NCBI RefSeq assembly: GCF_004765815.2
Contig: NZ_ML974127.1
Span: 908,927 to 972,926 of the forward strand
Origin: Halorussus salinus
GTDB taxonomy: Archaea; Halobacteriota; Halobacteria; Halobacteriales; Haladaptataceae
Length of the DNA: 64,000 nucleotides
Reading direction: 5' to 3'
The notes beneath the pieces were generated by a model. The model saw only the letters and a program-made list of their open reading frames with translations. It made no database searches and was not told the DNA's origin. This document shows, one piece after another, positions 1 to 64,000 of the stretch. The stretch's first letter is position 1. Every line of letters starts with the position of its first letter. The position numbers and the translations under genes are program-made.

Positions 1-801
1 GATTTCGGACTCCAACTCGTCGATGTCTTCGGCGAGGGCGTCGAGTTCCTCGCGCTTCTCCTCGTAGCTGTCGAGAATCTCGACCGCCTGTTCGCGGGTC
101 TCCTCGGCGGTCTCCTCGTTCTCCTCGAAGCGGTCGATTTCGCTCTCGGTCTCGTTCAGCGCGGACTTGCGGTCGTTCAGGCGCGAGTGGAGGTCCTTGG
201 CTTCCTTCTGTTCGATTTGGCTCTCCAACTCCGAGAGACTGCCGCGCTTGTCGTCCAGTACCGATTTGACACCGAGGCGGGCGTCGCTGGCGCGCTCGCG
301 GTACTCCTCCAGTTTCCCGAGTTGGAGGAGGTCGTCTATCATGTCCTGCCGTTGGCTCGGCGAGGCGTTGATGAGCTTGTTCACCTCGCCCTGCCGGACG
401 TACGCGCAGTTGACGAACGCCTCCGAGTCCATCCGGAAGAGGGTCGTCACCTCTCGGCGCACGTCGCGCGCACCCTCTATCGTGTCGTCGGGCGTTTCGA
501 GGACGCACTCGGCGGTCGTCGCGCGCTCGCCGGTCGCCCGGATGCGCCGCCGGACGTGGTAGTCGCCGCCGTCGTGGGTGAACCAGAGTTCGATTATCGC
601 TTCCTCCTCGCCGATAGTCACCACGTCTTCGAGCGTGCGGTCCAGCGCCTTCGCGCCGTAGAGCGCGAAGAAGCAGGCTTCCAGCAGGGAGGACTTGCCG
701 CTCCCGTTCAGGCCGTGAATGACCGTGACGCCGGGGTCGAGTTCGAGGTCGGCGTCGGCGTAGCACTTGAAGTTCCGGAGGCGCACGCGGTCGAACTTCA
801 T
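1..801 (-). CDS. rad50: DNA double-strand break repair ATPase Rad50 (N-terminal part, cut by window edge)
   Basis: Rad50 is the SMC-like ATPase of the Mre11-Rad50 complex, which tethers and processes DNA ends. The first 267 codons lie in the window. An N-terminal P-loop GLNGSGKS is at residues 30-37, followed by a Q-loop-like segment (YVRQGE) and then the start of a Glu/Lys/Arg-rich coiled coil that runs out of the window. The ATG at 801 overlaps the mre11 stop by 4 bp (ATGA), so the two are translationally coupled in the usual order mre11-rad50. The zinc hook and C-terminal Walker B lie outside the window. The family call is firm. Confidence 0.96.
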
Positions 802-2150
802 AGGTACTCCTCCAGCGTCCCGTCGGCGTCAGTCGTCTCCGACGACGAATCCGCCTCCGCCGCGCTCTCGCCCTCTGTCGCGGCCTCGGCGACCGCTTCC
901 ATCGCTTCGGGGTCGTCGGGGTCGGGCGCTCGCTCCGCGGCTTCGTCGCTCCCGTCGGACTCGGACTCCGTGGTCGCCGACTCCGTGGACTCCGCGTCGT
1001 CTGCGTCCGTGTCCGCGTCTGCTTCCGCGGGCGCGGACTCGAAGGCGTCGAGGTCGCCGTCGGCGACGAGTTCGCTCACCCGGTTCTGGACCGACTCGCG
1101 GACGTTCGCGTCGGCGACCTTGCTCTCGCGGACGGTCTCGTCGATGCCGCGGGCGGCGTCGCTCAGGCCCAACTCGCGGACGCGCTCGCGCACCGCGTCG
1201 TCGGGGTCGGCGAACGACACGTCCAACTCGCCGTCGTCCTCCTCGACCTCGCGGCGGTCCTTGACGCGGACGACCAGCGCCCCGGCGTCGAGTCCGAACT
1301 CCTCGACGCGGGCGGGCGTGACCTCCTCGCCGTCGCCCTCTATTTCGACCACGACCACGGCGTCTTCGAGGTCGCGCTCGCGCAGTTTCTCTCGGACGCG
1401 CTCGGTGCCCTCGCCCTCCGCGAGGTCGGCCTCTACGAACTCGAAGTCCCGCGTCGCGTCGAGGCCCCGGCGAGCGATGGTCGTCTCGCCGTCGAACTCT
1501 ACGATGTTGTAGCCCCGGTCCTCGCGCTCGTCGGTGCTACAGCGTTCGGTCGAACCGCAGTAGGTGACCCACGTCTCGGCGACCTCCTTCTTGCCGGGCT
1601 TGTGGTTGTCGCCCAACAGCATCGCGTCGAAGTCGAGGTTGGCCTCGGTCAGGACCTCCTCGGCGTCCCAGTCGCCGAGGTCGAACGGTTGGAAGAGGCC
1701 GTGGCTCACCAGCGCGGCGTGAGGTCGGTCGTGTGGCGCGAACTGGTAATCGAGGTCGTCGCGCTTGGACTTGGGCACGTGGTCGAGACCGTAGAACGCC
1801 GTGTCGCCGACGATTTGGGGTTCGTCGCCGAGTCGCGTGGCCAGCCCCAGCATCTCGAAGAGGTCGAGCCACTGGCGGCCCCGCGTCCCCTCGTGGTTGC
1901 CGACGACGGCGAGAAACGGGATGTCGGCGTCCCGGAGTCGCCGGAGAACGGAGATGGTCCCGTGGAGGGCGTTCAAGTCGGGCCGACGGTCGTGGAACAG
2001 GTCGCCAGCGTGGACCACGGCGTCGACGTTCTCCTCGATGGCGTCCGTTACGACCTGCTCGAAGGCCCGGAGGAAGTCCTCCCGGCGCTCGGGGGAGTGG
2101 TACTGTCGATACCCGAGGTGGGTGTCCCCCGTGTGTATCACCCGTGTCAT
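798..2150 (-). CDS. mre11: DNA double-strand break repair nuclease Mre11
   Basis: Mn-dependent exo/endonuclease partner of Rad50. The 450-residue product shows the metallophosphatase motifs in order: GDTHLG (8-13), GDLFHD (49-54), GNHE (84-87), then SHG and a GDNHKP segment, which together supply the two-metal site. The catalytic and capping domains fill roughly residues 1-330. The last ~120 residues are a low-complexity Asp/Glu/Ser/Ala-rich tail ending GTLEEYL, likely the Rad50-binding region on an acidic halophile linker. The stop overlaps the rad50 start by 4 bp. The start overlaps, also by 4 bp, the stop of a 32-codon upstream ORF. Co-transcription of the three is inferred. Confidence 0.97.
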
Positions 2151-2245
2151 CGAGTCGTCGTTTGCGTCCGGGGACTAAAGGCGTTCCGCGACGCGCTACC
2201 GCTCTCGGCGGTCGATTCCGGTTGGCGCTCCGAGTCGTCGGTCAT
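2147..2245 (-). CDS. possible 32-residue leader protein coupled to mre11
   Basis: Not a recognised family. It is a polar Ser/Thr/Glu-rich peptide starting MTDDSERQPE and ending RTQTTTR. Three features support expression. A good TATA element (TATAAA on the plus strand at 2270-2275, TTTATA on the minus strand) is centred 27-28 nt upstream of the ATG, which is normal leaderless geometry. The stop TGA overlaps the mre11 start in an ATGA quartet. The rad50 start uses the same coupling. It may be a true small protein or a leader ORF that delivers ribosomes to mre11. Low sequence complexity keeps confidence moderate. Confidence 0.45.
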   Translation of the reverse strand: MTDDSERQPESTAESGSASRNAFSPRTQTTTR

Positions 2246-2265
2246 ACCCCCGACTGCTTCGCTCT

Positions 2266-2277
2266 CGGGTATAAACT
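2266..2277 (-). promoter_or_regulatory. TATA box for the leader ORF/mre11/rad50 unit
   Basis: The minus-strand element GTTTATACC is centred about 27-28 nt before the ATG at 2245, the standard spacing for a leaderless haloarchaeal transcript. A weaker CTTTAGT element at 2174-2180 lies about 27 nt before mre11 itself and could be a second start. Confidence 0.5.
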
Positions 2278-2390
2278 TTGTCCGGGCAGGCTGGCGATTT
2301 ATCTTTCCTTCGAGCGCGCTCGCGCGTGCGATAGCAGCCCCGAGCGACCGCGTACGCAGAACTGCGTGCGCTCGCCTGTACTCACGACCC

Positions 2391-2540
2391 GGCGCGTGCG
2401 GGCGCGACCCTGCGTGGTCGCGCCCACCCGCGCGAGGGCCGAGCATCGCAGGCCGAAGGCCGAGAAGCACAGACGGTTGGGGAGGCGTGAGGCCCGCGGT
2501 CACGGTGCGGCGCGGTGCTGTAGACTCCTTTGTTCAAGCC
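2391..2540 (+). repeat. dispersed structured repeat, copy R1
   Basis: Most of this non-coding gap between fen1 and mre11 (2246-2632) is occupied by a sequence shared with 8351-8490. It has two parts. The first is a perfect 10-bp hairpin (GGGCGCGACC at 2400-2409, GGTCGCGCCC at 2416-2425). The second is a conserved core of about 65 nt that includes GAGCATCGCAGGCC, GGTTGGGGAGGCGTGAGG and a GCGGT-rich end. No coding frame is convincing here. It could be a structured RNA, a miniature mobile element or a REP-like repeat. Confidence 0.65.
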
Positions 2541-2632
2541 TGAAGCTGGCTTCTTCTCTATAACTACTCCTGCGCGAGAAATCCCGAAATTCACAGACGG
2601 TCGAAAACTCTAGCATAGACTACGAATCCCCC

Positions 2633-3616
2633 TCAAGTCCACTTGTCCAAGCCGGTCTGGACGACCGACTCCTCGATGCGCTCGAAGCCCCGTTCCACTT
2701 CCTCCTCCGCGACTCCCCACTCCTCGACCACGTACTCGCGCGCCGCGTCGAGGTCCGGGTCCATCTCGGCGTCGAACTCGTAGTCGTCGGTGACGGTGGG
2801 ATTCAAGAACAGTTCCCGAATCACGTCCACGTCCTTCTCGATGCTCGCGCCGCGGGCCTCCAAGACGCCCCAGATGTCGCCGTACTCCTTGACCTCCTTC
2901 AGGGCCGTCTTCGGGCCGACGCCCGAGACGCCCTCGTTGAAGTCCGTGCCACAGAGGAGGCCGATATCGACCAGTTGCTCCCACGTCACGTCGTGCTTTT
3001 CCAGCGTCGCCTCGAAGTCCATTAACTCGGGATTGCCCTTGCTGGTCAACTGGCGGAGCGTCAGCGGCGCGCCGAGCAGGAGCGCGTCGTAGTCCTCGGT
3101 CCCGCAGTAGTCCACCGCGCCGGTCCGGTTCATGTGGGCGGCCTGCGATTCGCCCTCCGCGGGGGCCTCGATGTAGGGCACGTCGAGGAGGTCGAACAGC
3201 TCGCGGGTCGTCCGCTGGATGGTGTCGGTCAGCCGTTGAGTGTGGGCGTCGAGGCGCGCGACTTCGACGGCGTCGCCCTCCTCGCGGGCCTCCTCCAGTT
3301 TCTCCTCGCGCTTGGCGCGCTCCTCGCGGCGCTGTTCGATTTCCGCGGACTTGTGGTCGGTCACCGCGCCGTCGAAGACGAAGACGGGCGTCAGGTCGTT
3401 CTCGAAGAACTTCGGCAGGCCCTGCACGACGCCGACGAGGTTGGCGACCTCCGTGCCGTCGTCGGTCGTGTACACCTCGTCGCGGGTCCACTTCACCGTC
3501 GTCGTCAGGTACTTGTAGAGCCAGTTGTGGGCGTCTACCGCGACGACGCTCCCCTCCAACTCGTCGAAGGGGACCTCCGAGAGGACCGCCAGTTGGCGCA
3601 TGTCCGTGTTTCCCAT
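2633..3616 (-). CDS. fen: flap endonuclease 1
   Basis: Structure-specific 5' nuclease that removes flaps during Okazaki fragment maturation and excision repair. The 327 residues have the N-terminal nuclease segment (VAVDAHNW, Asp28), the internal segment with [11 protein letters not shown] acidic metal ligands, and the helix-3-turn-helix DNA-binding stretch [12 protein letters not shown]. The C-terminus QTGLDKWT is a PCNA-interacting (PIP) box in the usual terminal position. The length is typical for archaeal FEN1. A minus-strand TATA-like TTTCAAA at about 3643-3650 sits ~30 nt before the ATG, suggesting a leaderless message. It follows the repair theme of mre11-rad50 but is a separate unit. 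Confidence 0.96.
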
Positions 3617-3774
3617 CGTTGGTCGGAGTAGGGAACGGGAGGGTTTGAAAGCTACTCCTCGGGACTGCAGCCGGAGGTCCCGCTCCGGCGCTCACGTCCG
3701 GCAGTCTATCGCGCGACTTCACGTGCTGTAGTCGCGGCCGGAGTTTTATATCCATGAACGGACAAGAGTCGAGT

Positions 3775-4416
3775 ATGTCCCTCCGACGAAGCTACCTCGC
3801 GGGCGGCCTCCTCGTGGCGCTGTCGGCCGCGATGAGCGCGCTCGCGTTCCCCGAGATGCCCGCCGAGATGGCGACCCACTGGAACGCCGCGGGCGAAATC
3901 GACGGCCGGACGCCCAAGACGGTCGCGCTCGCGCTCTTCCCGGCGCTGTCGGCCGCGATGCTCGCGCTGTTCGCCGTCCTGCCGCGCATCGACCCGCTCG
4001 GCGAGAACGTCGCGACGTTCCGCGAGGAGTACGACACGTTCGTGGTTCTCCTGCTCGCGTTCCTGACCTACGTCCACGGTCTCGTCCTCGCGGCCAACGC
4101 GGGCTACGAGTTCGAGATGATGCAGGCGCTCGCGCCCGCCATCGGCGCGCTGTACTACTACCTCGGCGTCCTCACGGCCCACGCCGAGCAGAACTGGTTC
4201 GTCGGCATCCGGACGCCGTGGACCATCTCGAACGAGGAGGTCTGGCACCGGACCCACGAGCGCGCCGCGCCGCTGTTCAAACTCGCGGGCGTCGTGGCCG
4301 TGTTGGGCGCGCTGGTCCCGGCCTACGCCGAGTTGCTGGTCGTGGCTCCGATAGCCGCGGTGGCGCTGTACGGCACGGTCTACTCCTACGTGACCTACCG
4401 GAGAGTCGGGACGTAG
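3775..4416 (+). CDS. SdpI/DUF1648-type membrane protein
   Basis: 213-residue polytopic membrane protein. Near the N-terminus it carries the DUF1648 signature MATHWNAAGEIDGRTPK, and the second half (WFVGIRTPWTI...VWHRTH) matches the SdpI family. In Bacillus SdpI is the immunity/signalling protein for a toxin. The role in haloarchaea is unknown, so only the family is assigned. I chose the ATG at 3775 over an in-frame ATG at 3754 because a TTTTATA box at 3743-3750 is centred ~28 nt upstream of 3775, giving a leaderless start. About six hydrophobic segments are visible. No toxin partner is seen next to it. Confidence 0.8.
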   Translation: MSLRRSYLAGGLLVALSAAMSALAFPEMPAEMATHWNAAGEIDGRTPKTVALALFPALSAAMLALFAVLPRIDPLGENVATFREEYDTFVVLLLAFLTYVHGLVLAANAGYEFEMMQALAPAIGALYYYLGVLTAHAEQNWFVGIRTPWTISNEEVWHRTHERAAPLFKLAGVVAVLGALVPAYAELLVVAPIAAVALYGTVYSYVTYRRVGT

Positions 4417-4456
4417 CGCCCTGCCGTTCGCCTGACTACAGTCACCCTTGACAATT

Positions 4457-4489
4457 CAATATACTTCTAAGGAAACGCTACAGCGTTCC
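4457..4489 (+). promoter_or_regulatory. TATA box and imperfect palindrome upstream of a small membrane protein
   Basis: CAATATAC at 4458-4465 resembles a TATA box. About 15 nt downstream, 4471-4489 reads GGAAACGCTACAGCGTTCC, a palindrome with ACGCT/AGCGT arms flanked by GGA/TCC. The expected transcription start falls at its end, so it is a candidate operator or short hairpin. No regulator is identified. Confidence 0.35.
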
Positions 4490-4551
4490 GTCTCCACCGA
4501 ACACCCACGCTCACCGACACCTTCTTGACCCGAACTGACCTACTGAGAGGC

Positions 4552-4785
4552 ATGGTCGTCCGACTCGCACTACTGGCAATCGGGCTTCTGGAAGCTCTCT
4601 ACCCGCGGCGCGTGGTCGATTTCTGGATGAACCTCGCCGCGGAGGAGGGCGACGTGGAACTCCGGCCGTGGGTGTACCGCGTCGCGCGCCTCGAAGGGAT
4701 TAGCATCGTCCTCTGGGTCCTCGCTCGCCGCGTTCGCGGCGGGCGAGCGGAGCAGGACATCGAAGCTACTGCCGCGGAGCAGTAA
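4552..4785 (+). CDS. small hypothetical membrane protein
   Basis: 77 residues, family not recognised. There is one clear hydrophobic segment at the N-terminus (VVRLALLAIGLLEAL), a middle part with conserved-looking aromatic residues (RRVVDFWMNLA, LRPWVYRVARLEG), a second weaker hydrophobic helix (ISIVLWVLA) and a polar tail. I chose the ATG at 4552, preceded by a GAGAGG stretch, over an upstream TTG. The layout suggests a two-helix membrane protein. It stands alone with 48 bp to the next gene, a methyltransferase, in the same direction, and could share its message. Confidence 0.7.
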   Translation: MVVRLALLAIGLLEALYPRRVVDFWMNLAAEEGDVELRPWVYRVARLEGISIVLWVLARRVRGGRAEQDIEATAAEQ

Positions 4786-4833
4786 CTCGATTCGAGCGTC
4801 CGATTTTTCTCGCCGCGGCCCGTCGTCGTCGGC

Positions 4834-5415
4834 ATGACCGACCCACTCGGCGACACCGCGACCTTCGACCGCGCGGCCCGCTTCTACGACTTGCTTGCGC
4901 CGACCCCCGACGCCGAGGAGCTACGCGAAGCACTCTCGTTCGCCGACCGCGAGGTCGAACGGCTCCTCGACGTGGGCGGGGGCACCGGCCGCGGAGCGTC
5001 CGCGCTCGGGGTGCGCGAGCGCATCGTCGCCGACGCCGCGGCGGGGATGACCCGCCAAGCCCGGCGGAACGGGCTGGAGGCGGTCCGGGCCGACGCCGCG
5101 AGCCTGCCGTTCGCCGACGAGAGCGTCGATGCGGTCCTCGTAGTGGACGCGCTCCACCACTTCGGCGACCCCGAGCGCGCGGTCGAATCGGCCGCGCGCG
5201 TCCTCCGGCCCGGCGGTCTCCTCGTCGTCCGCGAAATCGACCCGACCTCGCTGGTCGGCCGCCTCGTGGAGGGCGGCGAACACCTCTACGGCTTCGACTC
5301 GAAATTCTTCGCGCCCGACGAGTTGGGCCGACTCGTCGCCGACGCGGGCCTCGACGCCAAGTTTCGGTCGCGGGGCTTCGAGTACACCGTGGTCGGCCGG
5401 AAGTCCGACGAGTGA
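4834..5415 (+). CDS. class I SAM-dependent methyltransferase
   Basis: 193-residue Rossmann methyltransferase of the Methyltransf_11 type. Motif I is LLDVGGGTGRGAS, with the acidic residue of motif II less clear. Later motifs are AVLVVDALHHFGD (motif IV) and RVLRPGGLLVVREID (motif VI-like). This architecture is shared by quinone, sterol and small-molecule methylases, so the substrate cannot be named. The protein is short, lacking an extra substrate-binding lid. Neighbours are small membrane proteins that give no pathway hint. Confidence 0.88.
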   Translation: MTDPLGDTATFDRAARFYDLLAPTPDAEELREALSFADREVERLLDVGGGTGRGASALGVRERIVADAAAGMTRQARRNGLEAVRADAASLPFADESVDAVLVVDALHHFGDPERAVESAARVLRPGGLLVVREIDPTSLVGRLVEGGEHLYGFDSKFFAPDELGRLVADAGLDAKFRSRGFEYTVVGRKSDE

Positions 5416-5500
5416 GACGGCGAGGAGCGCCCGCCCCGGCCGTCGGCACCGACCGTCGGACACCGGGAGAAACATTACCGGGCGGGCCAAACTCGCCAGC

Positions 5501-5917
5501 ATGAGCAACGCCGACGGATTCGTTCGCTCGCGGGTCGAACCCTCCTCGGCCACCGCGGGTCTCGCGTTGGGCGACCTGCTGGTACTGGCCGGGTTCCTCA
5601 CGCTCGGGTCGATGAACCACGGTTTCAGCCCGGTGGCGAATCCGGGACGAATCGCCGGGACCATCGCGCCGTTCCTCGTCGGGTGGGTCGTCGCCGCGCT
5701 CGCCTCGGGCGCGTACGCCCCCGACGCGACTCGCACGGTCACGGGCGCGGTCCTGCGCGCGGCCGCGACGTGGATTCCCGCGGCCGCCATCGGCCTGACG
5801 CTCCGCTCGACCGGCTTTTTCCACGGCGACTCGCCGGTGACGTTCATTCTGGTCGTGAGTAGCACCGGTCTCCTCGCCTTCTCGGCGTGGCGCGGACTGG
5901 TGGCGTATCTGCGGTAG
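5501..5917 (+). CDS. DUF3054-type membrane protein
   Basis: 138 residues with four hydrophobic segments: LALGDLLVLAGFLTLG, TIAPFLVGWVVAALAS, RAAATWIPAAAIGLTL, FILVVSSTGLLAFSAWR. The layout and the motif GDLLV...G...NHG fit the DUF3054 family of prokaryotic integral membrane proteins with unknown function. The assignment is from recalled family features, not a search. The gene lies in the same direction as its neighbours with 60-85 bp spacers, so it may be transcribed with them. Confidence 0.7.
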   Translation: MSNADGFVRSRVEPSSATAGLALGDLLVLAGFLTLGSMNHGFSPVANPGRIAGTIAPFLVGWVVAALASGAYAPDATRTVTGAVLRAAATWIPAAAIGLTLRSTGFFHGDSPVTFILVVSSTGLLAFSAWRGLVAYLR

Positions 5918-5977
5918 TCCGGCACCAGCGAGTTCTTACAGCGAAGGGCAGTTACCCTCGGCGACCCAACCGCGGCT

Positions 5978-6589
5978 ATGGAGTACGCGGTACTCGGGTG
6001 GCCCGAGGAGAACCCCAAACTCCGACTCGACCACCGCGCGTTCAGCTACGCCGGGAAGTTCGTGATGTCCAACACCGGGAAGGCGGTCGTCCGGGACCCG
6101 GACGCCGAGCCTCTGACCAGCGACGAAGATACCGAGACACCCACGCCCGAGACCGACGCCCCGGACCGCGACTGGGTGGCCGACGACAACATCGTCGCCG
6201 CCGTCGCGTTCAACGAAGACCGGACCGACCCGGCGACCGCGTGGCTTCGCTACGTCACCGTCCGGCAGGACCGCCGCGGGGACGGACTCGGCGCGCTCCT
6301 CTGTCGGTTCGCCGCCGACCGACTCCGGGAACGGGGGTACGAGCGCGTCCACATCGCGGTGAACAACCCCTTCGCCTTCCACGCGCTCTACAAGGCCGGA
6401 TTCGGCTATGCGGGCGAGGAGACCGGCCTCGCGGAGTTACTCCTCGTCGCCCCGAGTGACCGGCCGCGGGAGGGCTACCGGACCGGTCTCGACGCCTACC
6501 GCGAGCGCGACCTCTCGGAAGCCGAGCGCGATTTTCTGGCCGCGAAGGCCGACGCCGACCCGCCGGACGTGGTGCCGATTCCCGACTGA
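5978..6589 (+). CDS. GNAT family N-acetyltransferase
   Basis: 203 residues. The acetyl-CoA-binding signature is VRQDRRGDGLGALL (GNAT motif A, R/Q-x-x-G-x-G/A type), preceded by a beta strand AWLRYVTV and followed by AVNNPFAFHALYKAGFGY, the typical motif B. An acidic, proline-rich insert (residues ~45-65) separates the first strand from the core. The substrate is unknown. The C-terminal part is charged and ends DVVPIPD. It precedes an FAD-Rieske oxidoreductase by 124 bp on the same strand. No functional link is evident. Confidence 0.85.
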   Translation: MEYAVLGWPEENPKLRLDHRAFSYAGKFVMSNTGKAVVRDPDAEPLTSDEDTETPTPETDAPDRDWVADDNIVAAVAFNEDRTDPATAWLRYVTVRQDRRGDGLGALLCRFAADRLRERGYERVHIAVNNPFAFHALYKAGFGYAGEETGLAELLLVAPSDRPREGYRTGLDAYRERDLSEAERDFLAAKADADPPDVVPIPD

Positions 6590-6712
6590 CGGGGCCGGAC
6601 GGTCCGAGGCTCCCTCCTCGCAACTCACCGAACCTGCGGAGTATCGACCGCTACAGCCACCGAGGTTAACCGCACCGCGACCGAATCCCGAGGAGATTCG
6701 GGGGTTCACGAA

Positions 6713-8302
6713 ATGGCCGAGAGAAACACGCTACCGGGGGAGGACGCATCGCTGTGGCTGGCGACGACCGACCGGACCGACTTCCCGGCGCTCGACCGCG
6801 ACCGGCACGTCGATACCGCGGTCGTCGGCGGGGGCATCGCGGGCGTCACCGCGGCGCTCCACGCCGCGGAGGCGGGCCAGTCGGTCGTCCTGCTGGAGCG
6901 CGACCGCATCGTCGAGGGCGTCACCGGCAAGACGACCGCGAAGGTGACCGCACAGCACGGTCTCATGTACGACGACCTGCTGGACAAGCACGGCCGGGAC
7001 GCCGCCCGGCAGTACGCTCGCGCCAACGAGGCCGCAATCGAGGAGATAGCCGAACGCGTCGAGGCCCACAACATCGACTGCGGGTTCGAGCGCCTCCCGG
7101 CCTACACCTACGCCGCCGACGACGAGCAACGCGCGGCGGTCGGCCGCGAGGCCACCGTCGCGGAGGGACTGGACCTGCCCGCCGAGTTCGTCGCGGACCC
7201 GCCGTTCCCCGACGACGCCTCCGGCGCGGTGACGTTCGCCGACCAAGCCCAGTTCCACCCCCGGAAGTACCTGCTCGCCCTCGCCGACGAGATTCCCGGC
7301 GAGGAGGCCCACGTCTTCGAGGAGACGAAGGTGACCGCGGTGGACGACGGCGGCCGGAACGACCCCTGCCGCGTCGAGACCGAGCGCGGGACCGTCACCG
7401 CCGAGAGCGTCCTGCTGACGACCCACTTCCCCATCGAGGACCCGGCGTTCTATTTCGCGCGCCAGTACCCCAAGCGGTCGTACGTGCTGGCGGTCGAACT
7501 CGCAGAGGAGGCTCCTCGGGGGCTGTTCTACCGCGACGAGTCGCCCTACTTCTCGGCGCGTCCCGCTTCGCCGACCGATTCTGGCGGGGACGAATCGAGC
7601 GGCGGGGACGAACCGAGCGACAGGTGGGACGCCGACGGGCCGATGATGCTCGTCGGCGGCCAGAACCACAAGACCGGACAGGGCGGTTCGACCGCCGACC
7701 GGTACCGGAAACTCGAACGACAGGCCCGCGACCACTTCGACGTGGAGGAGGTCCGCTATCGGTGGTCCACGCAGGACTACGTCTCCATCGACCGGATTCC
7801 CTTCGTCGGCGAGTTGGGACCGACGACCCACGGCGTCTACGTCGCCACGGGTTTCGGCGGGTGGGGCATGACCAACGGGACCGCCGCGGGGAAGATGCTC
7901 GCCACTTACGCCCGCGGGGAGACGCCTCGCTGGAGCGACGCCTTCGACCCGCAACGCTTCGACCCCGAGGCCGGAGGCAAGGAGTTCCTGAAAGAAAATC
8001 TCGACGTGGGCACGGAGTTCACCCGCGACTGGGCGAAGGCCCTCTTTCGGGGCGAGGAGCCCTCGGTCGCGCCGGGCGAGGGCGAGGTCGTCCGGCGCGG
8101 CGGCGACCAACTCGCCGTGGCCCGCGACGAGGAGGGCGACCTGCACGTCTCCTCGGCGGTCTGCCCGCATCTGGACTGCATCGTCCACTGGAACGACGCC
8201 GAGCAGTCGTGGGACTGCCCGTGTCACGGCTCGCGGTTCGCGCTCGACGGCGAGGTGCTGGACGGGCCTGCGGTCGAGGACCTGCCGACCCGCGGGGAGT
8301 GA
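6713..8302 (+). CDS. FAD-dependent oxidoreductase with C-terminal Rieske [2Fe-2S] domain
   Basis: 529 residues. The N-terminal half is a DAO/GlcD-type FAD oxidoreductase with the dinucleotide fold AVVGGGIAG (36-44) and a late FAD motif GVYVATGFGGWGMTNG. The C-terminal ~90 residues form a Rieske domain with CPHLDC and CPCHGS, giving the two Cys and two His ligands. This FAD-plus-Rieske arrangement occurs in a conserved bacterial and archaeal family of unknown substrate. It is cytoplasmic by sequence, with no Tat signal. An insert at about residues 285-305 has a short duplicated SGGDE segment. A 340-bp non-coding gap holding repeat R2 follows. Confidence 0.9.
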   Translation: MAERNTLPGEDASLWLATTDRTDFPALDRDRHVDTAVVGGGIAGVTAALHAAEAGQSVVLLERDRIVEGVTGKTTAKVTAQHGLMYDDLLDKHGRDAARQYARANEAAIEEIAERVEAHNIDCGFERLPAYTYAADDEQRAAVGREATVAEGLDLPAEFVADPPFPDDASGAVTFADQAQFHPRKYLLALADEIPGEEAHVFEETKVTAVDDGGRNDPCRVETERGTVTAESVLLTTHFPIEDPAFYFARQYPKRSYVLAVELAEEAPRGLFYRDESPYFSARPASPTDSGGDESSGGDEPSDRWDADGPMMLVGGQNHKTGQGGSTADRYRKLERQARDHFDVEEVRYRWSTQDYVSIDRIPFVGELGPTTHGVYVATGFGGWGMTNGTAAGKMLATYARGETPRWSDAFDPQRFDPEAGGKEFLKENLDVGTEFTRDWAKALFRGEEPSVAPGEGEVVRRGGDQLAVARDEEGDLHVSSAVCPHLDCIVHWNDAEQSWDCPCHGSRFALDGEVLDGPAVEDLPTRGE

Positions 8303-8350
8303 GTCTACAAATCGGGCGTCCCGATTCTACACCTCCACCAGTCGGCAGGT

Positions 8351-8490
8351 GGCGCGCGCTGGTGCGGCCCTCGTGGCCGCGCCATCTCGTGCGAGGGACG
8401 AGCATCGCAGGCCCACGGCCGAGAAGCGCAGTCGGTTGGGGAGGCGTGAGGTTGTCGCGGTACTGTGCTGTGCGGTGCGGAAACTCCTTG
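8351..8490 (+). repeat. dispersed structured repeat, copy R2
   Basis: Fills most of the 339-bp gap between the FAD-Rieske gene and the MFS gene. The core GAGCATCGCAGGCC, then GAGAAGCGCAGTCGGTTGGG, then GAGGCGTGAGG matches R1 at 2434-2492 with only a few substitutions. Upstream is a hairpin (GGTGCGGCC 8361-8369, GGCCGCGCC 8375-8383) in the same place as the R1 hairpin but with different bases, so pairing is kept while sequence changes. The tail TGTGCTGTGCGGTGCGG is a short GCGGTG-type repeat. No ORF is credible here. Confidence 0.65.
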
Positions 8491-8641
8491 TTGTCGGTGA
8501 TAGCTAGCTTCCTCTCGTCGTTCGTCTTCCTTCGCTCGCCTCCGACTTTTCACTCGTCGTAGAGGAACCCCCGAAAACGCATCTTCCGCGAACCTTCCGC
8601 AAGCACAACGCTGATTGCGGGCCGAAGACAGGAGCCAAACA

Positions 8642-9967
8642 ATGCCAACGTCGTCGCAGTCCGACATCGACCACGCCGCTCGGGCGCGGGACGTGCTGGG
8701 GTTCTCGCGGTGGTGGCAGGTCGCCGCCGCCGCGGTGATGATGGGCCTCATCAGCCCGTACCAGTACGTCTGGTCGTCCATCGAGTCGCCCATCGCGCGG
8801 TCGCTCGCACTCGACCCGACCGCGCTCGGGTTCGTCTTCACCCTGTTCGTCGTCTTTCAGGCCGGGTCGCAGTTCCCCGTCGGGTGGTACCGGGACCGCC
8901 ACGGACCGCGAGGACTCACGCTTCTCGCCGGTCTCCTCGCGGGCGGCGGCTACGTGGGACTGGCCTACGCGACCGAGGTCTGGCAGCTCTACCTCCTCTA
9001 TTCGCTGGGCGCGGTCGGGGTCGGCATCGTCTACACCGTCGCGGTCAACACCGCGCTGAAGTGGTTCCCCGACCGACGGGGGCTGACGACCGGCGTCGGC
9101 ACGATGGCGTTCGCCGCGGGGTCGGCCCTGTTCATCCCGTACGTCCGGACCAACGCCACCGTGGCGGGCTATCCGGACGTGCTTCGCAACATGGGCCTGC
9201 TCATCGGCGTCGGTCTCCTCGTGGGCGCGCTGGTCCTGCGCGACCCGCCGAGCGGGTGGGCCGACGCGAGCGACGAGGGAGACGAGGCCGCCGCGGAGTC
9301 TGCCGACGCCGAGGAGACGACCGACCGCGCGGCGGAGGCCGACCGCGCCGAGACCGACGGCGGCGCGACCCTCACCGCGGGCAAGCAGTACACCACCCGC
9401 GAGATGCTCCGGACGTGGCAGTTCTGGCTGATGTACGCGATGTTCGTCTTCGTCAGCGGTGCAGGGCTGATGTTGACCGCAAAGAGCGTCTCGTTCGCCC
9501 AGAACGTCGGCCTGAACGCCGTAACCGCGACGATATCCGCCACGCTCATCCCCATCGCGGGCGGTATCGGCCGCCTCGTCGTCGGCGACCTCTCGGACAG
9601 GGTGGACCGCGAGCGGGCGATGGCGGTTTCGTTCACGCTCTGTGGCATCGGGCTGTTGGCGGTGGTCTGGTTCGGCGTGACCAACACCGTGGTCGGCTTT
9701 CTGGCCGCGGTGGCGATTACGGCCTTCTTCTGGAGTCCCCAGTACACGCTCTTTCCGAGCGTCGTCGGCGACTACTACGGGCAGGAACACTCGTCGGCGA
9801 ACTACGCCCTGCTGTACTCCGGGAAGATGTGGGGCGGCGTCTTCGGCGGCGGCGTGGCTGGCTGGCTCGTGACACAGACCGGTTGGCCCACCGCGTTCGC
9901 CATCGGCGGCGGATTCGCGGTGTTGGCGGGGCTTGCGGCGGTTCTCCTCCGCGAACCGAGCGAGTAA
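8642..9967 (+). CDS. MFS transporter, oxalate/formate antiporter (OxlT)-like
   Basis: 441 residues with about 12 hydrophobic helices split by a polar acidic loop (residues ~205-250) between the two six-helix bundles. The first-bundle signature is GWYRDRHGPRGLTLLAGLLAGGG and the second is GDLSDRVDRERAMAVSF, both MFS-type loop motifs after helices 2 and 8. The pattern (QYVWSSIESPIAR, AVNTALKWFPDRRGLTTG) is that of OxlT-like carriers of organic anions. The substrate is not determinable. The start is the ATG at 8642 with GGAG 8 nt upstream, rather than an earlier in-frame TTG. Confidence 0.85.
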   Translation: MPTSSQSDIDHAARARDVLGFSRWWQVAAAAVMMGLISPYQYVWSSIESPIARSLALDPTALGFVFTLFVVFQAGSQFPVGWYRDRHGPRGLTLLAGLLAGGGYVGLAYATEVWQLYLLYSLGAVGVGIVYTVAVNTALKWFPDRRGLTTGVGTMAFAAGSALFIPYVRTNATVAGYPDVLRNMGLLIGVGLLVGALVLRDPPSGWADASDEGDEAAAESADAEETTDRAAEADRAETDGGATLTAGKQYTTREMLRTWQFWLMYAMFVFVSGAGLMLTAKSVSFAQNVGLNAVTATISATLIPIAGGIGRLVVGDLSDRVDRERAMAVSFTLCGIGLLAVVWFGVTNTVVGFLAAVAITAFFWSPQYTLFPSVVGDYYGQEHSSANYALLYSGKMWGGVFGGGVAGWLVTQTGWPTAFAIGGGFAVLAGLAAVLLREPSE

Positions 9968-10267
9968 GTCACGCGCTCCGGCAGCGTTCGATTCTCCGGC
10001 GGCGTTCGACTCTCCGGCGACGGTTCGTTTCTCGACGCCGACGACGTTCGAATCGCGCTCCTCGGCGAAATTACTGACAGGAATTTCCGGACGGGACTGA
10101 GAACCGCCCTACCGTTCATTTTGGACACTCTACGGTAGAAAACAGACTGATGGCGTATCCATAAGTTATGAAAATCTCATACAGCGCATAGGATTCGCCT
10201 ATCGGTATTGAACCGTTCAACTACGGGAAAGAGTTATATACCTATGGGGCATATTTTGTAATAGATT
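9968..10267. other. 300-bp intergenic region with operator-like palindrome and promoter
   Basis: No gene is seen. The first part contains two near-identical 18-nt direct copies of GCGTTCGATTCTCCGGCG (around 9984 and 10002). From 10130 the sequence becomes AT-rich. A perfect hairpin ATAGG-ATTCG-CCTAT is at 10188-10202. A TATA box (GAGTTATATACC) is at 10231-10242, about 30 nt before the next ATG. The palindrome upstream of the TATA box could bind a regulator. Confidence 0.5.
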
Positions 10268-10501
10268 ATGACTGGGTACTACGACCTAATCCTCGGATTG
10301 ATTCCGCTCTCCCTCGTCGGAGTAACTGCCGTGCTGAGCGTCGTCGGTTTCTCGATTACGTCCGCCGTCCCGCTGGCGGCCAGTATCCCCGTCGCGCTCA
10401 TCGGACACGCACTGTTCGTCAACAGCCCCGTGGACGACCCCCAGTCTTCGTCCGAGACCGTCGAGTCTTCGTCCTCGACCTCCTTCGAGCCCGCCGACTG
10501 A
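10268..10501 (+). CDS. small two-helix membrane protein
   Basis: 77 residues. Two hydrophobic helices (LILGLIPLSLVGVTAVLSVVGF and AVPLAASIPVALIGHALFV) are followed by a Ser/Glu/Asp-rich cytoplasmic-type tail (QSSSETVESSSSTSFEPAD). Small proteins of this layout are widespread in haloarchaea and have no known function. A strong TATA box about 30 nt upstream supports a nearly leaderless transcript. It is monocistronic by position. Confidence 0.8.
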   Translation: MTGYYDLILGLIPLSLVGVTAVLSVVGFSITSAVPLAASIPVALIGHALFVNSPVDDPQSSSETVESSSSTSFEPAD

Positions 10502-10680
10502 ACCGACTCTCGATTCCCGACTTCGACTTCCGATTCCGTCGTTGCGGTCTTTCTCTCACTTCTCGCGTTGGTAGTTTCGCTCGGAGCGTCTTCTCAAACC
10601 TCGACGCGGACTGTTCAACCACCCGTCAGCTCTCGGGTCGTCCCTCAATCGTTTTCCGACTGGACTGTGTTGCTTGGGCC

Positions 10681-11679
10681 ATGACGGACGCACTGTTCCT
10701 GACCAGCGAGGAGGTATCCGGATTGGCGACGCCCGGCGAGTACGTCGAGGCGGTCCGGGAGGGCTACCGCCAGCGCGGCGAGGGCGCTCCGGCCCGACCG
10801 CGAGCGAAACTCACCAACGCCGACCCGCCGGGGATGCTCACCGACTACTCGGCGGTCCTGCCCGAGACCGGCGCGATGGGCGGGTACATGTACGCCGCCG
10901 GGTTCGGCGAAGAGGACGCGTGGTTCCTCGCGCCCGTCTTCGACGCCGAGTCGGGCGAACCCCTCGCGCTGCTGGACGGCGCGAGCATGAACCCCTTCAA
11001 GACCGGCGCGGCGGGCGCGGTCGGTATCGACGCGCTCGCTCGTGAGGACGCCAAAACGTTGGCACTCCTCGGGGCTGGCTCGCAGGCCCGCGGGCAGTTG
11101 CGCGCGGCCGCCGCGGTCCGGGACCTCGACAGCGTGTGGGTGTACTCGCCGACCAAGGACTCGCGCGAGTCGTTCGCGGCCGAGATGAACGAGCAGTTAG
11201 CGCCGTCGGTCGCGGCGGTCGCCTCCAGCGCGGCCGCGGTCGAGGAGGCCGATGTCGTGGTCACGGCGACGACCGCGAGCGACCCGGTGTTCGACGGCGA
11301 CCTGCTGGCGGAAGGGACCCACGTCACCGCGATGGGTCAGTACCACCCCAACAAGCGCGAACTCGACGCGACGACCATCGAGCGTGCCAAGTACGTCCCG
11401 GACCTCCGCGAGCGCGTGATGGAGGACGCCGGGTCGTTCATCGCCGCGGTCGAGGAGGGCGTCGTCTCCGAGGACCACGTTCACGCGGAGTTGGGCGAGG
11501 TCGTCGCCGGGGAAGCGCCGGGCCGCGAGTCCGACGAGGAGATCACCGTCTTCGACAGCGGCGGGACCGGAATCGAGACGGTCGCCGCGGCGCACATGCT
11601 CTACGAGAAGGCCCGAGACGAGGGACTCGGCTCCGAAATCTCGTTCGCGCCCGCGAGCGAGGCGCTGACCGGTCGGTAG
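10681..11679 (+). CDS. ornithine cyclodeaminase / mu-crystallin family protein
   Basis: 332-residue NAD(P)-binding enzyme. The N-terminal half has family residues for substrate binding (RPRAKL, GMLTDYSAVLPETGAMGGYMYA) and the Rossmann fold follows with LALLGAGSQARGQLRA (~residues 125-140). Later the sequence HVTAMGQYHPNKREL and VFDSGGTGIETVAA match the family. Members include ornithine cyclodeaminase, archaeal alanine dehydrogenase and ketimine reductase, so the reaction is left open. The length is typical. The gene is monocistronic, with a 370-bp gap downstream. Confidence 0.88.
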   Translation: MTDALFLTSEEVSGLATPGEYVEAVREGYRQRGEGAPARPRAKLTNADPPGMLTDYSAVLPETGAMGGYMYAAGFGEEDAWFLAPVFDAESGEPLALLDGASMNPFKTGAAGAVGIDALAREDAKTLALLGAGSQARGQLRAAAAVRDLDSVWVYSPTKDSRESFAAEMNEQLAPSVAAVASSAAAVEEADVVVTATTASDPVFDGDLLAEGTHVTAMGQYHPNKRELDATTIERAKYVPDLRERVMEDAGSFIAAVEEGVVSEDHVHAELGEVVAGEAPGRESDEEITVFDSGGTGIETVAAAHMLYEKARDEGLGSEISFAPASEALTGR

Positions 11680-12050
11680 TCGAGGCGCCGTAGAACTGGA
11701 CTCTCGTCTCGGGGACTCGGCGATTCAGAGAAAGCGGTGGTCGGTCGCTCGTTGCAAGGCTACCTTACGCCGCGAGCATCATCGCCGCGATGAACGACGA
11801 GTCGGTGCCCGCACTGGTCTCTTTTTTCTTGCGCTCAACGTCGGTCTTGTTTCGGGGATGCTGCCATCGCATAGCTCTACAAAATATTTACTCACACTTG
11901 AGTATGTCGTCTCGGTTATGGGTTGGCAGAGACTCGCAAATAATTTGTGATAGCATAGCACGACTCTGTCGAAACGGTAGCAATCCGACCCGACTTTCTC
12001 GGAATACCGTCCGCAGATTCTATCTAACTATCAAATGCGACCGCTCTCGC
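11680..12050. other. 371-bp region without a confident gene
   Basis: AT-richer than its surroundings. It contains a T-run TTTTTTC at 11822-11828, a TATA-like AAAATATTTA at 11880-11889 and a possible short ORF on the minus strand (11765-11872, listed separately). A plus-strand reading frame from 11904 runs into and overlaps a better-supported antisense membrane gene and is not accepted. Confidence 0.4.
11765..11872 (-). CDS. possible 35-residue ORF or gene remnant
   Basis: Unrecognised. It starts MRWQHPRNK, has a basic middle (ERKKKE) and ends with a coding-like segment SAGTDSSFIAAMMLAA directly before a TAA. The C-terminal segment has haloarchaeal codon use (GCG, CTC, ATC), while the first part looks less coding-like. 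The TATA-like AAATATTT at 11880-11887 is too close (~12 nt) to be a standard promoter for this ATG. It may be the 3' end of a decayed gene. Confidence 0.2.
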   Translation of the reverse strand: MRWQHPRNKTDVERKKKETSAGTDSSFIAAMMLAA

Positions 12051-12341
12051 TCAGTCCAATATCAATTCTGGAACCGATGCGAGGAGAACGAGAAAGACGA
12101 CGAGGAGACCGACGGCCAGCGTTCGAAGTACTCCTGCGGAACGTCGTCGGTCCGGAGGTAGCGATTCGGCGAACCCGGAGAGTGCAAACGCGATACCCGA
12201 AAAGAGGAACAAGTGGAAACCGTCGAGTACGACACCGGAATACACCCACACGAGAAGGCAGACGGACGACAAAAACGAGAAGAGAAGCCCCTTCCGTCGT
12301 CCATCCGGTTCGCGGAACAACGTCCGCTGAAGTACCTCCAT
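12051..12341 (-). CDS. small hypothetical membrane protein
   Basis: 96 residues, no family recognised. Three hydrophobic segments are visible: LLFSFLSSVCLLVWVYSGVV, FHLFLFSGIAFALSGFA, and TLAVGLLVVFLVLLASVP. They are separated by short charged loops (RREPDGRRK-type at the N-terminus, SLPPDRRRSAG before the last helix). A minus-strand TATA box (ATAATTTATC, 12363-12372) is centred 27 nt before the ATG, a textbook leaderless promoter, which is the main support for expression. The downstream gap on this strand is the 371-bp region. Confidence 0.75.
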   Translation of the reverse strand: MEVLQRTLFREPDGRRKGLLFSFLSSVCLLVWVYSGVVLDGFHLFLFSGIAFALSGFAESLPPDRRRSAGVLRTLAVGLLVVFLVLLASVPELILD

Positions 12342-12446
12342 ACCTCCCAGTAAGAGTTCGACCTGATAAATTATTTGGAGAGTGAGACGTGGGCACTGGT
12401 ATCTGTCTCGTCTCTCTCTGACGAGCAGAGTGCCGCGTCGATGTCA

Positions 12447-13493
12447 CTACAGTCCAATCGCCTGCATCAGCGAGATACCGCTCGCCAGCGCGCCGACCAG
12501 ATAGCCGCCGATTGCGCCGCCGTTCAACAGCGGGAGTCCGGCGTGGGCGCGGCCCTTCATCACCATCCAGAGGAGAACCAGCAAGCCCCCAATCGTGCCG
12601 ACCATCGAGGTCAGCGCCGGGAGGTTCAGCGCCAACCCTGAGACGAGCGGGTCGGCGGGCGCGAAGGAGGCCGCGCTGGCGACCATCACCGTCGGCATCA
12701 CGGCGTCGCCCAGTCCGATGAAGAACACGTCCCGGTCGGACACCTCCGGGCGCTCGGCCTCGGCGTGGTCGCCCTCGGCGTCCGTCGCTGGCGCGTCGTC
12801 TGCGTCCGTCTCCGGGGTCTCGCCGCCGTCCGCGGCGCTGGCTTCCGGTTCGTTCTCCTCGTCAGCCACCCCGTCGTCGTTCAGGAAGGAGTACGAGAGC
12901 GTCATCGGAATCACGAGGATGACCGGAATCTTCAGGTCCATCACGCCCGAGGCCAGCGTCAGCATGTGTTCGGTGCCGTAGACCGAAATGGCGTCGTAGA
13001 CCGCCAGCACGGTCAGCAGCACGATGGCCGGGAGGAGGCTGAAGCTGATGCCGAACAGTCCGGCCGCGCCAGCGCCCATCAGGACGCCCGCGGCGTCGAT
13101 GACGTACCACTCGGGGTGGACCGCGAGCGCGAGCGAGACGGTCGCGGCCGCGCCCAGCGCGACCACGTTGAGCGGTGCGCCGCCCCACTGCACGACGAGC
13201 CACGCCGGAATCACGACCGAGAAGACGTACCACGAGAGGAGTCCGCTGGTGAAGATAATCGCCCCGCGGAGCAACCACTGTACGTCGAGTTTGATGATGG
13301 CGAGCATCACGCCGGTCAGTACCAACACCGCCGCGACGTAGACCAGACTGTTCGTCGGGTCGGAGGGGTTCTCGACCTGCTGGTAGCCCGCCTGCTGGAA
13401 CGGCTCGACGAGCGCCAGCGCGCCGAGTTGGACCAGCAGGAACATGGCCACGGTCAACCCGACGGCCGCGAACACGCGCGTTCGATTCTCCAT
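12447..13493 (-). CDS. presenilin-like A22 family intramembrane aspartyl protease
   Basis: 348-residue polytopic membrane protein. The catalytic aspartates are in AVYDAISVYGTEHM (YD motif) and FIGLGDAVMPT (GxGD motif), the hallmark pair of presenilin and signal-peptide-peptidase homologues. A hydrophilic acidic loop rich in Asp/Glu/Ala (~residues 210-255) separates them. The last helix has GLPLLNGGA, with PLL where eukaryotic presenilins have PAL. The start is the ATG at 13491-13493, since the upstream extension in this frame is low quality. It probably cleaves transmembrane peptides; substrates are unknown. It is transcribed away from the next gene. Confidence 0.9.
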   Translation of the reverse strand: MENRTRVFAAVGLTVAMFLLVQLGALALVEPFQQAGYQQVENPSDPTNSLVYVAAVLVLTGVMLAIIKLDVQWLLRGAIIFTSGLLSWYVFSVVIPAWLVVQWGGAPLNVVALGAAATVSLALAVHPEWYVIDAAGVLMGAGAAGLFGISFSLLPAIVLLTVLAVYDAISVYGTEHMLTLASGVMDLKIPVILVIPMTLSYSFLNDDGVADEENEPEASAADGGETPETDADDAPATDAEGDHAEAERPEVSDRDVFFIGLGDAVMPTVMVASAASFAPADPLVSGLALNLPALTSMVGTIGGLLVLLWMVMKGRAHAGLPLLNGGAIGGYLVGALASGISLMQAIGL

Positions 13494-13619
13494 GCCCGGT
13501 CGTTGCCACCCGCCGGTCTTTGTGGTTGTGGTCTCCTCGCGCCGCGGACCCGACTCCCGACCGGTCGCACACGAACGCTGACCGACACGTTTTTCGTCGG
13601 GCCGGACCCATGCGATGGC

Positions 13620-13934
13620 ATGTCGAGTCACGGAACGCGAGGCCGCTCGGCGGGGACCGTCCGCCTCCCCGACGCCGTGCCGTTCACCCTGCCAGCCCTG
13701 AACCGCCTCAGTTGGGAACTGGGGTCGCGGGTCGTCTCGGACGGGTCGCTCGTCGCCGAGTGGGAACAGGTCTCGTCGGGGCGGCGACTCGGCGTCTACG
13801 ACGTGACCGAGAACACGGTCGTCTTCGCCGTCCGGACCCCGGTCGGGCGCGAACGCTTCTACGGCGCGGCGAAGGCCGACTTCGAGGAGAAGCGCCGACA
13901 CTTCGCCGAGGCGGACGACTGGCGACGAGCGTAA
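13620..13934 (+). CDS. small conserved-looking hypothetical protein
   Basis: 104 residues, no family recognised. It is soluble and mixed alpha/beta in character: VRLPDAVPFTLPALNRLSWELG, then strands SLVAEWEQVS, RLGVYDVTENTVVFAVRTPVG and a charged C-terminal helix (KADFEEKRRHFAEADDW). The ATG at 13620 is divergent from the presenilin-like gene. Its stop is only 7 bp from the stop of gar1 on the other strand, so the two genes converge. Codon use is normal for the window, which supports a real gene. Confidence 0.7.
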   Translation: MSSHGTRGRSAGTVRLPDAVPFTLPALNRLSWELGSRVVSDGSLVAEWEQVSSGRRLGVYDVTENTVVFAVRTPVGRERFYGAAKADFEEKRRHFAEADDWRRA

Positions 13935-13941
13935 CGAAAAT

Positions 13942-14175
13942 TCAGCGCGCGTACAGTTTCTGGCCCACCAGCGTCGCCAGCGCCACGCCGTCGTCCGGCG
14001 TGACCGCGACGTAGGGCCGCGAGACCGGGCCGAACACGTCCACGACCCGACCCACGACGTTCAGTTGTTCGTCCACCGCCTCGGTGCCCACGTCCGGCGG
14101 GTCGTCGTCGGGACACCGGACGACCGCCAGTCCTTGGGCGGTCCGGACGACCTCGCCGAGTTTCTGCATCGCCAT
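13942..14175 (-). CDS. gar1: H/ACA RNA-protein complex component Gar1
   Basis: 77-residue RNA-binding beta-barrel protein of the H/ACA ribonucleoprotein that guides pseudouridylation of rRNA, alongside Cbf5, Nop10 and L7Ae. The recognisable core is LGEVVRTAQGLAVVRC, then LNVVGRVVDVFGPVSRPYVAV, typical of archaeal Gar1. The start at 14175 overlaps the srp19 stop in ATGA; a second ATG six bases later is possible. The pairing srp19-gar1 is common in archaeal genomes and suggests one message for two RNP proteins. Confidence 0.92.
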   Translation of the reverse strand: MAMQKLGEVVRTAQGLAVVRCPDDDPPDVGTEAVDEQLNVVGRVVDVFGPVSRPYVAVTPDDGVALATLVGQKLYAR

Positions 14176-14456
14176 CAGTCGCGGAGCGCCGCGACGTACG
14201 CCGCGACCGCCTGAATCAGGTCGTTCTTCGAGGAGTCGTCGGCGTTCTGGACCAGCACGCGACCGCGCTCGTCCCAGTTCTCGCGGGAGTAGGCCTTGTC
14301 GCGCTCGATTATCGCGTCGTACCCGACCTGCTGGACGGCTTGGGCGATTTCGTCTACCGTCGGCTCGGCGACGGCCATCTCGGCGGCTACCCGTCGGCCC
14401 TCGTTGCGGGTCTTCTCCGCGTCGAAGTAGGCGGGCCACAGCACTTTCTCGACCAT
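14175..14456 (-). CDS. srp19: signal recognition particle 19 kDa protein SRP19
   Basis: 93-residue protein that binds 7S RNA helices 6 and 8 and prepares the SRP for SRP54 binding, needed for co-translational membrane insertion. The family core is [19 protein letters not shown] near the N-terminus and a C-terminal segment with RVLVQ. The length is normal for archaea. The stop overlaps the gar1 start by 4 bp. A TATA-like GTTTAAC on the minus strand (about 14479-14485) is ~27 nt before the ATG, suggesting a leaderless start. Confidence 0.95.
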
Positions 14457-14518
14457 ACGTCAACGTCTCGCTCCGGCCGTTAAACAACTTAGGAAAAGAG
14501 AGAGTCGTCTCGGCGGCG

Positions 14519-15754
14519 TCAGCGACGACGCGCGAGCATCGCCGCACCGGCGAGGGCCGCGAGCGCCGCGGGGACGCCGAAGCCGGGGATGGACCCGGAC
14601 GACGAGTCGCTCGTCGTAGTCGTCGCGTCCTGCATGGCCTCCTCGTCGGTCATCGTCTCGGTCGCAGAGTCCATCGCAGTGGTCGTCTGCGTCGCCGCCT
14701 CCGCGTCCGTCGTCTCCGCGTCCGCCGTCTCCGTACTCTCCATCGTGGTGGCGGCAGTCGTGGTCGCGTTCGCCTCGGCGTACGCTTCGGGGTGGAACGC
14801 TTGGGCCATCTCCACGATGGCGTAGACCACGCGCGGTGCGGGCTGGCTGATGTTCTCGCTACTCACCGTGACGAGTTGGTCGTTCTGGACCGCGGCGGTG
14901 CCGTTGTACGCCTCGGTCTGGGGGTAGCCGCCGAACGCCCCGATCTGGACTATCCACTCGGGGTTCTGCTGGACGATGACCTCCTCGCTAATCTTGGCGT
15001 AGCCGGTGATGTTGGCCGCGGCCGCGAGGTTCGTCCCGCCCGCGAGTTCGACCACGTTCCCGACGAAGGTGCCCTCGCCCGCGGTCCACCCGCCGCCCTG
15101 CGAGACGAACACCGTCGGGGACTCCTCGCCCTCGGTGGCCTCTCGCACGGTCGAGATGCGGTCTTTCATCCACGAAACCGTCTCGGTCGCACCGTCGCAG
15201 TTGCCGGTGAGTTCGCCCGTGAGATTCGTCTTCGCGTAGATGTCGGCGACCGACTTCGCCTCGGCGAACTTGAAGACGGTGAGTCCGGCCTCCCGGAGTT
15301 TCACGACCGTCTCGTTCGAGACGACGTTCGCGGTGAGAACGAGGTCGGGCTCTTGGGCGACGACCTTCTCGACGTTCACGTAGGTCCGGCCCGCGCCCGA
15401 GACGTTCGCCCGCGAGTCGGCACCGTCGAGATACGACGAGTACTGCGTGACGCCGACGACTTGGGACTTGCCGCCGATCTCCCACATCGTCTGGGCCGCG
15501 CTCGGGCCGAGCGTGACGACGCGCTCGGGGGAGCTATCGACCGTCACCTCGGTCCCCGTCGCGTCCGTCTCGGTGACGGGGAACGAACAGTTCGACTGCG
15601 CCGCCGCAGTCGCGCTCTCCACCTGACTCGCGCTCCCTACCTGCCCGACCGCGCTCGCGTCGCTCGGGGCCGCCCCGGAGACCGCTCCGACCGGGGCGAC
15701 GCCCGCCGCGAGGACGAGCAGTACCGCCAGTAGCGTCGTTGCCTGCTGTCTCAT
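14519..15754 (-). CDS. btuF: BtuF-like corrinoid/iron-chelate ABC transporter substrate-binding protein, PGF-CTERM anchored
   Basis: 411 residues. A Sec-type signal (residues ~1-25, [17 protein letters not shown]) is followed by a periplasmic-binding-protein fold of the helical-backbone type: [45 protein letters not shown] Thr/Ala/Asp/Glu-rich stalk (~330-385) leads to [19 protein letters not shown] plus RRR, a PGF-CTERM-type sorting signal for archaeosortase processing and lipid attachment. Divergent from the btuC-like permease with 61 bp between starts. The family covers vitamin B12 and ferric siderophores, and the exact ligand is inferred from similarity of the trio to haloarchaeal BtuFCD. 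Confidence 0.88.
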
Positions 15755-15815
15755 GCGTTCCCATCTCCGACCGTATCCAATAAGTATTTACCTAAAGCAA
15801 TCAGGCTTTCATACG
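15755..15815. promoter_or_regulatory. shared divergent promoter of btuF and btuC
   Basis: The 61-bp gap holds one AT-rich core, AATAAGTATTTACC (about 15779-15792). Read on the plus strand it is ~27-30 nt before the btuC ATG; read on the minus strand (AAATACTTATT) it is ~30 nt before the btuF ATG. One core could serve both directions, which would tie expression of binding protein and permease together. No metal-regulator box was recognised. Confidence 0.6.
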
Positions 15816-16928
15816 ATGCGTAGCTCCGCGCGAATCGTCGGCACGTCCGCGGTGTTGGCCGCCGTGCTGGCGGTCGTCGTAATAGTGAGCGCCGCGATAG
15901 GGCCGGTCGCCCTCGACTACGCGGTGGTCGGCAAGGTCCTCCTGAACGCGCTCGCGGTCCCCGTCGGAGTCGGGACGACCGAGCGGACGCTCCGACTCGC
16001 GGGGGTGGCGATTTCGGGTCCGACGCCGACCGTCGAGTTCGCGCCGCTCTTCGACTTCGCGGTGCCCGAGACCGCCCGGACCATCGTCGTGACGCTCCGG
16101 TTGCCCCGCATCGTCTTGGGCGCGGTCGTCGGGTTCGCGCTCTCGACGGCGGGGGTCGTGATGCAGGGGTTCTTCCGGAACCCGATGGCCGACCCCTCCA
16201 TCATCGGCGTCTCGTCGGGCGCGGCGGTGGGCGCGGTGGCGACCATCGCGCTTCCCTTCGCCCTCCCGTTCGCGCCCGGTCTCGCACTTCCAGCGGCGGC
16301 GTTCCTCGGCGCTATCGGGGCCGCCTTCGGCGTCTACCTGCTCGCCACCGAGGAGGGCCGAACCCCCGTCGCCACGCTCCTGCTCGCCGGGGTGGCGGTC
16401 CAGACGTTCCTCGGCGCGGTGGTTTCGTTTCTGCTCCTCCAGAGCGGCGAGAGCCTCCGCCGGGCGGTCTACTGGCTGATGGGCCACCTCCATCTGGCGT
16501 CGTGGGCCGACGTGGCGATGGTCCTGCCGGTGACGCTCGTCGGTTTCGGGGTCCTCCTCGCGTACGCGCGAGACCTGAACGTGCTTCTCCTCGGCGAGGA
16601 GGACGCCCACGCGCTCGGCGTCGAGGTCGAGCGCACCAAGCGACTGCTCCTCGGGGTCGCCAGCGTGATGACCGGCGCGGCGGTGGCGGTCACGGGCGTC
16701 ATCGGCTTCGTCGGGTTGGTCGTGCCCCACGTCGTGCGCCTGTTGGTGGGGCCGAACCACCGCATCCTACTCCCGACCTCCGCGCTCGCGGGCGCGACGT
16801 TCCTCGTCGCCACCGACACGCTGGCGCGGTCGGGTCCCGCGGAGCTACCGGTCGGCATCGTGACCGCGTTTCTCGGTGCGCCGTTTTTCCTCTATCTCCT
16901 CCGGACACGGGAGGTACACGCGCTATGA
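15816..16928 (+). CDS. btuC: BtuC-like ABC transporter permease (FecCD family)
   Basis: 370 residues, about ten hydrophobic helices, typical for the FecCD/BtuC permease family. Family signatures visible are [40 protein letters not shown] and, near the end, [20 protein letters not shown], the segment that contacts the ATPase. The start chosen is ATG 15816 because it follows the shared TATA core at the right distance. It works with the divergent binding protein and the ATPase at 17344, but a 415-bp gap with a palindromic element separates it from that ATPase. Confidence 0.92.
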
Positions 16929-17031
16929 ACCGGACTTTCGGTACTCGGAGGCCGCGGCTTCCGATTTGGCGCGCTCGATTACTCCTCCGACACGCGAACG
17001 CGTGGTCTCGAAAACAACCGTCTGGATGGAC

Positions 17032-17153
17032 GAAAGGGGCCGCCCGCTCGCGGACCGCAGGTCCGTGGTCGCCTGACCGACCCCTATCTGCGCCGGGCGG
17101 TGCGGAGAGGCGCGGATATGTCGGTCAGCGACCGCGAGCGGGCGGGGGCTTTC
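17032..17153. repeat. 122-bp palindromic, cloverleaf-like element between btuC and btuD
   Basis: Ends are inverted: GAAAGGGGCCGCCCGC at 17032-17047 against GCGGGCGGGGGCTTTC at 17138-17153, with a perfect 12-bp outer arm (GCCCGCTCGCGG 17042-17053, CCGCGAGCGGGC 17132-17143). Inside are a small hairpin GGACC-GCA-GGTCC (17052-17064), a long inner stem (GGTCGCCTGACCGAC at 17067 pairing with GTCGGTCAGCGACC at 17120-17133), and TATCTGCGCC (17085-17094) pairing with GGCGCGGATA (17109-17118). The whole element can fold on itself. It may be a miniature inverted-repeat element, a structured RNA or a processing site. I recall similar sequences in other haloarchaeal genomes but could not check. Confidence 0.7.
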
Positions 17154-17343
17154 TGAAGCGACGTTCCTCCGATGGTGGAGATGACTGCGACGACTCCAGC
17201 GACTCCGAGAGCCGTAACTGCAACGACTGGGACGACTTCGATTCCGACACCGAAGACCGCAACCGCGACAGCACAGACGGCTCCAATTTCGATACCAAAG
17301 GTCGCAAAAACAGCACCAAAACACCCAAACTGCCTAAAAACCG
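17154..17343. other. AT-richer periodic stretch upstream of btuD, coding status unclear
   Basis: Compositionally unlike its neighbours, with clear 3-base periodicity (many GACNCC and CGANTC triplets). One plus frame is Asp/Ser/Asn-rich; one minus frame reads as a Gly/Val/Ala-rich hydrophobic chain (for example GAVCAVAVAVFGVGIEVV), but neither has a start codon with a supporting promoter. No function is assigned. It could be a decayed small membrane gene or spacer. Confidence 0.35.
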
Positions 17344-18639
17344 ATGATAGAGATAGACGACGTGGCGGTCGAACTCGGCGGGAACTCGATACTCGACGGC
17401 GTGACCACCGCCGTCGAGGAGGGCCGGTTCGTCGGCTTGGTCGGCCCCAACGGGGCCGGGAAGACGACCCTGCTCCGGGCCATCCACGGCGTCCTCACGC
17501 CCGACCGCGGGGAGGTCCGGGTGGGCGGCGACTCGGTGGCGGCGCTCTCCTCGAAGGAGGCGAGTCGCCGGGTCGCGGTCGTTCCGCAGGACACCACCCT
17601 CTCGTTCGACTTTCCGGTCGAGGAGGTCGTGGGGATGGGTCGCCACCCCTACCGGTCGCGCTTCTCGGGTCCGCAATCGTCCCGAGAAGGCACCTCCGAC
17701 GGCGAACGCGTCTCCGACCGCGAACACGTCGAGCGCGCGATGGCCCGCACCGAGGTCGCCGAGTTCGCCGAGCGGTCGATTACCGCGGTGTCGGGCGGCG
17801 AGCGCCAGCGCGTCCTGCTGGCCCGCGCGCTGGCACAGGACACGCCCGCGCTCCTGCTGGACGAACCCACCGCGAGCCTCGACATCAACCACCAAGTCCG
17901 GACGCTCGAACTCGTCCGCGAGTTGGCCGACGAGGGCAAGACCGTCGTGGCGGCCATCCACGACCTGAATCTGGCGGCCCACTACTGCGACGAGTTGCGC
18001 CTGCTGGCGGGCGGCGAGATTCGGGCCAGCGGCGACCCCGAGGAGGTCCTCGCGGAGGACCACCTCGAAGCCGCCTTCGACACGCGGGCGGTCGTCTCCA
18101 GCCACCCCGTGACCGGTTCGACCTACGTCACCGCGCTCCCCGAGCGTCCGACCGAGGAGGACCCCGCGGGGCGAGTCCACGTCGTCGGCGGGGGCGGCAC
18201 CGTCTCGCGACTCCTCTACGTGCTGTCGGCGGCGGGCTACGAGGTCTCGGTCGGCGCGCTCAACGAGGGCGACTCGGACCTCGAAACCGCCCGGTCGCTC
18301 GGTCTCGACGCCGTGACCGAGGAGCCGTTCGCGCCGGTCGGCGAGGCGGCCCGCCGGGAGGTAGAAGCCCGTATTCGAGGGGCGGACGCGACGATTCTCG
18401 CGGACGTGGAGGTCGGCGCGGGCAACCTCGCCAACCTCCGGGCCGCCCGCGAGGCCGACTCCGTGGTCGTGGTCGAGGAGCGCCCGTTCGCCGAGCGCAA
18501 CTACGCCGGGAGCGACGCCGCCGCGCTCTACCGGGAGTTGAGCGAGCGCGGACGAGTGGTCGGCCCCGACGAACTCCTCGGGGCGGTCGAGGAGGCGGTC
18601 GCCGAGTCCGAGGCGCGGCCGAACGTCGAAGCCGAGTGA
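17344..18639 (+). CDS. btuD: BtuD-like ABC transporter ATP-binding protein with C-terminal extension
   Basis: 431 residues. The first ~260 form the ATPase: Walker A GPNGAGKTT (33-41), Q-loop VVPQDTTL, signature VSGGERQRVLL (~150-159), Walker B LLLDEPTASLD, and the switch His in AAIHDLNLAAHYC. This is the FecE/BtuD class and fits the permease upstream. Residues ~265-431 are an extra domain with a Rossmann-like start (VHVVGGGGTVSRLLYVL) and a Glu-rich helical end; plain BtuD proteins lack it. The domain may regulate the transporter or bind a ligand. Start is the ATG at 17344. Confidence 0.88.
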   Translation: MIEIDDVAVELGGNSILDGVTTAVEEGRFVGLVGPNGAGKTTLLRAIHGVLTPDRGEVRVGGDSVAALSSKEASRRVAVVPQDTTLSFDFPVEEVVGMGRHPYRSRFSGPQSSREGTSDGERVSDREHVERAMARTEVAEFAERSITAVSGGERQRVLLARALAQDTPALLLDEPTASLDINHQVRTLELVRELADEGKTVVAAIHDLNLAAHYCDELRLLAGGEIRASGDPEEVLAEDHLEAAFDTRAVVSSHPVTGSTYVTALPERPTEEDPAGRVHVVGGGGTVSRLLYVLSAAGYEVSVGALNEGDSDLETARSLGLDAVTEEPFAPVGEAARREVEARIRGADATILADVEVGAGNLANLRAAREADSVVVVEERPFAERNYAGSDAAALYRELSERGRVVGPDELLGAVEEAVAESEARPNVEAE

Positions 18640-18718
18640 GTCGCCGAGACGCGTCTGTGCTTCGAGTACGCGGGAACGACTGGCTTCGACACCGCACCGA
18701 TGACCGAAGCGACGAGAA

Positions 18719-19084
18719 TCAACTACAAGACGTGTCGGAGAGGTGGTCTTCGCCCCACGTGTCCATCGCTTCGACCACCGGTTCAAGCGAGGCACCCCGC
18801 TCGGTCAGCGAGTACTCGACCCGGAACGGTTTCTCGCTCACTATCTCCCGGTTCACGAGATTCTTGTCTTCCAAGTCTTCGAGACTGCTCGACAGCACGG
18901 TACTCGAAATCGACTCGATGTCGTCTTCGAGCGCGTTGAACCCGAGCGGACCGCGGGCGAGCAGTCGGTGGACGATGACCGGGTGCCACTTCTTTCCGAT
19001 GAGGTGGGCGGTACAGGTCACGGCACACCAGTCGTCGCCAGCACACCACGACGCGACGCAGGCCTCCTCTTCGACGTTCGTCAT
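18719..19084 (-). CDS. HxlR-type winged-helix regulator with N-terminal Cys cluster
   Basis: 121-residue DNA-binding regulator. The HxlR (DUF24) core is seen from LIGKKWHPVIVHRLL through GFNALEDDIESISSTVLSSSLEDLE (recognition helix) to a wing ending VEYSLTERGASL. Before it, four cysteines occur within 16 residues (C9, C14, C20, C24), with a further Cys at the C-terminus (SDTSCS). HxlR proteins often sense thiol or aldehyde stress through one conserved Cys; four could bind a metal or form disulfides. I start at ATG 19084, where coding character begins. The divergent neighbour encodes a Cys-tailed membrane protein, a likely target. Confidence 0.85.
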   Translation of the reverse strand: MTNVEEEACVASWCAGDDWCAVTCTAHLIGKKWHPVIVHRLLARGPLGFNALEDDIESISSTVLSSSLEDLEDKNLVNREIVSEKPFRVEYSLTERGASLEPVVEAMDTWGEDHLSDTSCS

Positions 19085-19237
19085 TTGCCGGGAGCGTTCC
19101 GGACGCGGACGTATCATTCTACCGCCATTGGGTTACCAACCGAAACTAGGTACGAGACCGAAATCAACTCAGAAAACAGTACTCGGTCAGTGCGAGCTTC
19201 GCTGACCGTTAAAATGATAGGACGTTTCTGTGGATGC

Positions 19238-19543
19238 ATGTCCTCCGAAATGGATTCCGCTCGTCCGAAACGGGGCGTCGTTTCGCTCGTGAGAGACGCC
19301 CTCAACGTCCGAAACGCCGTGCTACTGCTCGCTGGCCTTCTCGCGGGCTACAGCCTCGGCATCGTCGGCGAAGGCCCCATCGACGTTCCGGTTCTCGGGT
19401 CGGTTCCCGCGACGCTCCTCGGTGGCGTCGGACTGGTCGTCGCATTCGTCACGTACCAGCGTCAGAGTTGCTGTGACGACTGCGCTGACGACGCGTGTGG
19501 ATGCACCGGAGAGTGCGGCGAGAGTTGTTCGTACGAACCCTGA
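19238..19543 (+). CDS. membrane protein with Cys-rich C-terminal tail
   Basis: 101 residues, family not recognised. Two hydrophobic segments (AVLLLAGLLAGYSLGIVG and SVPATLLGGVGLVVAFVTY) are followed by a 20-odd-residue tail with seven cysteines (SCCDDCADDACGCTG, then ECGESCSYEP). That density suggests metal binding or thiol redox chemistry on one face of the membrane. An earlier in-frame ATG at 19214 would add FCGC at the N-terminus; I prefer 19238 because TTAAAA at 19209-19214 lies ~27 nt upstream, but this is uncertain. Divergent from the Cys-rich HxlR regulator, which suggests joint control. Confidence 0.7.
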   Translation: MSSEMDSARPKRGVVSLVRDALNVRNAVLLLAGLLAGYSLGIVGEGPIDVPVLGSVPATLLGGVGLVVAFVTYQRQSCCDDCADDACGCTGECGESCSYEP

Positions 19544-19683
19544 CTGAACCGCCACAGAACCGCGGCTCGTCGGTCCGCGGTCGGCCCGCCGGACGTGCGG
19601 GACTCCTCGGCCGCGACGGAACGCGCCTTCGGCGTCACCGGGAGACACAAGGGATATGTCAGTCGTGGCGAAATCGCCGGACG

Positions 19684-20709
19684 ATGCCCTCCACTATCTC
19701 GCGGCGGCGTCTGCTGGCGGCCGGTAGTGCGGTCGCGCTCGCCGGAACGAGCGGCTGTCTTGACGCGATTCGTGACGCGACCGGAAGCGACAGCGCGATC
19801 GGGAGCGAAACCGGGAACGTCTCGGGCGAGCGACGACTCAGACTGTCGCTGTCCCGCCAGTCGGGGACGCTCGCCGACCACTACGTCACCGACTTCGAGG
19901 GGCGGCCCCACTGGGACGAGGAGGCCTTCGCGGCCGCGGTCTCGGGCGAGACCTACACCACCCAACTCAGGCAACCGTTCTTCGCCCGTGACGACCCGAA
20001 ATACGCGAAACACGACGGGACCTACTACCGACTCGGCTCGGTCGTCGTCGGCGAGCGCGAGGAGACCCACCCCGTCCTGCGACTCCGAACGGTCGGGTCG
20101 CCCGACGAACTCGACTCGGTGCCCGACCACACGGCTCGTGAGGACCTGCCCGAGGCCGACCAGCATGCGGTCGAAATCGCACACATGGCCGCTCGCGCTC
20201 GTGGCAACGTCGGCGGGGTCCCGGTGGGCCTCGTCGAGCGCGGCGGCTACGTCTACCGGAGTGACGAGGGCGTCGAGGAGAGTCGTCTCCTCGGCGACTC
20301 GGGACCGAGCCACGTCGAGTACCGCGGGAAAATCTACGCGGTCGAGGTCTCGCGCGAGACGTTCTACGAGCCGATTTACCGGGCCGAGGTCGAACCGGTC
20401 GCCGACTCGCCCGCGGAGTTGGAGGCGGTGCTTCGCGCTCGATTCGTGGAGGCACGGTTCGTCCGCGGCGACCTCTCGACCGACGAGCGGTCGCTCCTCC
20501 GGGACGCCCGAGGGCGAAAGGGATACGGCGAGAGTCACCCGTATTCGGAGGCGTATCGGTCGGTCCTGAAGCGACTCCGCCGCCGGGCGTACATCGACGG
20601 CAACATCCGGAAGGACGCGTTCTCGGAACCGGACCGCCCGTCTGTCGTCCTGTACGACGGCGAGTATTACGAGTACTACCTCCGGTTCGTGACGGACGAC
20701 GGGTCGTGA
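19684..20709 (+). CDS. Tat-exported lipoprotein with repeated Tyr-rich motif, function unknown
   Basis: 341 residues. The signal is Tat plus lipobox: SRRRLLAAGSAVALAGTSGC, with the Cys as lipid attachment site. The mature part contains a recurring short motif, a charged pair followed by Gly-x-Tyr: KHDGTYYRL, VERGGYVYRS, EYRGKIYAV, LYDGEYYEYYL, spaced irregularly along the chain, suggesting repeated beta modules. No catalytic motif is visible. A GATATG element at 19653-19658 about 27 nt upstream supports a leaderless start at 19684. The protein at 28939 shares the motif style but not clear homology. Confidence 0.75.
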   Translation: MPSTISRRRLLAAGSAVALAGTSGCLDAIRDATGSDSAIGSETGNVSGERRLRLSLSRQSGTLADHYVTDFEGRPHWDEEAFAAAVSGETYTTQLRQPFFARDDPKYAKHDGTYYRLGSVVVGEREETHPVLRLRTVGSPDELDSVPDHTAREDLPEADQHAVEIAHMAARARGNVGGVPVGLVERGGYVYRSDEGVEESRLLGDSGPSHVEYRGKIYAVEVSRETFYEPIYRAEVEPVADSPAELEAVLRARFVEARFVRGDLSTDERSLLRDARGRKGYGESHPYSEAYRSVLKRLRRRAYIDGNIRKDAFSEPDRPSVVLYDGEYYEYYLRFVTDDGS

Positions 20710-20832
20710 GACCGCTCTGCACTCGTTACGCGCGGGTTTTCGTTTTTTAGGGAACGGAGAGTACACTCCTAGTACGGTACACGCTACCGCTTTTCACGAA
20801 CGCTTTTCCGACAGCCGGATGCGATTTCGGGC
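20710..20832 (+). terminator. T-rich stretch after the lipoprotein gene
   Basis: GGGTTTTCGTTTTTTAG at 20733-20749 follows the stop codon by ~25 nt; T-runs of this kind terminate archaeal transcription. A short repeat GTAC-N7-GTAC follows. The rest of the gap to the next ATG shows nothing further. Confidence 0.45.
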
Positions 20833-21546
20833 ATGGGAGACCCCTTCGGCCGCGCCGTCCGCGACCACTCCCGCGGCGAGCGCGACGAACCCCTGATTCA
20901 GCGCGACGGCGAGGAGACCCGCGAGCATCCCATCGAACAGTTCTACTTCACGGAGTTCACCGCCGAGAGCGACCCCGGTCGGTGGCTGGAGTCGTACCTC
21001 GATGGCCCGCTACTGGACCTCGGCGCGGGCGCGGGTCGTCACGCGCTGTACTTTCAGGAAAAGTTCGAGACGGTCGCACTCGAAGTCAGCGAGAACTTGG
21101 TGGCGACGATGCGCGACCGAGGAGTCGCCGACGCCCGCGACGGGGACATGTTCGCGCTCCGCGAGACGTTCGAGCGCGACCGGTTCCGGTCGGCGCTGGC
21201 CATCGGCACCCAGTTGGGTCTCGCGGGGTCGATGGACGGTCTCCGGCGATTCCTGAGCGACCTCGCGCACGTGACCGCGCCCGACGGGACCGCGGTGGTG
21301 GACTGCTACGACCCCGGCCGAATCGAGGAGGGCGACCTGCTGGGTTACCGGCCGGACCCGACGCCGGGACAGGCCGCGCGGGTGATGACCTTCGAGTACG
21401 AGGACGAACTGGGCGAGACCCTGCTGTTCCGCCTGTTCGGTCCCGACAGAATCCGGGAGGCGGCGGTCGGAACCGACTGGCGGGTCGCGGACGTGTACTA
21501 CGGCGACGAGGGGCCGCACTACCGGGCCGCGCTCGACAAAGCCTAA
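20833..21546 (+). CDS. class I SAM-dependent methyltransferase
   Basis: 237 residues. The SAM-binding motif I is LLDLGAGAGRHALYF (~residues 58-72), with an acidic residue after strand 2 (VALEVSENLV). Motif IV is less canonical (SALAIGTQLGLAGSM), and PDGTAVVDCYDP follows. N-terminal residues IEQFYFTEF may cap the active site. The substrate is unknown. It resembles haloarchaeal stand-alone methylases usually annotated only by fold. It is followed by a convergent membrane gene 26 bp away. Confidence 0.85.
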   Translation: MGDPFGRAVRDHSRGERDEPLIQRDGEETREHPIEQFYFTEFTAESDPGRWLESYLDGPLLDLGAGAGRHALYFQEKFETVALEVSENLVATMRDRGVADARDGDMFALRETFERDRFRSALAIGTQLGLAGSMDGLRRFLSDLAHVTAPDGTAVVDCYDPGRIEEGDLLGYRPDPTPGQAARVMTFEYEDELGETLLFRLFGPDRIREAAVGTDWRVADVYYGDEGPHYRAALDKA

Positions 21547-21571
21547 CTGGTCGAATCGCGCTCGAAAAACG

Positions 21572-21880
21572 CTAACTCGCCGCGCGTTCTCGCTGTTGGG
21601 CCAACTCGAACAGCATCAGCGCCGCGAACGTGCTGGCCGCCAGCAGGACCATCCCGGCGACGCCGACTCGGACGTTCGGCGCGGCGAGGCTCCCGGTGCC
21701 CAACAGCGCGCCCGAGACCAGCGCCACCAGCGCCCGGCCGGGGAGCGAGAACGTCGCGCACCGCTGGGCGAGCGTCGGGTCCAGCCCCACGATACGGGTC
21801 CAGACGACGTAGAGCGACGCGACGAACAGAAACGAGAGCAGGCCGACGCCCAGAAGGAGGGCGAACTTCGCGGGGTTCAT
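21572..21880 (-). CDS. hypothetical membrane protein
   Basis: 102 residues, family not recognised. Three hydrophobic helices are visible (FALLLGVGLLSFLFVASLYV, GRALVALVSGALLGTGSLAA, GVAGMVLLAASTFAALMLF), ending in a polar tail (QQRERAAS). A minus-strand TATA-like CTTATATC (about 21907-21914) is ~30 nt before the ATG. It sits back to back with the carotenoid operon; no evidence ties it to pigment synthesis. Confidence 0.7.
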   Translation of the reverse strand: MNPAKFALLLGVGLLSFLFVASLYVVWTRIVGLDPTLAQRCATFSLPGRALVALVSGALLGTGSLAAPNVRVGVAGMVLLAASTFAALMLFELAQQRERAAS

Positions 21881-21990
21881 CTCCTATTCGGAAGGCATCA
21901 TGGTTCAGATATAAGTGTATCGGTGATATTTTTCGGAAATTACACGACTGCACGAGGGTTCGCTCGCAGATGTCGGCGAGCGCACGGTCC

Positions 21991-22003
21991 GTCGATTTAT
22001 GTG
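21991..22003 (+). promoter_or_regulatory. TATA box of the bacterioruberin operon
   Basis: GATTTATGTG is centred ~27 nt before the crtD ATG at 22026, the spacing for a leaderless transcript. No repeat or operator was recognised next to it. Confidence 0.6.
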
Positions 22004-22025
22004 AGTCGCGCCCTCAGAACCGGAC

Positions 22026-23582
22026 ATGGAACTCGCCGACCGGTCAGTCGTGGTCGTGGGCAGTGGTTTCGGCGGTCTCTCGACGGCCTGCTATCTCGCC
22101 GACGCGGGCGCGGACGTGACCGTCGTGGAGAAGAACGAACAGTTGGGCGGCCGGGCGAGCGTCCTCGAACGCGACGGTTTCAGATTCGATATGGGTCCGT
22201 CGTGGTATCTGATGCCCGACGTGTTCGAGCGGTTCTTCGGCCACTTCGGCCGGAGTCCCGACGAGTACTACGAACTCCGCCATCTGGACCCCCACTACCA
22301 GATATTCTTCAAGGACGGCGACGACGTGACCGTCACCCCCGACCGCGAGGAGACCAAGGCGACCTTCGAGGAGTACGAACCCGGCGCGGCCGCGGCCCTC
22401 GATTCGTACCTCGCCGAGTCCGAGGAGACGTACAACATCGGGATGGAACACTTCGTCTACAAAGATAGGCCGCGGTTCCGCGACTACGTGGACTTGGACG
22501 TGGCTCGCCACGCCCGCGGCCTCACCTTCCTCGGGTCGATGCAGGGCCACGTCGAGGAGTACTTCGACCACCCCAAACTCCAGCAAATAATGCAGTACAC
22601 GCTGGTCTTCCTCGGCGGGTCGCCCAAGAACACGCCCGCGCTCTACAACCTGATGAGCCACGTCGATTTCAACCTCGGCGTCCACTACCCCGTGCGCGCT
22701 GACCGCGACGAGCGCGACGGCACCGACCGGAGCGGAGCGGCCGACGGGGAGGACGAGCGCGCGACGCCCGGCGGGATGGGCGTCGTCGTGGACGCGATGG
22801 CCGAGTTAGGTCGGGAACTGGGTGTCGAGTACCGGACCGACAGCCCCGTCGAGTCGATTCTCGGGTCGGCGGGCAACTTCCGCGTCGAGACCGAAGACGG
22901 GTTCCTGCGCTCGGACCTCGTGGTCAGCGACGCCGACTACGCCCACACCGAGCAGGAACTTCTCCCGCCGCAGAGCCGCCAGTACGACGCCGACTACTGG
23001 GAGTCGCGGACCTACGCGCCCTCGGCGTTCCTGCTGTACCTCGGCGTCGAGGGCGACGTGGACGCGCTGGAACACCACACCCTCGTCCTGCCGACCGACT
23101 GGAACGAACACTTCGACGAGATATTCGAGGACCCCCAGTGGCCCGAGGACCCCGCGTACTACCTCTGCGTCCCGAGCGAGACCGACGACACGGTGGCACC
23201 GGAGGGCCACAGCAATCTGTTCGCGCTGGTCCCCATCGCGCCCGGTCTCGAAGACGGGACCGCGACCCGCGAGTGGTACCGGGACCTCGTGCTGGACGAC
23301 ATCGCCGAGAACACCGGCGTCGAGTTGCGGGACCGCATCGTCGTCGAGGAGTCGTTCTGCGTCTCGGACTTCGCCGACCGGTACAACTCCATCGAGGGAA
23401 CCGCGCTGGGTCTCGCTCACACGCTCCGCCAGACCGGCCCGCTCCGGCCCGGCCACCGCTCGTCGGAGGTGCCCGGTCTCTACTTCACGGGGTCGTTCAC
23501 CACGCCCGGCATCGGCGTCCCGATGTGTCTCATCAGCGGCCAGCACACCGCCGACGCGGTGTTGAACGACTGCGGCCAGTAG
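22026..23582 (+). CDS. crtD: phytoene-desaturase-family carotenoid 3,4-desaturase CrtD
   Basis: 518-residue FAD enzyme of the CrtI/CrtD family. The N-terminal dinucleotide fold is VVVVGSGFGGLSTACYLADAG (trimmed here to the first part, residues 8-20), followed by GGRASVLERDGFRFDMGPSW. The C-terminal FAD motif is GLYFTGSFTTPGIGVPMCL. With lyeJ and cruF directly downstream it matches the haloarchaeal bacterioruberin set, in which CrtD desaturates the C3,4 bonds after lycopene elongation. A general phytoene desaturase role is the alternative; context favours CrtD. An acidic insert (ERDGTDRSGAADGEDER, ~residues 228-244) is halophile-specific. Confidence 0.9.
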   Translation: MELADRSVVVVGSGFGGLSTACYLADAGADVTVVEKNEQLGGRASVLERDGFRFDMGPSWYLMPDVFERFFGHFGRSPDEYYELRHLDPHYQIFFKDGDDVTVTPDREETKATFEEYEPGAAAALDSYLAESEETYNIGMEHFVYKDRPRFRDYVDLDVARHARGLTFLGSMQGHVEEYFDHPKLQQIMQYTLVFLGGSPKNTPALYNLMSHVDFNLGVHYPVRADRDERDGTDRSGAADGEDERATPGGMGVVVDAMAELGRELGVEYRTDSPVESILGSAGNFRVETEDGFLRSDLVVSDADYAHTEQELLPPQSRQYDADYWESRTYAPSAFLLYLGVEGDVDALEHHTLVLPTDWNEHFDEIFEDPQWPEDPAYYLCVPSETDDTVAPEGHSNLFALVPIAPGLEDGTATREWYRDLVLDDIAENTGVELRDRIVVEESFCVSDFADRYNSIEGTALGLAHTLRQTGPLRPGHRSSEVPGLYFTGSFTTPGIGVPMCLISGQHTADAVLNDCGQ

Positions 23583-23588
23583 CCAGCC

Positions 23589-24461
23589 ATGCACGAACGC
23601 TCCTCGAACGTCACGCTCGGCTACCTGCTGACGCTCTCGCGGCCCCGGTTCTGGCTCTATCTGGCCGGACCGGTCCTCGTCGGCGTCGCCTACGGCGCGT
23701 CGGTCGTCGGCGAGCTGTTCGCCCCGCCAGCGGTCGCGCTGTTCGCGTACTTCCTCGTGCCCGCGAACGTCTACCTCTACGGCGTCAACGACGTGTTCGA
23801 CGCGGACATCGACGCCGAGAACCCCAAGAAGACCGGCGAACAGGCCCGCGAAGCCCGGTTCCGCGGCGGCGGAACGGTCGCGGCGGTCGTCGCGGTCTGC
23901 GGGCTGGCGGGTCTCGCGCTAGTGGGCGCGCTCGTCGCGGTCGCCAGCGCGGGCGCGGCGGTTTGGGTACTGGCGTTTCTCTTCCTCGGCTACGCTTACA
24001 GCGCGCCGCCGTTCCGACTCAAGACGGTTCCGCCGCTCGATTCGGTCTCGAACGGTCTCTACGTCCTACCCGGCGCGGCGGCGTACGTCGCGCTGGCGGG
24101 TCGCCAACCCCCCGCGCTCGCAATCGCTGGCGGGTGGCTCTGGGCGATGGCGATGCACACCTTCTCGGCGATTCCCGACATCGACCCCGACCGCCGGGCC
24201 GGGATTCGGACGACCGCGACCGTGCTGGGCGAGCGCCGGACCTTGGCGTACTGCGGGGCGGTCTGGCTCGTCGCCGCCGGAGCGTTCGGCCTGCTGGACT
24301 GGCGGGCCGGGGCACTCCTCGCGGTCTATCCCCTCCTCGCGGCGGGCGTCGCCGAGACCGACGTGGCCGTCTCGCGGGCCTACTGGTGGTTCCCGGCCGT
24401 CAACGGACTGGTCGGGATGATGCTGACCTTGGGCGGTCTCTGGGGGGTCGTGCGTGGGTAG
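23589..24461 (+). CDS. lyeJ: lycopene elongase/1,2-hydratase (UbiA-type prenyltransferase) LyeJ
   Basis: 290-residue membrane prenyltransferase that adds C5 units to lycopene on the way to C50 bacterioruberin. The first Asp-rich motif is NDVFDADIDAENPKK (~residues 66-80) and the second DIDPDRRAGIRTTA, both needed for Mg-diphosphate binding in the UbiA superfamily. About seven to eight helices are visible. It starts 6 bp after the crtD stop, and its own stop overlaps the cruF GTG start, so the three genes form one operon. In haloarchaea LyeJ also blocks lycopene flow to retinal when opsin is absent; that regulation is known for the family, not shown here. Confidence 0.92.
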   Translation: MHERSSNVTLGYLLTLSRPRFWLYLAGPVLVGVAYGASVVGELFAPPAVALFAYFLVPANVYLYGVNDVFDADIDAENPKKTGEQAREARFRGGGTVAAVVAVCGLAGLALVGALVAVASAGAAVWVLAFLFLGYAYSAPPFRLKTVPPLDSVSNGLYVLPGAAAYVALAGRQPPALAIAGGWLWAMAMHTFSAIPDIDPDRRAGIRTTATVLGERRTLAYCGAVWLVAAGAFGLLDWRAGALLAVYPLLAAGVAETDVAVSRAYWWFPAVNGLVGMMLTLGGLWGVVRG

Positions 24462-25320
24462 CCCGAACTCGGACGGCGCGGCCGGAGGTCCCGCGACCAG
24501 AGCCCGAATCGAGGAGGCCCTCTCCCGCCTCGTCCGCGAGAACCGCTTCACCATCGCGGTGGTCTTCCCGCTGGTCGGGGCCGCGCTGTTCGTGTTGAGC
24601 TACGAGGAGGTCCTCCTCCCGCCGTGGCTGGCGATGAATCCGGTCCTCATCCTCTTCGGAACCGCCGTGATGCGCCTGCCGCTGGTCGCCGGGCTGGCTC
24701 CGCTGGTGAATCGGAAGGCGGGGGCCGGACTCCTGCTGGTCACGGGCTACAGCTACTTTATCGAGTACGTCGGCGTCCACTACGGCGTTCCCTACGGCGA
24801 GTTCAGTTATCAGCTCCAGCTCGGGCCGATGGTCGGCGGCGTCCCTATCGGGCTTCCCGTCTTCTTTCTCCCGCTGGTCCTCAACAGCTATCTGCTGGTT
24901 CTCCTCCTGCTCCCGCGCGCCTCCCGCGCCAAGCGAACCCTCGCGGCGCTCGCGCTCGTCCTCGTCGTGGACTTCGTGTTGGACCCCGCGGCGGTCGGCC
25001 TCGGCTTCTGGCAGTACGACGGCGGCGGATTCTACTACGGCGTCCCACTCTCGAACTTCCAAGGGTGGGTCCTGAGCGGCTTCGTCGCGGTCTCGGTAAT
25101 CGAGTGGGGCTTCGACACCGAGGAGTTGGCCACCCGCCTCGAAACCTGCGAGTTCGCGCTGGACGACTTCGTGAGCTTCGTCGTGCTGTGGGGCGCGATG
25201 AACGCCTACTTCGGCCACTGGATTGCGGTCGCGCTCGCGGTCGGCCTGTCGGCGGGACTGGTCCGGACCGACCGCTTCGACTTCGTTGGGGTGGGTCGGG
25301 AGCGCCCCGAGCAGAGCTGA
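24454..25320 (+). CDS. cruF: bisanhydrobacterioruberin hydratase CruF
   Basis: 288-residue polytopic protein, last gene of the operon. CruF hydrates the terminal isopentenyl groups to give bacterioruberin. The family is recognised by order in the operon and by motifs in membrane segments: GYSYFIEYVGVHYGVPYGEF and PLSNFQGW, with conserved His and acidic residues in the first. The GTG start at 24454 lies inside lyeJ (8-bp overlap), giving tight coupling. A short Ser/Ala-rich N-terminus precedes the first helix. After the stop comes a region with 25-bp direct repeats. Confidence 0.92.
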   Translation: MGSPNSDGAAGGPATRARIEEALSRLVRENRFTIAVVFPLVGAALFVLSYEEVLLPPWLAMNPVLILFGTAVMRLPLVAGLAPLVNRKAGAGLLLVTGYSYFIEYVGVHYGVPYGEFSYQLQLGPMVGGVPIGLPVFFLPLVLNSYLLVLLLLPRASRAKRTLAALALVLVVDFVLDPAAVGLGFWQYDGGGFYYGVPLSNFQGWVLSGFVAVSVIEWGFDTEELATRLETCEFALDDFVSFVVLWGAMNAYFGHWIAVALAVGLSAGLVRTDRFDFVGVGRERPEQS

Positions 25321-25328
25321 GTCGGACA

Positions 25329-25401
25329 CGAACGACTCGCCCCACCCGAAGGAAAGGTGGACACGAGTCGTTCTCCCGAACGACTCGCCCCACCCGAAGG
25401 A
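25329..25401. repeat. 25-bp perfect direct repeat with intervening hairpin
   Basis: The 25-mer beginning CGAACGACTCGCCCCACCCG is present at 25329-25353 and again at 25377-25401 without mismatch. Between and overlapping them, CGAGTCGTTC (25364-25373) and GAACGACTCG (25378-25387) form a perfect 10-bp hairpin with a TCCC loop. The first repeat can also pair with the CGAGTCGTTC arm, so two alternative hairpins exist. It sits between cruF and the SHOCT gene: a terminator, an attenuator-like switch or a protein site. Confidence 0.6.
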
Positions 25402-25436
25402 CGAAATTCAAGTGCGCGCGCCACCAACTCCCGACG

Positions 25437-25958
25437 ATGGGATTGGTAGACGACTCGCGGGTCACGGTGTTTCTGGGCGGATTCTTGCTGTCGCTCCTCG
25501 CGCTGGTCGGCGTCACCGCCTTGGGCGCGTTCGCGGTTCTCTCGGCGCTACTCGACCCGGCCGCGGGGACGCCGCTGCTGGTCGCGCTGTTGGAGACGGC
25601 CGCGCCCTTCGTCGCCGTCGTCGCCATGCTCGGATTCGTCTCGCTCCTGTTGCTCGTCGGTCTCGTGGTCACCGCCGTCCGAAGCGCCTCGATACCGCGT
25701 AGCGACCGACTGGCGCGACTCGCTCGGGTCGTCGAGCGTCACTCCTCGGACGCGCGAGACCTCGGCCTCTCCGAGAAGCTCGAACCGACGACCGACGACC
25801 GCATCGACCAGTTGAAACGCCGGTACGTCGAGGGCGAACTTACCGAACTGGAGTACGAGCAACGGCTCCAAGAGTTGATGACCGAGGAGGGCGTGAGCGA
25901 CGAGCGCGTCCGCCGCGAACGGGAGCGGACGGGTCGAGAACGCGAGTACGAGTGGTGA
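25437..25958 (+). CDS. SHOCT-domain membrane protein
   Basis: 173 residues. Two long hydrophobic helices near the N-terminus (VTVFLGGFLLSLLALVGV and FVAVVAMLGFVSLLLLVGLVV) are followed by a basic linker, and a C-terminal SHOCT motif (DRIDQLKRRYVEGELTELEY, then a Glu/Arg helix). SHOCT is a short oligomerisation motif found at the ends of membrane proteins. The start at ATG 25437 follows the repeats by 35 bp. The function is unknown. It ends in a charged tail REREYEW. Confidence 0.8.
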   Translation: MGLVDDSRVTVFLGGFLLSLLALVGVTALGAFAVLSALLDPAAGTPLLVALLETAAPFVAVVAMLGFVSLLLLVGLVVTAVRSASIPRSDRLARLARVVERHSSDARDLGLSEKLEPTTDDRIDQLKRRYVEGELTELEYEQRLQELMTEEGVSDERVRRERERTGREREYEW

Positions 25959-26070
25959 TACGGAGTAGTGGTGCCGAGCGATGACGGGAGCAAAGCTCCC
26001 CGTTGCGGCGCAGAGACGACGGTCTGTTTGTTATCCGGTCCAACAGGTTTCGTCGATAAACGTCTTCAGG
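25959..26070. other. intergenic, short hairpin, no gene
   Basis: ACGGGAGC-AAA-GCTCCCCGT at 25985-26004 is a near-perfect hairpin that may end the SHOCT transcript, though no T-run follows. A plus-strand reading frame through 25968-26168 has no promoter and runs antisense to the Cys-rich microprotein; it is not accepted. Confidence 0.35.
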
Positions 26071-26117
26071 TCAAAAAGTATGGTCGAGCCGAAATTGTAG
26101 CTTTGCGCTACAGGCTC
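26071..26117 (-). terminator. hairpin plus T-run terminator of the Cys-rich microprotein
   Basis: Read on the minus strand right after the TAA: GAGCC-TGTAGC-GCAAA-GCTACA-ATTTC-GGCTC forms a two-part stem (26086-26117), followed eight bases later by TTTTT (26073-26077). This looks like an intrinsic terminator. It supports a short dedicated transcript of roughly 140 nt from the promoter near 26240. Confidence 0.6.
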
Positions 26118-26186
26118 TTACCGGTCGCAGTAGCAGACGCCGTTGTTACAGATACAATCGAGCGGTGAGACGTTGAACAGGAACAT
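26118..26186 (-). CDS. 22-residue Cys-rich microprotein
   Basis: No family recognised. The product reads MFLFNVSPLDC followed by ICNNGVCYCDR: four cysteines in a C-x-C-x5-C-x-C pattern, with a hydrophobic N-terminus. Expression signals are unusually complete: a near-perfect Shine-Dalgarno GGAGGTGA (26193-26200) six bases before the ATG, a strong AT-rich promoter core (26236-26247) giving a ~29-nt leader, and a hairpin-T-run terminator immediately after the stop. Most haloarchaeal messages are leaderless, so a strong SD stands out. The Cys pairs could bind zinc, copper or iron, or form disulfides. It may also act as a regulatory leader, but no gene follows on this strand for over 200 bp. Confidence 0.6.
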   Translation of the reverse strand: MFLFNVSPLDCICNNGVCYCDR

Positions 26187-26192
26187 TCTTTG

Positions 26193-26200
26193 TCACCTCC
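26193..26200 (-). promoter_or_regulatory. strong Shine-Dalgarno site of the microprotein
   Basis: GGAGGTGA on the minus strand is complementary to the 3' end of archaeal 16S rRNA and is spaced six bases from the ATG. It is the best SD seen in this window and the main reason to accept such a short ORF. Confidence 0.65.
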
Positions 26201-26235
26201 ACCCACACCAAGAGTACATTAATTTAAAAATTTTT

Positions 26236-26247
26236 CTTATATATTTA
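26236..26247. promoter_or_regulatory. AT-rich promoter core between the microprotein and folCP
   Basis: CTTATATATTTA lies in a ~35-bp A/T block. On the minus strand (AAATATATAAG) it would start transcription near 26215, 29 nt before the microprotein ATG. On the plus strand it would start near 26268, giving folCP a ~37-nt leader. One block may serve both directions. Confidence 0.55.
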
Positions 26248-26304
26248 TTAGTATTCCGTCGGGGGTCCGATACTCTAAAGCGCGCCGCGCGAATCTTCCC
26301 AGAC

Positions 26305-28785
26305 ATGGACTATCACGAGGCGGCGAACTTCCTGTTCGACCTGCGTCGGTTCCGCCCGAAACCGGGCACGGAATCGACCGCGGCGTTGCTCGCCCACCTC
26401 GGCGACCCCCACGAGGAGGTCGATTTCGTGCAGGTGGCCGGGTCGAACGGGAAGGGTTCGACGGCCAGAATGACCGAGCGTGCGCTCCGCGAGGCGGACC
26501 TCGACGTGGGACTCTACACCTCCCCGCACTTCGACGACGTGCGCGAGCGCGTCCGGGTGAACGGCCGGAAGATTCCGAAGGCGGCGCTCGCGGAGTACGT
26601 CGCGTCGGTGAAGGAGTACGTCGAGGACAAGGCCGCCGACGGCGAAGCCCCGACGTTCTTCGAGGTGATGACTGGTCTCGCGCTCTGGTACTTCGGCCGT
26701 GAAGAGGTAGACGTGGCACTCCTCGAAGTCGGCATCGGCGGGAAGTACGACGCGACCAGCGTCGTGGACCCCGTCGCCAGCGCGGTCACGAGCGTCACCT
26801 TGGAACACACCGGCATCATCGGCGAGACCATCGCGGAAATCGCCCACGACAAAGCCCACGTCGCGCCCGCCGACGCGCCGCTCGTGACCGCGACGACCGG
26901 CGAGGCGCTCGAAGCAGTGCGAGAGCAGGCGGGCGAAGTCGTCCGCGTCGGCGACTCTACTGACGCAGACGAAGCCCCGGACGTGCGGGTCGAGTACCGC
27001 GGCCGGACCAACCACACCGAGGCGGCCGTCTCGCTCTCCGGCCCGGACTGGACCGTCGAAACCGAGATACCCCTCCTCGGCGAGTATCAGGCCCGAAACG
27101 CGGGCGTGGCGGCCGCGCTCGCCCGGCAAGTCGCGACCCACCGCGACCTGCCCGAATCGGCGCTCGACGCCGACGCACTCGGCCGCGGCCTCCGGAAGGC
27201 CGACTGGCCCGGCCGGTTCGAGGTGATGGGTCGGGACCCCGTGGTCGTCCTCGACGGGGCGCACAACCCCGGCGCGTGCGAGGCGCTGGCCGAGACCGTG
27301 AGCGAGTTCGACGGCGAGTACGACGACCTCCACCTCGTGTTCGGCGCGATGCACGACAAGGACCTCCGCGGGATGGCAGAGGCCCTGCCGACCCCCGACC
27401 GGATGGTCGCCTGCCAACCGAACTTGGACCGCGCGGAGGACGAGGAGGTCGTCGCCCGCGCCTTCGACGAGGCCGGTGCTGGCGAGGTCCTGACTCGGAA
27501 CGCGGTGGAGGGCGCGGTCGAGAACGCGCTGAACGCGGCCGACGAGAACGACCTCGTGTTGGTCGCGGGGTCGCTGTTCGCGGTCGCGGAGGCCCGGACG
27601 CGCTGGACCCGCGCCGAGATACCCAAGCGCATCCGGAATCTGGACGACGCCCGCGAGGCGCTCGAAGGCGCGGACGTGACCGACCCCGGCGTCTGGCGGA
27701 TGCGGGGCAAGGCGGTCCACCGCGTCCTCAAAACGCGGGTACAGGTCCGACAGGCCCGCTACCTCAAAGAGGAGATGCTGAGCCTCGGCGGGGAGTGTGC
27801 GGTCTCGGGGACCAACGAGCAGGACGACCAGAACGTGGACGTGGTGCTGATGGGTACCCTCGCGCAGTTCAAGCGCCTCGCCGGGAAGTTGGACGGCCAG
27901 CCCTACGGTCTCTCGGTGTTCGCCGACGAACTGCGGGACGCGCTCGGCATCCAGACCGACCGCGAGCGCCGGAGCTACCCGTGGGAGGAGGGCACCGCCG
28001 TCATGGGCATCCTGAACGTCACGCCCGACTCGTTCCACGACGGCGGGCGCTACGAGGCCGTCGAGGACGCGGTTTCGCGCGCCGAGGAGATGGTCGAAGC
28101 CGGAGCCGACATCATCGACGTGGGCGGCGAATCGACTCGCCCCGGCGCGGACGAGATTCCGGTCGCGGACGAAATCGACCGCGTGGTGCCCGTCATCGAG
28201 CGAATCGCCGACGCGGACGCGCTCGTCTCCATCGACACGCGGAAGGCCGAAGTCGCGGAGGCGGCCCTCGACGCTGGCGCGGACATTCTCAACGACGTGT
28301 CCGGTCTCGAAGACCCGGAGATGCGCTTCGTCGCGGCCGACCACGACGCGCCCATCGTCGTGATGCACAGCATCGACGCGCCGGTCGTGCCCGAGAAAGA
28401 TGTTCACTACGACGACGTGGTCGAGGACGTGATAGACGAACTGGAGGAGAAGGTCCTGCTGGCCGAGAAGGCAGGTCTCGACCGCGAGCAGATTATCGTG
28501 GACCCCGGACTCGGCTTCGGCAAGGAGAGTGCCGAGAGTTTCGAGCTACTGGGCCGGACCGACGAGTTCCACGCGCTGGAGTGTCCGGTCTTGGTCGGGC
28601 ACTCCCACAAGTCGATGTTCGGTCTCCTCGGCGAAGACGACGACCGGACCGCGGCGACGGTGGCCGGGACCGCCATCGCGGCCGAGCGCGGCGCGGACAT
28701 CGTTCGCGTCCACGACGTGGCCGAGAACGTCGCGGCGGTGAACGCGGTGGAGGCGGCCGATACGCCGGAGCGATTCGAGGAGTAA
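26305..28785 (+). CDS. folCP: bifunctional folylpolyglutamate synthase / dihydropteroate synthase (FolC-FolP fusion)
   Basis: 826 residues joining two folate enzymes, a fusion known from haloarchaea. Residues 1 to ~420 are FolC: P-loop VAGSNGKGST (~44-53), EVGIGGKYDATS, the Mur-ligase motif LDGAHNPGA. Residues ~565-826 are FolP: MGILNVTPDSFHDGG at ~568, IDVGGESTRPGA, ILNDVSGL, DPGLGFGK at ~732, VGHSHKS at ~765. A middle domain (~425-560) with WRMRGKAVHRVLKTRVQVRQ and a GGECAVSGTNEQDDQN segment belongs to neither enzyme. The start at ATG 26305 is chosen because the upstream extension is AT-rich non-coding DNA. Confidence 0.93.
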   Translation: MDYHEAANFLFDLRRFRPKPGTESTAALLAHLGDPHEEVDFVQVAGSNGKGSTARMTERALREADLDVGLYTSPHFDDVRERVRVNGRKIPKAALAEYVASVKEYVEDKAADGEAPTFFEVMTGLALWYFGREEVDVALLEVGIGGKYDATSVVDPVASAVTSVTLEHTGIIGETIAEIAHDKAHVAPADAPLVTATTGEALEAVREQAGEVVRVGDSTDADEAPDVRVEYRGRTNHTEAAVSLSGPDWTVETEIPLLGEYQARNAGVAAALARQVATHRDLPESALDADALGRGLRKADWPGRFEVMGRDPVVVLDGAHNPGACEALAETVSEFDGEYDDLHLVFGAMHDKDLRGMAEALPTPDRMVACQPNLDRAEDEEVVARAFDEAGAGEVLTRNAVEGAVENALNAADENDLVLVAGSLFAVAEARTRWTRAEIPKRIRNLDDAREALEGADVTDPGVWRMRGKAVHRVLKTRVQVRQARYLKEEMLSLGGECAVSGTNEQDDQNVDVVLMGTLAQFKRLAGKLDGQPYGLSVFADELRDALGIQTDRERRSYPWEEGTAVMGILNVTPDSFHDGGRYEAVEDAVSRAEEMVEAGADIIDVGGESTRPGADEIPVADEIDRVVPVIERIADADALVSIDTRKAEVAEAALDAGADILNDVSGLEDPEMRFVAADHDAPIVVMHSIDAPVVPEKDVHYDDVVEDVIDELEEKVLLAEKAGLDREQIIVDPGLGFGKESAESFELLGRTDEFHALECPVLVGHSHKSMFGLLGEDDDRTAATVAGTAIAAERGADIVRVHDVAENVAAVNAVEAADTPERFEE

Positions 28786-28938
28786 CTTTTCTTACCCCCG
28801 AGTGTGTCGGGTTCGGTCGTGTTTCGCCCTCCATTAGCCTCTTCGACTCGACGCGACCGATTTCCGGCCGAGTGTCGTCCCGAACCGACGCTCACCGAGC
28901 AGTCGTCCAAACGACCCCGACACACCTCCGAGTGAGCT
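28786..28938. other. intergenic, long-range inverted repeat
   Basis: GTGTGTCGGG (28805-28814) and CCCGACACAC (28916-28925) form a perfect 10-bp inverted repeat that would enclose a ~100-nt loop containing shorter complementary pieces (GGTTCGG and CCGAACC). It may be part of a folCP terminator or a structured leader of the next gene. TTTTCTTAC directly after the folCP stop could end transcription. Confidence 0.35.
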
Positions 28939-29658
28939 ATGCGCCCGGAATCGAAGACGTTCCTCGTGATTCTCGTCGGTCTCGCGCTCCTGTTCAACCC
29001 CTTCGTGCCGGGCCTCCACCTCGGCGACGGGTCGGTCTACCGGTACGAAGCCGCGAGCGTCGAGTATCACGACGACGGGAGTCTGTCGGTCACGAGCGTT
29101 CGGACCGGTGACGCCATCGAGCAGGTCTCCCTCGACGACGAAATCGCCTGCTTCGACGGGAGTCTGCGCCGCCTCTGCCGGTTCGAGTACCACGTCCTCG
29201 ACGGTGGCAACGTTTCGGCGTATCCCGAGTCGTTCGGAAGCGCACGGTACGACTTCGTGTATTTGAAACAGCGTCTTTACCGGCCGACCTCCGTCGAGCG
29301 CGACGGCGACTGGTACGCCGCCCTCGAACCCGTCAACGAGTCGGACCCGCTCCGGTTCCCGGCGGCAGAGTCGGGTATCTCGTCCGTCGAGCGCCGACTG
29401 GTGGAATCGGGGCGCGTGCTGACCTACGAGGAACTCCCGCACGACGACCAGCTAATCGAGGTCGAGGACGAATACTACACACTCTACAAAACTGCGAGTC
29501 GGACCTATTCGAGCGGCGGAAGCCGCTGTGTCAGCAGTGGCGCGGGGTTCTGCGAGAAGGCGGGGCGGAAACGGTTAGTCGATTCGGTGCTGACCGTCGC
29601 GTCGTGGCTCGCCGGACTCGGGTTCCTCTCACTGGCGCGACGCAGAACGGTCGAGTAG
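28939..29658 (+). CDS. hypothetical exported/membrane-anchored protein
   Basis: 239 residues, unrecognised. A signal-anchor helix at the N-terminus (FLVILVGLALLFNPFVPG) and a C-terminal hydrophobic helix (VLTVASWLAGLGFLSLA) followed by RRRTVE place the ~170-residue middle outside the cytoplasm. The middle has four cysteines (EIACFDG, RRLCRFEY, SRCVSSGAGFC) that could form two disulfides, and Tyr-rich motifs (GDWYAAL, EDEYYTLY) like those of the lipoprotein at 19684. Monocistronic by position, converging on a glycosyltransferase gene 19 bp away. Confidence 0.7.
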   Translation: MRPESKTFLVILVGLALLFNPFVPGLHLGDGSVYRYEAASVEYHDDGSLSVTSVRTGDAIEQVSLDDEIACFDGSLRRLCRFEYHVLDGGNVSAYPESFGSARYDFVYLKQRLYRPTSVERDGDWYAALEPVNESDPLRFPAAESGISSVERRLVESGRVLTYEELPHDDQLIEVEDEYYTLYKTASRTYSSGGSRCVSSGAGFCEKAGRKRLVDSVLTVASWLAGLGFLSLARRRTVE

Positions 29659-29677
29659 CACGGCGAGCGACCGAAAC

Positions 29678-30811
29678 TCAAAGAAGAACGACCAACAGCG
29701 CTACCAGCGCGACGACGACCATCACACCGCCAGCCACCGCGGCCGGTTCGACCCAACTCAGTCGCTCGCTGGCCTCGTCGTAGGCCGCGAGGTACTTGTC
29801 TAAGACCTGCTCCTCGTCGTACTCGGCGAAGTTCTCGTTGAAATCCATGCGGTCCATCTCGCTGGCGGCGACGAGCGCGTCGGTCAGTTCCTGCTCGCTG
29901 GTGGTCCGGAACGCGCGCTCCTCCTGTTCGACCAGTTCGTGGGCGCTGGACTCGACGTGGTACTCCACGACTCCGGCACAACCGCAGGCCAGCGCCCGGA
30001 GGAGGTCGGTCGGGAACGCTTCCCGCCGGGCGGTCTGGGCGTAGACGTGCGCGCCCTTGAACGCCGAGATGCGGTTTTCGAGCGGTTGCTCGCCCGCGAA
30101 CGAGACTCTGTCCTCGATGCGCAGGTCCCGGACCTGCCGCTCGTACACGTCGCGTTCCGGGCCGTCGCCGATGACCAGCGCCGACCAGTTGTGGTCGCGC
30201 AGTTCCGCCAGCGCGAGGAGTAGACTTTCGAGGTTGGCGTCGGCGTCGAGTCGCCGGGAGTAGACGATGTCGGCGACCTCGCGGGGTTCCGCGGCGCGGA
30301 TGGCGTCCACGTCGATGCCGTTGGGGACGACCCGGACCGCCTCGCCGTCCGCGCCGAGTTCCCGGACGCGAGTCCTGACGGTCTCGGACGGGACGAGAAC
30401 GAGTTCGGGCGTCGTCGCGGCGAGTCGCCAGATGGGGTCGTCGGCGTCGCCCGCTTGAGGGGACTCGTACCAGTCCACGACGAGCGGTGCCCGCAGGAAG
30501 ACGCTGGCGGCTTTCGCGGCGAGGACGTGGGTCGGGTCGTCCCCCGTGGCCTGAATCACGTCCGGGTCGGCCGCCCGGAGCGCGGCCGGGAGCGCGAGGG
30601 CGAACCGGCCGTCGCCGCGCTCGTCGGTGACCGCCCGGTAGGTCACGTCGTCCTGTTCGAAGGTCGCGTGGTCGCCGTCCCACCACTGGGCACAGCAGAC
30701 GACCACGTCGTGACCGCGGCCAGCGAGCCCTTCGGCGGTCCGCCGGAGTCGTCGCGTTGCCCCCGTCTGGCGGTGTTGGGCGACCGTCTCCGAGACGAAC
30801 GCGACGCGCAT
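29678..30811 (-). CDS. glycosyltransferase family 4 (GT-B fold) with C-terminal membrane helix
   Basis: 377 residues. The GT-B pattern is visible: N-terminal domain MRVAFVSETVAQHRQTGATR, the hinge region VPSETVRTRVRE then VVPNGIDVDAIRAA, and the C-terminal nucleotide-sugar domain SALVIGDGPERDVYERQV and RREAFPTDLLRALACGCAGVVEY. The last acidic residues of the usual E-x7-E motif are partly kept. A final hydrophobic helix (AVAGGVMVVVALVALLVVLL) anchors it to the membrane. A likely role is transfer of a sugar to a lipid or surface glycan; donor and acceptor are unknown. The upstream extension in frame is rejected because ATG 30811 begins the fold. Confidence 0.88.
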   Translation of the reverse strand: MRVAFVSETVAQHRQTGATRRLRRTAEGLAGRGHDVVVCCAQWWDGDHATFEQDDVTYRAVTDERGDGRFALALPAALRAADPDVIQATGDDPTHVLAAKAASVFLRAPLVVDWYESPQAGDADDPIWRLAATTPELVLVPSETVRTRVRELGADGEAVRVVPNGIDVDAIRAAEPREVADIVYSRRLDADANLESLLLALAELRDHNWSALVIGDGPERDVYERQVRDLRIEDRVSFAGEQPLENRISAFKGAHVYAQTARREAFPTDLLRALACGCAGVVEYHVESSAHELVEQEERAFRTTSEQELTDALVAASEMDRMDFNENFAEYDEEQVLDKYLAAYDEASERLSWVEPAAVAGGVMVVVALVALLVVLL

Positions 30812-30931
30812 ACGAAGCGCCACGAAGCGGCCCACTAAAAACCCAACTCTTTGCGCTCGCCGGAGAAACGAGAGGAGTCGAAACCACACGAATCCGTCGT
30901 CCGCAACTGTCAGTTCCGTCGTCCGCGGCGG

Positions 30932-31495
30932 TCAGTCGTTCAGTTCGAGGATGAAGTCGGGCGCGGCGTTGTCGGCCCGGCGTCGCCACTGCCGGAGGTC
31001 GTGGGTGTGAAACAGCGCCGTCACGCCGAAGACGGCGATGACCACCAGCGCGTACTGGACGCCCGAGAGGAGCGTGAAGGGGTAGAGACCCACCCAGACC
31101 GACGCCAGCAAGACGAGGCTCACGGCGGCGAGCGTGAGGTAGAGTCGGTGCCACCGGACCGAAGTCTGGGGGTCGCTGGCCAGTTGTAACTCCAGTCGCT
31201 CGGTTCGCTCGGTGGCGTGGACCAGACTCCGGTCGGGGTCGTAGCGAAGCACCCCGGCGGACTCCAACTTCGGGAGGTGGGTCTGGTGGAGCGCGCTGTA
31301 CACGGACTTGCGCTGGCCCGGCGATACCTCGGCGACGGTCGTGTCGTTCTCCCACGCCGCGACCTGCTCGGCGAGTTCGCCGAGGTCTACCGGCCCGCTG
31401 TAGCGTTGGAGATAGTATAGGACGTACCGACGCCGGAGGTTCTTCACGGCGTCGAACACCTCCTCGCGAGACGGACGTGTGGTTTCGGTAGCCAT
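30932..31495 (-). CDS. winged-helix membrane protein (DUF7344 type), copy 1
   Basis: 187 residues. The N-terminal half is a winged-helix: VFDAVKNLRRRYVLYYLQ, LGELAEQVAAWENDT, KSVYSALHQTHLPKLESAGVLRYDP. Two membrane helices follow (LTLAAVSLVLLASVWVGL and VQYALVVIAVFGVTALF) and a polar end. This is the common haloarchaeal layout now called DUF7344: a putative membrane-bound transcription regulator with no known signal. A paralogue lies at 34329-34934, on the other side of an S9 peptidase, with the same order and closely similar core. The gene is transcribed alone. Confidence 0.8.
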   Translation of the reverse strand: MATETTRPSREEVFDAVKNLRRRYVLYYLQRYSGPVDLGELAEQVAAWENDTTVAEVSPGQRKSVYSALHQTHLPKLESAGVLRYDPDRSLVHATERTERLELQLASDPQTSVRWHRLYLTLAAVSLVLLASVWVGLYPFTLLSGVQYALVVIAVFGVTALFHTHDLRQWRRRADNAAPDFILELND

Positions 31496-32423
31496 GCGTA
31501 CCGTAGAAAAGGGACGGCAGAAATCCGGATAAACGGATTTGACTGTTTACCTCTCGGCGGGTATCGTTCAACGGTTCAACCAAAAGTTGCGGGCTGGCCG
31601 GGGGAAGAAACTCCCCGTTCTGGCGAACGGCGGCCGGACGGAACCCGCGGCCGAAAGCGTTTTCGCCGAAATCGGGCGACCGCTTCGCTCGAACCCCGAC
31701 CGAATCGACCGACACTCCGGGTGTGAGGACTGTTCGGCGGGCAGTGGCTCACGTCTCGAACGGAACCGTCCGTTACCGGAATTTCCATCGCGAGTTTCGA
31801 TTCCGCGGGGACGGTAGTCTCTGTCTACTCGCCGGTCGAACCCGACCATGGCGGCGTTGGCTGTCGATTCGACGCCGGAAGTTACCCGCAGTCGCGGTCT
31901 CCTCGGCCGTCCGATTCGCCACCGCTCCGTCGCCTCGAACTCGTCACCCCGCACTCGTCGTCGTCCGGTGCCTCGTCGGTCGTCTTCGCCCGGTCGAGAG
32001 TGGTCTCTCGGTCTGGAATGGTCTCTCGGTCTGGAACGGTGGACTGGTCGAGAGCCACCTTCCGCGCGAGAACGGGCGGATTCGTGGCGAAGACCGGAAC
32101 AATCGGAGCGACGAGTGAGCCGAGGAGTACCGCGACGAACGGCGAAGTTCGAGGAGAACCCCGTCGTCCCCCGCGTCGGCGTTCGCTCGCTCCGGTTTTG
32201 TTATCCGCGGGATGAAGTAGCGTAACGAACTGTTTCCGAGGTCTCGGTCGGCGTGAGGTTGGTCGGCGTGAATTCGGTCGTGCGACCACCGGCGGTCTCC
32301 TCGGGACGACGCGAGCGGTCCGTGCCCAGTTCGGAGTCGTGGCCGCGTTCGGAGCGGTTCTCCGGGAGTGCGCTGGCTTCCGGAGACCCAAACGATTTGC
32401 CCGTCGGCTTGCAATCGACTCCC
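31496..32423. other. 928-bp region without a confident gene
   Basis: Longest gap in the window. A promoter-like AT stretch for the DUF7344 gene (GGATAAACGGATTTGACTG) is at 31526-31544. A perfect 18-bp tandem duplication (TGGTCTCTCGGTCTGGAA) is at 32001-32036. Several overlapping frames exist on both strands but none has a clear start, promoter or family match. One minus frame has a signal-like hydrophobic run (FVAVLLGSLVAPIVPVFAT) with repeats PDRET after it but no start codon close by. It may be a decayed gene. Confidence 0.4.
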
Positions 32424-34274
32424 ATGCCGACCTACGATTTCGAACGCTATCTCAACGTCCGAAGCGCGAACTCCCCGTCGTTCGGTCCCGACGGCGAACT
32501 CGCGTTTCTGATGGACACGACCGGCGTCCCGCAGGTGTGGCGACTCGACAACCCCCGCGAGTGGCCCCAGCAACTCACGTTCGAGGAGGACGCGGTCGGC
32601 TTCGCCGACTGGTCGCCCGAGCGCGACGAACTCGTCTTCGGGATGGACCAAGGCGGCGACGAGCGCACCCAACTGTTCCGACTCGACGCCGACGGCGAGA
32701 CCGTCACGCCGCTGACCGACACGCCCGAGGCCATCCACTACTGGGGCGGGTGGAACTCGGACGGCTCGGAGTTCGCGTTCGCGTCGAACCGGCGCGACGA
32801 GTCGGTCTTCGACATCTACGTGCAGGGCCGCGACGAGCGGGGCGACGACGCCGAGATGGTCTACGAGGGCGACGGCTGGCTCTCGGTCGCGGGGTGGAGT
32901 CCCGACGACGAGTACCTCGCGCTGACCGAGATGCACTCTAGTTTCGACTACGACGTGTACCTCCTCGACGTGGAGACCGGCGACCTGAACCACGTGACGC
33001 CCCACGAGGGCGACGTGCGCTTCCAGTCGGTCTACTGGGGTCCCGACGGCGACGCGCTCTACCTGATTACCGACGAGGGGGCCGACACGACGTATCTCGC
33101 TCGCCTCGACCTCGACACCGAGGAGATAGAGACGGTCGCGACCAGCGACGACCGAGCGAGGGCCGACGACTCCCGAGCGCCACCCTCCGAGGACGGCAAT
33201 TGGAACGTCGAGAGTCTGACGCTGGACGAGGACACCGGCCGGTTTATCTTCGGGACCAACGTGGACGGCTACACCGAACTCACGGTGGCCGAACTGACCG
33301 GCGAGACGGAGTTCGAGACGTTCTCCGCGCCCGACCTCCCGAAGGCTGCCACCGGCGGCGGAACCTTCGACGACGACGCCGAGCGGTTCGCCGTCACCGT
33401 CACCGGAAGCACCGAGAACACGAACGTCTACGTCGTGGACGCGGCGTCGGGCGAGGCCGACCGCTGGACCGACGCCGCCACCGCGGGCCTGCCCAAGGAG
33501 TCGTTCGTGGAGCCTCGATTGGTCCACTACGAGACGTTCGATGGCCGGGAGATTCCGGCGTTCTTCTCGGTGCCCGAGGAGGCCACGCCGGGCGAGACGC
33601 CCGTCATCGTTGACATCCACGGCGGTCCCGAGAGCCAGCGCCGACCCACGTTCCACTCGGTCAAGCAGTACTTCCTGAACAGGGGATACGCCTACCTCGA
33701 ACCGAACGTTCGCGGTTCGACGGGCTACGGCAAGGCCTACACCCATCTGGACGACGTGCGAAAGCGGATGGACTCGGTGAAAGACGTGGCGGCCGCCGTC
33801 GAGTGGCTCCACGACCAGCCCGAGATAGACCCCGATAAGGTCGTCGCGTTCGGCGGCTCCTACGGCGGGTTCATGGTGCTGGCGGCGCTGACGGAGTACC
33901 CGGACCTGTGGGCCGCGGGCGTGGACGTGGTGGGCATCGCCAACTTCGTCACGTTCCTCGAAAATACGGGCGACTGGCGGCGCGAACACCGCGAAGCCGA
34001 GTACGGGTCGCTCGACGAGGACCGCGAGTTCCTCGAATCCATCAGTCCGACGACCAACGCCGAAAACATCCGAGCGCCCCTGCTGGTCCTCCACGGGGCC
34101 AACGACCCCCGCGTCCCGGTCGGCGAGGCCGAGCAGATAGCCGAGACCGTCGCCGAGCAGGGCGTGCCGGTGGAGAAACTGATATTCGAAGACGAGGGCC
34201 ACGGCTTCTCGAAGTTGGAGAACCGCATCGAGGCGTACACCACCGTCGCGGAGTTCTTGGACGAACACGTCTGA
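32424..34274 (+). CDS. S9 family peptidase (prolyl oligopeptidase-like)
   Basis: 616 residues. The N-terminal ~360 residues form a beta-propeller made of WD-like blades (SPDDEYLALTEMHSSFDYDV, SVYWGPDGDALYLI). The C-terminal alpha/beta-hydrolase domain has the nucleophile motif AFGGSYGGFMVLAAL (Ser at ~477), the acid in HGANDPRVPVGEA (~560) and the His in DEGHGFSK (~592), in the order Ser-Asp-His of family S9C acylaminoacyl peptidases. No signal peptide, so cytoplasmic processing of short peptides is likely. Start ATG 32424 begins MPTYDFERYL; the upstream extension lacks coding character. Confidence 0.93.
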   Translation: MPTYDFERYLNVRSANSPSFGPDGELAFLMDTTGVPQVWRLDNPREWPQQLTFEEDAVGFADWSPERDELVFGMDQGGDERTQLFRLDADGETVTPLTDTPEAIHYWGGWNSDGSEFAFASNRRDESVFDIYVQGRDERGDDAEMVYEGDGWLSVAGWSPDDEYLALTEMHSSFDYDVYLLDVETGDLNHVTPHEGDVRFQSVYWGPDGDALYLITDEGADTTYLARLDLDTEEIETVATSDDRARADDSRAPPSEDGNWNVESLTLDEDTGRFIFGTNVDGYTELTVAELTGETEFETFSAPDLPKAATGGGTFDDDAERFAVTVTGSTENTNVYVVDAASGEADRWTDAATAGLPKESFVEPRLVHYETFDGREIPAFFSVPEEATPGETPVIVDIHGGPESQRRPTFHSVKQYFLNRGYAYLEPNVRGSTGYGKAYTHLDDVRKRMDSVKDVAAAVEWLHDQPEIDPDKVVAFGGSYGGFMVLAALTEYPDLWAAGVDVVGIANFVTFLENTGDWRREHREAEYGSLDEDREFLESISPTTNAENIRAPLLVLHGANDPRVPVGEAEQIAETVAEQGVPVEKLIFEDEGHGFSKLENRIEAYTTVAEFLDEHV

Positions 34275-34328
34275 GCGTCCCGCGCGAGTTCCGCCTCAGC
34301 CGAGTTCCGCCCCGGCCGCGTCCCGGTC

Positions 34329-34934
34329 TCAGAGGCTCGGCGGTCGCTCGTCCGCGCCGAGGCGCATCTGCCGGTCGTGGTAGACGTGCGCGACTGCCGA
34401 CACGACGAGGAGGGCCGCCATCCCGCTGGCGAGCGCGACCCCCGGAACCGCGCTGAAGGGGTAGACCCCGGCCAGCGAGGCCAGCGTCACCGACCCGAAG
34501 AACGCGCCGAGCAACAGGTAGTACTGGCTCCACGAGATTTCGTCGCCGGGGACGATTTCGAGGTAGACCTGCAGGTCCGCCAAGTCGTCGGCCGCGACGA
34601 CGGTACCTCGCGAGGCGTCGAACGCCACGAGGCCCGCGTCGTCCATCTTCGGGAGGTGGGCCTGCTGGAGCGCGTTGTAGACGCGGCGGCGCTCTTGGGA
34701 GGTCACGTCGTCGGGTCGTTTGTCGTTCTCCCACGCCGCGACCGCGCGGGCGAGGTCGCGGAGTTCCGCCTCGCGGTCGGCGTCCAGCAGGTAGTGGACG
34801 ACGTACCGGCGGCGACTGTTGCTGAGCATCTCGAAGACGACTTCCTGCGAGAACTGTTCGGACGGGTCCTCCTCGTCCGTGGCTTCGGTCGTGGCGTCGT
34901 CGTGGGCGTCTCGGGCGAGCGTTTCTGCGGCCAT
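34329..34934 (-). CDS. winged-helix membrane protein (DUF7344 type), copy 2
   Basis: 201 residues, paralogue of the gene at 30932. An acidic N-terminal tail (DDATTEATDEEDPS) precedes the winged-helix: VFEMLSNSRRRYVVHYLL, LRDLARAVAAWENDKRP, RRVYNALQQAHLPKMDDAGLV. Two membrane helices follow (YLLLGAFFGSVTLASLAGVY and LASGMAALLVVSAVAHVY). The two copies agree in the AAWEND and YxALxQ(T/A)HLPK motifs, so they arose by duplication or share a regulon. A putative membrane-anchored regulator. It is divergent from the exported protein at 35257. Confidence 0.8.
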   Translation of the reverse strand: MAAETLARDAHDDATTEATDEEDPSEQFSQEVVFEMLSNSRRRYVVHYLLDADREAELRDLARAVAAWENDKRPDDVTSQERRRVYNALQQAHLPKMDDAGLVAFDASRGTVVAADDLADLQVYLEIVPGDEISWSQYYLLLGAFFGSVTLASLAGVYPFSAVPGVALASGMAALLVVSAVAHVYHDRQMRLGADERPPSL

Positions 34935-35256
34935 CTTGGTTAAGTTCCCCCTGTCGGTCCGCGCCGGTCGGTCAACGACGTGTTAGTAATCCTTTTCTAT
35001 TATTATTTACCTTCCGACGCGTTACAGATGTAGATTCGGTGAAAGCATCCCCGGTCGATGCAATCCGGTGCAGTCGTGCGATTCTGGGTCCGTATGAGGT
35101 CCGATAGGGGCGGCCTAACGACCCGTCTGGCAGTATATGCACGGACTTCTCGTTCTCTTTGTGAGACGTATCGGTGTGTATGAATAATGCGGAATCTCTC
35201 CACGGAGTGAAACGAGTCCTCCCGGCGAGAGGGTGTGGAGGACACGGACACTAACC
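34935..35256. promoter_or_regulatory. 322-bp divergent regulatory region
   Basis: No gene is seen. An AT-rich block CTATTATTATTTACC (34997-35011) is the likely promoter of the minus-strand winged-helix gene, with a leader of ~40 nt. On the plus side AGTATATGC (35131-35139) and TGTATGAATAATGC (35177-35190) are TATA candidates for the exported-protein operon, leaving a leader of 50-100 nt. Such a long leader is unusual here. Confidence 0.4.
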
Positions 35257-36285
35257 ATGAAATCGGACATCGAACTCGACCGGCGGAAGGTACTGGGTAC
35301 AGTTGGCGGCCTCGCGCTCGCGGGGAGCGGACTCGCGGCGTTCACGGGAAGCGCGGCCGCACAAGTGAGTACGAGTTTCAAGGCGAACAACGCGGGCACG
35401 GTCACGACCGCAGACGGGAGCATCCAACAGGTGTTGGTGGACACCTCCGGCACGTTCTCGTGGAGCGGTCTCGACTCCGCGGCCAAGACCGGGATGGTGA
35501 CCCTCGAAGCCAAGAAGAAAGGCTCGCACCCGAACAACTACAGCCAAGTCACGAGCAAGTCCTACAGCATCAACGGTCTCGACGGCGAGCGCTCGTTCTC
35601 GCTCGACCAAGTGGACCTCACCGAGACCTTCGGCGACGACCACTTCGAGTCCGACGCCGACGGCGAGAAGAAGACGACGGGCATCGACCTGCGCATCTCG
35701 GTGACGATTACGACGACCGGCGGGAGCGCCCACGACGCGAACGCGGCGGACACGATGTACGTCGGCGCGGACAACGAGGCCGCCGACGCCAACATCAACG
35801 GCGAGTCCGACGCCAGCGCGTCGAGTTACGACCAGAAGTACACCTCCGGCGACGGCCAGATTTCGGTCGAAGTCGATTACGAGGGGCCGAACGGCAACCC
35901 GCGACTCAACGTCGTGACGCCCAACGCGTTCCCGAAGCCCAGCGGCTACACCGAGACCCACGTCGAACTGTTCCTCGACGCGCCGTCGGCCGACGGCACG
36001 TGGGACATCCAAGTCCGGCGCGACTCCGAGGAGGGCTTCAGCTACCAAGTCAACGGCGGGAACTGGAAGACCGACTTCGGCAACGTCCCGCTGTCGGTGT
36101 CGGCGACCCAGAACGGGTTCGTCGTCGTCTACACCGGGTCGGCCTCGTCGGGCGACACGTACGGACTCGGCGCACACCAGACCACCGTGGACCAAGACGC
36201 CGGGACCAGCGTGACGAGTCTCACCAAGACCGGCTCGGGTCGGCCGTGGGACGCCAACAACCTCATCGAGGACCAAGTGCCGTGA
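35257..36285 (+). CDS. Tat-exported protein with WSGL domain, function unknown
   Basis: 342 residues. The Tat signal DRRKVLGTVGGLALAGSGL ends near SAAAQ (residue ~35). The mature protein is polar, low in Cys and rich in Gly/Ser/Asp/Thr, predicted mostly beta. Its first ~125 residues (TTADGSIQQVLVDTSGTFSWSGLD and following) are paralogous to the next gene; both contain a Gly-Thr-x-Ser-Trp-Ser-Gly-Leu motif. The second half (ETHVELFLDAPSADGTWDIQV) may be a separate beta domain. A surface or secreted structural role is likely. First of three consecutive plus-strand genes. Confidence 0.75.
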   Translation: MKSDIELDRRKVLGTVGGLALAGSGLAAFTGSAAAQVSTSFKANNAGTVTTADGSIQQVLVDTSGTFSWSGLDSAAKTGMVTLEAKKKGSHPNNYSQVTSKSYSINGLDGERSFSLDQVDLTETFGDDHFESDADGEKKTTGIDLRISVTITTTGGSAHDANAADTMYVGADNEAADANINGESDASASSYDQKYTSGDGQISVEVDYEGPNGNPRLNVVTPNAFPKPSGYTETHVELFLDAPSADGTWDIQVRRDSEEGFSYQVNGGNWKTDFGNVPLSVSATQNGFVVVYTGSASSGDTYGLGAHQTTVDQDAGTSVTSLTKTGSGRPWDANNLIEDQVP

Positions 36286-36381
36286 CCGGCGCGTAACGAC
36301 CGCGACCGAAGCGGCGACTCGACGACTGTCATCCGACCCACGACGGCCTCGCGGGGGTTCGACTCCTCCGGTGGGTCCTCC

Positions 36382-37302
36382 ATGAATCTCGACCGACGAC
36401 GGTTGTTGGGCCTCCTCGGGGGCGTCGCGGTGGGCGGCGCGGGCGCGTCGGCGCTCTCGTCGCGGAGCGGCGCGAGCGCCGGGGTCACCTTCGCGGCCAG
36501 CGACCTGACGGTCCGGACCGACGACGGGTCGCTCGACTCGCTCACGGTCGCGCCCGCGGGCACCGTCTCGTGGTCGGGCCTCGAAACCCCCGCCGGAGGA
36601 GTCGCGCTAACCCTGTCGGCCGCGTACGGCGGCCGCTCGTTCCGGGACCTCGCCAGCCAGCGTCTCCCGGCCGCGGGCCTCCACGGCGAAGCCGACTACG
36701 CCTTCGAGAGCCGGGACCTCCTCGGGGTCGAGGAGTTCGACGCGAGCGACTTCGCCGCCGCCGACGGCGAGCGAGTGACCGAGACCGTCCGGCTCAGACT
36801 CACCGTGACGGTGGTCGCCGCCGACGGCGAGACGACGCTGACGACGGGCCGCGCCGACGCTCGATTCGACGTGACCGTCGAGAACCGGCCCGAGGAGGGC
36901 GCTGTCGAGGGACGGGCCAACACGGGCGCGACCGATGACGGGACGACGACCGCAGAACCCGAAACGACGACCGAGACCACCGACTCCGGGACGACGACCG
37001 CGGAACCCGAAACGACGACCGAGACCACCGACTCCGGGACGACGACCGCCAAAACGACGACGAACGAGACGGCCACCGAATCCACGACGACCACGACCGC
37101 GGACTCCGGCACGACGACCACCGAGACTACCACGACGACCACCGATACTACCACGACGACCACCGATACTACCACGACGACCGGCGACACCGCCGCGACG
37201 ACTGCCGACCAAAGCAACACAGAGACGGTGAAGACAAATACGACTACGGGGAAGAGCAATACGAACGATTTCGACGGCCGTGACGCGAACGGCGAGGAGT
37301 GA
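36382..37302 (+). CDS. Tat-exported WSGL-domain paralogue with Thr-rich stalk
   Basis: 306 residues. A short Tat signal (MNLDRRRLLGLLGGVAVGGA) is followed by a ~145-residue domain paralogous to the preceding gene (VRTDDGSLDSLTVAPAGTVS, then WSGL). Residues ~190-285 are Thr/Glu/Asp repeats (TTTAEPETTTETTDSG units, then TTTTTD units), the kind of O-glycosylated stalk seen on haloarchaeal surface proteins. No C-terminal membrane helix or PGF motif follows, so it is probably held by a partner or released. It lies 96 bp after the first gene and 5 bp before the third, so an operon is likely. Confidence 0.75.
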   Translation: MNLDRRRLLGLLGGVAVGGAGASALSSRSGASAGVTFAASDLTVRTDDGSLDSLTVAPAGTVSWSGLETPAGGVALTLSAAYGGRSFRDLASQRLPAAGLHGEADYAFESRDLLGVEEFDASDFAAADGERVTETVRLRLTVTVVAADGETTLTTGRADARFDVTVENRPEEGAVEGRANTGATDDGTTTAEPETTTETTDSGTTTAEPETTTETTDSGTTTAKTTTNETATESTTTTTADSGTTTTETTTTTTDTTTTTTDTTTTTGDTAATTADQSNTETVKTNTTTGKSNTNDFDGRDANGEE

Positions 37303-37307
37303 CGACG

Positions 37308-37826
37308 ATGGCCACGAAACGACGCTCGCTGACCGCGCTACTGGTCACGAAGCGCGGCGTCATCCTCCTGCTGGTCGTCTCGGCGGGCGTCCTCGGGGCC
37401 GGGTTCGGCGTCCTGCCGGGACTGCTCGGCGGAAGCGACCCGGCGGACTCCTCGGTCGGTCCCACGACCGAGGAGACCCCGCGAACGACCGCGGCCGAAG
37501 CGAACTCCGCCACGCCCACTGCGACCGCGACGAGGCAGGCGGGGACGAGCGACGCCGGAGACGACCCCGACGAGACGACGCTCGGTGCGACGACCGCGAC
37601 CGACGACGAACCGACCGCGACGACCGCCGCGGCGACCGAGACGCCCGACTCGGACGACGACCGCGACCGCCGGGACCGACGTGACCGTAATCGGCGAGAC
37701 CGCGACGACGACGGCAGTGACGACGGCGACCCGCAGGTCGGCGTGCAGGCCGAGGCGAACGCGACCGCCTCGTCGCTGTCGGCCCCGCCGCGGGTCGCGC
37801 TCACCCGACGAGCAGTCGCAGGTTGA
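37308..37826 (+). CDS. membrane-anchored Thr/Asp-rich protein
   Basis: 172 residues, no family recognised. One N-terminal membrane helix (GVILLLVVSAGVLGAGFGVL) is followed by a disordered Thr/Ala/Glu/Asp-rich chain, then an unusual Asp/Arg block (DRRDRRDRNRRDRDDDG) and a C-terminus TRRAVAG. It starts 5 bp after the Tat WSGL paralogue, so it may be its membrane partner. Its last 26 bp overlap the end of the convergent gene on the minus strand; the overlap is real on paper but one of the two ends could be misread. Confidence 0.6.
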   Translation: MATKRRSLTALLVTKRGVILLLVVSAGVLGAGFGVLPGLLGGSDPADSSVGPTTEETPRTTAAEANSATPTATATRQAGTSDAGDDPDETTLGATTATDDEPTATTAAATETPDSDDDRDRRDRRDRNRRDRDDDGSDDGDPQVGVQAEANATASSLSAPPRVALTRRAVAG

Positions 37827-38166
37827 ACGCGGTCGTGAACCCGCCGAACACCGCCAGCACCGCGGGCGGGCCGTAGACGACCACCGGGTCGTCGGTGTCG
37901 CCGATGGCCGCCACTTGGAGACCGAGACAGAGGCCGAAGACGCCGAGTTTCAGGCCGACGAGTCCCGCGAGACCGAACTCCGCGACCGCGACCCGGACCA
38001 GCGCATTCGCCTCGCCGACCGACGCGTCGAAGTAGAGCAGGGCCACCGTCGTCACTACGTCGCCGACGCCGTAGGTGGTCGTAGCGATAATCCAGAGCCA
38101 GTAGAACTGGTCGGCCCGCCCCTCGAAGGGCGTCCCGTCGAGAGTGGCCCACTGCCGGGAGTCCAT
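37801..38166 (-). CDS. hypothetical membrane protein
   Basis: 121 residues with four hydrophobic helices: FYWLWIIATTTYGVGDVVTT, an alanine-rich second helix (VRVAVAEFGLAGLVGLKLGV), GLCLGLQVAAIG, and VYGPPAVLAVFGGFTTAFNL. The pattern YGVGDVVTT near the first helix resembles DUF5658-like haloarchaeal membrane proteins, but I am not certain of the family. A minus-strand TATA-like ATACGTATTTG (38191-38201) lies ~30 nt before the ATG. It is divergent from the ABC exporter operon. Confidence 0.7.
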   Translation of the reverse strand: MDSRQWATLDGTPFEGRADQFYWLWIIATTTYGVGDVVTTVALLYFDASVGEANALVRVAVAEFGLAGLVGLKLGVFGLCLGLQVAAIGDTDDPVVVYGPPAVLAVFGGFTTAFNLRLLVG

Positions 38167-38446
38167 CGTTTACTCGCGCACACGCCGCCGCCAAATACGT
38201 ATCGGTGATTCTAGGTGTTGTCGCGGAGCGACGTTCTCCTCGGCCCGAGCGGACGGTCGCCAGCGCCCACGAGCGCAGTTGCAGAGCCTGCGACTTTGCG
38301 GCCGCCTTTATGTTCGTCCTGTCCTTCCTTCCACCCGTGAGACAGACCAAACGTGCGCCCCGCGTTCCCGACACCGCACCGAACCGACTCCGGCGACCGA
38401 CCGCCGCCCGAGAGTCCGGAACCGACGCCCGACAGCGGGGTGGGTC

Positions 38447-39451
38447 GTGACCGCGATAGAGACCCGCGGGCTGACCAAGCGGTTCGGCGAGGAGGTGGTC
38501 GCGGTCGATTCGCTCGACCTGACCGTCGAGTCCGGCGAGATATTCGGCTTCCTCGGGCCGAACGGCGCGGGCAAGTCCACGACCATCAACCTCCTGCTCG
38601 ATTTCATCCGGCCGAGCGAGGGGACCGCCGAGGTGCTGGGCCACGACGCCCAGCGCGAGACCCAAGCCATCCGCGAGCGCGTCGGCGTCCTGCCCGAGGG
38701 CGCGACCCTCTACGACCGACTCACCGGCCGCGAACACGTCGAGTGGGTCGCCCGGACCAAGGGAGTAGACGCCGACCCCGACGCGATTCTCGACCGGGTG
38801 GGACTCGGCCCCGACGACCGACAGCGCCGCACCGGCGGCTACTCGAAGGGGATGAGCCAGCGCCTCGCCTTGGGGATGGCGCTCGTCGGCGACCCCGACC
38901 TGCTGATTCTCGACGAACCGTCGTCGGGACTCGACCCGAACGGGATTCAGGAGATGCGCGACCTCCTCCGCGACGAGGCCGAGCGCGGGACGACGGTCTT
39001 CTTCTCCAGTCACATCCTGCCGCAGGTCGAGGCGGTCTGCGACCGTGTGGGAATCATGAGCAACGGTCGCCTCGTCGCCGAGGACACCATCGCGGGCCTC
39101 CGAGAATCGACCGGCGGGAGTAGCCAAATCACCGCCGTCGTGGACGCGCTCCCCGAGGAGTTCGACCCGGCCGGACTCGCGGACCTCGCGGGCGTCGAGC
39201 GCGCCAGCGCCGAGGGAACCGACGTGACCGCGGTCTGCTCGGACCCCGGCGCGAAGATGGAGGTTCTCAAGCGCATCGACGGCGAGACCACGGTCCGAGA
39301 CATCCACTCCGAGGAGACCTCGCTCGAAGACCTGTTCAACCGCTACACCGCCGCCGACCCCGGCGACGGGACCGGTCGGGCGGGAGGCGAGGCGAGCGGG
39401 GGCGATGGGACCGGCGGCGATACCGACGACGCCGAGGAGGTGACGGCATGA
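38447..39451 (+). CDS. ABC-2 type transporter ATP-binding protein
   Basis: 334 residues. Walker A FLGPNGAGKSTT (~35-46), Q-loop VLPEGATLYD, signature YSKGMSQRLALGMAL, Walker B LLILDEPSSGLDP and the H-loop FFSSHILPQVEAVC are all present. The last ~100 residues form a regulatory tail with a Gly/Asp-rich end. I use the GTG at 38447, which begins TAIETRGLTKRFGEE, because the upstream in-frame sequence is Pro/Arg-rich and non-coding in character. The stop overlaps the permease start (ATGA). Drug, lipid or polysaccharide export are all possible. Confidence 0.9.
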   Translation: MTAIETRGLTKRFGEEVVAVDSLDLTVESGEIFGFLGPNGAGKSTTINLLLDFIRPSEGTAEVLGHDAQRETQAIRERVGVLPEGATLYDRLTGREHVEWVARTKGVDADPDAILDRVGLGPDDRQRRTGGYSKGMSQRLALGMALVGDPDLLILDEPSSGLDPNGIQEMRDLLRDEAERGTTVFFSSHILPQVEAVCDRVGIMSNGRLVAEDTIAGLRESTGGSSQITAVVDALPEEFDPAGLADLAGVERASAEGTDVTAVCSDPGAKMEVLKRIDGETTVRDIHSEETSLEDLFNRYTAADPGDGTGRAGGEASGGDGTGGDTDDAEEVTA

Positions 39452-40281
39452 GCCTGCGCGCAGTCGTGAGCAAGGACTTCAAGGACGTGCGCCGCGCGAA
39501 ACTGCTGTGGTTCGTCGGCGGCATCTACACCCTGTTCGCCGCGCTGTTCTTCTACACCGGCAGTACCGGCCAAGACCCCTCCGTCCTGCGACAGCTCTGG
39601 AACATGTCGGGGCTGGCCATCCTGTTCATCCCGCTGGTCGCGCTGGTGGCGGCCTACCTCGCGGTCGCTGGCGAGCGCGAGTCGGGGAGCATCAAGTTCC
39701 TGCTCTCCATCCCGAACCGCCGCCGCGACGTGGTGTTCGGTAAGTTCCTCTCGCGGGCCGCGCTGGTCTGCGGTGCCATCGCCGTCGCGTTCGCGGTCGG
39801 CGCGGCGCTGACCGCGGCGCTCTACCCGGCGGTGAAACTCGCTACCTTTGCCAGAGTCGTCGGACTCGTCCTCTACTTCGCGCTGGCCTACGTCGCGGTC
39901 GCCATCGGCATCTCGGCGCTGACCGCCTCCCGGTCGCGGGCGATGGCCGCGTCGGTCGGCTACTTCTTCGTGTTCAACGTCCTCTGGATTCAGGGGTCGG
40001 CGTTCTCGGTGGTCGGCGCGCTCCGGTTCGTCTTCGAGGACACGCTCGGCGTCGCGCTCTCGGCGAACACCGAGACGTTCGTCCAGTCGCTGAGTCCCGC
40101 GGCGGCGTACCTCCAGTCGCTCCGACTGGCGTTCCCCGACGGCTACCGGGACATCCCGCCCGCGGACCCCTCGACGCCGTTCTACCTCCAAGCCGAGTTC
40201 GCGCTCGTGATTCTGGCCGCGTGGATTCTGCTCCCCCTGCTGGTGGGCTATCTGCGCTTCGAGCGGACCGACCTCGGATAG
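39448..40281 (+). CDS. ABC-2 type transporter permease
   Basis: 277 residues with six helices, an extracytoplasmic loop after helix 1 (TGSTGQDPSVLRQLWNMSG), and the motif GERESGSIKFLLSIPNRRRDVVFGKFLSR typical of haloarchaeal ABC-2 (NosY/natB-like) permeases. It overlaps the ATPase gene by 4 bp, so the pair is co-translated and forms one exporter. The substrate cannot be told from sequence. Confidence 0.88.
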   Translation: MSLRAVVSKDFKDVRRAKLLWFVGGIYTLFAALFFYTGSTGQDPSVLRQLWNMSGLAILFIPLVALVAAYLAVAGERESGSIKFLLSIPNRRRDVVFGKFLSRAALVCGAIAVAFAVGAALTAALYPAVKLATFARVVGLVLYFALAYVAVAIGISALTASRSRAMAASVGYFFVFNVLWIQGSAFSVVGALRFVFEDTLGVALSANTETFVQSLSPAAAYLQSLRLAFPDGYRDIPPADPSTPFYLQAEFALVILAAWILLPLLVGYLRFERTDLG

Positions 40282-40317
40282 CGAAATCGTCTTCTCCCTC
40301 GGGTTCGACCGCGTGAT

Positions 40318-40896
40318 ATGACCATCGAGGAGCACTCTCGCCGCCGGGTCGCCGCGGCACTCGACCGCCTCGAACGCGAGTACGCCGACTTCGAGGAGGA
40401 CGCCCGAGTCGTCGAGAAGACGTGGCACCACTCTCCCGAAGCCTACGAGCGCGTCCGCGACCGCTTCGAGGCCGGAACGGTCGGCGGCGCGGGCGCGTGG
40501 ACCACCGACGACGAGGGCCGGGTTCTCCTCGTGCGCCACGAGGGCGAGACGGCGTGGAGCGACCCCGGCGGCAAGCAGGAACCGGGCGAACTCCTCGAAG
40601 CCGCGGCGCGCCGCGAGACTCGCGAGGAGTCCGGCGTCGAAGTCAAACTGACCGGTGTCCGGCAGGTCCACCGCGTCGAGATTCGGGCCGAGGGAGAGGT
40701 CGCGAACGGCGAGAACGACCGCGAGGAGGTCCGACCACCCATCCATCGACTCATCGTCATCTTCGACGGCGAGTACGTCGGCGGCGAGGTCCGGCCCCGC
40801 GAGGGCGAGATTGCGGAGGTGAGGTGGTGGCGCGAGCGCCCCGACGAACTACTGTACGACGAGTTGGCCGAGTTTCCGATTCCGGCCGCGGAGTAG
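40318..40896 (+). CDS. Nudix hydrolase
   Basis: 192 residues. A complete Nudix box GGKQEPGELLEAAARRETRE plus ESGVE (G-x5-E-x7-REUxEExGU) lies at about residues 83-106, which binds the metal and the diphosphate of substrates such as ADP-sugars, (d)NTPs or NADH. A ~55-residue helical N-terminal extension (RRRVAAALDRLEREYADFEE) is added to the core. Substrate specificity is unknown. It stands 36 bp downstream of the ABC exporter on the same strand, without a functional link. Confidence 0.92.
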   Translation: MTIEEHSRRRVAAALDRLEREYADFEEDARVVEKTWHHSPEAYERVRDRFEAGTVGGAGAWTTDDEGRVLLVRHEGETAWSDPGGKQEPGELLEAAARRETREESGVEVKLTGVRQVHRVEIRAEGEVANGENDREEVRPPIHRLIVIFDGEYVGGEVRPREGEIAEVRWWRERPDELLYDELAEFPIPAAE

Positions 40897-41030
40897 CGCC
40901 GGGACCGACCGAACCGCGAGAAGTCGCGCCGGTGCGGACCGAGAGACCGGTCGAGTCGAACCGAGACCGAATACCGGCGAGTCCGCGCGCGGCAGACAGA
41001 GGTAAGTCGCTCAATCCACTACGCGTTCCC

Positions 41031-41495
41031 ATGTCGCTATTCGGCAGTGAATCGACCGACAGCGTTGCGGAAACTGCACAGGAACTCGAAGACGAAGTGA
41101 CCGACGAAGACGGACCGAAGACTCACTCCACGTCGTTCAAACTCGCCCGCGTGCTGTTCGGGGGCGTGCTGGCGTTCACCGCGATAGACAACTTCCGGGA
41201 GCTAGAGGACATGGTAGCCTACGCCGAGAGCGAGGGCGCGCCGATGGCCGACCGGTCGGTCCCGGCCATCAGCGGAAGCCTGCTGTTCGGCGGACTGGGC
41301 GTCGCGGCGTGGAAGCTCCCCCGCCTCGCGGCCGGAGCCATCGCGACCTTCCTCGTCGCCATCACGCCGTTCATGCACGACTTCTGGTCGAAGGAGGACG
41401 AACAGGAGAAAGAACAGCAGTTGATTCACTTCCTGAAGAACACCGCGCTGCTGGGCGGCGCGCTCGCGTTCCTCCGCATCGCGCAGGACGACTGA
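41031..41495 (+). CDS. DoxX family membrane protein
   Basis: 154 residues. A polar acidic N-terminus (~30 residues) leads to four helices with DoxX-type motifs: FKLARVLFGGVLAFTAIDNF, MADRSVPAISGSLLFGGLGV, LAAGAIATFLVAITPFMHDF, QLIHFLKNTALLGGALAFL. The closing segment with HDFW and NTALLGGAL is typical of DoxX. Family members are involved in quinone-linked or sulfur oxidation in some archaea, but most are uncharacterised. Converges with a small membrane gene 48 bp away. Confidence 0.85.
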   Translation: MSLFGSESTDSVAETAQELEDEVTDEDGPKTHSTSFKLARVLFGGVLAFTAIDNFRELEDMVAYAESEGAPMADRSVPAISGSLLFGGLGVAAWKLPRLAAGAIATFLVAITPFMHDFWSKEDEQEKEQQLIHFLKNTALLGGALAFLRIAQDD

Positions 41496-41543
41496 GAAGC
41501 GACGACAGAGAAGGACGACGGACGAATCCGAACGGAAGCGCCG

Positions 41544-41873
41544 TTACGTCGCCGACGTTCCGGCGGCCCACTTCTTTTCGACGCCGTAGACGAACCACGC
41601 GAGAGCGAACACCACCGAGAGGCCGAGGACGGCGTTTCCGCCGTCGAACCCCAGTACGGACGCACCGATAGCCAGTGCGTCCCCGAACGCCAACGCCTTG
41701 GCGCTCGCGACTCCGTACCGGCGGAGCGACGACTGGTCGTCGTCAGTACTCCATCGGACGACGCCGAGGAGGCCGAATCGGACGACGACGTACGTGACCG
41801 CGGCCCCGACCACGCCGAGGAGGGCGGCCCGCGCGAAGAAGACGACCGGTTGGAGGAGTTCGAACAGGGACAT
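41544..41873 (-). CDS. hypothetical membrane protein
   Basis: 109 residues, three to four helices (VVFFARAALLGVVGAAVTYV, ALAFGDALAIGASVLGF, AVLGLSVVFALAWFVYG), a polar loop TDDDQSSLRRY between the first two, and a short basic end. No family is recognised. A minus-strand AT element (GGTAAATTTATC, 41906-41917) lies ~35 nt before the ATG and may be its promoter. Confidence 0.7.
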   Translation of the reverse strand: MSLFELLQPVVFFARAALLGVVGAAVTYVVVRFGLLGVVRWSTDDDQSSLRRYGVASAKALAFGDALAIGASVLGFDGGNAVLGLSVVFALAWFVYGVEKKWAAGTSAT

Positions 41874-41940
41874 GTCGTAGTTCGACGTGTCGGCTACGTG
41901 TTGATAAATTTACCAGAATCGGGTCGGGAATCGGTCACCC

Positions 41941-42052
41941 CGTCTCAGATGATACCGGTCGTCGTGACCGTCTCAGATGGCACCGGTCGTCTCGACCGTC
42001 TCAGATGGCACCGGTCGTCTCGACCGTCTCAGATGACGCCGGTCGTCTCGAC
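41941..42052 (-). repeat. four tandem 28-bp repeats covering the end of egsA
   Basis: Units at 41941-41968, 41969-41996, 41997-42024 and 42025-42052. The unit is CGTCTCAGATGGCACCGGTC followed by GTCTCGAC. The last unit contains the final codons and stop (TGA at 42029-42031) of egsA on the minus strand; the other three are copies beyond the stop. The two middle units are identical and the outermost has diverged most, as expected for slippage that spread outward from the gene end. Confidence 0.85.
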
Positions 42053-43078
42053 CGCTTCGTAGGCGGCCGCCTCGCTCATCCCGTTGCCCAGAATCGTGTA
42101 GCGGTCCCGAATCTCGTGGGCAGAGGTCAGCGCCCCGACGACCGTCTCCTCGTCGATGCCCAACTCCGCTGCCGTGGTGGGCGCGCCGATGGTCGCCAGC
42201 GCGTCGCGGACGCCCTGCCAGTTGCCGCCGTGGAGGTACTCGGCGACGATGGTGCCGACGCCGACCTGATGGCCGTGGAGCGCCGCGTCGGGGACCATTC
42301 GGTCCAACTGGTGGCTGAAGAGGTGTTCCGCGCCGGAGGCGGGCCGCGACGAGTCCGCGATAGACATCGCCACGCCCGACGAGACCAGCGCCTTGACGAC
42401 GGCCCACGCCGACTCTTCGAGGCCCTGCTTGATGGAGTCGGCTCCTTCGACCAGCATCTCGGCGGTCATCTCCGCGAGCGCCGCGGCGTAGTGGTGGTAC
42501 TCGACGTTCTGGAGTCGGTTGGCCAGCCGCCAGTCCTTGATGGCGGTGTAGTTGCTGATGATATCCGCACACCCGGCAGTCGTCAGTTCCCACGGCGCGT
42601 CGGCCAAAATCTCGGTGTCGGCGATGACGGCGAGTGGCGGCTCTGCGGCGACGCTGTGGCGCGTGTCGCCCTCCGGGACCGACCCCCGGCCCGAGACGAT
42701 GCCGTCGTGGCTCGCGGCGGTCGGGACCGAGACGAACCCCCGCCCGAGGTCGTCGCTGGCCATCTTGGCGATGTCGATGGCCTTCCCGCCGCCGACGCCG
42801 ACGAGGTAGCCCGCGTCTATCTCCTCGGCCGCGCCGATGACCTCTTGGACCGACTCGAAACTCGCTTCGTCTATCTCGACCACCGCGGGGTCTTCCCCGG
42901 CCTCCTCGAAGTCCGCCGCGACGCGGTCGGCCGCTACCCGTCGGGGCGTGGGGCTGGTGACGACCAGCGGCCGCCCGTGGAGGTGGAGTTCCGAGACGGC
43001 CTCGACGGTCCGGTCGAGGACGCCGTGGCCGACTACCACGTTGCGCGGCAGGCGAATCCACGTCGATTTGTCGAACAT
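42029..43078 (-). CDS. egsA: sn-glycerol-1-phosphate dehydrogenase
   Basis: 349-residue enzyme that reduces dihydroxyacetone phosphate to sn-glycerol-1-phosphate with NAD(P)H and so fixes the archaeal lipid stereochemistry. NAD-binding GVGGGKAIDIAK (~residues 92-104), VPTAASHDGIVSG (~119-131), and the metal-binding His residues in GAEHLFSHQLD (~247-257) and LHGHQVGVG (~265) are typical of the G1PDH branch of the iron-alcohol dehydrogenase superfamily. The C-terminus ends AVETTGVI inside the 28-bp repeats. Essential in archaea. A TATA-like GTAAACTG on the minus strand is ~35 nt upstream. Confidence 0.96.
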   Translation of the reverse strand: MFDKSTWIRLPRNVVVGHGVLDRTVEAVSELHLHGRPLVVTSPTPRRVAADRVAADFEEAGEDPAVVEIDEASFESVQEVIGAAEEIDAGYLVGVGGGKAIDIAKMASDDLGRGFVSVPTAASHDGIVSGRGSVPEGDTRHSVAAEPPLAVIADTEILADAPWELTTAGCADIISNYTAIKDWRLANRLQNVEYHHYAAALAEMTAEMLVEGADSIKQGLEESAWAVVKALVSSGVAMSIADSSRPASGAEHLFSHQLDRMVPDAALHGHQVGVGTIVAEYLHGGNWQGVRDALATIGAPTTAAELGIDEETVVGALTSAHEIRDRYTILGNGMSEAAAYEAVETTGVI

Positions 43079-43214
43079 ACCCGCTACTCTCTCGCGGGCG
43101 GGGAAAACAGTTTACCTCTCTGTCCGGTTTCGCGGGTTTTCGGGAGAGTCAGTTGACGACCGTCTTCTGACGCCGAGAAAGGAGCGACCGTCCTGAGTCC
43201 GTGAGGCGAGCAAC

Positions 43215-43335
43215 TGCCGACGCCTATCGGACCGCGACGGCACAGCACGGCAGACCGCACCGCGACCGCGCCCCGAACCTCCCCGCTTGCGTCTGCGCTC
43301 GCGCGGAACCGCGCGAGCGCGAGCGCAGACGCGGC
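43215..43335 (-). repeat. possible third copy (R3) of the dispersed repeat with a long hairpin
   Basis: In the 338-bp gap between egsA and the next gene. A perfect 16-bp hairpin, GCGTCTGCGCTCGCGC at 43289-43304 against its complement at 43317-43332, is followed on the minus strand by a GGGGAGG motif and a run of GCGGT-type repeats (GGTCGCGGTGCGGTC, TGCCGTGCTGTGCC) that resembles the 3' part of R1 and R2. The match to R1/R2 is looser than between those two, so membership is tentative. The rest of the gap shows nothing. Confidence 0.4.
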
Positions 43336-43416
43336 GCATCCCGCGATTCTGTCAGTCGAGCGCATCCCGCGGACCGGTCGGCCGAGCGCACTTCGAGACG
43401 AACGAGAGTCACTCGT

Positions 43417-44145
43417 CTACTTCCGAGGAGTCGTCCGAGACGAGCGCCACCCCGGAGTCGAGGCGTTGGGCGGCCGCCGGAGCGCGTGGCGGACCGCCAG
43501 CAGGTGGCGAGCGAACACCGCGGCCGCCAGTAGCGCCGCGCCGACCAGCGCGTTCGCCGAGAACCCCGCGACCGGAACCGCGACGAACCACTCGGGGACC
43601 GTGACCTGTCCGGTCACGACCAGTAGCCACGCCGTCGCGCCCGCGGCCTGAAGCACCGCGAGTCCGACGGTCGCGCGCCGGACCAGCGACGAGAGCGCGT
43701 CTCGCCCGCGAATCACGTTGTCCGTGACGGTGTGGCGGGCGACGAGCGCGGCCGCGAAGACGAGTCCGGCGGTCACGACGCCGACGAGTCCGTCGGCAGT
43801 CGCGACCCACCCGAACCACCCGACCCAGAGCGCGGTCTCCGCGAGCGCGAGGCCCGCGAGCGCCCGCGCGGGGACCGCCCGGCCCCACCCGTTGACCGTG
43901 ACGTGCGCGAGTAACGCCTCCACGAGCATCCCGGCCGAGAGACCGACGACCCCCACCAGCGCCGACGCCGAGACCGGGTCGGTGTCGCTCACCAGTCCCA
44001 GCCAGACCGACAGCGCGGTGACTTCGACGACCGTCAGGCAGACCACCCCGACCGCTCTGACGGTCGTCCGAATCGCCTCGCGTATCATCGTCCCGCGAGA
44101 GACGGTACCGGTCGGCGACAGCGATGCAGTGACATGAGTTGACAA
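43417..44145 (-). CDS. hypothetical polytopic membrane protein
   Basis: 242 residues with about six helices: VVCLTVVEVTALSVWLGL, ALVGVVGLSAGMLVEALL, ALAETALWVGWFGWVA, LVGVVTAGLVFAAALVA, ATVGLAVLQAAGATAWLLVV, ANALVGAALLAAAVFARHLL. Polar ends; no family recognised. The ATG at 44145 is supported by a minus-strand CTGATAAC (44163-44170) ~24 nt upstream; an internal ATG (MIREAI) is an alternative. The downstream side holds the R3 hairpin, which could end its transcript. Confidence 0.65.
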   Translation of the reverse strand: MSTHVTASLSPTGTVSRGTMIREAIRTTVRAVGVVCLTVVEVTALSVWLGLVSDTDPVSASALVGVVGLSAGMLVEALLAHVTVNGWGRAVPARALAGLALAETALWVGWFGWVATADGLVGVVTAGLVFAAALVARHTVTDNVIRGRDALSSLVRRATVGLAVLQAAGATAWLLVVTGQVTVPEWFVAVPVAGFSANALVGAALLAAAVFARHLLAVRHALRRPPNASTPGWRSSRTTPRK

Positions 44146-44253
44146 TGGCTACGAAGGGTGTTTGTTATCAGCCACCTGAAACGGGTAGCGTGGTCCTGCG
44201 AACGGTCGAAAGTGAGGGTTAACGCCTCGAAAATCGCGTACTCGTTCGTCCGG

Positions 44254-45243
44254 CTACAGCGTGTCCAGCACGCCGAGGACGCGCTCCTCGGCCTCGCGGC
44301 CGGGGTCGTACTCGCTCCCGTCGCGGTCGCTGTCGAGGTGTTCCTCGACGGTGGTCGCCATCGCCTCGGAGAGCGGTGTCGAGTCCCACCCGAGATTCGC
44401 CAGTTTGTCGGTGTCCAGCACGTGGGGGTAGTCCCGGTACAGCACGAAGTCGTCGGACGCGAGGTCCGCGGCCGCGAGTTCCCGCTCGCCCGCGTGGACG
44501 ATTTCGAGGTCGGTGTCCAGCGCGTCGGCGATTAGCTTCAGCATCTCGTCTATCGTCACGACCCGCCGGTCGCCGACGTTGTACGACTCGCCGGGACGGC
44601 CCTCCTCGGCGACGACCCGGAGCGCGCTCGCCACGTCCGCGACGTACGCGCGGTGCCAGAGGTTGTCGCCGTCGCCGGGGACGACCACGCGGTCGTAGTT
44701 CGCCACCCGAGAAATCCAGTAGTCCAGTCGTTCGGTGTAGTCGTGGGGGCCGTAGACGATGCAGGGACGGACGCTGTAGGCGTTCACGCCGCGGTCGGCG
44801 GCCGCCTTGATTGCGCGGTCGCCCTCGGCCTTCCGGTTGCCGTAGGTGTCGCCCGAGTCGTCGGTCGCCTGCTCCATCGTGCAGGGCCGGAGGTCGGTCT
44901 CGTCCTCGCGCTTGGGGACTTCTTCGTTGCCGTAGGCGTCGCCCGACGAAATGTAGACGTAGGCGTCGGCGTCGGAGAAAATCTCGGTCGCGGCCCGGAC
45001 CTCCCGCGGTTTGTAAGCCACGCAGTCGAAGACGGCGTCCGGTTGGACCTCCCGCTTCGCCTGTTCGAGCGCGGTCTCGTTGCTTCGGTCGCCCTCGTAG
45101 TGGGTCACGCCGTCGGTCTCCTCGAAGGGGTTGTCGTGGTTCCCGCGGTTGAAGATGGTCACGTCGTAGTCGTGGTCGCGCAGTTCCGAGACGAGGTGGC
45201 GGCCGATGAACCGCGTGCCGCCGATGACGAGTGCGGTGTCCAT
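44254..45243 (-). CDS. NAD-dependent epimerase/dehydratase family protein (SDR)
   Basis: 329 residues of the extended SDR fold. The NAD site is LVIGGTRFIGRHL (~residues 5-17), a mid motif is VYISSGDAYG, and the catalytic Tyr-x3-Lys is in TYGNRK (~131). The closing part RAYVADVASAL and SYNVGDRRVVT matches sugar-nucleotide epimerases and the RNA-binding CSP41-like branch. Exact substrate is unknown; sugar nucleotides are most likely, possibly for glycosylation of surface proteins. The gene lies alone on the minus strand, divergent from a GNAT gene. Confidence 0.87.
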   Translation of the reverse strand: MDTALVIGGTRFIGRHLVSELRDHDYDVTIFNRGNHDNPFEETDGVTHYEGDRSNETALEQAKREVQPDAVFDCVAYKPREVRAATEIFSDADAYVYISSGDAYGNEEVPKREDETDLRPCTMEQATDDSGDTYGNRKAEGDRAIKAAADRGVNAYSVRPCIVYGPHDYTERLDYWISRVANYDRVVVPGDGDNLWHRAYVADVASALRVVAEEGRPGESYNVGDRRVVTIDEMLKLIADALDTDLEIVHAGERELAAADLASDDFVLYRDYPHVLDTDKLANLGWDSTPLSEAMATTVEEHLDSDRDGSEYDPGREAEERVLGVLDTL

Positions 45244-45430
45244 GCCCGCGCTTGGACGGCCGGTCCCAAAGACCTACTGGAGTCGGAAATACGACGACCG
45301 ACAGATTTTCTGGTAGTTCTCGGACGAGCGTGTCGAAATCCAGAATTTCTCGCGGCACGCGTGTACTTTTCGTCTGATTTGCGCGAATCGGGTAGAACGT
45401 TTATCAGTGAGAACGTCGAATACATGGGGC

Positions 45431-46195
45431 ATGGGACAGAGAGAGGCCGATTCCGACGGAATCGAGATTCGCGAAGCCGAATCGAGCGACGTGGACGGGA
45501 TTCGGGGCGTCGCGCTGGACTCGCTCCACGCGTCCTACGGCGAGGTCCTCGACGAGGAGGTCATCGAAACCGCGGTCGAGAACTGGTACGACGACGACGC
45601 GATGGCCGCCGAGTTGGAAGAAGAGGGGATGCTCTACCTCGTCGCGGTCGCGGGCGACACGGTGGTCGGGTTCTCCCAGAGCCTCGTCCTCCCCGAGGAC
45701 CCCGCGGGAACTATCCTCTGGTTGCACGTGGACCCGGACAACCGCGACAGCGGCGTCGGGACGACCCTCCTGAAACACACCCAAGCGGTCCTCTCCGAGC
45801 GGGGCGTCGAACGCGTCGCCGCGGAGGTGCTGGCGGGCAACGAGTCCGGGACCCGATTCTACGAGGAGAACGGCTTCGAGAAGGCCACCGAACGCGAGAC
45901 GGAGATCGCGGGCGAGACGTTCGTGGAGAACGTCTACGTCCAAGAGGGCAAAGAGCAGTTCGAGGCCCGCGAGTACGACGGCCAGACCCTCTACATCAAT
46001 TGGGTCGAGAGCGACCGCGGTTCGAAGGCCCCGTTCTTCGCGGCCTACACCGACGAGGCGGGCGAGGACCTCTACGGCTACTTCTGCTCGAACTGCGAGA
46101 GTTTCGACACCGCGATGGACTCGATGGAGCGGTTGGAGTGCAACGACTGCGGGAACACGAAGAAGCCGGTTCGGTGGGACGCGTCGTACCTCTGA
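45431..46195 (+). CDS. GNAT acetyltransferase with C-terminal zinc-ribbon domain
   Basis: 254 residues. The GNAT domain (~1-165) shows ILWLHVDPDNRDSGVGTTLL (motif A) and AGNESGTRFYEENGFEKATE (motif B). Residues ~175-254 form a second domain ending in two Cys pairs, FCSNCESFD and ECNDCGNTKK, spaced like a zinc ribbon, which resembles the haloarchaeal DUF5816 domain. The start at 45431 is chosen because a TTTATC element (45400-45405) lies ~28 nt upstream. The zinc ribbon may recognise RNA or protein substrate. The stop codon sits inside a hairpin shared with gltB. Confidence 0.85.
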   Translation: MGQREADSDGIEIREAESSDVDGIRGVALDSLHASYGEVLDEEVIETAVENWYDDDAMAAELEEEGMLYLVAVAGDTVVGFSQSLVLPEDPAGTILWLHVDPDNRDSGVGTTLLKHTQAVLSERGVERVAAEVLAGNESGTRFYEENGFEKATERETEIAGETFVENVYVQEGKEQFEAREYDGQTLYINWVESDRGSKAPFFAAYTDEAGEDLYGYFCSNCESFDTAMDSMERLECNDCGNTKKPVRWDASYL

Positions 46196-46233
46196 GCGCG
46201 TCGAGTCCCACCCCATCGAGTCGAGACGCTCAG
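46192..46233. terminator. bidirectional terminator between acetyltransferase and gltB
   Basis: CTGAGCG at 46192-46198 and CGCTCAG at 46227-46233 are perfect inverted repeats, with further GTCGAG/CGAGTCGAGA pairing inside. The stop codon of the plus-strand gene (46193-46195) and that of gltB (46230-46232) both lie in the two arms, so one 42-bp hairpin could end both convergent transcripts. Confidence 0.55.
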
Positions 46234-49200
46234 TCCGCCCCGCTCCGGACGACTCGCCCCGACTCCTCGTGGCTCCACGCCTCGGGCGGCGGCGAGTTCC
46301 GCACGTCCTCGCGGCCCTCCTCGGTCACGGCGCGCTCGTAGGCCTCGGGCATCACCTTCACGAACGAGGAGACCGCCGCCTCCCAGTCGGCCAGTAGCTC
46401 CGCGGCGCGCTCGCTGTCGGTGTACGCCGCGTGGTTCTCCACGAGGCGGCGCAGGACCGTCTCGTCGCGCTCCGAGAGCGACGATTCGAGGTTGACCATC
46501 CCTCTGTTCACGCGCTCTTCGAAGTCGCCCTTTTCATCCAGCACGTAGGCCACGCCGCCGCTCATCCCGGCGGCGAAGTTCCGGCCGGTGTCGCCGAGTA
46601 CGGCGACAACGCCGCCGGTCATGTACTCGCAACCGTGGTCGCCGACGCCCTCCACGACCGCCTTCACCCCGGAGTTACGGACGCCGAAGCGTTCGCCAGC
46701 GACGCCGTTGACGTAGGCCTCGCCGCCGGTCGCGCCGTAGAGCGCGACGTTGCCGACGACGACGTTCTCGGTCGGGTCGTAGCCCGCCGAGTCGGGCGTC
46801 GAGACGGCGATGCGGCCGCCCGACAGTCCCTTGCCGAGGTAGTCGTTCGCCGCGCCGGTGAGGTGGAAGTCCACGCCCGACTGGAGGAAGGCACCGAAGC
46901 TCTGGCCCGCGGTGCCCCGGAAGTCCACCGAGAGCGTGCCGGTCGGCAGGCCGCCCTCGCCGTGGCGTTCGGAGATGCGCCCCGAGAGCATCGCGCCGAC
47001 CGCGCGGTCCTCGTTGCCGATGTCGGCCGCGACGTGCGCGGGGTCGGCGTCTTCGACCGCCGACTCGGCGGCCGCGAGGAGGTCCCGGTCGAGGTGGTCG
47101 TCGATTTCGTGGGTCTGCTCGCGGGTCTTGGTCCGCTGGGGGTCGTCGGGGTCGTAGTCGGCGGGGTCGGCGACGACTCCCGAGAGGTCGAGTTCGCTCG
47201 CTTTCGGGTGGTCGGTCTCGCGCTGGTCGAGACACTCGACGCGACCGACCATCTCCTCGACCGTCTCGAAGCCCAACTCGGCCATGATTTCGCGTAGCTC
47301 CTCGGCGATGAACAGCATGTAGTTGACAACGTGGTCGGGTTCGCCGGGGAACCGCTTGCGCAGGTCCTCGCGCTGGGTGGCGACGCCGACGGGACACGTA
47401 TTTTCGTGGCACTGGCGGGCCATCACACAGCCCGAGGTGACGAGGCTCGCGGTCCCGAAGACGTACTCCTCGGCCCCCAGCAGTGCGGCGACGGCCACGT
47501 CGCGGCCCGTCTTCAGGCCGCCGTCCACGCTGACGCGAATCCGCGAGCGCAGGCCGGTCTCGCGGAGCATCTGGTTGGCTTCGGCGAGACCCAACTCCCA
47601 CGGGAGTCCGGCGTGCTTGATGGAGGTCCGGGGACTCGCGCCGGTGCCGCCGGAGTGGCCCGAGACGTGAACCACGTCGGCGTTGGCCTTCGCCACGCCC
47701 GCCGCGATGGTGCCGATGCCGTCCTCCGAGACGAGTTTCACGTTCACGTCGGCGTCGGGGTTGGCCGACTTGAGGTCGTAGACCAGTTGTTTCAGGTCTT
47801 CGATGGAGTAGATGTCGTGCTGTGGCGGCGGCGAGATGAGGCCGACGCCGGGCGTCGCGTACCGGACGTGGGCTATCATCTCGTTGACCTTGCTCCCCGG
47901 AAGGTGGCCGCCCTCGCCGGGCTTCGAACCTTGGGCCATCTTGATCTGAATCTCGTCGGCGTTGGCGAGGTAGGCGCTCGTGACGCCGAACCGCCCCGAG
48001 GCAACCTGCTTGACGTTGCACTCGCGCTCGGTGTCGAAGCGTTCGGGCGGTTCGCCGCCCTCTCCCGTGTTCGATTTCGCGCCGAGACGGTTCATGGCGA
48101 CGGCGTTGTTCTCGTGGGCTTCCGGCGACAGCGACCCGAGGCTCATCGCCGCAGTCGAGAACCGCTTCACGATGGACTCGACCGATTCGACCTCCTCGAC
48201 CGGGACCGACTCGCGGCCCGACGAGTCGAAATCGAGGAGACCGCGCAGAGTCCGGGGACCGTCGTTGTGGTCGTTGGCGGCCGCGGCGAACTCGGCGTAG
48301 GTCTCGGCGTCGCCCTCCCGGACCGCGCGCTGGAGCGTCCCGACCGTCTCGGGGTTCCACTCGTGGCGGCGACCGTTCGACCGATGCTCGAACTCGCCTT
48401 GGCGTTCGGGTTCTGGCGCGTCCTCGTTCCCGGCGTCGCTCTCGTCGCCCTTCCTCTCGAACGCCTTCCGGTGGCGCTTTCGCACGGCCTCCTCGACGCC
48501 CTCCACGTCGATGCCCTCGGTGCGGGCGGGGGTGCCCTCGAAGTACTCCTCGACGAACTCCGAGTCCAGCCCCACGGCCTCGAATATCTGGGCCCCGCGG
48601 TAGCTCTCGACGGTCGAGATGCCCATCTTCGACATCGTCTTCTGAAGCCCGTCTTCCAACGCCGCGACGTAGGCGTCGATGGCTTCCGCTTCGTCCACGC
48701 CGTCGGGTCCGGCCACGATGTCCGCGATGGACTCGAACGCGAGGGTCGGGTTGACCGCGCCCGCGCCGTAGCCGACGAGACACGCGAGGTGGTGGACCGT
48801 CCGGGGGTCGCCCGACTCCACGACGAGGCCGGTTCGGTTCCGGAGGCCGCGCCGGACGAGGTGGTGGTGGACCGCACCGGTCGCCAGCAGGCTCGGGATA
48901 GCGAGCCTGTCCGGTCCCACCTCGCGGTCCGAGAGGACCACGATTTCCGCGCCCGATTCGACCGCTTCGCTGGCCTCCTCGCGGACGCGCCGGAGCGCGG
49001 TTTCGAGGTCCGTCTCCGGGGCGTACGTCACGTCCACCGTCGCGGTCGGAATCTCGCCTTGCTCGCGGACCTCGGTCATCTCGGCGTCGGTCAGAACCGG
49101 CGAGTCCAGCACCAACTGGCGGGCGTGTTCCGGCGACTCGTCCAGCAGATTGCGCTGGTTGCCGAGCCGACTCTCCAGACTGGTCACGCAGTCCTCCCGC

Positions 49201-50912
49201 AAGTAGTCGATGGGCGGGTTCGACACCTGCGCGAACAACTGCTTGAAGTACGAGAACAGCGGTCGGTCGAACGACGAGAGGACCGACAGCGGCGTGTCGT
49301 CGCCCATCGACCCCACGGGGTCCTTGCCGGACTCCGCCATCGGTTCGAGGAGTTCGTCCAACTCGTCGCGGGTGTAGCCGAACGCGGTCTGGCGCTCGCG
49401 CAGGCTGGCGTCGAGGCGCGCGTCGGGGGTCGCCGACGCCCGCGGGTCGGCCTCAGCGTCGGCCGCGGTCGCGGCGTCGAGTTCCACCTGCTCGCTTTCG
49501 ACCCACTCGCCGTACCGCTCGTCGGTCAAGTCCGCGAAGACCTCCTCGTCGGGGACGACGCGGCCCTCGTCGGGGTCCGCCAGAAAGAGTTGGCCCGGTT
49601 CGAGGCGGCCGCGCTCGCGTATCTCGCTCTCGTCTGTGTCGAGCGCGCCCGCCTCACTGGCCATGACGAGTCGGCCGTCGGTGGTCACGTCGTACCGGCA
49701 GGGCCGGAGGCCGTTGCGGTCCAAGACCGCGCCGACGCGCTCGCCGTCGGTCGCCGCGACCAGCGCGGGACCGTCCCACGGTTCCAGCAGGGAGGCGTGG
49801 AAGTCGTAGAACTCCCTGCGCTCGTCGGCCATCCGGTCGTCCTTGCGCCACGCCTCGGGGACCATCAGTCTGAGCGCGTGGGGCAGGTCGCGCCCGCCCT
49901 GCATGAGCAGTTCCAGCGAGTTGTCCACCGCGGCGGTGTCGCTCCCCTCGGGGTCGGCGACGACCGGCGTCACCTTCTCGGCGTCGAAGACCTCGGATTC
50001 GAGGTCGTTCTCGCGCGCTCGCATCCAGTTGACGTTGCCCCGGATGGTGTTGAACTCGCCGTTGTGGACGACGTTGCGGTAGGGGTGTGCGAGGTGCCAC
50101 GCGCCGAGCGTGTTGGTCGAGAACCGGGCGTGGACCATCGCGAACTGCGTCTCGAAGCGGTCGTCGCGCAGGTCCGGGAAGTACGCGGGCAGTTGCTCGC
50201 CTTTCAGCAGGCCCTTGTAGACGACGGTCTGGCGGTCGAGCGAGCAGACGTAGAAGCGGTCCGAGCCGGCGAGGTCCACGCCGCCGACCGAGCGTTCGAG
50301 GACACGCCGGGCGACGTAGAGGTCGCGGTCGAACGTCTCGGGGTCGAACTCGTCGGCCGGTCGGTCGCCGGTCTCCTCGCGCTCGTCCGCGGGCCGGACG
50401 AAACACTGCCAGATGTCGGGTTCGGATTCCAGCGCGGTCCGACCGAGGTCGGCGTCGCCGGTCGGCACGCGACGCCACGCGAACAGGTCCAGTCCCTCGC
50501 CCTCCAGCACTGACTCGGCGAGCGATTGGAGGCGCTCCCGCGCGGTGTCGTCTTTCGGGAAGAACAGCGACCCGACCGCGTACTCGTCGGGGTCGGGCAA
50601 ATCGGCGTCGAGTTCGTCGGCGAAGAAGTCGTGGGGCTTCTGGAGGAGGACGCCCGCGCCGTCGCCGGTGTTCTCCTCCGCGCCGGTCGTGCCGCGGTGT
50701 TCGAGGTTTTCCAAGAGGTCGAGACCGTCGGCGAGTACGTCGGCGTCGCCCTCGCCCGCGAGGTCCATCACGACGCCGACCCCGCAGTTCGCGCGGTAGT
50801 CGTCGGGGTCCGCGAGGCGGTCGTGGGCGTCGGCGAGTCGGTCGTCGGGACGCGCGCCGCGGTCCCCCGACTGCGGTCGGGGTCGTGACTCGGAAGGTGG
50901 GTACTCGGTCAT
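46230..50912 (-). CDS. gltB: glutamate synthase large subunit
   Basis: 1560 residues, the usual length of GltB. The Ntn-type glutaminase domain starts at Cys43 in NCGVGVVMD (exposed after processing), with EHRGTTGAEENTGDGAGVL following. The central and FMN-binding domains include SLGSLSPEAHENNAVAMNRL and KVNEMIAHVRYATPGVGLI. The 3Fe-4S ligands are in CVMARQCHENTCPVGVATQ (~1155-1173). The C-terminal GXGXG beta-helix is present (VVVGNVALYGATGGEAYVNG). It converts glutamine and 2-oxoglutarate to two glutamates. No small GltD subunit is adjacent; haloarchaeal GltB usually works with ferredoxin. An acidic N-terminal extension of ~37 residues precedes the nucleophile. Confidence 0.96.
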   Translation of the reverse strand: MTEYPPSESRPRPQSGDRGARPDDRLADAHDRLADPDDYRANCGVGVVMDLAGEGDADVLADGLDLLENLEHRGTTGAEENTGDGAGVLLQKPHDFFADELDADLPDPDEYAVGSLFFPKDDTARERLQSLAESVLEGEGLDLFAWRRVPTGDADLGRTALESEPDIWQCFVRPADEREETGDRPADEFDPETFDRDLYVARRVLERSVGGVDLAGSDRFYVCSLDRQTVVYKGLLKGEQLPAYFPDLRDDRFETQFAMVHARFSTNTLGAWHLAHPYRNVVHNGEFNTIRGNVNWMRARENDLESEVFDAEKVTPVVADPEGSDTAAVDNSLELLMQGGRDLPHALRLMVPEAWRKDDRMADERREFYDFHASLLEPWDGPALVAATDGERVGAVLDRNGLRPCRYDVTTDGRLVMASEAGALDTDESEIRERGRLEPGQLFLADPDEGRVVPDEEVFADLTDERYGEWVESEQVELDAATAADAEADPRASATPDARLDASLRERQTAFGYTRDELDELLEPMAESGKDPVGSMGDDTPLSVLSSFDRPLFSYFKQLFAQVSNPPIDYLREDCVTSLESRLGNQRNLLDESPEHARQLVLDSPVLTDAEMTEVREQGEIPTATVDVTYAPETDLETALRRVREEASEAVESGAEIVVLSDREVGPDRLAIPSLLATGAVHHHLVRRGLRNRTGLVVESGDPRTVHHLACLVGYGAGAVNPTLAFESIADIVAGPDGVDEAEAIDAYVAALEDGLQKTMSKMGISTVESYRGAQIFEAVGLDSEFVEEYFEGTPARTEGIDVEGVEEAVRKRHRKAFERKGDESDAGNEDAPEPERQGEFEHRSNGRRHEWNPETVGTLQRAVREGDAETYAEFAAAANDHNDGPRTLRGLLDFDSSGRESVPVEEVESVESIVKRFSTAAMSLGSLSPEAHENNAVAMNRLGAKSNTGEGGEPPERFDTERECNVKQVASGRFGVTSAYLANADEIQIKMAQGSKPGEGGHLPGSKVNEMIAHVRYATPGVGLISPPPQHDIYSIEDLKQLVYDLKSANPDADVNVKLVSEDGIGTIAAGVAKANADVVHVSGHSGGTGASPRTSIKHAGLPWELGLAEANQMLRETGLRSRIRVSVDGGLKTGRDVAVAALLGAEEYVFGTASLVTSGCVMARQCHENTCPVGVATQREDLRKRFPGEPDHVVNYMLFIAEELREIMAELGFETVEEMVGRVECLDQRETDHPKASELDLSGVVADPADYDPDDPQRTKTREQTHEIDDHLDRDLLAAAESAVEDADPAHVAADIGNEDRAVGAMLSGRISERHGEGGLPTGTLSVDFRGTAGQSFGAFLQSGVDFHLTGAANDYLGKGLSGGRIAVSTPDSAGYDPTENVVVGNVALYGATGGEAYVNGVAGERFGVRNSGVKAVVEGVGDHGCEYMTGGVVAVLGDTGRNFAAGMSGGVAYVLDEKGDFEERVNRGMVNLESSLSERDETVLRRLVENHAAYTDSERAAELLADWEAAVSSFVKVMPEAYERAVTEEGREDVRNSPPPEAWSHEESGRVVRSGAD

Positions 50913-51015
50913 GAATAAATCAAGCGCGAACCCCTACAAGAGGCTACCCCTGAATGGCTAAGGACGTTTTAATACCAAATAAGGGAATTAATATGCTTGA
51001 GACGGGCGGAACTCC
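50913..51015. other. gap between gltB and the surface operon with AT-rich block
   Basis: ACGTTTTAATACCAAATAAG at 50963-50982 is a short AT-rich block upstream of gltB; with TTGTAGG (50934-50940 region) it may hold the gltB promoter. ACTCCT-CACGCG-AGGAGT at 51011-51028 is a perfect 6-bp hairpin overlapping the end of the preceding surface gene and may be its terminator. Confidence 0.4.
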
Positions 51016-51963
51016 TCACGCGAGGAGTCGCCGTCCGAACACCACCACGCCCGCCCCGACGACCGCGCCGCCTCCGGCCGCGACGACGACGGGACCGCTC
51101 GGGAGCGGCAGTTCGTCGTCCGCGGTCGCGGCGGTCGTGGCCGACCGGTCGGTCTCCGTCGCGTCCGGCGTCTCGTCGGTCTCGGCGGTCGTCTCCGGCG
51201 TCGTCGCGTCGGCGGACTCGCCGGTCGTCGGTTCGACGGTCGGGTCGGCCGTCGTCGCGGCGTCCGAGCGCGTCGCGGTCGTTCCGTCGTCTTCGACCGC
51301 TCGCTCGGTGGTCGCGGTCGTCGCGGTCGCGGCGGTCGTCGCGGTCGTCGCAGTCGTCGTCGAATCCGCTGTCGTGGTCCCGTCGGCCTCCTCGTCGGGT
51401 CGGCGTCGGTCGCCGGTGTCGTCCCGCTCCTCCAGTCCGCTGTCGGGGTCCTCGGTCGTCGTCGCGGTGGTCGTGGTCGTCGTGGTCGTGGTCATTGTCG
51501 TCGTAGTCGCAGTCGTCGTGCCGGTCGTCGTCGTTGTCGCAGTCGTCGTTGCGGTCGTGGCACTCGTGGTGGTCGTCGTCCCGGACTTCGCCGTCCCGGT
51601 CAGGTCGCGGCGCTCGGACGCGCCCGACTCCCACGTCGTCGTCTCGCCGGTCGAATCGCCGTTGACGGCGAGCGCCAGCGTCTCGTCGGCCGCGTCGCCG
51701 TCGGGGTCCTCTACCGTCACGTCGTAGAACCCGCTCTCGTTGGTCGTCGCCGTGGCGACGGTCGTCCCGTCGTAGACGACCTCGACGGTCGCCCCGGCGA
51801 GCGCGTCGCCGTCTTGGTCGGTCACGGTCCCGTAGATTCGGTGGGGCGGCTTCGGGACGCCAGCGCCCGGCGCGACGCCGACGACCGCCACGACCACCGC
51901 GGCCGCGAGGAGCAAGCCGACCGTGCGCGCCCGTCGTCGCTCGGAGTCGGATTCGAGAGTCAT
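51016..51963 (-). CDS. surface protein with carboxypeptidase-regulatory-like domain and Thr-rich stalk
   Basis: 315 residues. An N-terminal hydrophobic helix (VGLLLAAAVVVAVVGVAPGAG) is followed by a carboxypeptidase-regulatory-like Ig fold (IYGTVTDQDGDALAGATVEV, then ESGFYDVTV; ~40-110). Residues ~130-290 are a Thr-rich stalk with TTTTAT repeats broken by an acidic segment. A Gly-rich hydrophobic helix (VVVAAGGGAVVGAGVVVF) plus RR at the end anchors the C-terminus in the membrane. The start is 1 bp downstream of the stop of the 1435-residue gene, so both are one operon. A likely role is a short surface anchor for the larger partner. Confidence 0.8.
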   Translation of the reverse strand: MTLESDSERRRARTVGLLLAAAVVVAVVGVAPGAGVPKPPHRIYGTVTDQDGDALAGATVEVVYDGTTVATATTNESGFYDVTVEDPDGDAADETLALAVNGDSTGETTTWESGASERRDLTGTAKSGTTTTTSATTATTTATTTTTGTTTATTTTMTTTTTTTTTATTTEDPDSGLEERDDTGDRRRPDEEADGTTTADSTTTATTATTAATATTATTERAVEDDGTTATRSDAATTADPTVEPTTGESADATTPETTAETDETPDATETDRSATTAATADDELPLPSGPVVVAAGGGAVVGAGVVVFGRRLLA

Positions 51964-51964
51964 G

Positions 51965-54900
51965 TTAGTACTTGGTGGTGTTGTACGTCGTGTTCTCCGA
52001 GACGTAGACCCAGTACGCCTCGCCCGGCTCGAACGTCGCCGAACCGAGGAGGACCTGCTGGAACTGCCCCGTCGCGCTCTGGCGGGCCTCCACGGCGATG
52101 GCGGCGTCGGTCACGTCGCCGAGGGCGGCGTCGGCCGCGCGCTCGCCCTCCTCCCAGTGGCCCGCGAGGTTCCACCCCGCTTCGAGTCGCTCGCTCCGGG
52201 GCGTGCCCGCCGCGACGTTGTCCACCGTCACGTCGATGGCGGTCTCCTCGGTCGCCACGAAGACGTAGCCCTTCCCGCCGACGAGCGCCGAGAAGTCGTT
52301 CGCGGGCGCGTCGGGGTCGTAGCTCCGCCACGCGTTGTCGTCGTAGGTCCAGACCGTCTCGACGCCCGAGAGGTCGAGTTCGGCCAGCGACACGTCGTCT
52401 TCGACCGCCGGAATCGAGACGTAGTTTCTGCCCGGCGACAGCGAGAGTCGGAGCGTGTGAATCGCGGTTCCCGCGTCCGTTCCGCCGCTCCCGTCGCCGA
52501 CCGCCTCGGTGTAGCTCCCGGCGTCGAACGAGACGTTGGGGGCGTCGCCGGTCGAGACGTTGCCCGAGACGGTGACGTTGACCCGCGTCGTCGCGCTCCC
52601 GGTGTCCGCGACGCCGGTCACGCTCTCGCCTTCGACGGACACGTCGTCTGTAGCGAGCGCGCTGGCATCGACCGGTTCGCTGAACGAGACCGTCAGCGTC
52701 GTCTCGGTCCCGTCCGCGCCGCGAATCCACGCGCTCGCTGGTTCGGGGTCGGCCCTGTCCACGGCCGCGGTCGCGGTCTGGCCGGTCGCGCCGTCGCCCT
52801 GCGGGTCGGTCGCCGCGTCGAGGCTGAAACTGTACTCGCCGTCCGGACCGGGGTCGAAGGTCGCGGCGTACTCGTAGTCGTCGCCCGCCGAACTTCCGTC
52901 GAACGCGCCGGTCTCGACGGTCTCGGTCCCGTTCGGTCCGGTCGCGGTCACTCGCACGGTCGATAGCTGGTCGGTCGAGACGAACGAGATGTCTACCCCG
53001 TCGCCGGTCGCGGTGGCGTCGAAGTTCCGAATCGTCGGCGGCGTGTCCACCGCGAACGACGAGGTCGCGTTCGCCCGATTGCCCAAAGTGTCGGCGGCGG
53101 CCACGGTCACGTTCACCTCGCCGTCCGAGAGGGTGACGCCCGCGGCGGCCGGGTCGAACGCGACGGTCCCTTCCGAGAAGGTCACGCCGGACGCGCCGGT
53201 CCCGGCCGCGTCGAGGAGGGTCCCCGACGAGTCTTCGACCGTCACGGCGACCGACGACGGCGAGACCGCGGTCGCGTCCGAGACCGGGACCTCGACGGTG
53301 GCCTGCGCGTCGGCGACCGTTCCGCCGGGCGACCCCGAACCGAAGGTCGGCGCGGCGGTGTCCACGTCGAACGAGAACGTCGTTTCGGCGGGGTTGCCGA
53401 CCGAGTCGGTCGCCGCGACCGTCACCGTCACCTCGCCGTCGGCGAACGCGAGGCCCGCGGCGTCGGTGTCGAGCGCGAGCGTGCCGCCGGAGAAGGTCAC
53501 TCCGGCCGCGCCCGTCCCGACCGCGTCGAGGAGCCTCCCGGACGAGTCTTCGACCGTGAGTTCGAGGCTGGTCGCGTCCACGCCGTGAATCGTGTCCGAG
53601 ACACCGACGCTGACGTTCTTTCGGTCGTCGGCGACGGTCGTCCCCGCGGGCGAGGCCGCCGAGAACGTCGGGCCAGTCTCGTCCACGGTCGTCGCGTCCC
53701 GCTGGCCGGTCGCGCCGTCGTTGCCCGCGCCGTCGGCCGCGGTGTCGAGTGTGGCCTCGTAGGTGCCGTCTCCGGTCCCGTCGTAGGTCGCCTCGTAGCT
53801 GTAGGGGCCGGTTCCCGATTCGGTGAAGTCCGTCCGGTCGAGCGCGACGCTCCCGCCGGGCGTGTCGAGGGTGACGCCGACCGACGCGAGCGACTGGTCG
53901 CTCTCGAAGGCGACCCGGACCCGCCGGTCGCTCGGGTTCGTGACCGTGAAGTTCGTGACGACGGGCGCGTCGGTGTCCACCGGGAAGTCGTGGCTGTTTG
54001 CCGTGATGGAGTTGCCCACGGGGTCGGTCGCGTCGGCGACCGAGACGGTCGCGGTCGCTTCCTCCTCGTCGTCGGCGACGGTGACCGTGCCGGTCCACGT
54101 CTGGCGGTCGTCGAAACTCCCCGTGACCGCGTACGACTGGCTCAGTCCCGAGAGGGTGACGGTCGGCGCGTCAGAACTGTTCATCTCCTCGGCGAACTCG
54201 ACTGTCACCTGCTGTGGGGACCCGGCGGTCGAGTCAGTGACGCGGCCCTCCGCCAGCGTCACGTCGGCGACGGTCGGCGGGGCGGTGTCCTTCTCGACGG
54301 TCGTCGGCTCCACGAACCCCTCGACGTTGCGGTAGCCGTCGTCCAGCGCGGCCGATTCGACGGTTATCTGCCCGTCGTCCAGCGACGACACGTCGATGCC
54401 CGAGACGGTGACGGTCGTCTGGCTCGGACCGACGCTCGCGGTCTCGACAACGGAGTCGGTCCCGTCGCTCGCCCGGACTTTCACCTCGTCGGCGTCGGTG
54501 CCCGAGACGAGTTCGACCGTCACGTCGTAGTCGGTCGCGTTGCTCGCGGTCACGTTCCCGGCCGTCGTCGCTTCGGGTTTCGCCGGTCCGGTCGTGTTGA
54601 CCTCGAAGGTGTTGGTCGCGTCGGTCACGAGCGCGTTGCCCTCGGCGTCGGTGGCGTCGGCGACCCGAATCGCGGCTTCGGTCTCCTCGTCGTCGTCCAC
54701 GATAGTCACGCTCCCGGCCCACGCGGTATCGTTCACGAACTCGCCGCCGGTCACGTCGTAGGACCGCGCCAGCCCCGTGATGGTGACGCTGGGGGCGTCC
54801 GAGGTGTCCATCTCCTCGGCGAACTCGACTGTCACGGTCTGTTCGCTCCCTACGTCGTAGGTCCCGATGGGTGCGTTCGTGATGGTGGCGTTCGCGACGG

Positions 54901-56272
54901 TCGGCGCGTCGGTGTCCTTGGTCGGCGTCGCGACGGTCGCGGTCCGGGCGTTCCCGCCGTAGTCGGTCAGGGTCGCCTCGACGGAGAGTTGTCCGTCGGC
55001 GAGCGTCGAGAGGTTCAGGCCGGGAAACGACACGTCGTGGGGGTCCGAATCGCCGTCGGTCCGATTGGCCACGGCGGTCGTCGCTTCGACCGTCGCGCTC
55101 CCGTCGGAGACGCGGACCGCGAGCGTGCCCGCCTCGTGGTCGTCACGGAGCGAGACGGCGAGGTCGTACTCCTCGACGTTGCTCTCGTTGACCGGGCGAC
55201 TCGTCGCGGATTGGGGCTTCGCCGGGGTCTCGGTGTCGGCCAGCGCGGTCGTCGCGGTTCCGGCCGGGTTGTCGTCGGCGTCGAGAATCGCGTCGGCCCG
55301 AGGAGCCACCGTGTCGTTGCCGAGGTCGGTCGGCGCGACGGCGGCGTCGAGGGTCAGGACGGCGGTGTCCGAGCCTGCGGTGTGGGCGACGCTCGTGACG
55401 CCGGTTGCACCCTGTCCGTTGGCATCGGCGTACGCGAAGTCCCCGGCCGCTAGCGCGTTGCCCGACGAATCCGTGACCGCCTCGCTGAACCGGACTTCGA
55501 CCGTCTGCGCGCCGACCGCGGTCTCGGTCGCGTCGAGGGTCGGCGGCGTCGTGTCCACCGTCACGGTGTCGGTGAGCGTCTGGTTGTCCGCCGCGTCGTG
55601 GCCGAACTCGTCAGTCGCGGCCCGCAACTCCGCGGTGTAGTCGCCGTCGGTGCCGACGGCGTAGGTCGCCTCGTAGGTGTAGGTGTCGCCGTTGTCCGTC
55701 TCGGAGAAGTCGGTCCCCGAGAGCGTCGTGCTTTCGGGACCCGAGAGGGTGACCTCGCGGGTCTGGAGTCGCTCGTCGGTCGTCATCGTCACGGTTAGCT
55801 CCTCGCCCGAGGAGTTCGTCAGGTCGAACTGGCTGACCCACGGCGGTTCGCCGTCGATGGAGACGGTCGCGGACCCGGCGTTCGTCAGGTCGGTCCCCGA
55901 CGAGAGCGAACTCGGTCCCTCGTAGACGTAGACCGTGTAGTTGCCGTCGAGGTCGGCGGTGTCGGAGAACGTCAACGAGTCGGCTTTCCCGTCTTTGGAG
56001 GCGGTCGTCGCGGTTCGGTCGTCGGCGTCGTACTCGCCGTCACCGTCCACGTCCACGACGACGTGTATCGTCGTTCCGCCGTCTGCGCCATCGTCGAAGT
56101 AACTGACGGTGAAGGCGTCGCCCGCCTCGATTTCGGACGTGTCGAGGTTCACGCCCTCGGCGCGTGCCCCCGCGGTGTCGGTCCACACGGCCGTTCCGGC
56201 GGTGACGGCCGCGACCGCGACCACGACCGCCACGAGGAGGGAAGCGGTTTCGCGCGTCCGCGACGGACTCAT
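51965..56272 (-). CDS. large surface protein made of Ig-like modules
   Basis: 1435 residues. A signal anchor helix (ASLLVAVVVAVAAVTAGTAV, ~9-28) leads to a long chain of beta-sandwich modules separated by DTTPP-type linkers. Two pairs of modules are near duplicates: VTVEFAEEMDTSDAP (~479) and VTVEFAEEMNSSDAP (~686), and the modules beginning near 864 and 976, both with VEDSSGxLLDAxGTGAxGV. The last ~160 residues (from LSPGRNYVSIPAVE ~1277) are a C-terminal domain with two repeats (GGKGYVFVA and GEAYWVYV ends, GWNLAGHW). No PGF-CTERM. Family: haloarchaeal cell-surface or adhesin-like proteins. A TATA box 26 nt upstream supports a leaderless start. Confidence 0.85.
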   Translation of the reverse strand: MSPSRTRETASLLVAVVVAVAAVTAGTAVWTDTAGARAEGVNLDTSEIEAGDAFTVSYFDDGADGGTTIHVVVDVDGDGEYDADDRTATTASKDGKADSLTFSDTADLDGNYTVYVYEGPSSLSSGTDLTNAGSATVSIDGEPPWVSQFDLTNSSGEELTVTMTTDERLQTREVTLSGPESTTLSGTDFSETDNGDTYTYEATYAVGTDGDYTAELRAATDEFGHDAADNQTLTDTVTVDTTPPTLDATETAVGAQTVEVRFSEAVTDSSGNALAAGDFAYADANGQGATGVTSVAHTAGSDTAVLTLDAAVAPTDLGNDTVAPRADAILDADDNPAGTATTALADTETPAKPQSATSRPVNESNVEEYDLAVSLRDDHEAGTLAVRVSDGSATVEATTAVANRTDGDSDPHDVSFPGLNLSTLADGQLSVEATLTDYGGNARTATVATPTKDTDAPTVANATITNAPIGTYDVGSEQTVTVEFAEEMDTSDAPSVTITGLARSYDVTGGEFVNDTAWAGSVTIVDDDEETEAAIRVADATDAEGNALVTDATNTFEVNTTGPAKPEATTAGNVTASNATDYDVTVELVSGTDADEVKVRASDGTDSVVETASVGPSQTTVTVSGIDVSSLDDGQITVESAALDDGYRNVEGFVEPTTVEKDTAPPTVADVTLAEGRVTDSTAGSPQQVTVEFAEEMNSSDAPTVTLSGLSQSYAVTGSFDDRQTWTGTVTVADDEEEATATVSVADATDPVGNSITANSHDFPVDTDAPVVTNFTVTNPSDRRVRVAFESDQSLASVGVTLDTPGGSVALDRTDFTESGTGPYSYEATYDGTGDGTYEATLDTAADGAGNDGATGQRDATTVDETGPTFSAASPAGTTVADDRKNVSVGVSDTIHGVDATSLELTVEDSSGRLLDAVGTGAAGVTFSGGTLALDTDAAGLAFADGEVTVTVAATDSVGNPAETTFSFDVDTAAPTFGSGSPGGTVADAQATVEVPVSDATAVSPSSVAVTVEDSSGTLLDAAGTGASGVTFSEGTVAFDPAAAGVTLSDGEVNVTVAAADTLGNRANATSSFAVDTPPTIRNFDATATGDGVDISFVSTDQLSTVRVTATGPNGTETVETGAFDGSSAGDDYEYAATFDPGPDGEYSFSLDAATDPQGDGATGQTATAAVDRADPEPASAWIRGADGTETTLTVSFSEPVDASALATDDVSVEGESVTGVADTGSATTRVNVTVSGNVSTGDAPNVSFDAGSYTEAVGDGSGGTDAGTAIHTLRLSLSPGRNYVSIPAVEDDVSLAELDLSGVETVWTYDDNAWRSYDPDAPANDFSALVGGKGYVFVATEETAIDVTVDNVAAGTPRSERLEAGWNLAGHWEEGERAADAALGDVTDAAIAVEARQSATGQFQQVLLGSATFEPGEAYWVYVSENTTYNTTKY

Positions 56273-56421
56273 TTTTTCTACCTTTCAAGTTACTACATAT
56301 AGACCTATCGGTTTTTGAAAATACCTCGTTCGTCCTACCTATTTAGTGTATGTAATAGAATGTGAATGATATAGAACAATTATAAATCTACTAACTGTCA
56401 CTTGTGGTCGCTCCAACCGAG
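56273..56421. promoter_or_regulatory. AT-rich divergent promoter region of surface operon and ABC importer
   Basis: On the minus strand CTATATGTAG (56293-56303) is centred ~26 nt before the ATG at 56272, so the surface gene is leaderless. On the plus side ACAATTATAAATC (56376-56388) would start transcription near 56407, 15 nt before the importer ATG at 56422 or almost at a GTG at 56404. The AT content is far higher than in neighbouring DNA. No regulator box was recognised. Confidence 0.55.
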
Positions 56422-57567
56422 ATGCGCGAAACGACACGACGACGATTCGTCACGGGAGCGAGCGCGGCGGCGGCCGCCGGGTTGAGTGGCTGTGCTGGCA
56501 TGCTCGGCAGTAGCGACGAGAACACGAACGCGAACGGGAGCGGCGAGACCTACGACGTGGGCTACGGCGACTCCCAGACGACGGTGAACTCCTCGGACTT
56601 CCCGGACAAGCTGTTCGTCTACGCGGTCCAGTCCGGCTGGTCGAACTGGCCCGCCATCATGGAGGCCTTCGAGAACGAGTACGGCGTCCCCCTGAACGAC
56701 GACGACCGGTCGTCGGGCGAGGCGCTGAAGGACCTGCGCGCCCACGCCCAGAACCCGACCCACTCGGCGTACAACGGCGGCTACACGTACGGTATCTTGG
56801 CGATGCAGGACGACCTGACCCGAGCCTACAAGCCCGCCAACTGGGACAAGGTGCCGGACAAGCTCAAGTCCGACAACGGCCACATGACCGCGACGCGTCG
56901 GATGACCACCGCGGTCACGTACCGGAAGGACATCTACGAGGAGCGCGGCTTGGACGAACCCGAGACATGGGACGACCTCCTGCACCCGGACATCACGAAG
57001 GACCTCGCGCTCCAGACGCCGACCGCGGCGGTCGGACTGGCAAGCGCGCTCTCGGTCAACAACGCCCGCGGCGGGTCGATGGACGACGTGAGTCCGGTCG
57101 TGGACTACTACGAGCAGATACAAGAGGGCGGCGCGGAGTTCACCGACAACTTCCTCGCGCAGTTCACGAAGGGCGAGTACGCGACGTTCATCCGCTACGA
57201 CTACTCGGGACTCAATCTCAAGCACAACAACGAGGACATCGCCGAGGAGAAGGTCGGCGTCGCGCTCCTGAAGGGCGAGAACGGAAACAAGGGGGCGTTC
57301 AATCAGCCCTACGGCTTCGGGATGCTGAAGGGTGCGCCCAACCCCGGCGCTTGCAAGCTGTTCATGGACTACGTTCTCTCGAAGGAAGGCCAGAAGAAGT
57401 TCTTGGACGCCTACGTCCGGCCGATTCGCGCCCCCGAGTTGGAGATGCCCGACGAGTTCCCGTCCCAGCAGACTTACTCGAACACCGAGTTCCAAGTCGA
57501 TTACCAGCAACTCGTGGACAAGCAGTCGAGCATCATCGACGAAATCGAGAGCAAGGCTGGCCTATAG
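56422..57567 (+). CDS. ABC transporter substrate-binding protein (Tat lipoprotein, family 1)
   Basis: 381 residues. The Tat signal TTRRRFVTGASAAAAAGLSGC ends with a lipobox Cys (shown in part, residues 4-20). The mature part has the family-1 solute-binding layout: LFVYAVQSGWSNWPAIMEAF, TAVTYRKDIYEERGLDEP, WDDLLHPDITKDLALQTP, LKGENGNKGAFNQPYGFGML, and a closing helix before the C-terminus. It belongs with the spermidine/putrescine, thiamine, iron and phosphonate binding proteins; the ligand is not clear. The ATG at 56422 is preferred, but a leaderless GTG at 56404 is possible. Its TAG stop is immediately followed by the ATG of the first permease. Confidence 0.85.
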   Translation: MRETTRRRFVTGASAAAAAGLSGCAGMLGSSDENTNANGSGETYDVGYGDSQTTVNSSDFPDKLFVYAVQSGWSNWPAIMEAFENEYGVPLNDDDRSSGEALKDLRAHAQNPTHSAYNGGYTYGILAMQDDLTRAYKPANWDKVPDKLKSDNGHMTATRRMTTAVTYRKDIYEERGLDEPETWDDLLHPDITKDLALQTPTAAVGLASALSVNNARGGSMDDVSPVVDYYEQIQEGGAEFTDNFLAQFTKGEYATFIRYDYSGLNLKHNNEDIAEEKVGVALLKGENGNKGAFNQPYGFGMLKGAPNPGACKLFMDYVLSKEGQKKFLDAYVRPIRAPELEMPDEFPSQQTYSNTEFQVDYQQLVDKQSSIIDEIESKAGL

Positions 57568-58563
57568 ATGGCGACGAGTGACGCGAGTACCGGCGAGCGA
57601 CTGGCCAGCGCGGCGGAGACGGTTCGGAACCGTCTGGCCCCCGAGACCGAGCGCGACCGGGAGCGCAGACGCATCGTCGCGCTCTGTCTCCCGTTCCTGA
57701 CGCTCGCGGGCGTGGCCGGACTCTACCCCCTCTGGGAGATGCTTCGAATCAGCCTCTCGACCTCGAAGTACGTCACGACGTTCGACCCCGCGGGAATCGT
57801 GGCCGCGAGCCTCGCGCAGGGCGAGGTGGTCCTGACCGGCGTCTCGACGCGGACCTACGAACTCTTGCTCGAAGGCGGCACCGACGGGTCCTTCCACGAG
57901 GCGGCGTTCAACACGCTCTGGTTCGGGGCCGCCACGACCGTCGCCAGCCTCGCGGTCGCGGTGCCGGTCGCACACGCCTTGGAGAAGTACGACCTGCCGG
58001 GCGAGCGCCACGTGCTGACCCTGCTGTCGTTCCCCATTAGCCTTCCCGGCATCGTCGCGGCGTTCATGATTATCGTCCTGCTGGGAAACAGCGGCCTGTT
58101 GACGAAGTTCGGCGCGGTCGTGACCGGGCAGTCCACGACCTCGCTCGCGCTCTCGACCAGCGTCGTCGGCCTGTTTCTGGCCTACCTATACTCGATGATT
58201 CCCCGGTCGCTGTTGCTGTTGCGAGGAGCCTACTCGGAACTGAACACCGACGCCGAGGAGGCCGCCCGCGCGCTCGGGGCCTCGCCCGCGCGAACGTTCT
58301 GGTACGTGACCCTGCCCCAAATCAAGCCGGGGCTGGTCGGCGCGGCCATCCTGACGTTCCGAACCGCGCTGGCCATCTTCGGGACGCTCGTCGTGCTGAG
58401 CCAAGCCCTCGTGCAACAGCCGTGGACCTACCAGATTAACGACGTGCTGAGTCCCGAGTTCGACATCCAGTTGGCGTCGGCGATGGCGGTCGTCTGGTTC
58501 GCGTTCGTCCTCGGGTTCACCGTGTTGGGTCTGCGCTACACGAGCGCGGAGGTGGGCATATGA
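57568..58563 (+). CDS. ABC transporter permease 1
   Basis: 331 residues, about six helices. A long N-terminal polar stretch (~40 residues with a basic block ETERDRERRRIVALC) precedes the first helix. The family EAA loop is EEAARALGASPARTFWYVTLPQIKPG, which docks on the ATPase. It starts directly after the binding-protein stop and overlaps the next permease by 4 bp (ATGA), so the four genes 56422-60228 are one operon. Confidence 0.9.
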   Translation: MATSDASTGERLASAAETVRNRLAPETERDRERRRIVALCLPFLTLAGVAGLYPLWEMLRISLSTSKYVTTFDPAGIVAASLAQGEVVLTGVSTRTYELLLEGGTDGSFHEAAFNTLWFGAATTVASLAVAVPVAHALEKYDLPGERHVLTLLSFPISLPGIVAAFMIIVLLGNSGLLTKFGAVVTGQSTTSLALSTSVVGLFLAYLYSMIPRSLLLLRGAYSELNTDAEEAARALGASPARTFWYVTLPQIKPGLVGAAILTFRTALAIFGTLVVLSQALVQQPWTYQINDVLSPEFDIQLASAMAVVWFAFVLGFTVLGLRYTSAEVGI

Positions 58564-59471
58564 CCGATGCGGAACGCGTCGCCGACTCGGCGACGCGTCG
58601 CGGCGGCTTCTCCGCCAAATGGGGCCGGATGCTCGTCACGGGCGTCCTCGCGCTGACGGTCCTGTTCCTCGTCGCGCCCATCGTCGTGACGTTCGTCGCG
58701 TCGTTCGCCCGGACGTGGACCGGCGCGCTCCCCTCGGGGTTCGTGACGCTCGAACACTGGCGCTACGTCCTCGGGTTCCAGCAGGTCTCGGACGCCGCGA
58801 ACTACTCGCTCAATCTGAACGCCGTCATCGACGCCTTCCCGAACGTCGGCGCGATGGTCCGGGCGAGTCCGCTGTTCGCCAGCCTCTTTCTGGCGCTGGG
58901 CGGCGTCGCGGTCAACCTCGTCGCTGGCGTCCCCATCGCCTACGCCGTGGCGCGCTACGAGTTCCCCGGCCGGGAGTGGGTCAACGCCTTCGCGGTCCTC
59001 CCGCTCGCGCCGGGCATCGTCCTCGGGGTCGCGTTCCTGCGAGCGTACCCCGACCTCGCGGCGACGAACGTCGGACTCATCGTCGGCTACTCCCTGCTCA
59101 AGGCACCCTACATGGTGATGGCGGTCCAGAGCAGTTTCGAGTCGATGGACCTCCGGCAAATCGAGGAGTCCGCCCGGTCGCTCGGCGCGTCGTGGCCCCG
59201 GACCTTCCTGACGGTCATCGTACCCAACGCCCGGACCGGCATCGTCTCGGGGTCCATCATCTGCTGGACGCTGGCGGCGGCGGAGTTCAACTTCTCGTAC
59301 GTCGTCGTCTCCGGTGGCAACCGACCGCTCTCGCTGTTTCTGAAGGCGAACATCTCGAACAGTTCCTTCCTGACGACCGCGGCCGCGGTCTCGACGTTCT
59401 TTCTCCTCGTGGCGGGCATCACCGCCCTGCTACAGGCCGTCGGGAGCCGCGGGTTCTCCGTGCGAAACTGA
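58560..59471 (+). CDS. ABC transporter permease 2
   Basis: 303 residues with six helices. The EAA loop is IEESARSLGASWPRTFLTVIVPNARTG. This permease is shorter at the N-terminus than its partner. Together they form the membrane channel of a two-permease importer of the spermidine/iron class, in which ThiP-type bacterial permeases are instead fused. It overlaps permease 1 by 4 bp and is followed 16 bp later by the ATPase. Confidence 0.9.
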   Translation: MTDAERVADSATRRGGFSAKWGRMLVTGVLALTVLFLVAPIVVTFVASFARTWTGALPSGFVTLEHWRYVLGFQQVSDAANYSLNLNAVIDAFPNVGAMVRASPLFASLFLALGGVAVNLVAGVPIAYAVARYEFPGREWVNAFAVLPLAPGIVLGVAFLRAYPDLAATNVGLIVGYSLLKAPYMVMAVQSSFESMDLRQIEESARSLGASWPRTFLTVIVPNARTGIVSGSIICWTLAAAEFNFSYVVVSGGNRPLSLFLKANISNSSFLTTAAAVSTFFLLVAGITALLQAVGSRGFSVRN

Positions 59472-59487
59472 CCCCCTGACACCAACC

Positions 59488-60228
59488 ATGGCAACGATAA
59501 CACTCGATTCGGTGACGAAACGCTTCGCAGACACGACCGCGGTCGATTCGGTCTCGCTGACTATCGGAGACGGCGAGGTGCTGGGCGTCGTCGGTCCCTC
59601 CGGCTGTGGCAAGACCACGACGCTCCGGACCGTCGCTGGCTTCGAGACGCCCGACGAGGGGAGCGTCCTGTTCGGCGGCGAGGAGGTGACCCACGTCCCG
59701 CCCGAGCGCCGGAACGCCGGACTGGTCTTCCAGTCGTACGCGCTGTTCGACAACATGACGGTCCGCGAGAACGTCGAGTTCGGGCCGAAGATGCAGGGCG
59801 TCCCGGCCGACGAGCGCCGCGAGCGCGCAACCGACCTGCTGGAGTTGGTCGGCATCGAGGAGTTGGCCGACCGCGACCCCCAAACCCTCTCTGGCGGCCA
59901 GCAACAGCGCGTCGGCGTGGCCCGCGCGCTCGCCATCGAACCGCGCGTCCTCCTGCTTGACGAACCGATGACCGGACTGGACGCGCGACTCAAGCGCCGC
60001 CTCCGCGACGAGATGGGCGCGCTCTTGGACGACCTCGGCGTGACCGCGCTCTACGTCACTCACGACCAAGAGGAGGCCATGCTGATGTGCGACCGCGTGG
60101 CCGTGATGAACGAGGGCGTGGTCGAGCAGGTCGGCACACCGCGGGAAATCTACGAGTCGCCGGAAAACGAGTTCGTCGCTGACTTCGTGTCGTTAGACCC
60201 CGTGGACCTCGACTTCGTGACGCACTGA
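59488..60228 (+). CDS. ABC transporter ATP-binding protein
   Basis: 246 residues. Walker A GPSGCGKTTT (~35-44), Q-loop LVFQSYALFDNM, signature LSGGQQQRVGVARAL, Walker B LLLDEPMTGLDA, and the His switch YVTHDQEEAML. The end lacks the usual C-terminal TOBE domain of PotA/FbpC-type ATPases, so it is a short form. Its sequence style (IYESPENEFVADFV) fits the polyamine/iron class. The last gene of the importer operon. It converges on an APH-type kinase 5 bp away. Confidence 0.92.
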   Translation: MATITLDSVTKRFADTTAVDSVSLTIGDGEVLGVVGPSGCGKTTTLRTVAGFETPDEGSVLFGGEEVTHVPPERRNAGLVFQSYALFDNMTVRENVEFGPKMQGVPADERRERATDLLELVGIEELADRDPQTLSGGQQQRVGVARALAIEPRVLLLDEPMTGLDARLKRRLRDEMGALLDDLGVTALYVTHDQEEAMLMCDRVAVMNEGVVEQVGTPREIYESPENEFVADFVSLDPVDLDFVTH

Positions 60229-60233
60229 TTTCG

Positions 60234-61331
60234 TCACGTCCGAATCTCCGCTAGTCGCTCGTCCATCTTTGCTTGCACCTCGTCGGCCAACTCGTCGGTC
60301 GGCTCGTCGAAGCGGTGTTCCCAGTTCTCGAAGAACCCCGAGGCCCCGAGGAGCGTCACGGCGTCGTAGACCGGCCGCCGGGCCTCGAACCCGTCGGGAA
60401 GCGACCCCGCAGTCTCGCGGTAGCCCGCGTGGAACGCCGCGACCAGTCGGTCCGGTCCGACGGACCGGAGCGGCCCGAACTGCAAGCGACAGGTCCGCCG
60501 AAGCTCTCTGGCTGGGTCGCCGACGTGGGCGATCTCCCAGTCGAGGAGGCCGACGCGCTCCGCGGTCTCCTCGCCCGCGTCGTCCCCGTTCGCGTCGCGG
60601 TCCGCTGGCGCATGAATACAGTTCGGATGCGCGGGGTCGCCGTGGACCAGCGCGGCGGGCGCGTCGTCCAGCAGCTCGCGGTTCTCCTCGACCGCGGCGA
60701 CGACCCCCTCGAAGTGGTGGGAAAATCGGCCTTCGCCCGCGATGTCGGCCATCCGGTCGATTCGCTCGACCAGCACGTCTGTCCACGGCTTGGCGTCGAG
60801 TTCCAGACCATCGGCGTCCCCGCCGACGATGTGGCCGTGGCGCTCGAACCGGAGGTCGTGGAGACGGCCGAGCGTCCGCCCGATTTGCCGGGCGAGGAGG
60901 GCGCGGCGCTCGTCGTCGGCCTCGTCGTCGTACCACAGTTCGAGGCGGCGCTGGCCCGCCATCGGGGCCGTGGCGAGGTAGGGGACCGGAGGGTCCGTCT
61001 CGCCGTCCCTCTCGGTGTCTTCGGTCGAACCGGTCCCGCTGGCCAGCACGGTCGGCACCGGGACCTCGGCGTGGCGGCCGACGTACTTCATCACGGCCTC
61101 CTCGCGGGCGACGCGCGAGGCGTCGCCGTCCGCGGCGATTTTGAGATAGATTCGGTCGCCGCCGGGAGTCCCGCCGCCGCCAGTCCTGCCGCCACCAGTC
61201 CCGTCGTCGCCAGCGAACGCGACGCTGACGGTCTCGTTCTTGTCGTTCCACGATGGCTCGGCAGTCTCGACGCGCTCGACCTCGCGGTCGGGGAAAGCCA
61301 CGTCGAGGACCGACCGAATCCGGTCGTCCAT
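60234..61331 (-). CDS. APH-type phosphotransferase (aminoglycoside/choline kinase fold)
   Basis: 365 residues. The APH/ChoK fold is shown by the catalytic loop AALVHGDPAHPNCIHAP (Brenner-like H-G-D-x4-N) and the metal-binding GLLDWEIAHVGDPARELRRT. An N-terminal nucleotide-binding lobe carries a polar Gly-rich insert (~residues 43-57) and YLKIAADGD. The substrate may be a small alcohol, a sugar, choline or thiamine; bacterial thiamine kinase belongs to this fold. Its closeness to the importer hints that it could phosphorylate the imported compound, which is inference only. Downstream of an MFS gene by 82 bp on the same strand. Confidence 0.85.
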   Translation of the reverse strand: MDDRIRSVLDVAFPDREVERVETAEPSWNDKNETVSVAFAGDDGTGGGRTGGGGTPGGDRIYLKIAADGDASRVAREEAVMKYVGRHAEVPVPTVLASGTGSTEDTERDGETDPPVPYLATAPMAGQRRLELWYDDEADDERRALLARQIGRTLGRLHDLRFERHGHIVGGDADGLELDAKPWTDVLVERIDRMADIAGEGRFSHHFEGVVAAVEENRELLDDAPAALVHGDPAHPNCIHAPADRDANGDDAGEETAERVGLLDWEIAHVGDPARELRRTCRLQFGPLRSVGPDRLVAAFHAGYRETAGSLPDGFEARRPVYDAVTLLGASGFFENWEHRFDEPTDELADEVQAKMDERLAEIRT

Positions 61332-61413
61332 AGCGGAGAGTCGGGAGCGGACGAGAAGGACGTTTCGGTGGTGTGTCAGAAATTCCCGCGACGGAACTCC
61401 TCGTCTGGTCGGG

Positions 61414-62685
61414 CTACCACTCGGTCAGCGCCCGCGCGCCGTAGTTGCGCGAGAGGACCCCGAGGAACGTGAAGATGCCCGAGAACGCCGCGGCCGCGCC
61501 GACGAAGAACACCCAGTCGATGTTCGTCGCCATCAGGGCACCGCCGAGCATCGGCGCGAGGACGCTCCCCGGCCGCCAGACCAACTCGCGGATGCCGAAA
61601 CTCGACGCGACGCTCCCGTCGTCGGTGCCCTCGTCGGCGAACAAGGCCATGCTCGCGGGTTCCCGGATGCTGTCTGCGACCCCCAACAGCGCGTTGCACG
61701 CCAACAGCGGCAGGAAGGCGACCGAGAGATTCCCGAAGACGGGGAAGGTGGCGGGGAGACCGAGCGCGCTCCCGATGGCGGGCGTGAAGGGAACGACCAG
61801 CGCGACCAGTCCGTAGAGACCGCCGCCGACGAAGACGAACAGCGAGCGACCCACGCGGTCCGAGAGGCGGCCGGTGAACGGTTGCAGGAGCATGTTCGTC
61901 ACCTTCTCGGCCGCGAGGACGAACCCGACCGCGAACGGCGCGTAGGCCAGTCCGCCCTTCGCCGCGGTGACGCCCGCGAAGATGGGCACCCACGTCCGGA
62001 CGAGCGTGACCGCGACGGCGTACTGGGCGCGAAAGCTCGTCAGCGTGAGGAGTCGGCGGTTGAAGGCGAGTCCCGCGAATGGGTTGCCCCGGACGCGCGT
62101 TTCGTCTTCGTCCAGCAGGTACCAGACGCCGACCATCGCGGGCACGAGGAGTGCGACCAGCAGGGTGTACACCGTGTCGAACCCGCCCCAGCCGACTCGT
62201 TCGCCCCACTCGTACAGGCCGCCAGCGGCGAGGCCGCCGAGGATGCCCGCGGCGAGTCGCCACGCGTTCGCCTTGCCGATGTGGTTCGCCCGTCCGTCGG
62301 GCGGCGAGAGTTCGCCCACGAGCGCCAGCGACATCAGCCCCGACCCGGTGACGGCGATACCCTGTAGCCCCCGGACGGCGATGAACTGCCACGACCCGGC
62401 GGCGGGCGTCGAGACGAGCGCGAACGCCACGTAGCTCACGACGCTCAACCCGAGGACGCCCACGAGGACGAGACGCTTGTCTCCTCGGTCTCCCGCCCAC
62501 GCCAGCGGAATCGTCGCGAGAGTCTGTGCCCCGGTGAACGCCGTCGTGAACAGACCGACGACGAGGCCGGACGCCCCGAACAGCGTGATGTACTTCGGGA
62601 GGAGCGTCAGGAGCGTGACGAACCCGAACCCGGACGCGAACCGCGTCAGATAGAGCGCGTAGAACTGTAGGTTCTCGTCGTTCAC
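61414..62685 (-). CDS. MFS transporter
   Basis: 423 residues, 12 helices. The loop motif after helix 2 is AGDRGDKRLVLVGVLG and its counterpart in the second half is GRLSDRVGRSLFVFVGGGLY. There is no clear substrate signature; MFS drug/metabolite carriers are similar. I use a GTG start at 62685 (VNDENLQFYALYLTRF), because a minus-strand TATA-like AAATATC (62712-62719) is ~29 nt before it; a GTG at 62694 is the alternative, and the ATG at 62796 adds a poor extension. It is probably co-transcribed with the APH kinase gene. Confidence 0.85.
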   Translation of the reverse strand: MNDENLQFYALYLTRFASGFGFVTLLTLLPKYITLFGASGLVVGLFTTAFTGAQTLATIPLAWAGDRGDKRLVLVGVLGLSVVSYVAFALVSTPAAGSWQFIAVRGLQGIAVTGSGLMSLALVGELSPPDGRANHIGKANAWRLAAGILGGLAAGGLYEWGERVGWGGFDTVYTLLVALLVPAMVGVWYLLDEDETRVRGNPFAGLAFNRRLLTLTSFRAQYAVAVTLVRTWVPIFAGVTAAKGGLAYAPFAVGFVLAAEKVTNMLLQPFTGRLSDRVGRSLFVFVGGGLYGLVALVVPFTPAIGSALGLPATFPVFGNLSVAFLPLLACNALLGVADSIREPASMALFADEGTDDGSVASSFGIRELVWRPGSVLAPMLGGALMATNIDWVFFVGAAAAFSGIFTFLGVLSRNYGARALTEW

Positions 62686-62828
62686 ACCGGACACGCTCGG
62701 GGAGACGGAAAAGATATTTCGAAACGAAGCGTCGCTCGCCGGTCGCCGCGTTCGAGAGCCGCCGGAACGCGGCCAATGCCGCCACAGTAGCCCCAAAGGT
62801 CAACTGTCGCCCGCGACGATACAGGCCC

Positions 62829-62969
62829 ATGTCCGAATGTCAGAACTGCGGCGCGTTCGTCACCCGAGAGTTCGAGCGAGTCTTCGGCGGACGCGACGGC
62901 GAGGTTCACGGCTGCTTCGAGTGCAAGCAGAAGACTGACATCAAGAACGGCGCGGCCACCCGACGCTGA
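62829..62969 (+). CDS. 46-residue zinc-finger protein (DUF7563 type)
   Basis: Too short to stand out in a usual ORF list but very likely real. It begins MSECQNCGAFVTREFERVFG and contains GCFECKQKT, giving two CxxC pairs (C4/C7 and C29/C32) about 22 residues apart that would bind one zinc. The layout, the length and the R-V-F-G-G-R-D-G-x-V-H-G-C context fit the small haloarchaeal zinc-finger family DUF7563. The ATG at 62829 lies in a 415-bp stretch between two genes. The zinc finger may bind RNA or protein. The family assignment is from memory. Confidence 0.85.
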   Translation: MSECQNCGAFVTREFERVFGGRDGEVHGCFECKQKTDIKNGAATRR

Positions 62970-63100
62970 GGGAGGCGACCTCGTCGGGGTCGCCGCCGGT
63001 GGCAGTTTCGGCGCTCGATCCGAAACCTCCGGCAACGACCGTGTGGTGTCTCGAATCGGCCCCAGAAACTTTTCGCACCAGCCTCGTATCCCGGACGGCA

Positions 63101-63805
63101 ATGGCTTCCCAAACCGTACTGATTCCGGTCGAGTTCCCGGACCCCGACCCGCTCCCGTCAACGTTCGTCGAGGGACTGACCGACTGTCGGGTGATTCTCC
63201 TCGGCGTGTACGAACTCGACGACGACGTGAGCGACGACGAGCGCCAGCGACGGAGGATAGAGGCCAACCAAGTCCTCTACAACATCGCGGCCGACTTCGT
63301 CCACCGCGGGGAACTCGCGGAGGTCGAACTCGTCGTCGGCGAGGAGGTCGCCGACGCGCCGACGAGAGTCGCCGAGGAGCGAGGCGTGGACGCACTGCTG
63401 GTTCCCAACCCCATCACGACGCTCGGCCACGTGTTGGTCGCGGTCCGCGACGAGAAGTTCGCGAAACCGGTCGTCGATTTCGTTTGCGCGATGAATCAGG
63501 ACGTGCTGTTGCACACGAACCTGTTCCACGTCGCCGAATCGGAAGCCGACGTGGACGCTGGCGAGGCACTGCTCTCGGAGGTCACGGACCGACTCGTCGC
63601 GGAGGGGTTCTCCCGGACCGGCATCGACACCGAGGTCGCGGTCTCGGACGACCCGGCGTTCGCCATCAGTCAAGCCGCGGCCGACAACGACATCGTCGTC
63701 ATGGGCGAGACCCAAGAGCCGGGTTTCGAACGCGTCTTCGGCAAGACGTACGACTCCATCGCGGAACGGACCGAACTGCCGATTATCGTCGTTCGAGAGG
63801 ACTGA
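63101..63805 (+). CDS. universal stress protein family protein (UspA-like)
   Basis: 234 residues. The first strand TVLIPVEFPDPDPLPSTFVE and later ADNDIVVMGETQEPGFERV, then FGKTYDSIAERTELPIIVVRED, reproduce the UspA alpha/beta core with the G-x2-G-x9-G-S/T-like ATP-binding segment. A middle ~60-residue insert lies between N-terminal and C-terminal halves, so it is longer than the 140-residue standard Usp and may be a tandem-type form. Function is inferred as stress-related nucleotide binding. ATG 63101 is used in preference to an earlier in-frame ATG in an unlike region. Confidence 0.85.
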   Translation: MASQTVLIPVEFPDPDPLPSTFVEGLTDCRVILLGVYELDDDVSDDERQRRRIEANQVLYNIAADFVHRGELAEVELVVGEEVADAPTRVAEERGVDALLVPNPITTLGHVLVAVRDEKFAKPVVDFVCAMNQDVLLHTNLFHVAESEADVDAGEALLSEVTDRLVAEGFSRTGIDTEVAVSDDPAFAISQAAADNDIVVMGETQEPGFERVFGKTYDSIAERTELPIIVVRED

Positions 63806-63845
63806 GACGGCTCGGAGCGACCGCCGACGCGACCGGCGTTCGCGT

Positions 63846-64000
63846 CTATCCGCGCCACTCCAGCACGGTCGCGGCCCACGTGTAGCCGGTCCCCGCGGCG
63901 AGGAAGCAGACGAGGTCGCCCTCCGCGACCAGTCCGCGCGACAGGCCCTCGTCTAAGGCGAGAATCTGGTCAACGCTCTGGACGTGGCCGTATTCGTCGA
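63846..64000 (-). CDS. C-terminal end of a thiolase-fold beta-ketoacyl synthase III-like protein (partial)
   Basis: Only the last 50-odd codons are in the window, ending ATVLEWRG before a TAG at 63846-63848. The readable segment is a Ser/Val/Asp-rich stretch (GHVQSVDQILALDEGL) followed by a conserved closing pattern FLAAGTGYTWAATVLEW, which matches the C-terminus of 3-oxoacyl-ACP synthase III (FabH) or related HMG-CoA-synthase-like proteins. In haloarchaea, which make little fatty acid, such genes often act in polyketide or isoprenoid-linked steps. Exact function is unknown. Confidence 0.7.
   Translation of the reverse strand, partial: DEYGHVQSVDQILALDEGLSRGLVAEGDLVCFLAAGTGYTWAATVLEWRG

Follow-up and report, generated by a model that had tools for sequence, protein, structure and literature searches.

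A four-cysteine microgene beside folCP in Halorussus salinus and its dispersed, fast-evolving family of putative thiol-acting peptides

The nearest described kind of gene product to the one considered here is the C(P)xCG zinc-finger micro-proteins of Haloferax volcanii (including HVO_0758), which are up to 70 residues long and carry two C(P)xCG motifs (PMC11241148, PMC10716476). The microgenes described below share with them very small size, Cys pairs, many paralogs per genome and a plausible thiol or metal chemistry; unlike them, they encode 16-25 residues, usually with two Cys, behind an AT-rich promoter and a near-perfect Shine-Dalgarno (SD) motif, and as far as tested they are restricted to the Haladaptataceae. 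None of 50 collected peptides has two CxxCG motifs, which places them outside the C(P)xCG group. Short copper metallothioneins of the Neurospora type contain CxC motifs, with seven Cys in about 25 residues. The copy in the window, our term for the whole 64,000-nucleotide stretch of Halorussus salinus DNA analysed, is alike in size and in its two CxC motifs, but it has four Cys rather than seven, finds no Pfam match and belongs to a family whose members mostly carry two Cys and lack CxC. Microhalocins, archaeal lanthipeptides and autoinducing peptides are short, Cys-bearing, diverse and fast-evolving, and so are the microgene products; the latter differ in that the whole ORF is 16-25 codons, without a leader peptide and without a recurring maturation, transport or immunity gene among the neighbouring ORFs as read. 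Bacterial Cys-codon leader peptides, which serve as attenuators, are again very short ORFs with clustered Cys codons, a likeness shared by the microgenes, which nevertheless stand alone, mostly facing a convergent gene, with no regulated gene downstream.

Database comparison places the peptides in no named group. Neither the window peptide nor any of ten others, among them its ortholog in another Halorussus species (G020), has a Pfam or NCBIfam match, short queries giving little search power; even at E<=10 the window peptide finds no Pfam or NCBIfam family, metallothionein families included, and it has no match in the PDB, both searches being of low power with so short a query. Against PHROGs, a short-query search yielded a single marginal hit (E 0.039), in a family of unknown function, and searches of open-access papers turned up no account of a family like this one. 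The sequence-only reading of this locus had set the peptide apart from the longer Cys-pair microproteins of haloarchaea, and the comparison agrees: its length falls below that of the C(P)xCG micro-proteins, and no Pfam or NCBIfam family matches it.

The window gene lies on the minus strand between folCP and a gene for a SHOCT-like membrane protein (Table 1). Direct reading bears out the compact layout first proposed for it, with promoter-like DNA, an SD six bases before the ATG, and 22 codons. Its Cys pairs, CIC and CYC, are separated by four residues and not by five as originally counted. The promoter-like DNA assigned to a TATA core is indeed AT-rich, but the element that aligns with the family is AGAAAAATTTTT, rather than or besides the TATATAA further upstream. 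The proposed terminator, a hairpin followed by TTTTT, is strong in the window (-15.8 kcal/mol, z -3.6; none of 200 shuffles folds as well), but in G020 the hairpin is not conserved (z +0.8) and the T-run alone is kept, as a T5 run CATATTTTTG at a similar place.

Table 1. Positions of the microgene features and neighbouring genes in the window
Feature	Position	Strand	Basis or remark
22-codon ORF MFLFNVSPLDCICNNGVCYCDR, C-x-C-x4-C-x-C	26118..26186	-	Direct sequence reading; ATG at 26186, TAA stop at 26118-26120
SD motif GGAGGTGA	26193..26200	-	6-nt spacer to ATG; same in G020 ortholog
AT-rich promoter-like DNA	26216-26252	-	Direct reading
BRE/TATA-like element AGAAAAATTTTT	26226..26237	-	Fixed family position, -37 to -26 from first G of SD; 50-member profile
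Extra AT-rich stretch taataaatatataag	26236..26250	-	5' of family TATA position; probably the TATA core of the sequence-only reading
Probable transcription start area	26198..26203	-	At or just 5' of SD; from TATA position and pyrimidine before SD
Two-part hairpin GAGCC-TGTAGC-GCAAA-GCTACA-ATTTC-GGCTC	26086..26117	-	Fold compared with shuffles
T5 run, candidate U-run terminator	26073..26077	-	Direct reading
folCP (fused folylpolyglutamate synthase / dihydropteroate synthase)	26306..28785	+	Divergent neighbour, outside microgene
SHOCT-like 173-aa membrane protein	25437..25958	+	Convergent neighbour, named from sequence only, outside microgene

Is this a solitary gene, as it had first appeared? 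It is instead one of at least 16 microgenes in the host genome. A DNA search of that genome matched the spacer at a second place about 317 kb away, at the promoter, SD and start only. When 70 of the 77 GGAGGTGA-ATG sites were examined by reading the ORFs that follow them, 14 proved to follow AT-rich DNA (above 52%). Of these, 13 lead into ORFs that are 18-23 codons long and contain two to four Cys; the remaining 56 sites follow GC-rich DNA and mostly start long ORFs. These ORFs explain why the place 317 kb away shares promoter, SD and start alone. A search with the shorter SD, GGAGGT, added three members, and the resulting total of at least 16 is a lower bound from pattern searches. The host microgenes have 17-23 codons, an AT-rich promoter, a TATA element fixed relative to the SD, GGAGGT(GA) just ahead of the ATG and, towards the C-terminus, two or more Cys. 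They encode MIDIFPRNPYICIHPCTP, MFGINLFHHCELTDPACLH, MFAIELTPLKRCYHSLGCGGP, MINISLFDNTWCPHCRRL, MFGFNPLHVCDPYIDNGC, MFFLFPTEVKCPPSYVTC, MFGISITDYIPPCSVTQFGCQ and MRLIKAVPCAGTWEPLLCRL, together with the window peptide MFLFNVSPLDCICNNGVCYCDR, MFGFSTFAWYCRPCGSGDSTV, MAFEISVVPFCTCEEFPTLEC, MLFTTPFDCGIHKCLPV, MISIRPFGCGAFACDPRPW, MFEIFAWGCGYYAGAGEVVCLG, MVDLFAWGCGYHYGSSQVICLG and MIVEALCTAGYCPCDAFPPYYCP. The four-Cys pattern is confined to a few subgroups and most members have two Cys, spaced 1-10 residues apart; on average the peptides carry a net charge of -1.4 and are hydrophobic over their first eight residues. On the plasmid-like host contig C7 (L290, L294, L295) we also noticed a Cys-rich protein of 50-53 aa (e.g. 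MSTTTTLEDGECPACKAPIWAITADSPTEHTLQPCGCTL...) and, some 150 nt away, another conserved ORF, with GGAGGTGA at each; there are several copies of this pair, and relatives occur on Halorussus plasmids.

The same unit recurs in related genomes. The pattern W7-N12..42-GGAGGTGA-N3..8-ATG matches 13 of the 18 genus genomes (no match in G011, G016, G019, G021 and G027), and the same pattern reversed has almost no matches, with zero in nearly all genus genomes. From strict-pattern places in the taxonomic family we collected 50 distinct peptides of 16-29 residues; the collection demanded at least one Cys and all 50 carry at least two, and 43 have F, I, L or M at position 2. Nearly all members collected with the strict pattern have GGAGGTGA; every family copy found has an SD, for which the search itself selected. 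The window copy has all the defining features of a member, that is, TATA at -30 to -27, GGAGGT(GA) before the start, a length within about 14-29 codons, at least two Cys and a hydrophobic residue 2. Two of the 50 come from a second genus (G006), and one of these two shares its purA locus with a G020 member (MMFGFGLQIWCDYLGC against MMIDFTPMIWCDYLGC). Cys content was also compared with no Cys requirement, among ORFs of 14-30 codons at the same loci in Halorussus and one relative of the second genus: two or more Cys occur in 54 of 60 SD-led ORFs behind AT-rich DNA and in 18 of 86 SD-less short ORFs (Fisher p=2e-17, an approximate value because a few of the 60 are nested within, or nearly identical to, others).

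The promoter-SD pattern, sought in 392 genomes across the order, is concentrated in Halorussus, and a sequence model of promoter plus SD gave 25 matches at E<=0.05 in 327 genomes, 23 of them in Halorussus and two preceding ordinary ORFs; the search would miss copies with a weaker SD. The model R1 recovers the window copy (E 0.016), on which among others it had been trained; since training members are bound to match, the information lies solely in the lack of matches elsewhere. One new match, in G022, opens with GTG when read by eye (MILPPCTPYTWCPF). The promoter-SD matches fetched from outside the Haladaptataceae are hydrophobic or amphipathic peptides or ordinary genes, with no Cys pairs. A pattern of SD plus x4 Cys spacing found true copies in the window and G020 only among the 392 genomes, the other matches looking out of frame or like ordinary coding DNA, and a profile of this pair found no further convincing relative in the order. 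An SD plus CxCx4CxC scan of genome contigs returned unrelated bacterial matches among the matches listed. Other small SD-led ORFs were seen along the way. In G353, from another family of the order (L394-L396), such ORFs lie behind AT-rich DNA and look amphipathic, without Cys (e.g. MGWLQIATQMFKHITGIVDIWV, MSFEIPDIDWFEFGHAAIDFLANWF), perhaps a parallel microgene class; genomes of family f15 (L372, L373, L375) have hydrophobic ones of 29-37 codons (e.g. MSPTMFLTLVVPLSVALFVTEWLFAPRAQ) with AT-rich promoters. A Halorussus caseinilyticus plasmid (G013:C3, L334) has two near-identical acidic 30-aa ORFs close together, reading MTNNTDDAMEAVTEEV[DS]DDDLFVAEPYV[VQ]S, which resemble precursor peptides.

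At the folCP locus itself, a protein search covering 28 genomes in the taxonomic family gave a single clear relative of the window peptide, MFSFPVSPLDCVCNDEGCYCGDF in G020, in the syntenic position between folCP and the SHOCT-like gene. Its four Cys and its SPLDC block are retained, as is the SD, with GGAGGTGACAACGT before its ATG. The ORFs are 0.72 identical, against 0.59 and 0.56 for the upstream and downstream flanks, and the 21 codons compared differ by five synonymous and eight replacement changes, leaving the V-SPLDC-x-C-N block unchanged. folCP and the SHOCT-like gene form an old synteny that persists across the taxonomic family. In the close relatives G014 and G017 the folCP spacer is short and lacks the microgene; the host (G000), G014, G017 and G020 form one supported clade in the folC tree, and the gene was therefore gained or lost inside that clade. 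An AT-rich promoter-like stretch in the spacer upstream of folC in G024 (L094), with neither an SD nor a Cys ORF, may be what is left of a lost microgene. The sequence-only reading had staked the gene on conservation of its Cys and SD, and both persist in G020; the same ORF beside folCP, which it proposed to seek in other haloarchaea, is present in that species, but the occurrence is patchy, in two of 18 Halorussus genomes. Its first interpretation is thus supported in part: a stand-alone microgene with conserved Cys and SD stands, and the five-residue spacing and the implied conserved hairpin terminator fall away.

Constraint at the level of codons extends to the family. Among 16 pairs of orthologs or paralogs, differences number 63, 43 and 97 at codon positions 1, 2 and 3, and the ORF is more similar than the upstream flank in 16/16 pairs and than the downstream flank in 15/16; because the pairs partly overlap, this evidence is supporting rather than independent. 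As judged from these comparisons, the 22-residue four-Cys gene is almost certainly real, and we consider it very probable that it and its family exist as described. That it is an independently transcribed gene in a dispersed, fast-evolving family of putative thiol-acting peptides is, in our view, probable, and the thiol mechanism taken by itself is at best equally so.

How could such small peptides act? The standard unit combines a BRE/TATA promoter, spaced constantly relative to a perfect or near-perfect SD, with a predicted very short leader, some 16-25 codons and a stop, and the predicted peptide has a hydrophobic start (M-F/I-x-F/I) and two to four Cys near its C-terminus. If translated, as we infer, the peptides would act through their thiols, the hydrophobic N-terminus docking on a partner protein or membrane and the Cys pair closing a disulfide loop or holding a metal between two chains. 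The negative charge and hydrophobic first eight residues would suit such docking. Most members have only two Cys, and a mononuclear four-thiolate metal site therefore cannot be the shared function; with two Cys at spacings of 1-10 residues, a disulfide loop or an inter-chain metal is more likely than a single four-thiolate site. The window copy, one of the few four-Cys variants, could be an exception, its CxCx4CxC thiols holding one metal ion (Zn or Cu(I)) by themselves. The most likely role is that of small thiol effectors, metal- or disulfide-based.

The main rival to thiol effectors is that the peptides are exported or processed signalling or antagonistic molecules, comparable with bacterial autoinducing or arms-race peptides, in which the hydrophobic N-terminus would serve export or transporter binding and a variable, disulfide-closed C-terminal loop would bear specificity. 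This would explain the many dispersed copies and their rapid divergence, and the loops do vary (Cys spacing 1-10) around a conserved N-terminus and Cys. Peptides at shared loci diverge fast across species, and across genera at purA; at the valS-TFB locus the host has MISIRPFGCGAFACDPRPW, G020 has MIPITLFDCGRHKCLPRP and G014 a similar MISILPFGACGVFECVPHKG, with start, Cys and SD staying in place. Patchy gain and loss is likewise what such peptides would lead one to expect. However, there is no recognisable signal or leader peptide, and in a reading of the neighbouring ORFs no gene for maturation, transport or immunity came up repeatedly. Nor do the window SPLDC and WGCGY groups have relatives in viral contigs or plasmids; the SPLDC pair found nothing in viral and genome contigs or, by tblastn, in plasmids and phages. 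We regard this reading as unlikely. One viral contig match, SPLDCNCLASACDC (L135), was dropped as antisense within a phage structural region. An origin of the gene in a mobile element was also set aside: convincing terminal repeats are lacking, and the spacer has no second copy beyond the promoter-SD match to another member.

The geometry of the unit raises a different possibility, that the transcripts are mainly small regulatory RNAs, with an SD-like 5' end and a TCGTATCG 3' element, and that the peptide is incidental. The 5' geometry is very uniform: in the SD-aligned profile of 50 members, positions -37 to -32 are A-rich, -30 to -27 are 96-100% A/T, and C or T precedes the first G of the SD in 82%. 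This profile fits an archaeal BRE/TATA box, which by the usual distance would put the transcription start at or just before the SD and leave a leader of SD plus spacer, about 14-17 nt. Leaderless mRNAs prevail in Haloferax volcanii, where translation was shown not to need an SD in the 5'-UTR (PMC3986360), so the presence of an SD alone is no proof of translation; an SD that does not help translation might have another purpose. On the 3' side, CGTATCG occurs within 60 nt in 10 of 50 members against 0.26 expected, mostly about 14 nt past the stop, a near-fixed distance. A TCGTATCG-like element is found in about a third to half of members and is not treated as defining because half at most have one; the window copy has no clear one, only a weak TTTATCG-ACGAAACC further downstream. 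Such a 3' element recurs as AGTCGTATCG-N5-AAACGACC, often about 14 nt after the microgene stop and often followed by T residues (L007, L014, L267, L297, L301, L310, L343 and others), and may be a hairpin, a terminator or a protein-binding site. Against a primarily RNA function stand the concentration of changes at third codon positions, the greater conservation of the ORF than of its flanks, the retention of Cys and N-terminus though the RNA sequence diverges, and the lack of the 3' element in about half of members, and we think it improbable.

Neighbouring genes differ at each locus and look housekeeping-like (purA, purB, valS-TFB, aconitase-rimI, thermosome and folCP, by ORF reading only), and the downstream gene is convergent at most loci, the window included. 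Most microgenes thus face a convergent gene and therefore appear to be stand-alone units, not leader peptides. An attenuator sensing cysteine supply for a downstream gene would fit the short ORF, the clustered Cys codons, the strong SD and the window hairpin followed by a T-run, but it is very unlikely with no co-directional gene following in the window or at most loci, neighbours unrelated to sulfur metabolism as far as read, and an unconserved hairpin. A chance ORF in an AT-rich spacer, where Cys codons are frequent in short ORFs (at least two Cys in the 18 of 86 controls), is hardly credible and is largely refuted by the comparative data, namely the ortholog that keeps SD and Cys, the family-wide statistics, the codon-position bias and the near absence of the reversed pattern.

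Gene finders pass over ORFs this small, and a family of at least 16 genes per genome has apparently gone unseen; in the one annotated record consulted, the H. caseinilyticus plasmid NZ_CP119810, a spacer with two copies is blank in the distributed, incomplete gene table. The family offers a natural test of SD-dependent initiation at 5' leaders in haloarchaea, which has been denied for Haloferax volcanii (PMC3986360), and the SD in every copy found makes it a useful counter-case, with the proviso that presence of an SD does not prove its use. It also provides dispersed, minimal thiol peptides in which conserved parts and variable ones are open to separate tests. We suggest, tentatively, that more than a dozen dispersed, rapidly diversifying Cys peptides of about 20 residues, carried by Halorussus and its nearest relatives and produced from one unit, may represent an unrecognised thiol signal or effector system, and may be the sole class of genes in these haloarchaea that systematically keeps an SD at the start of a monocistronic mRNA.
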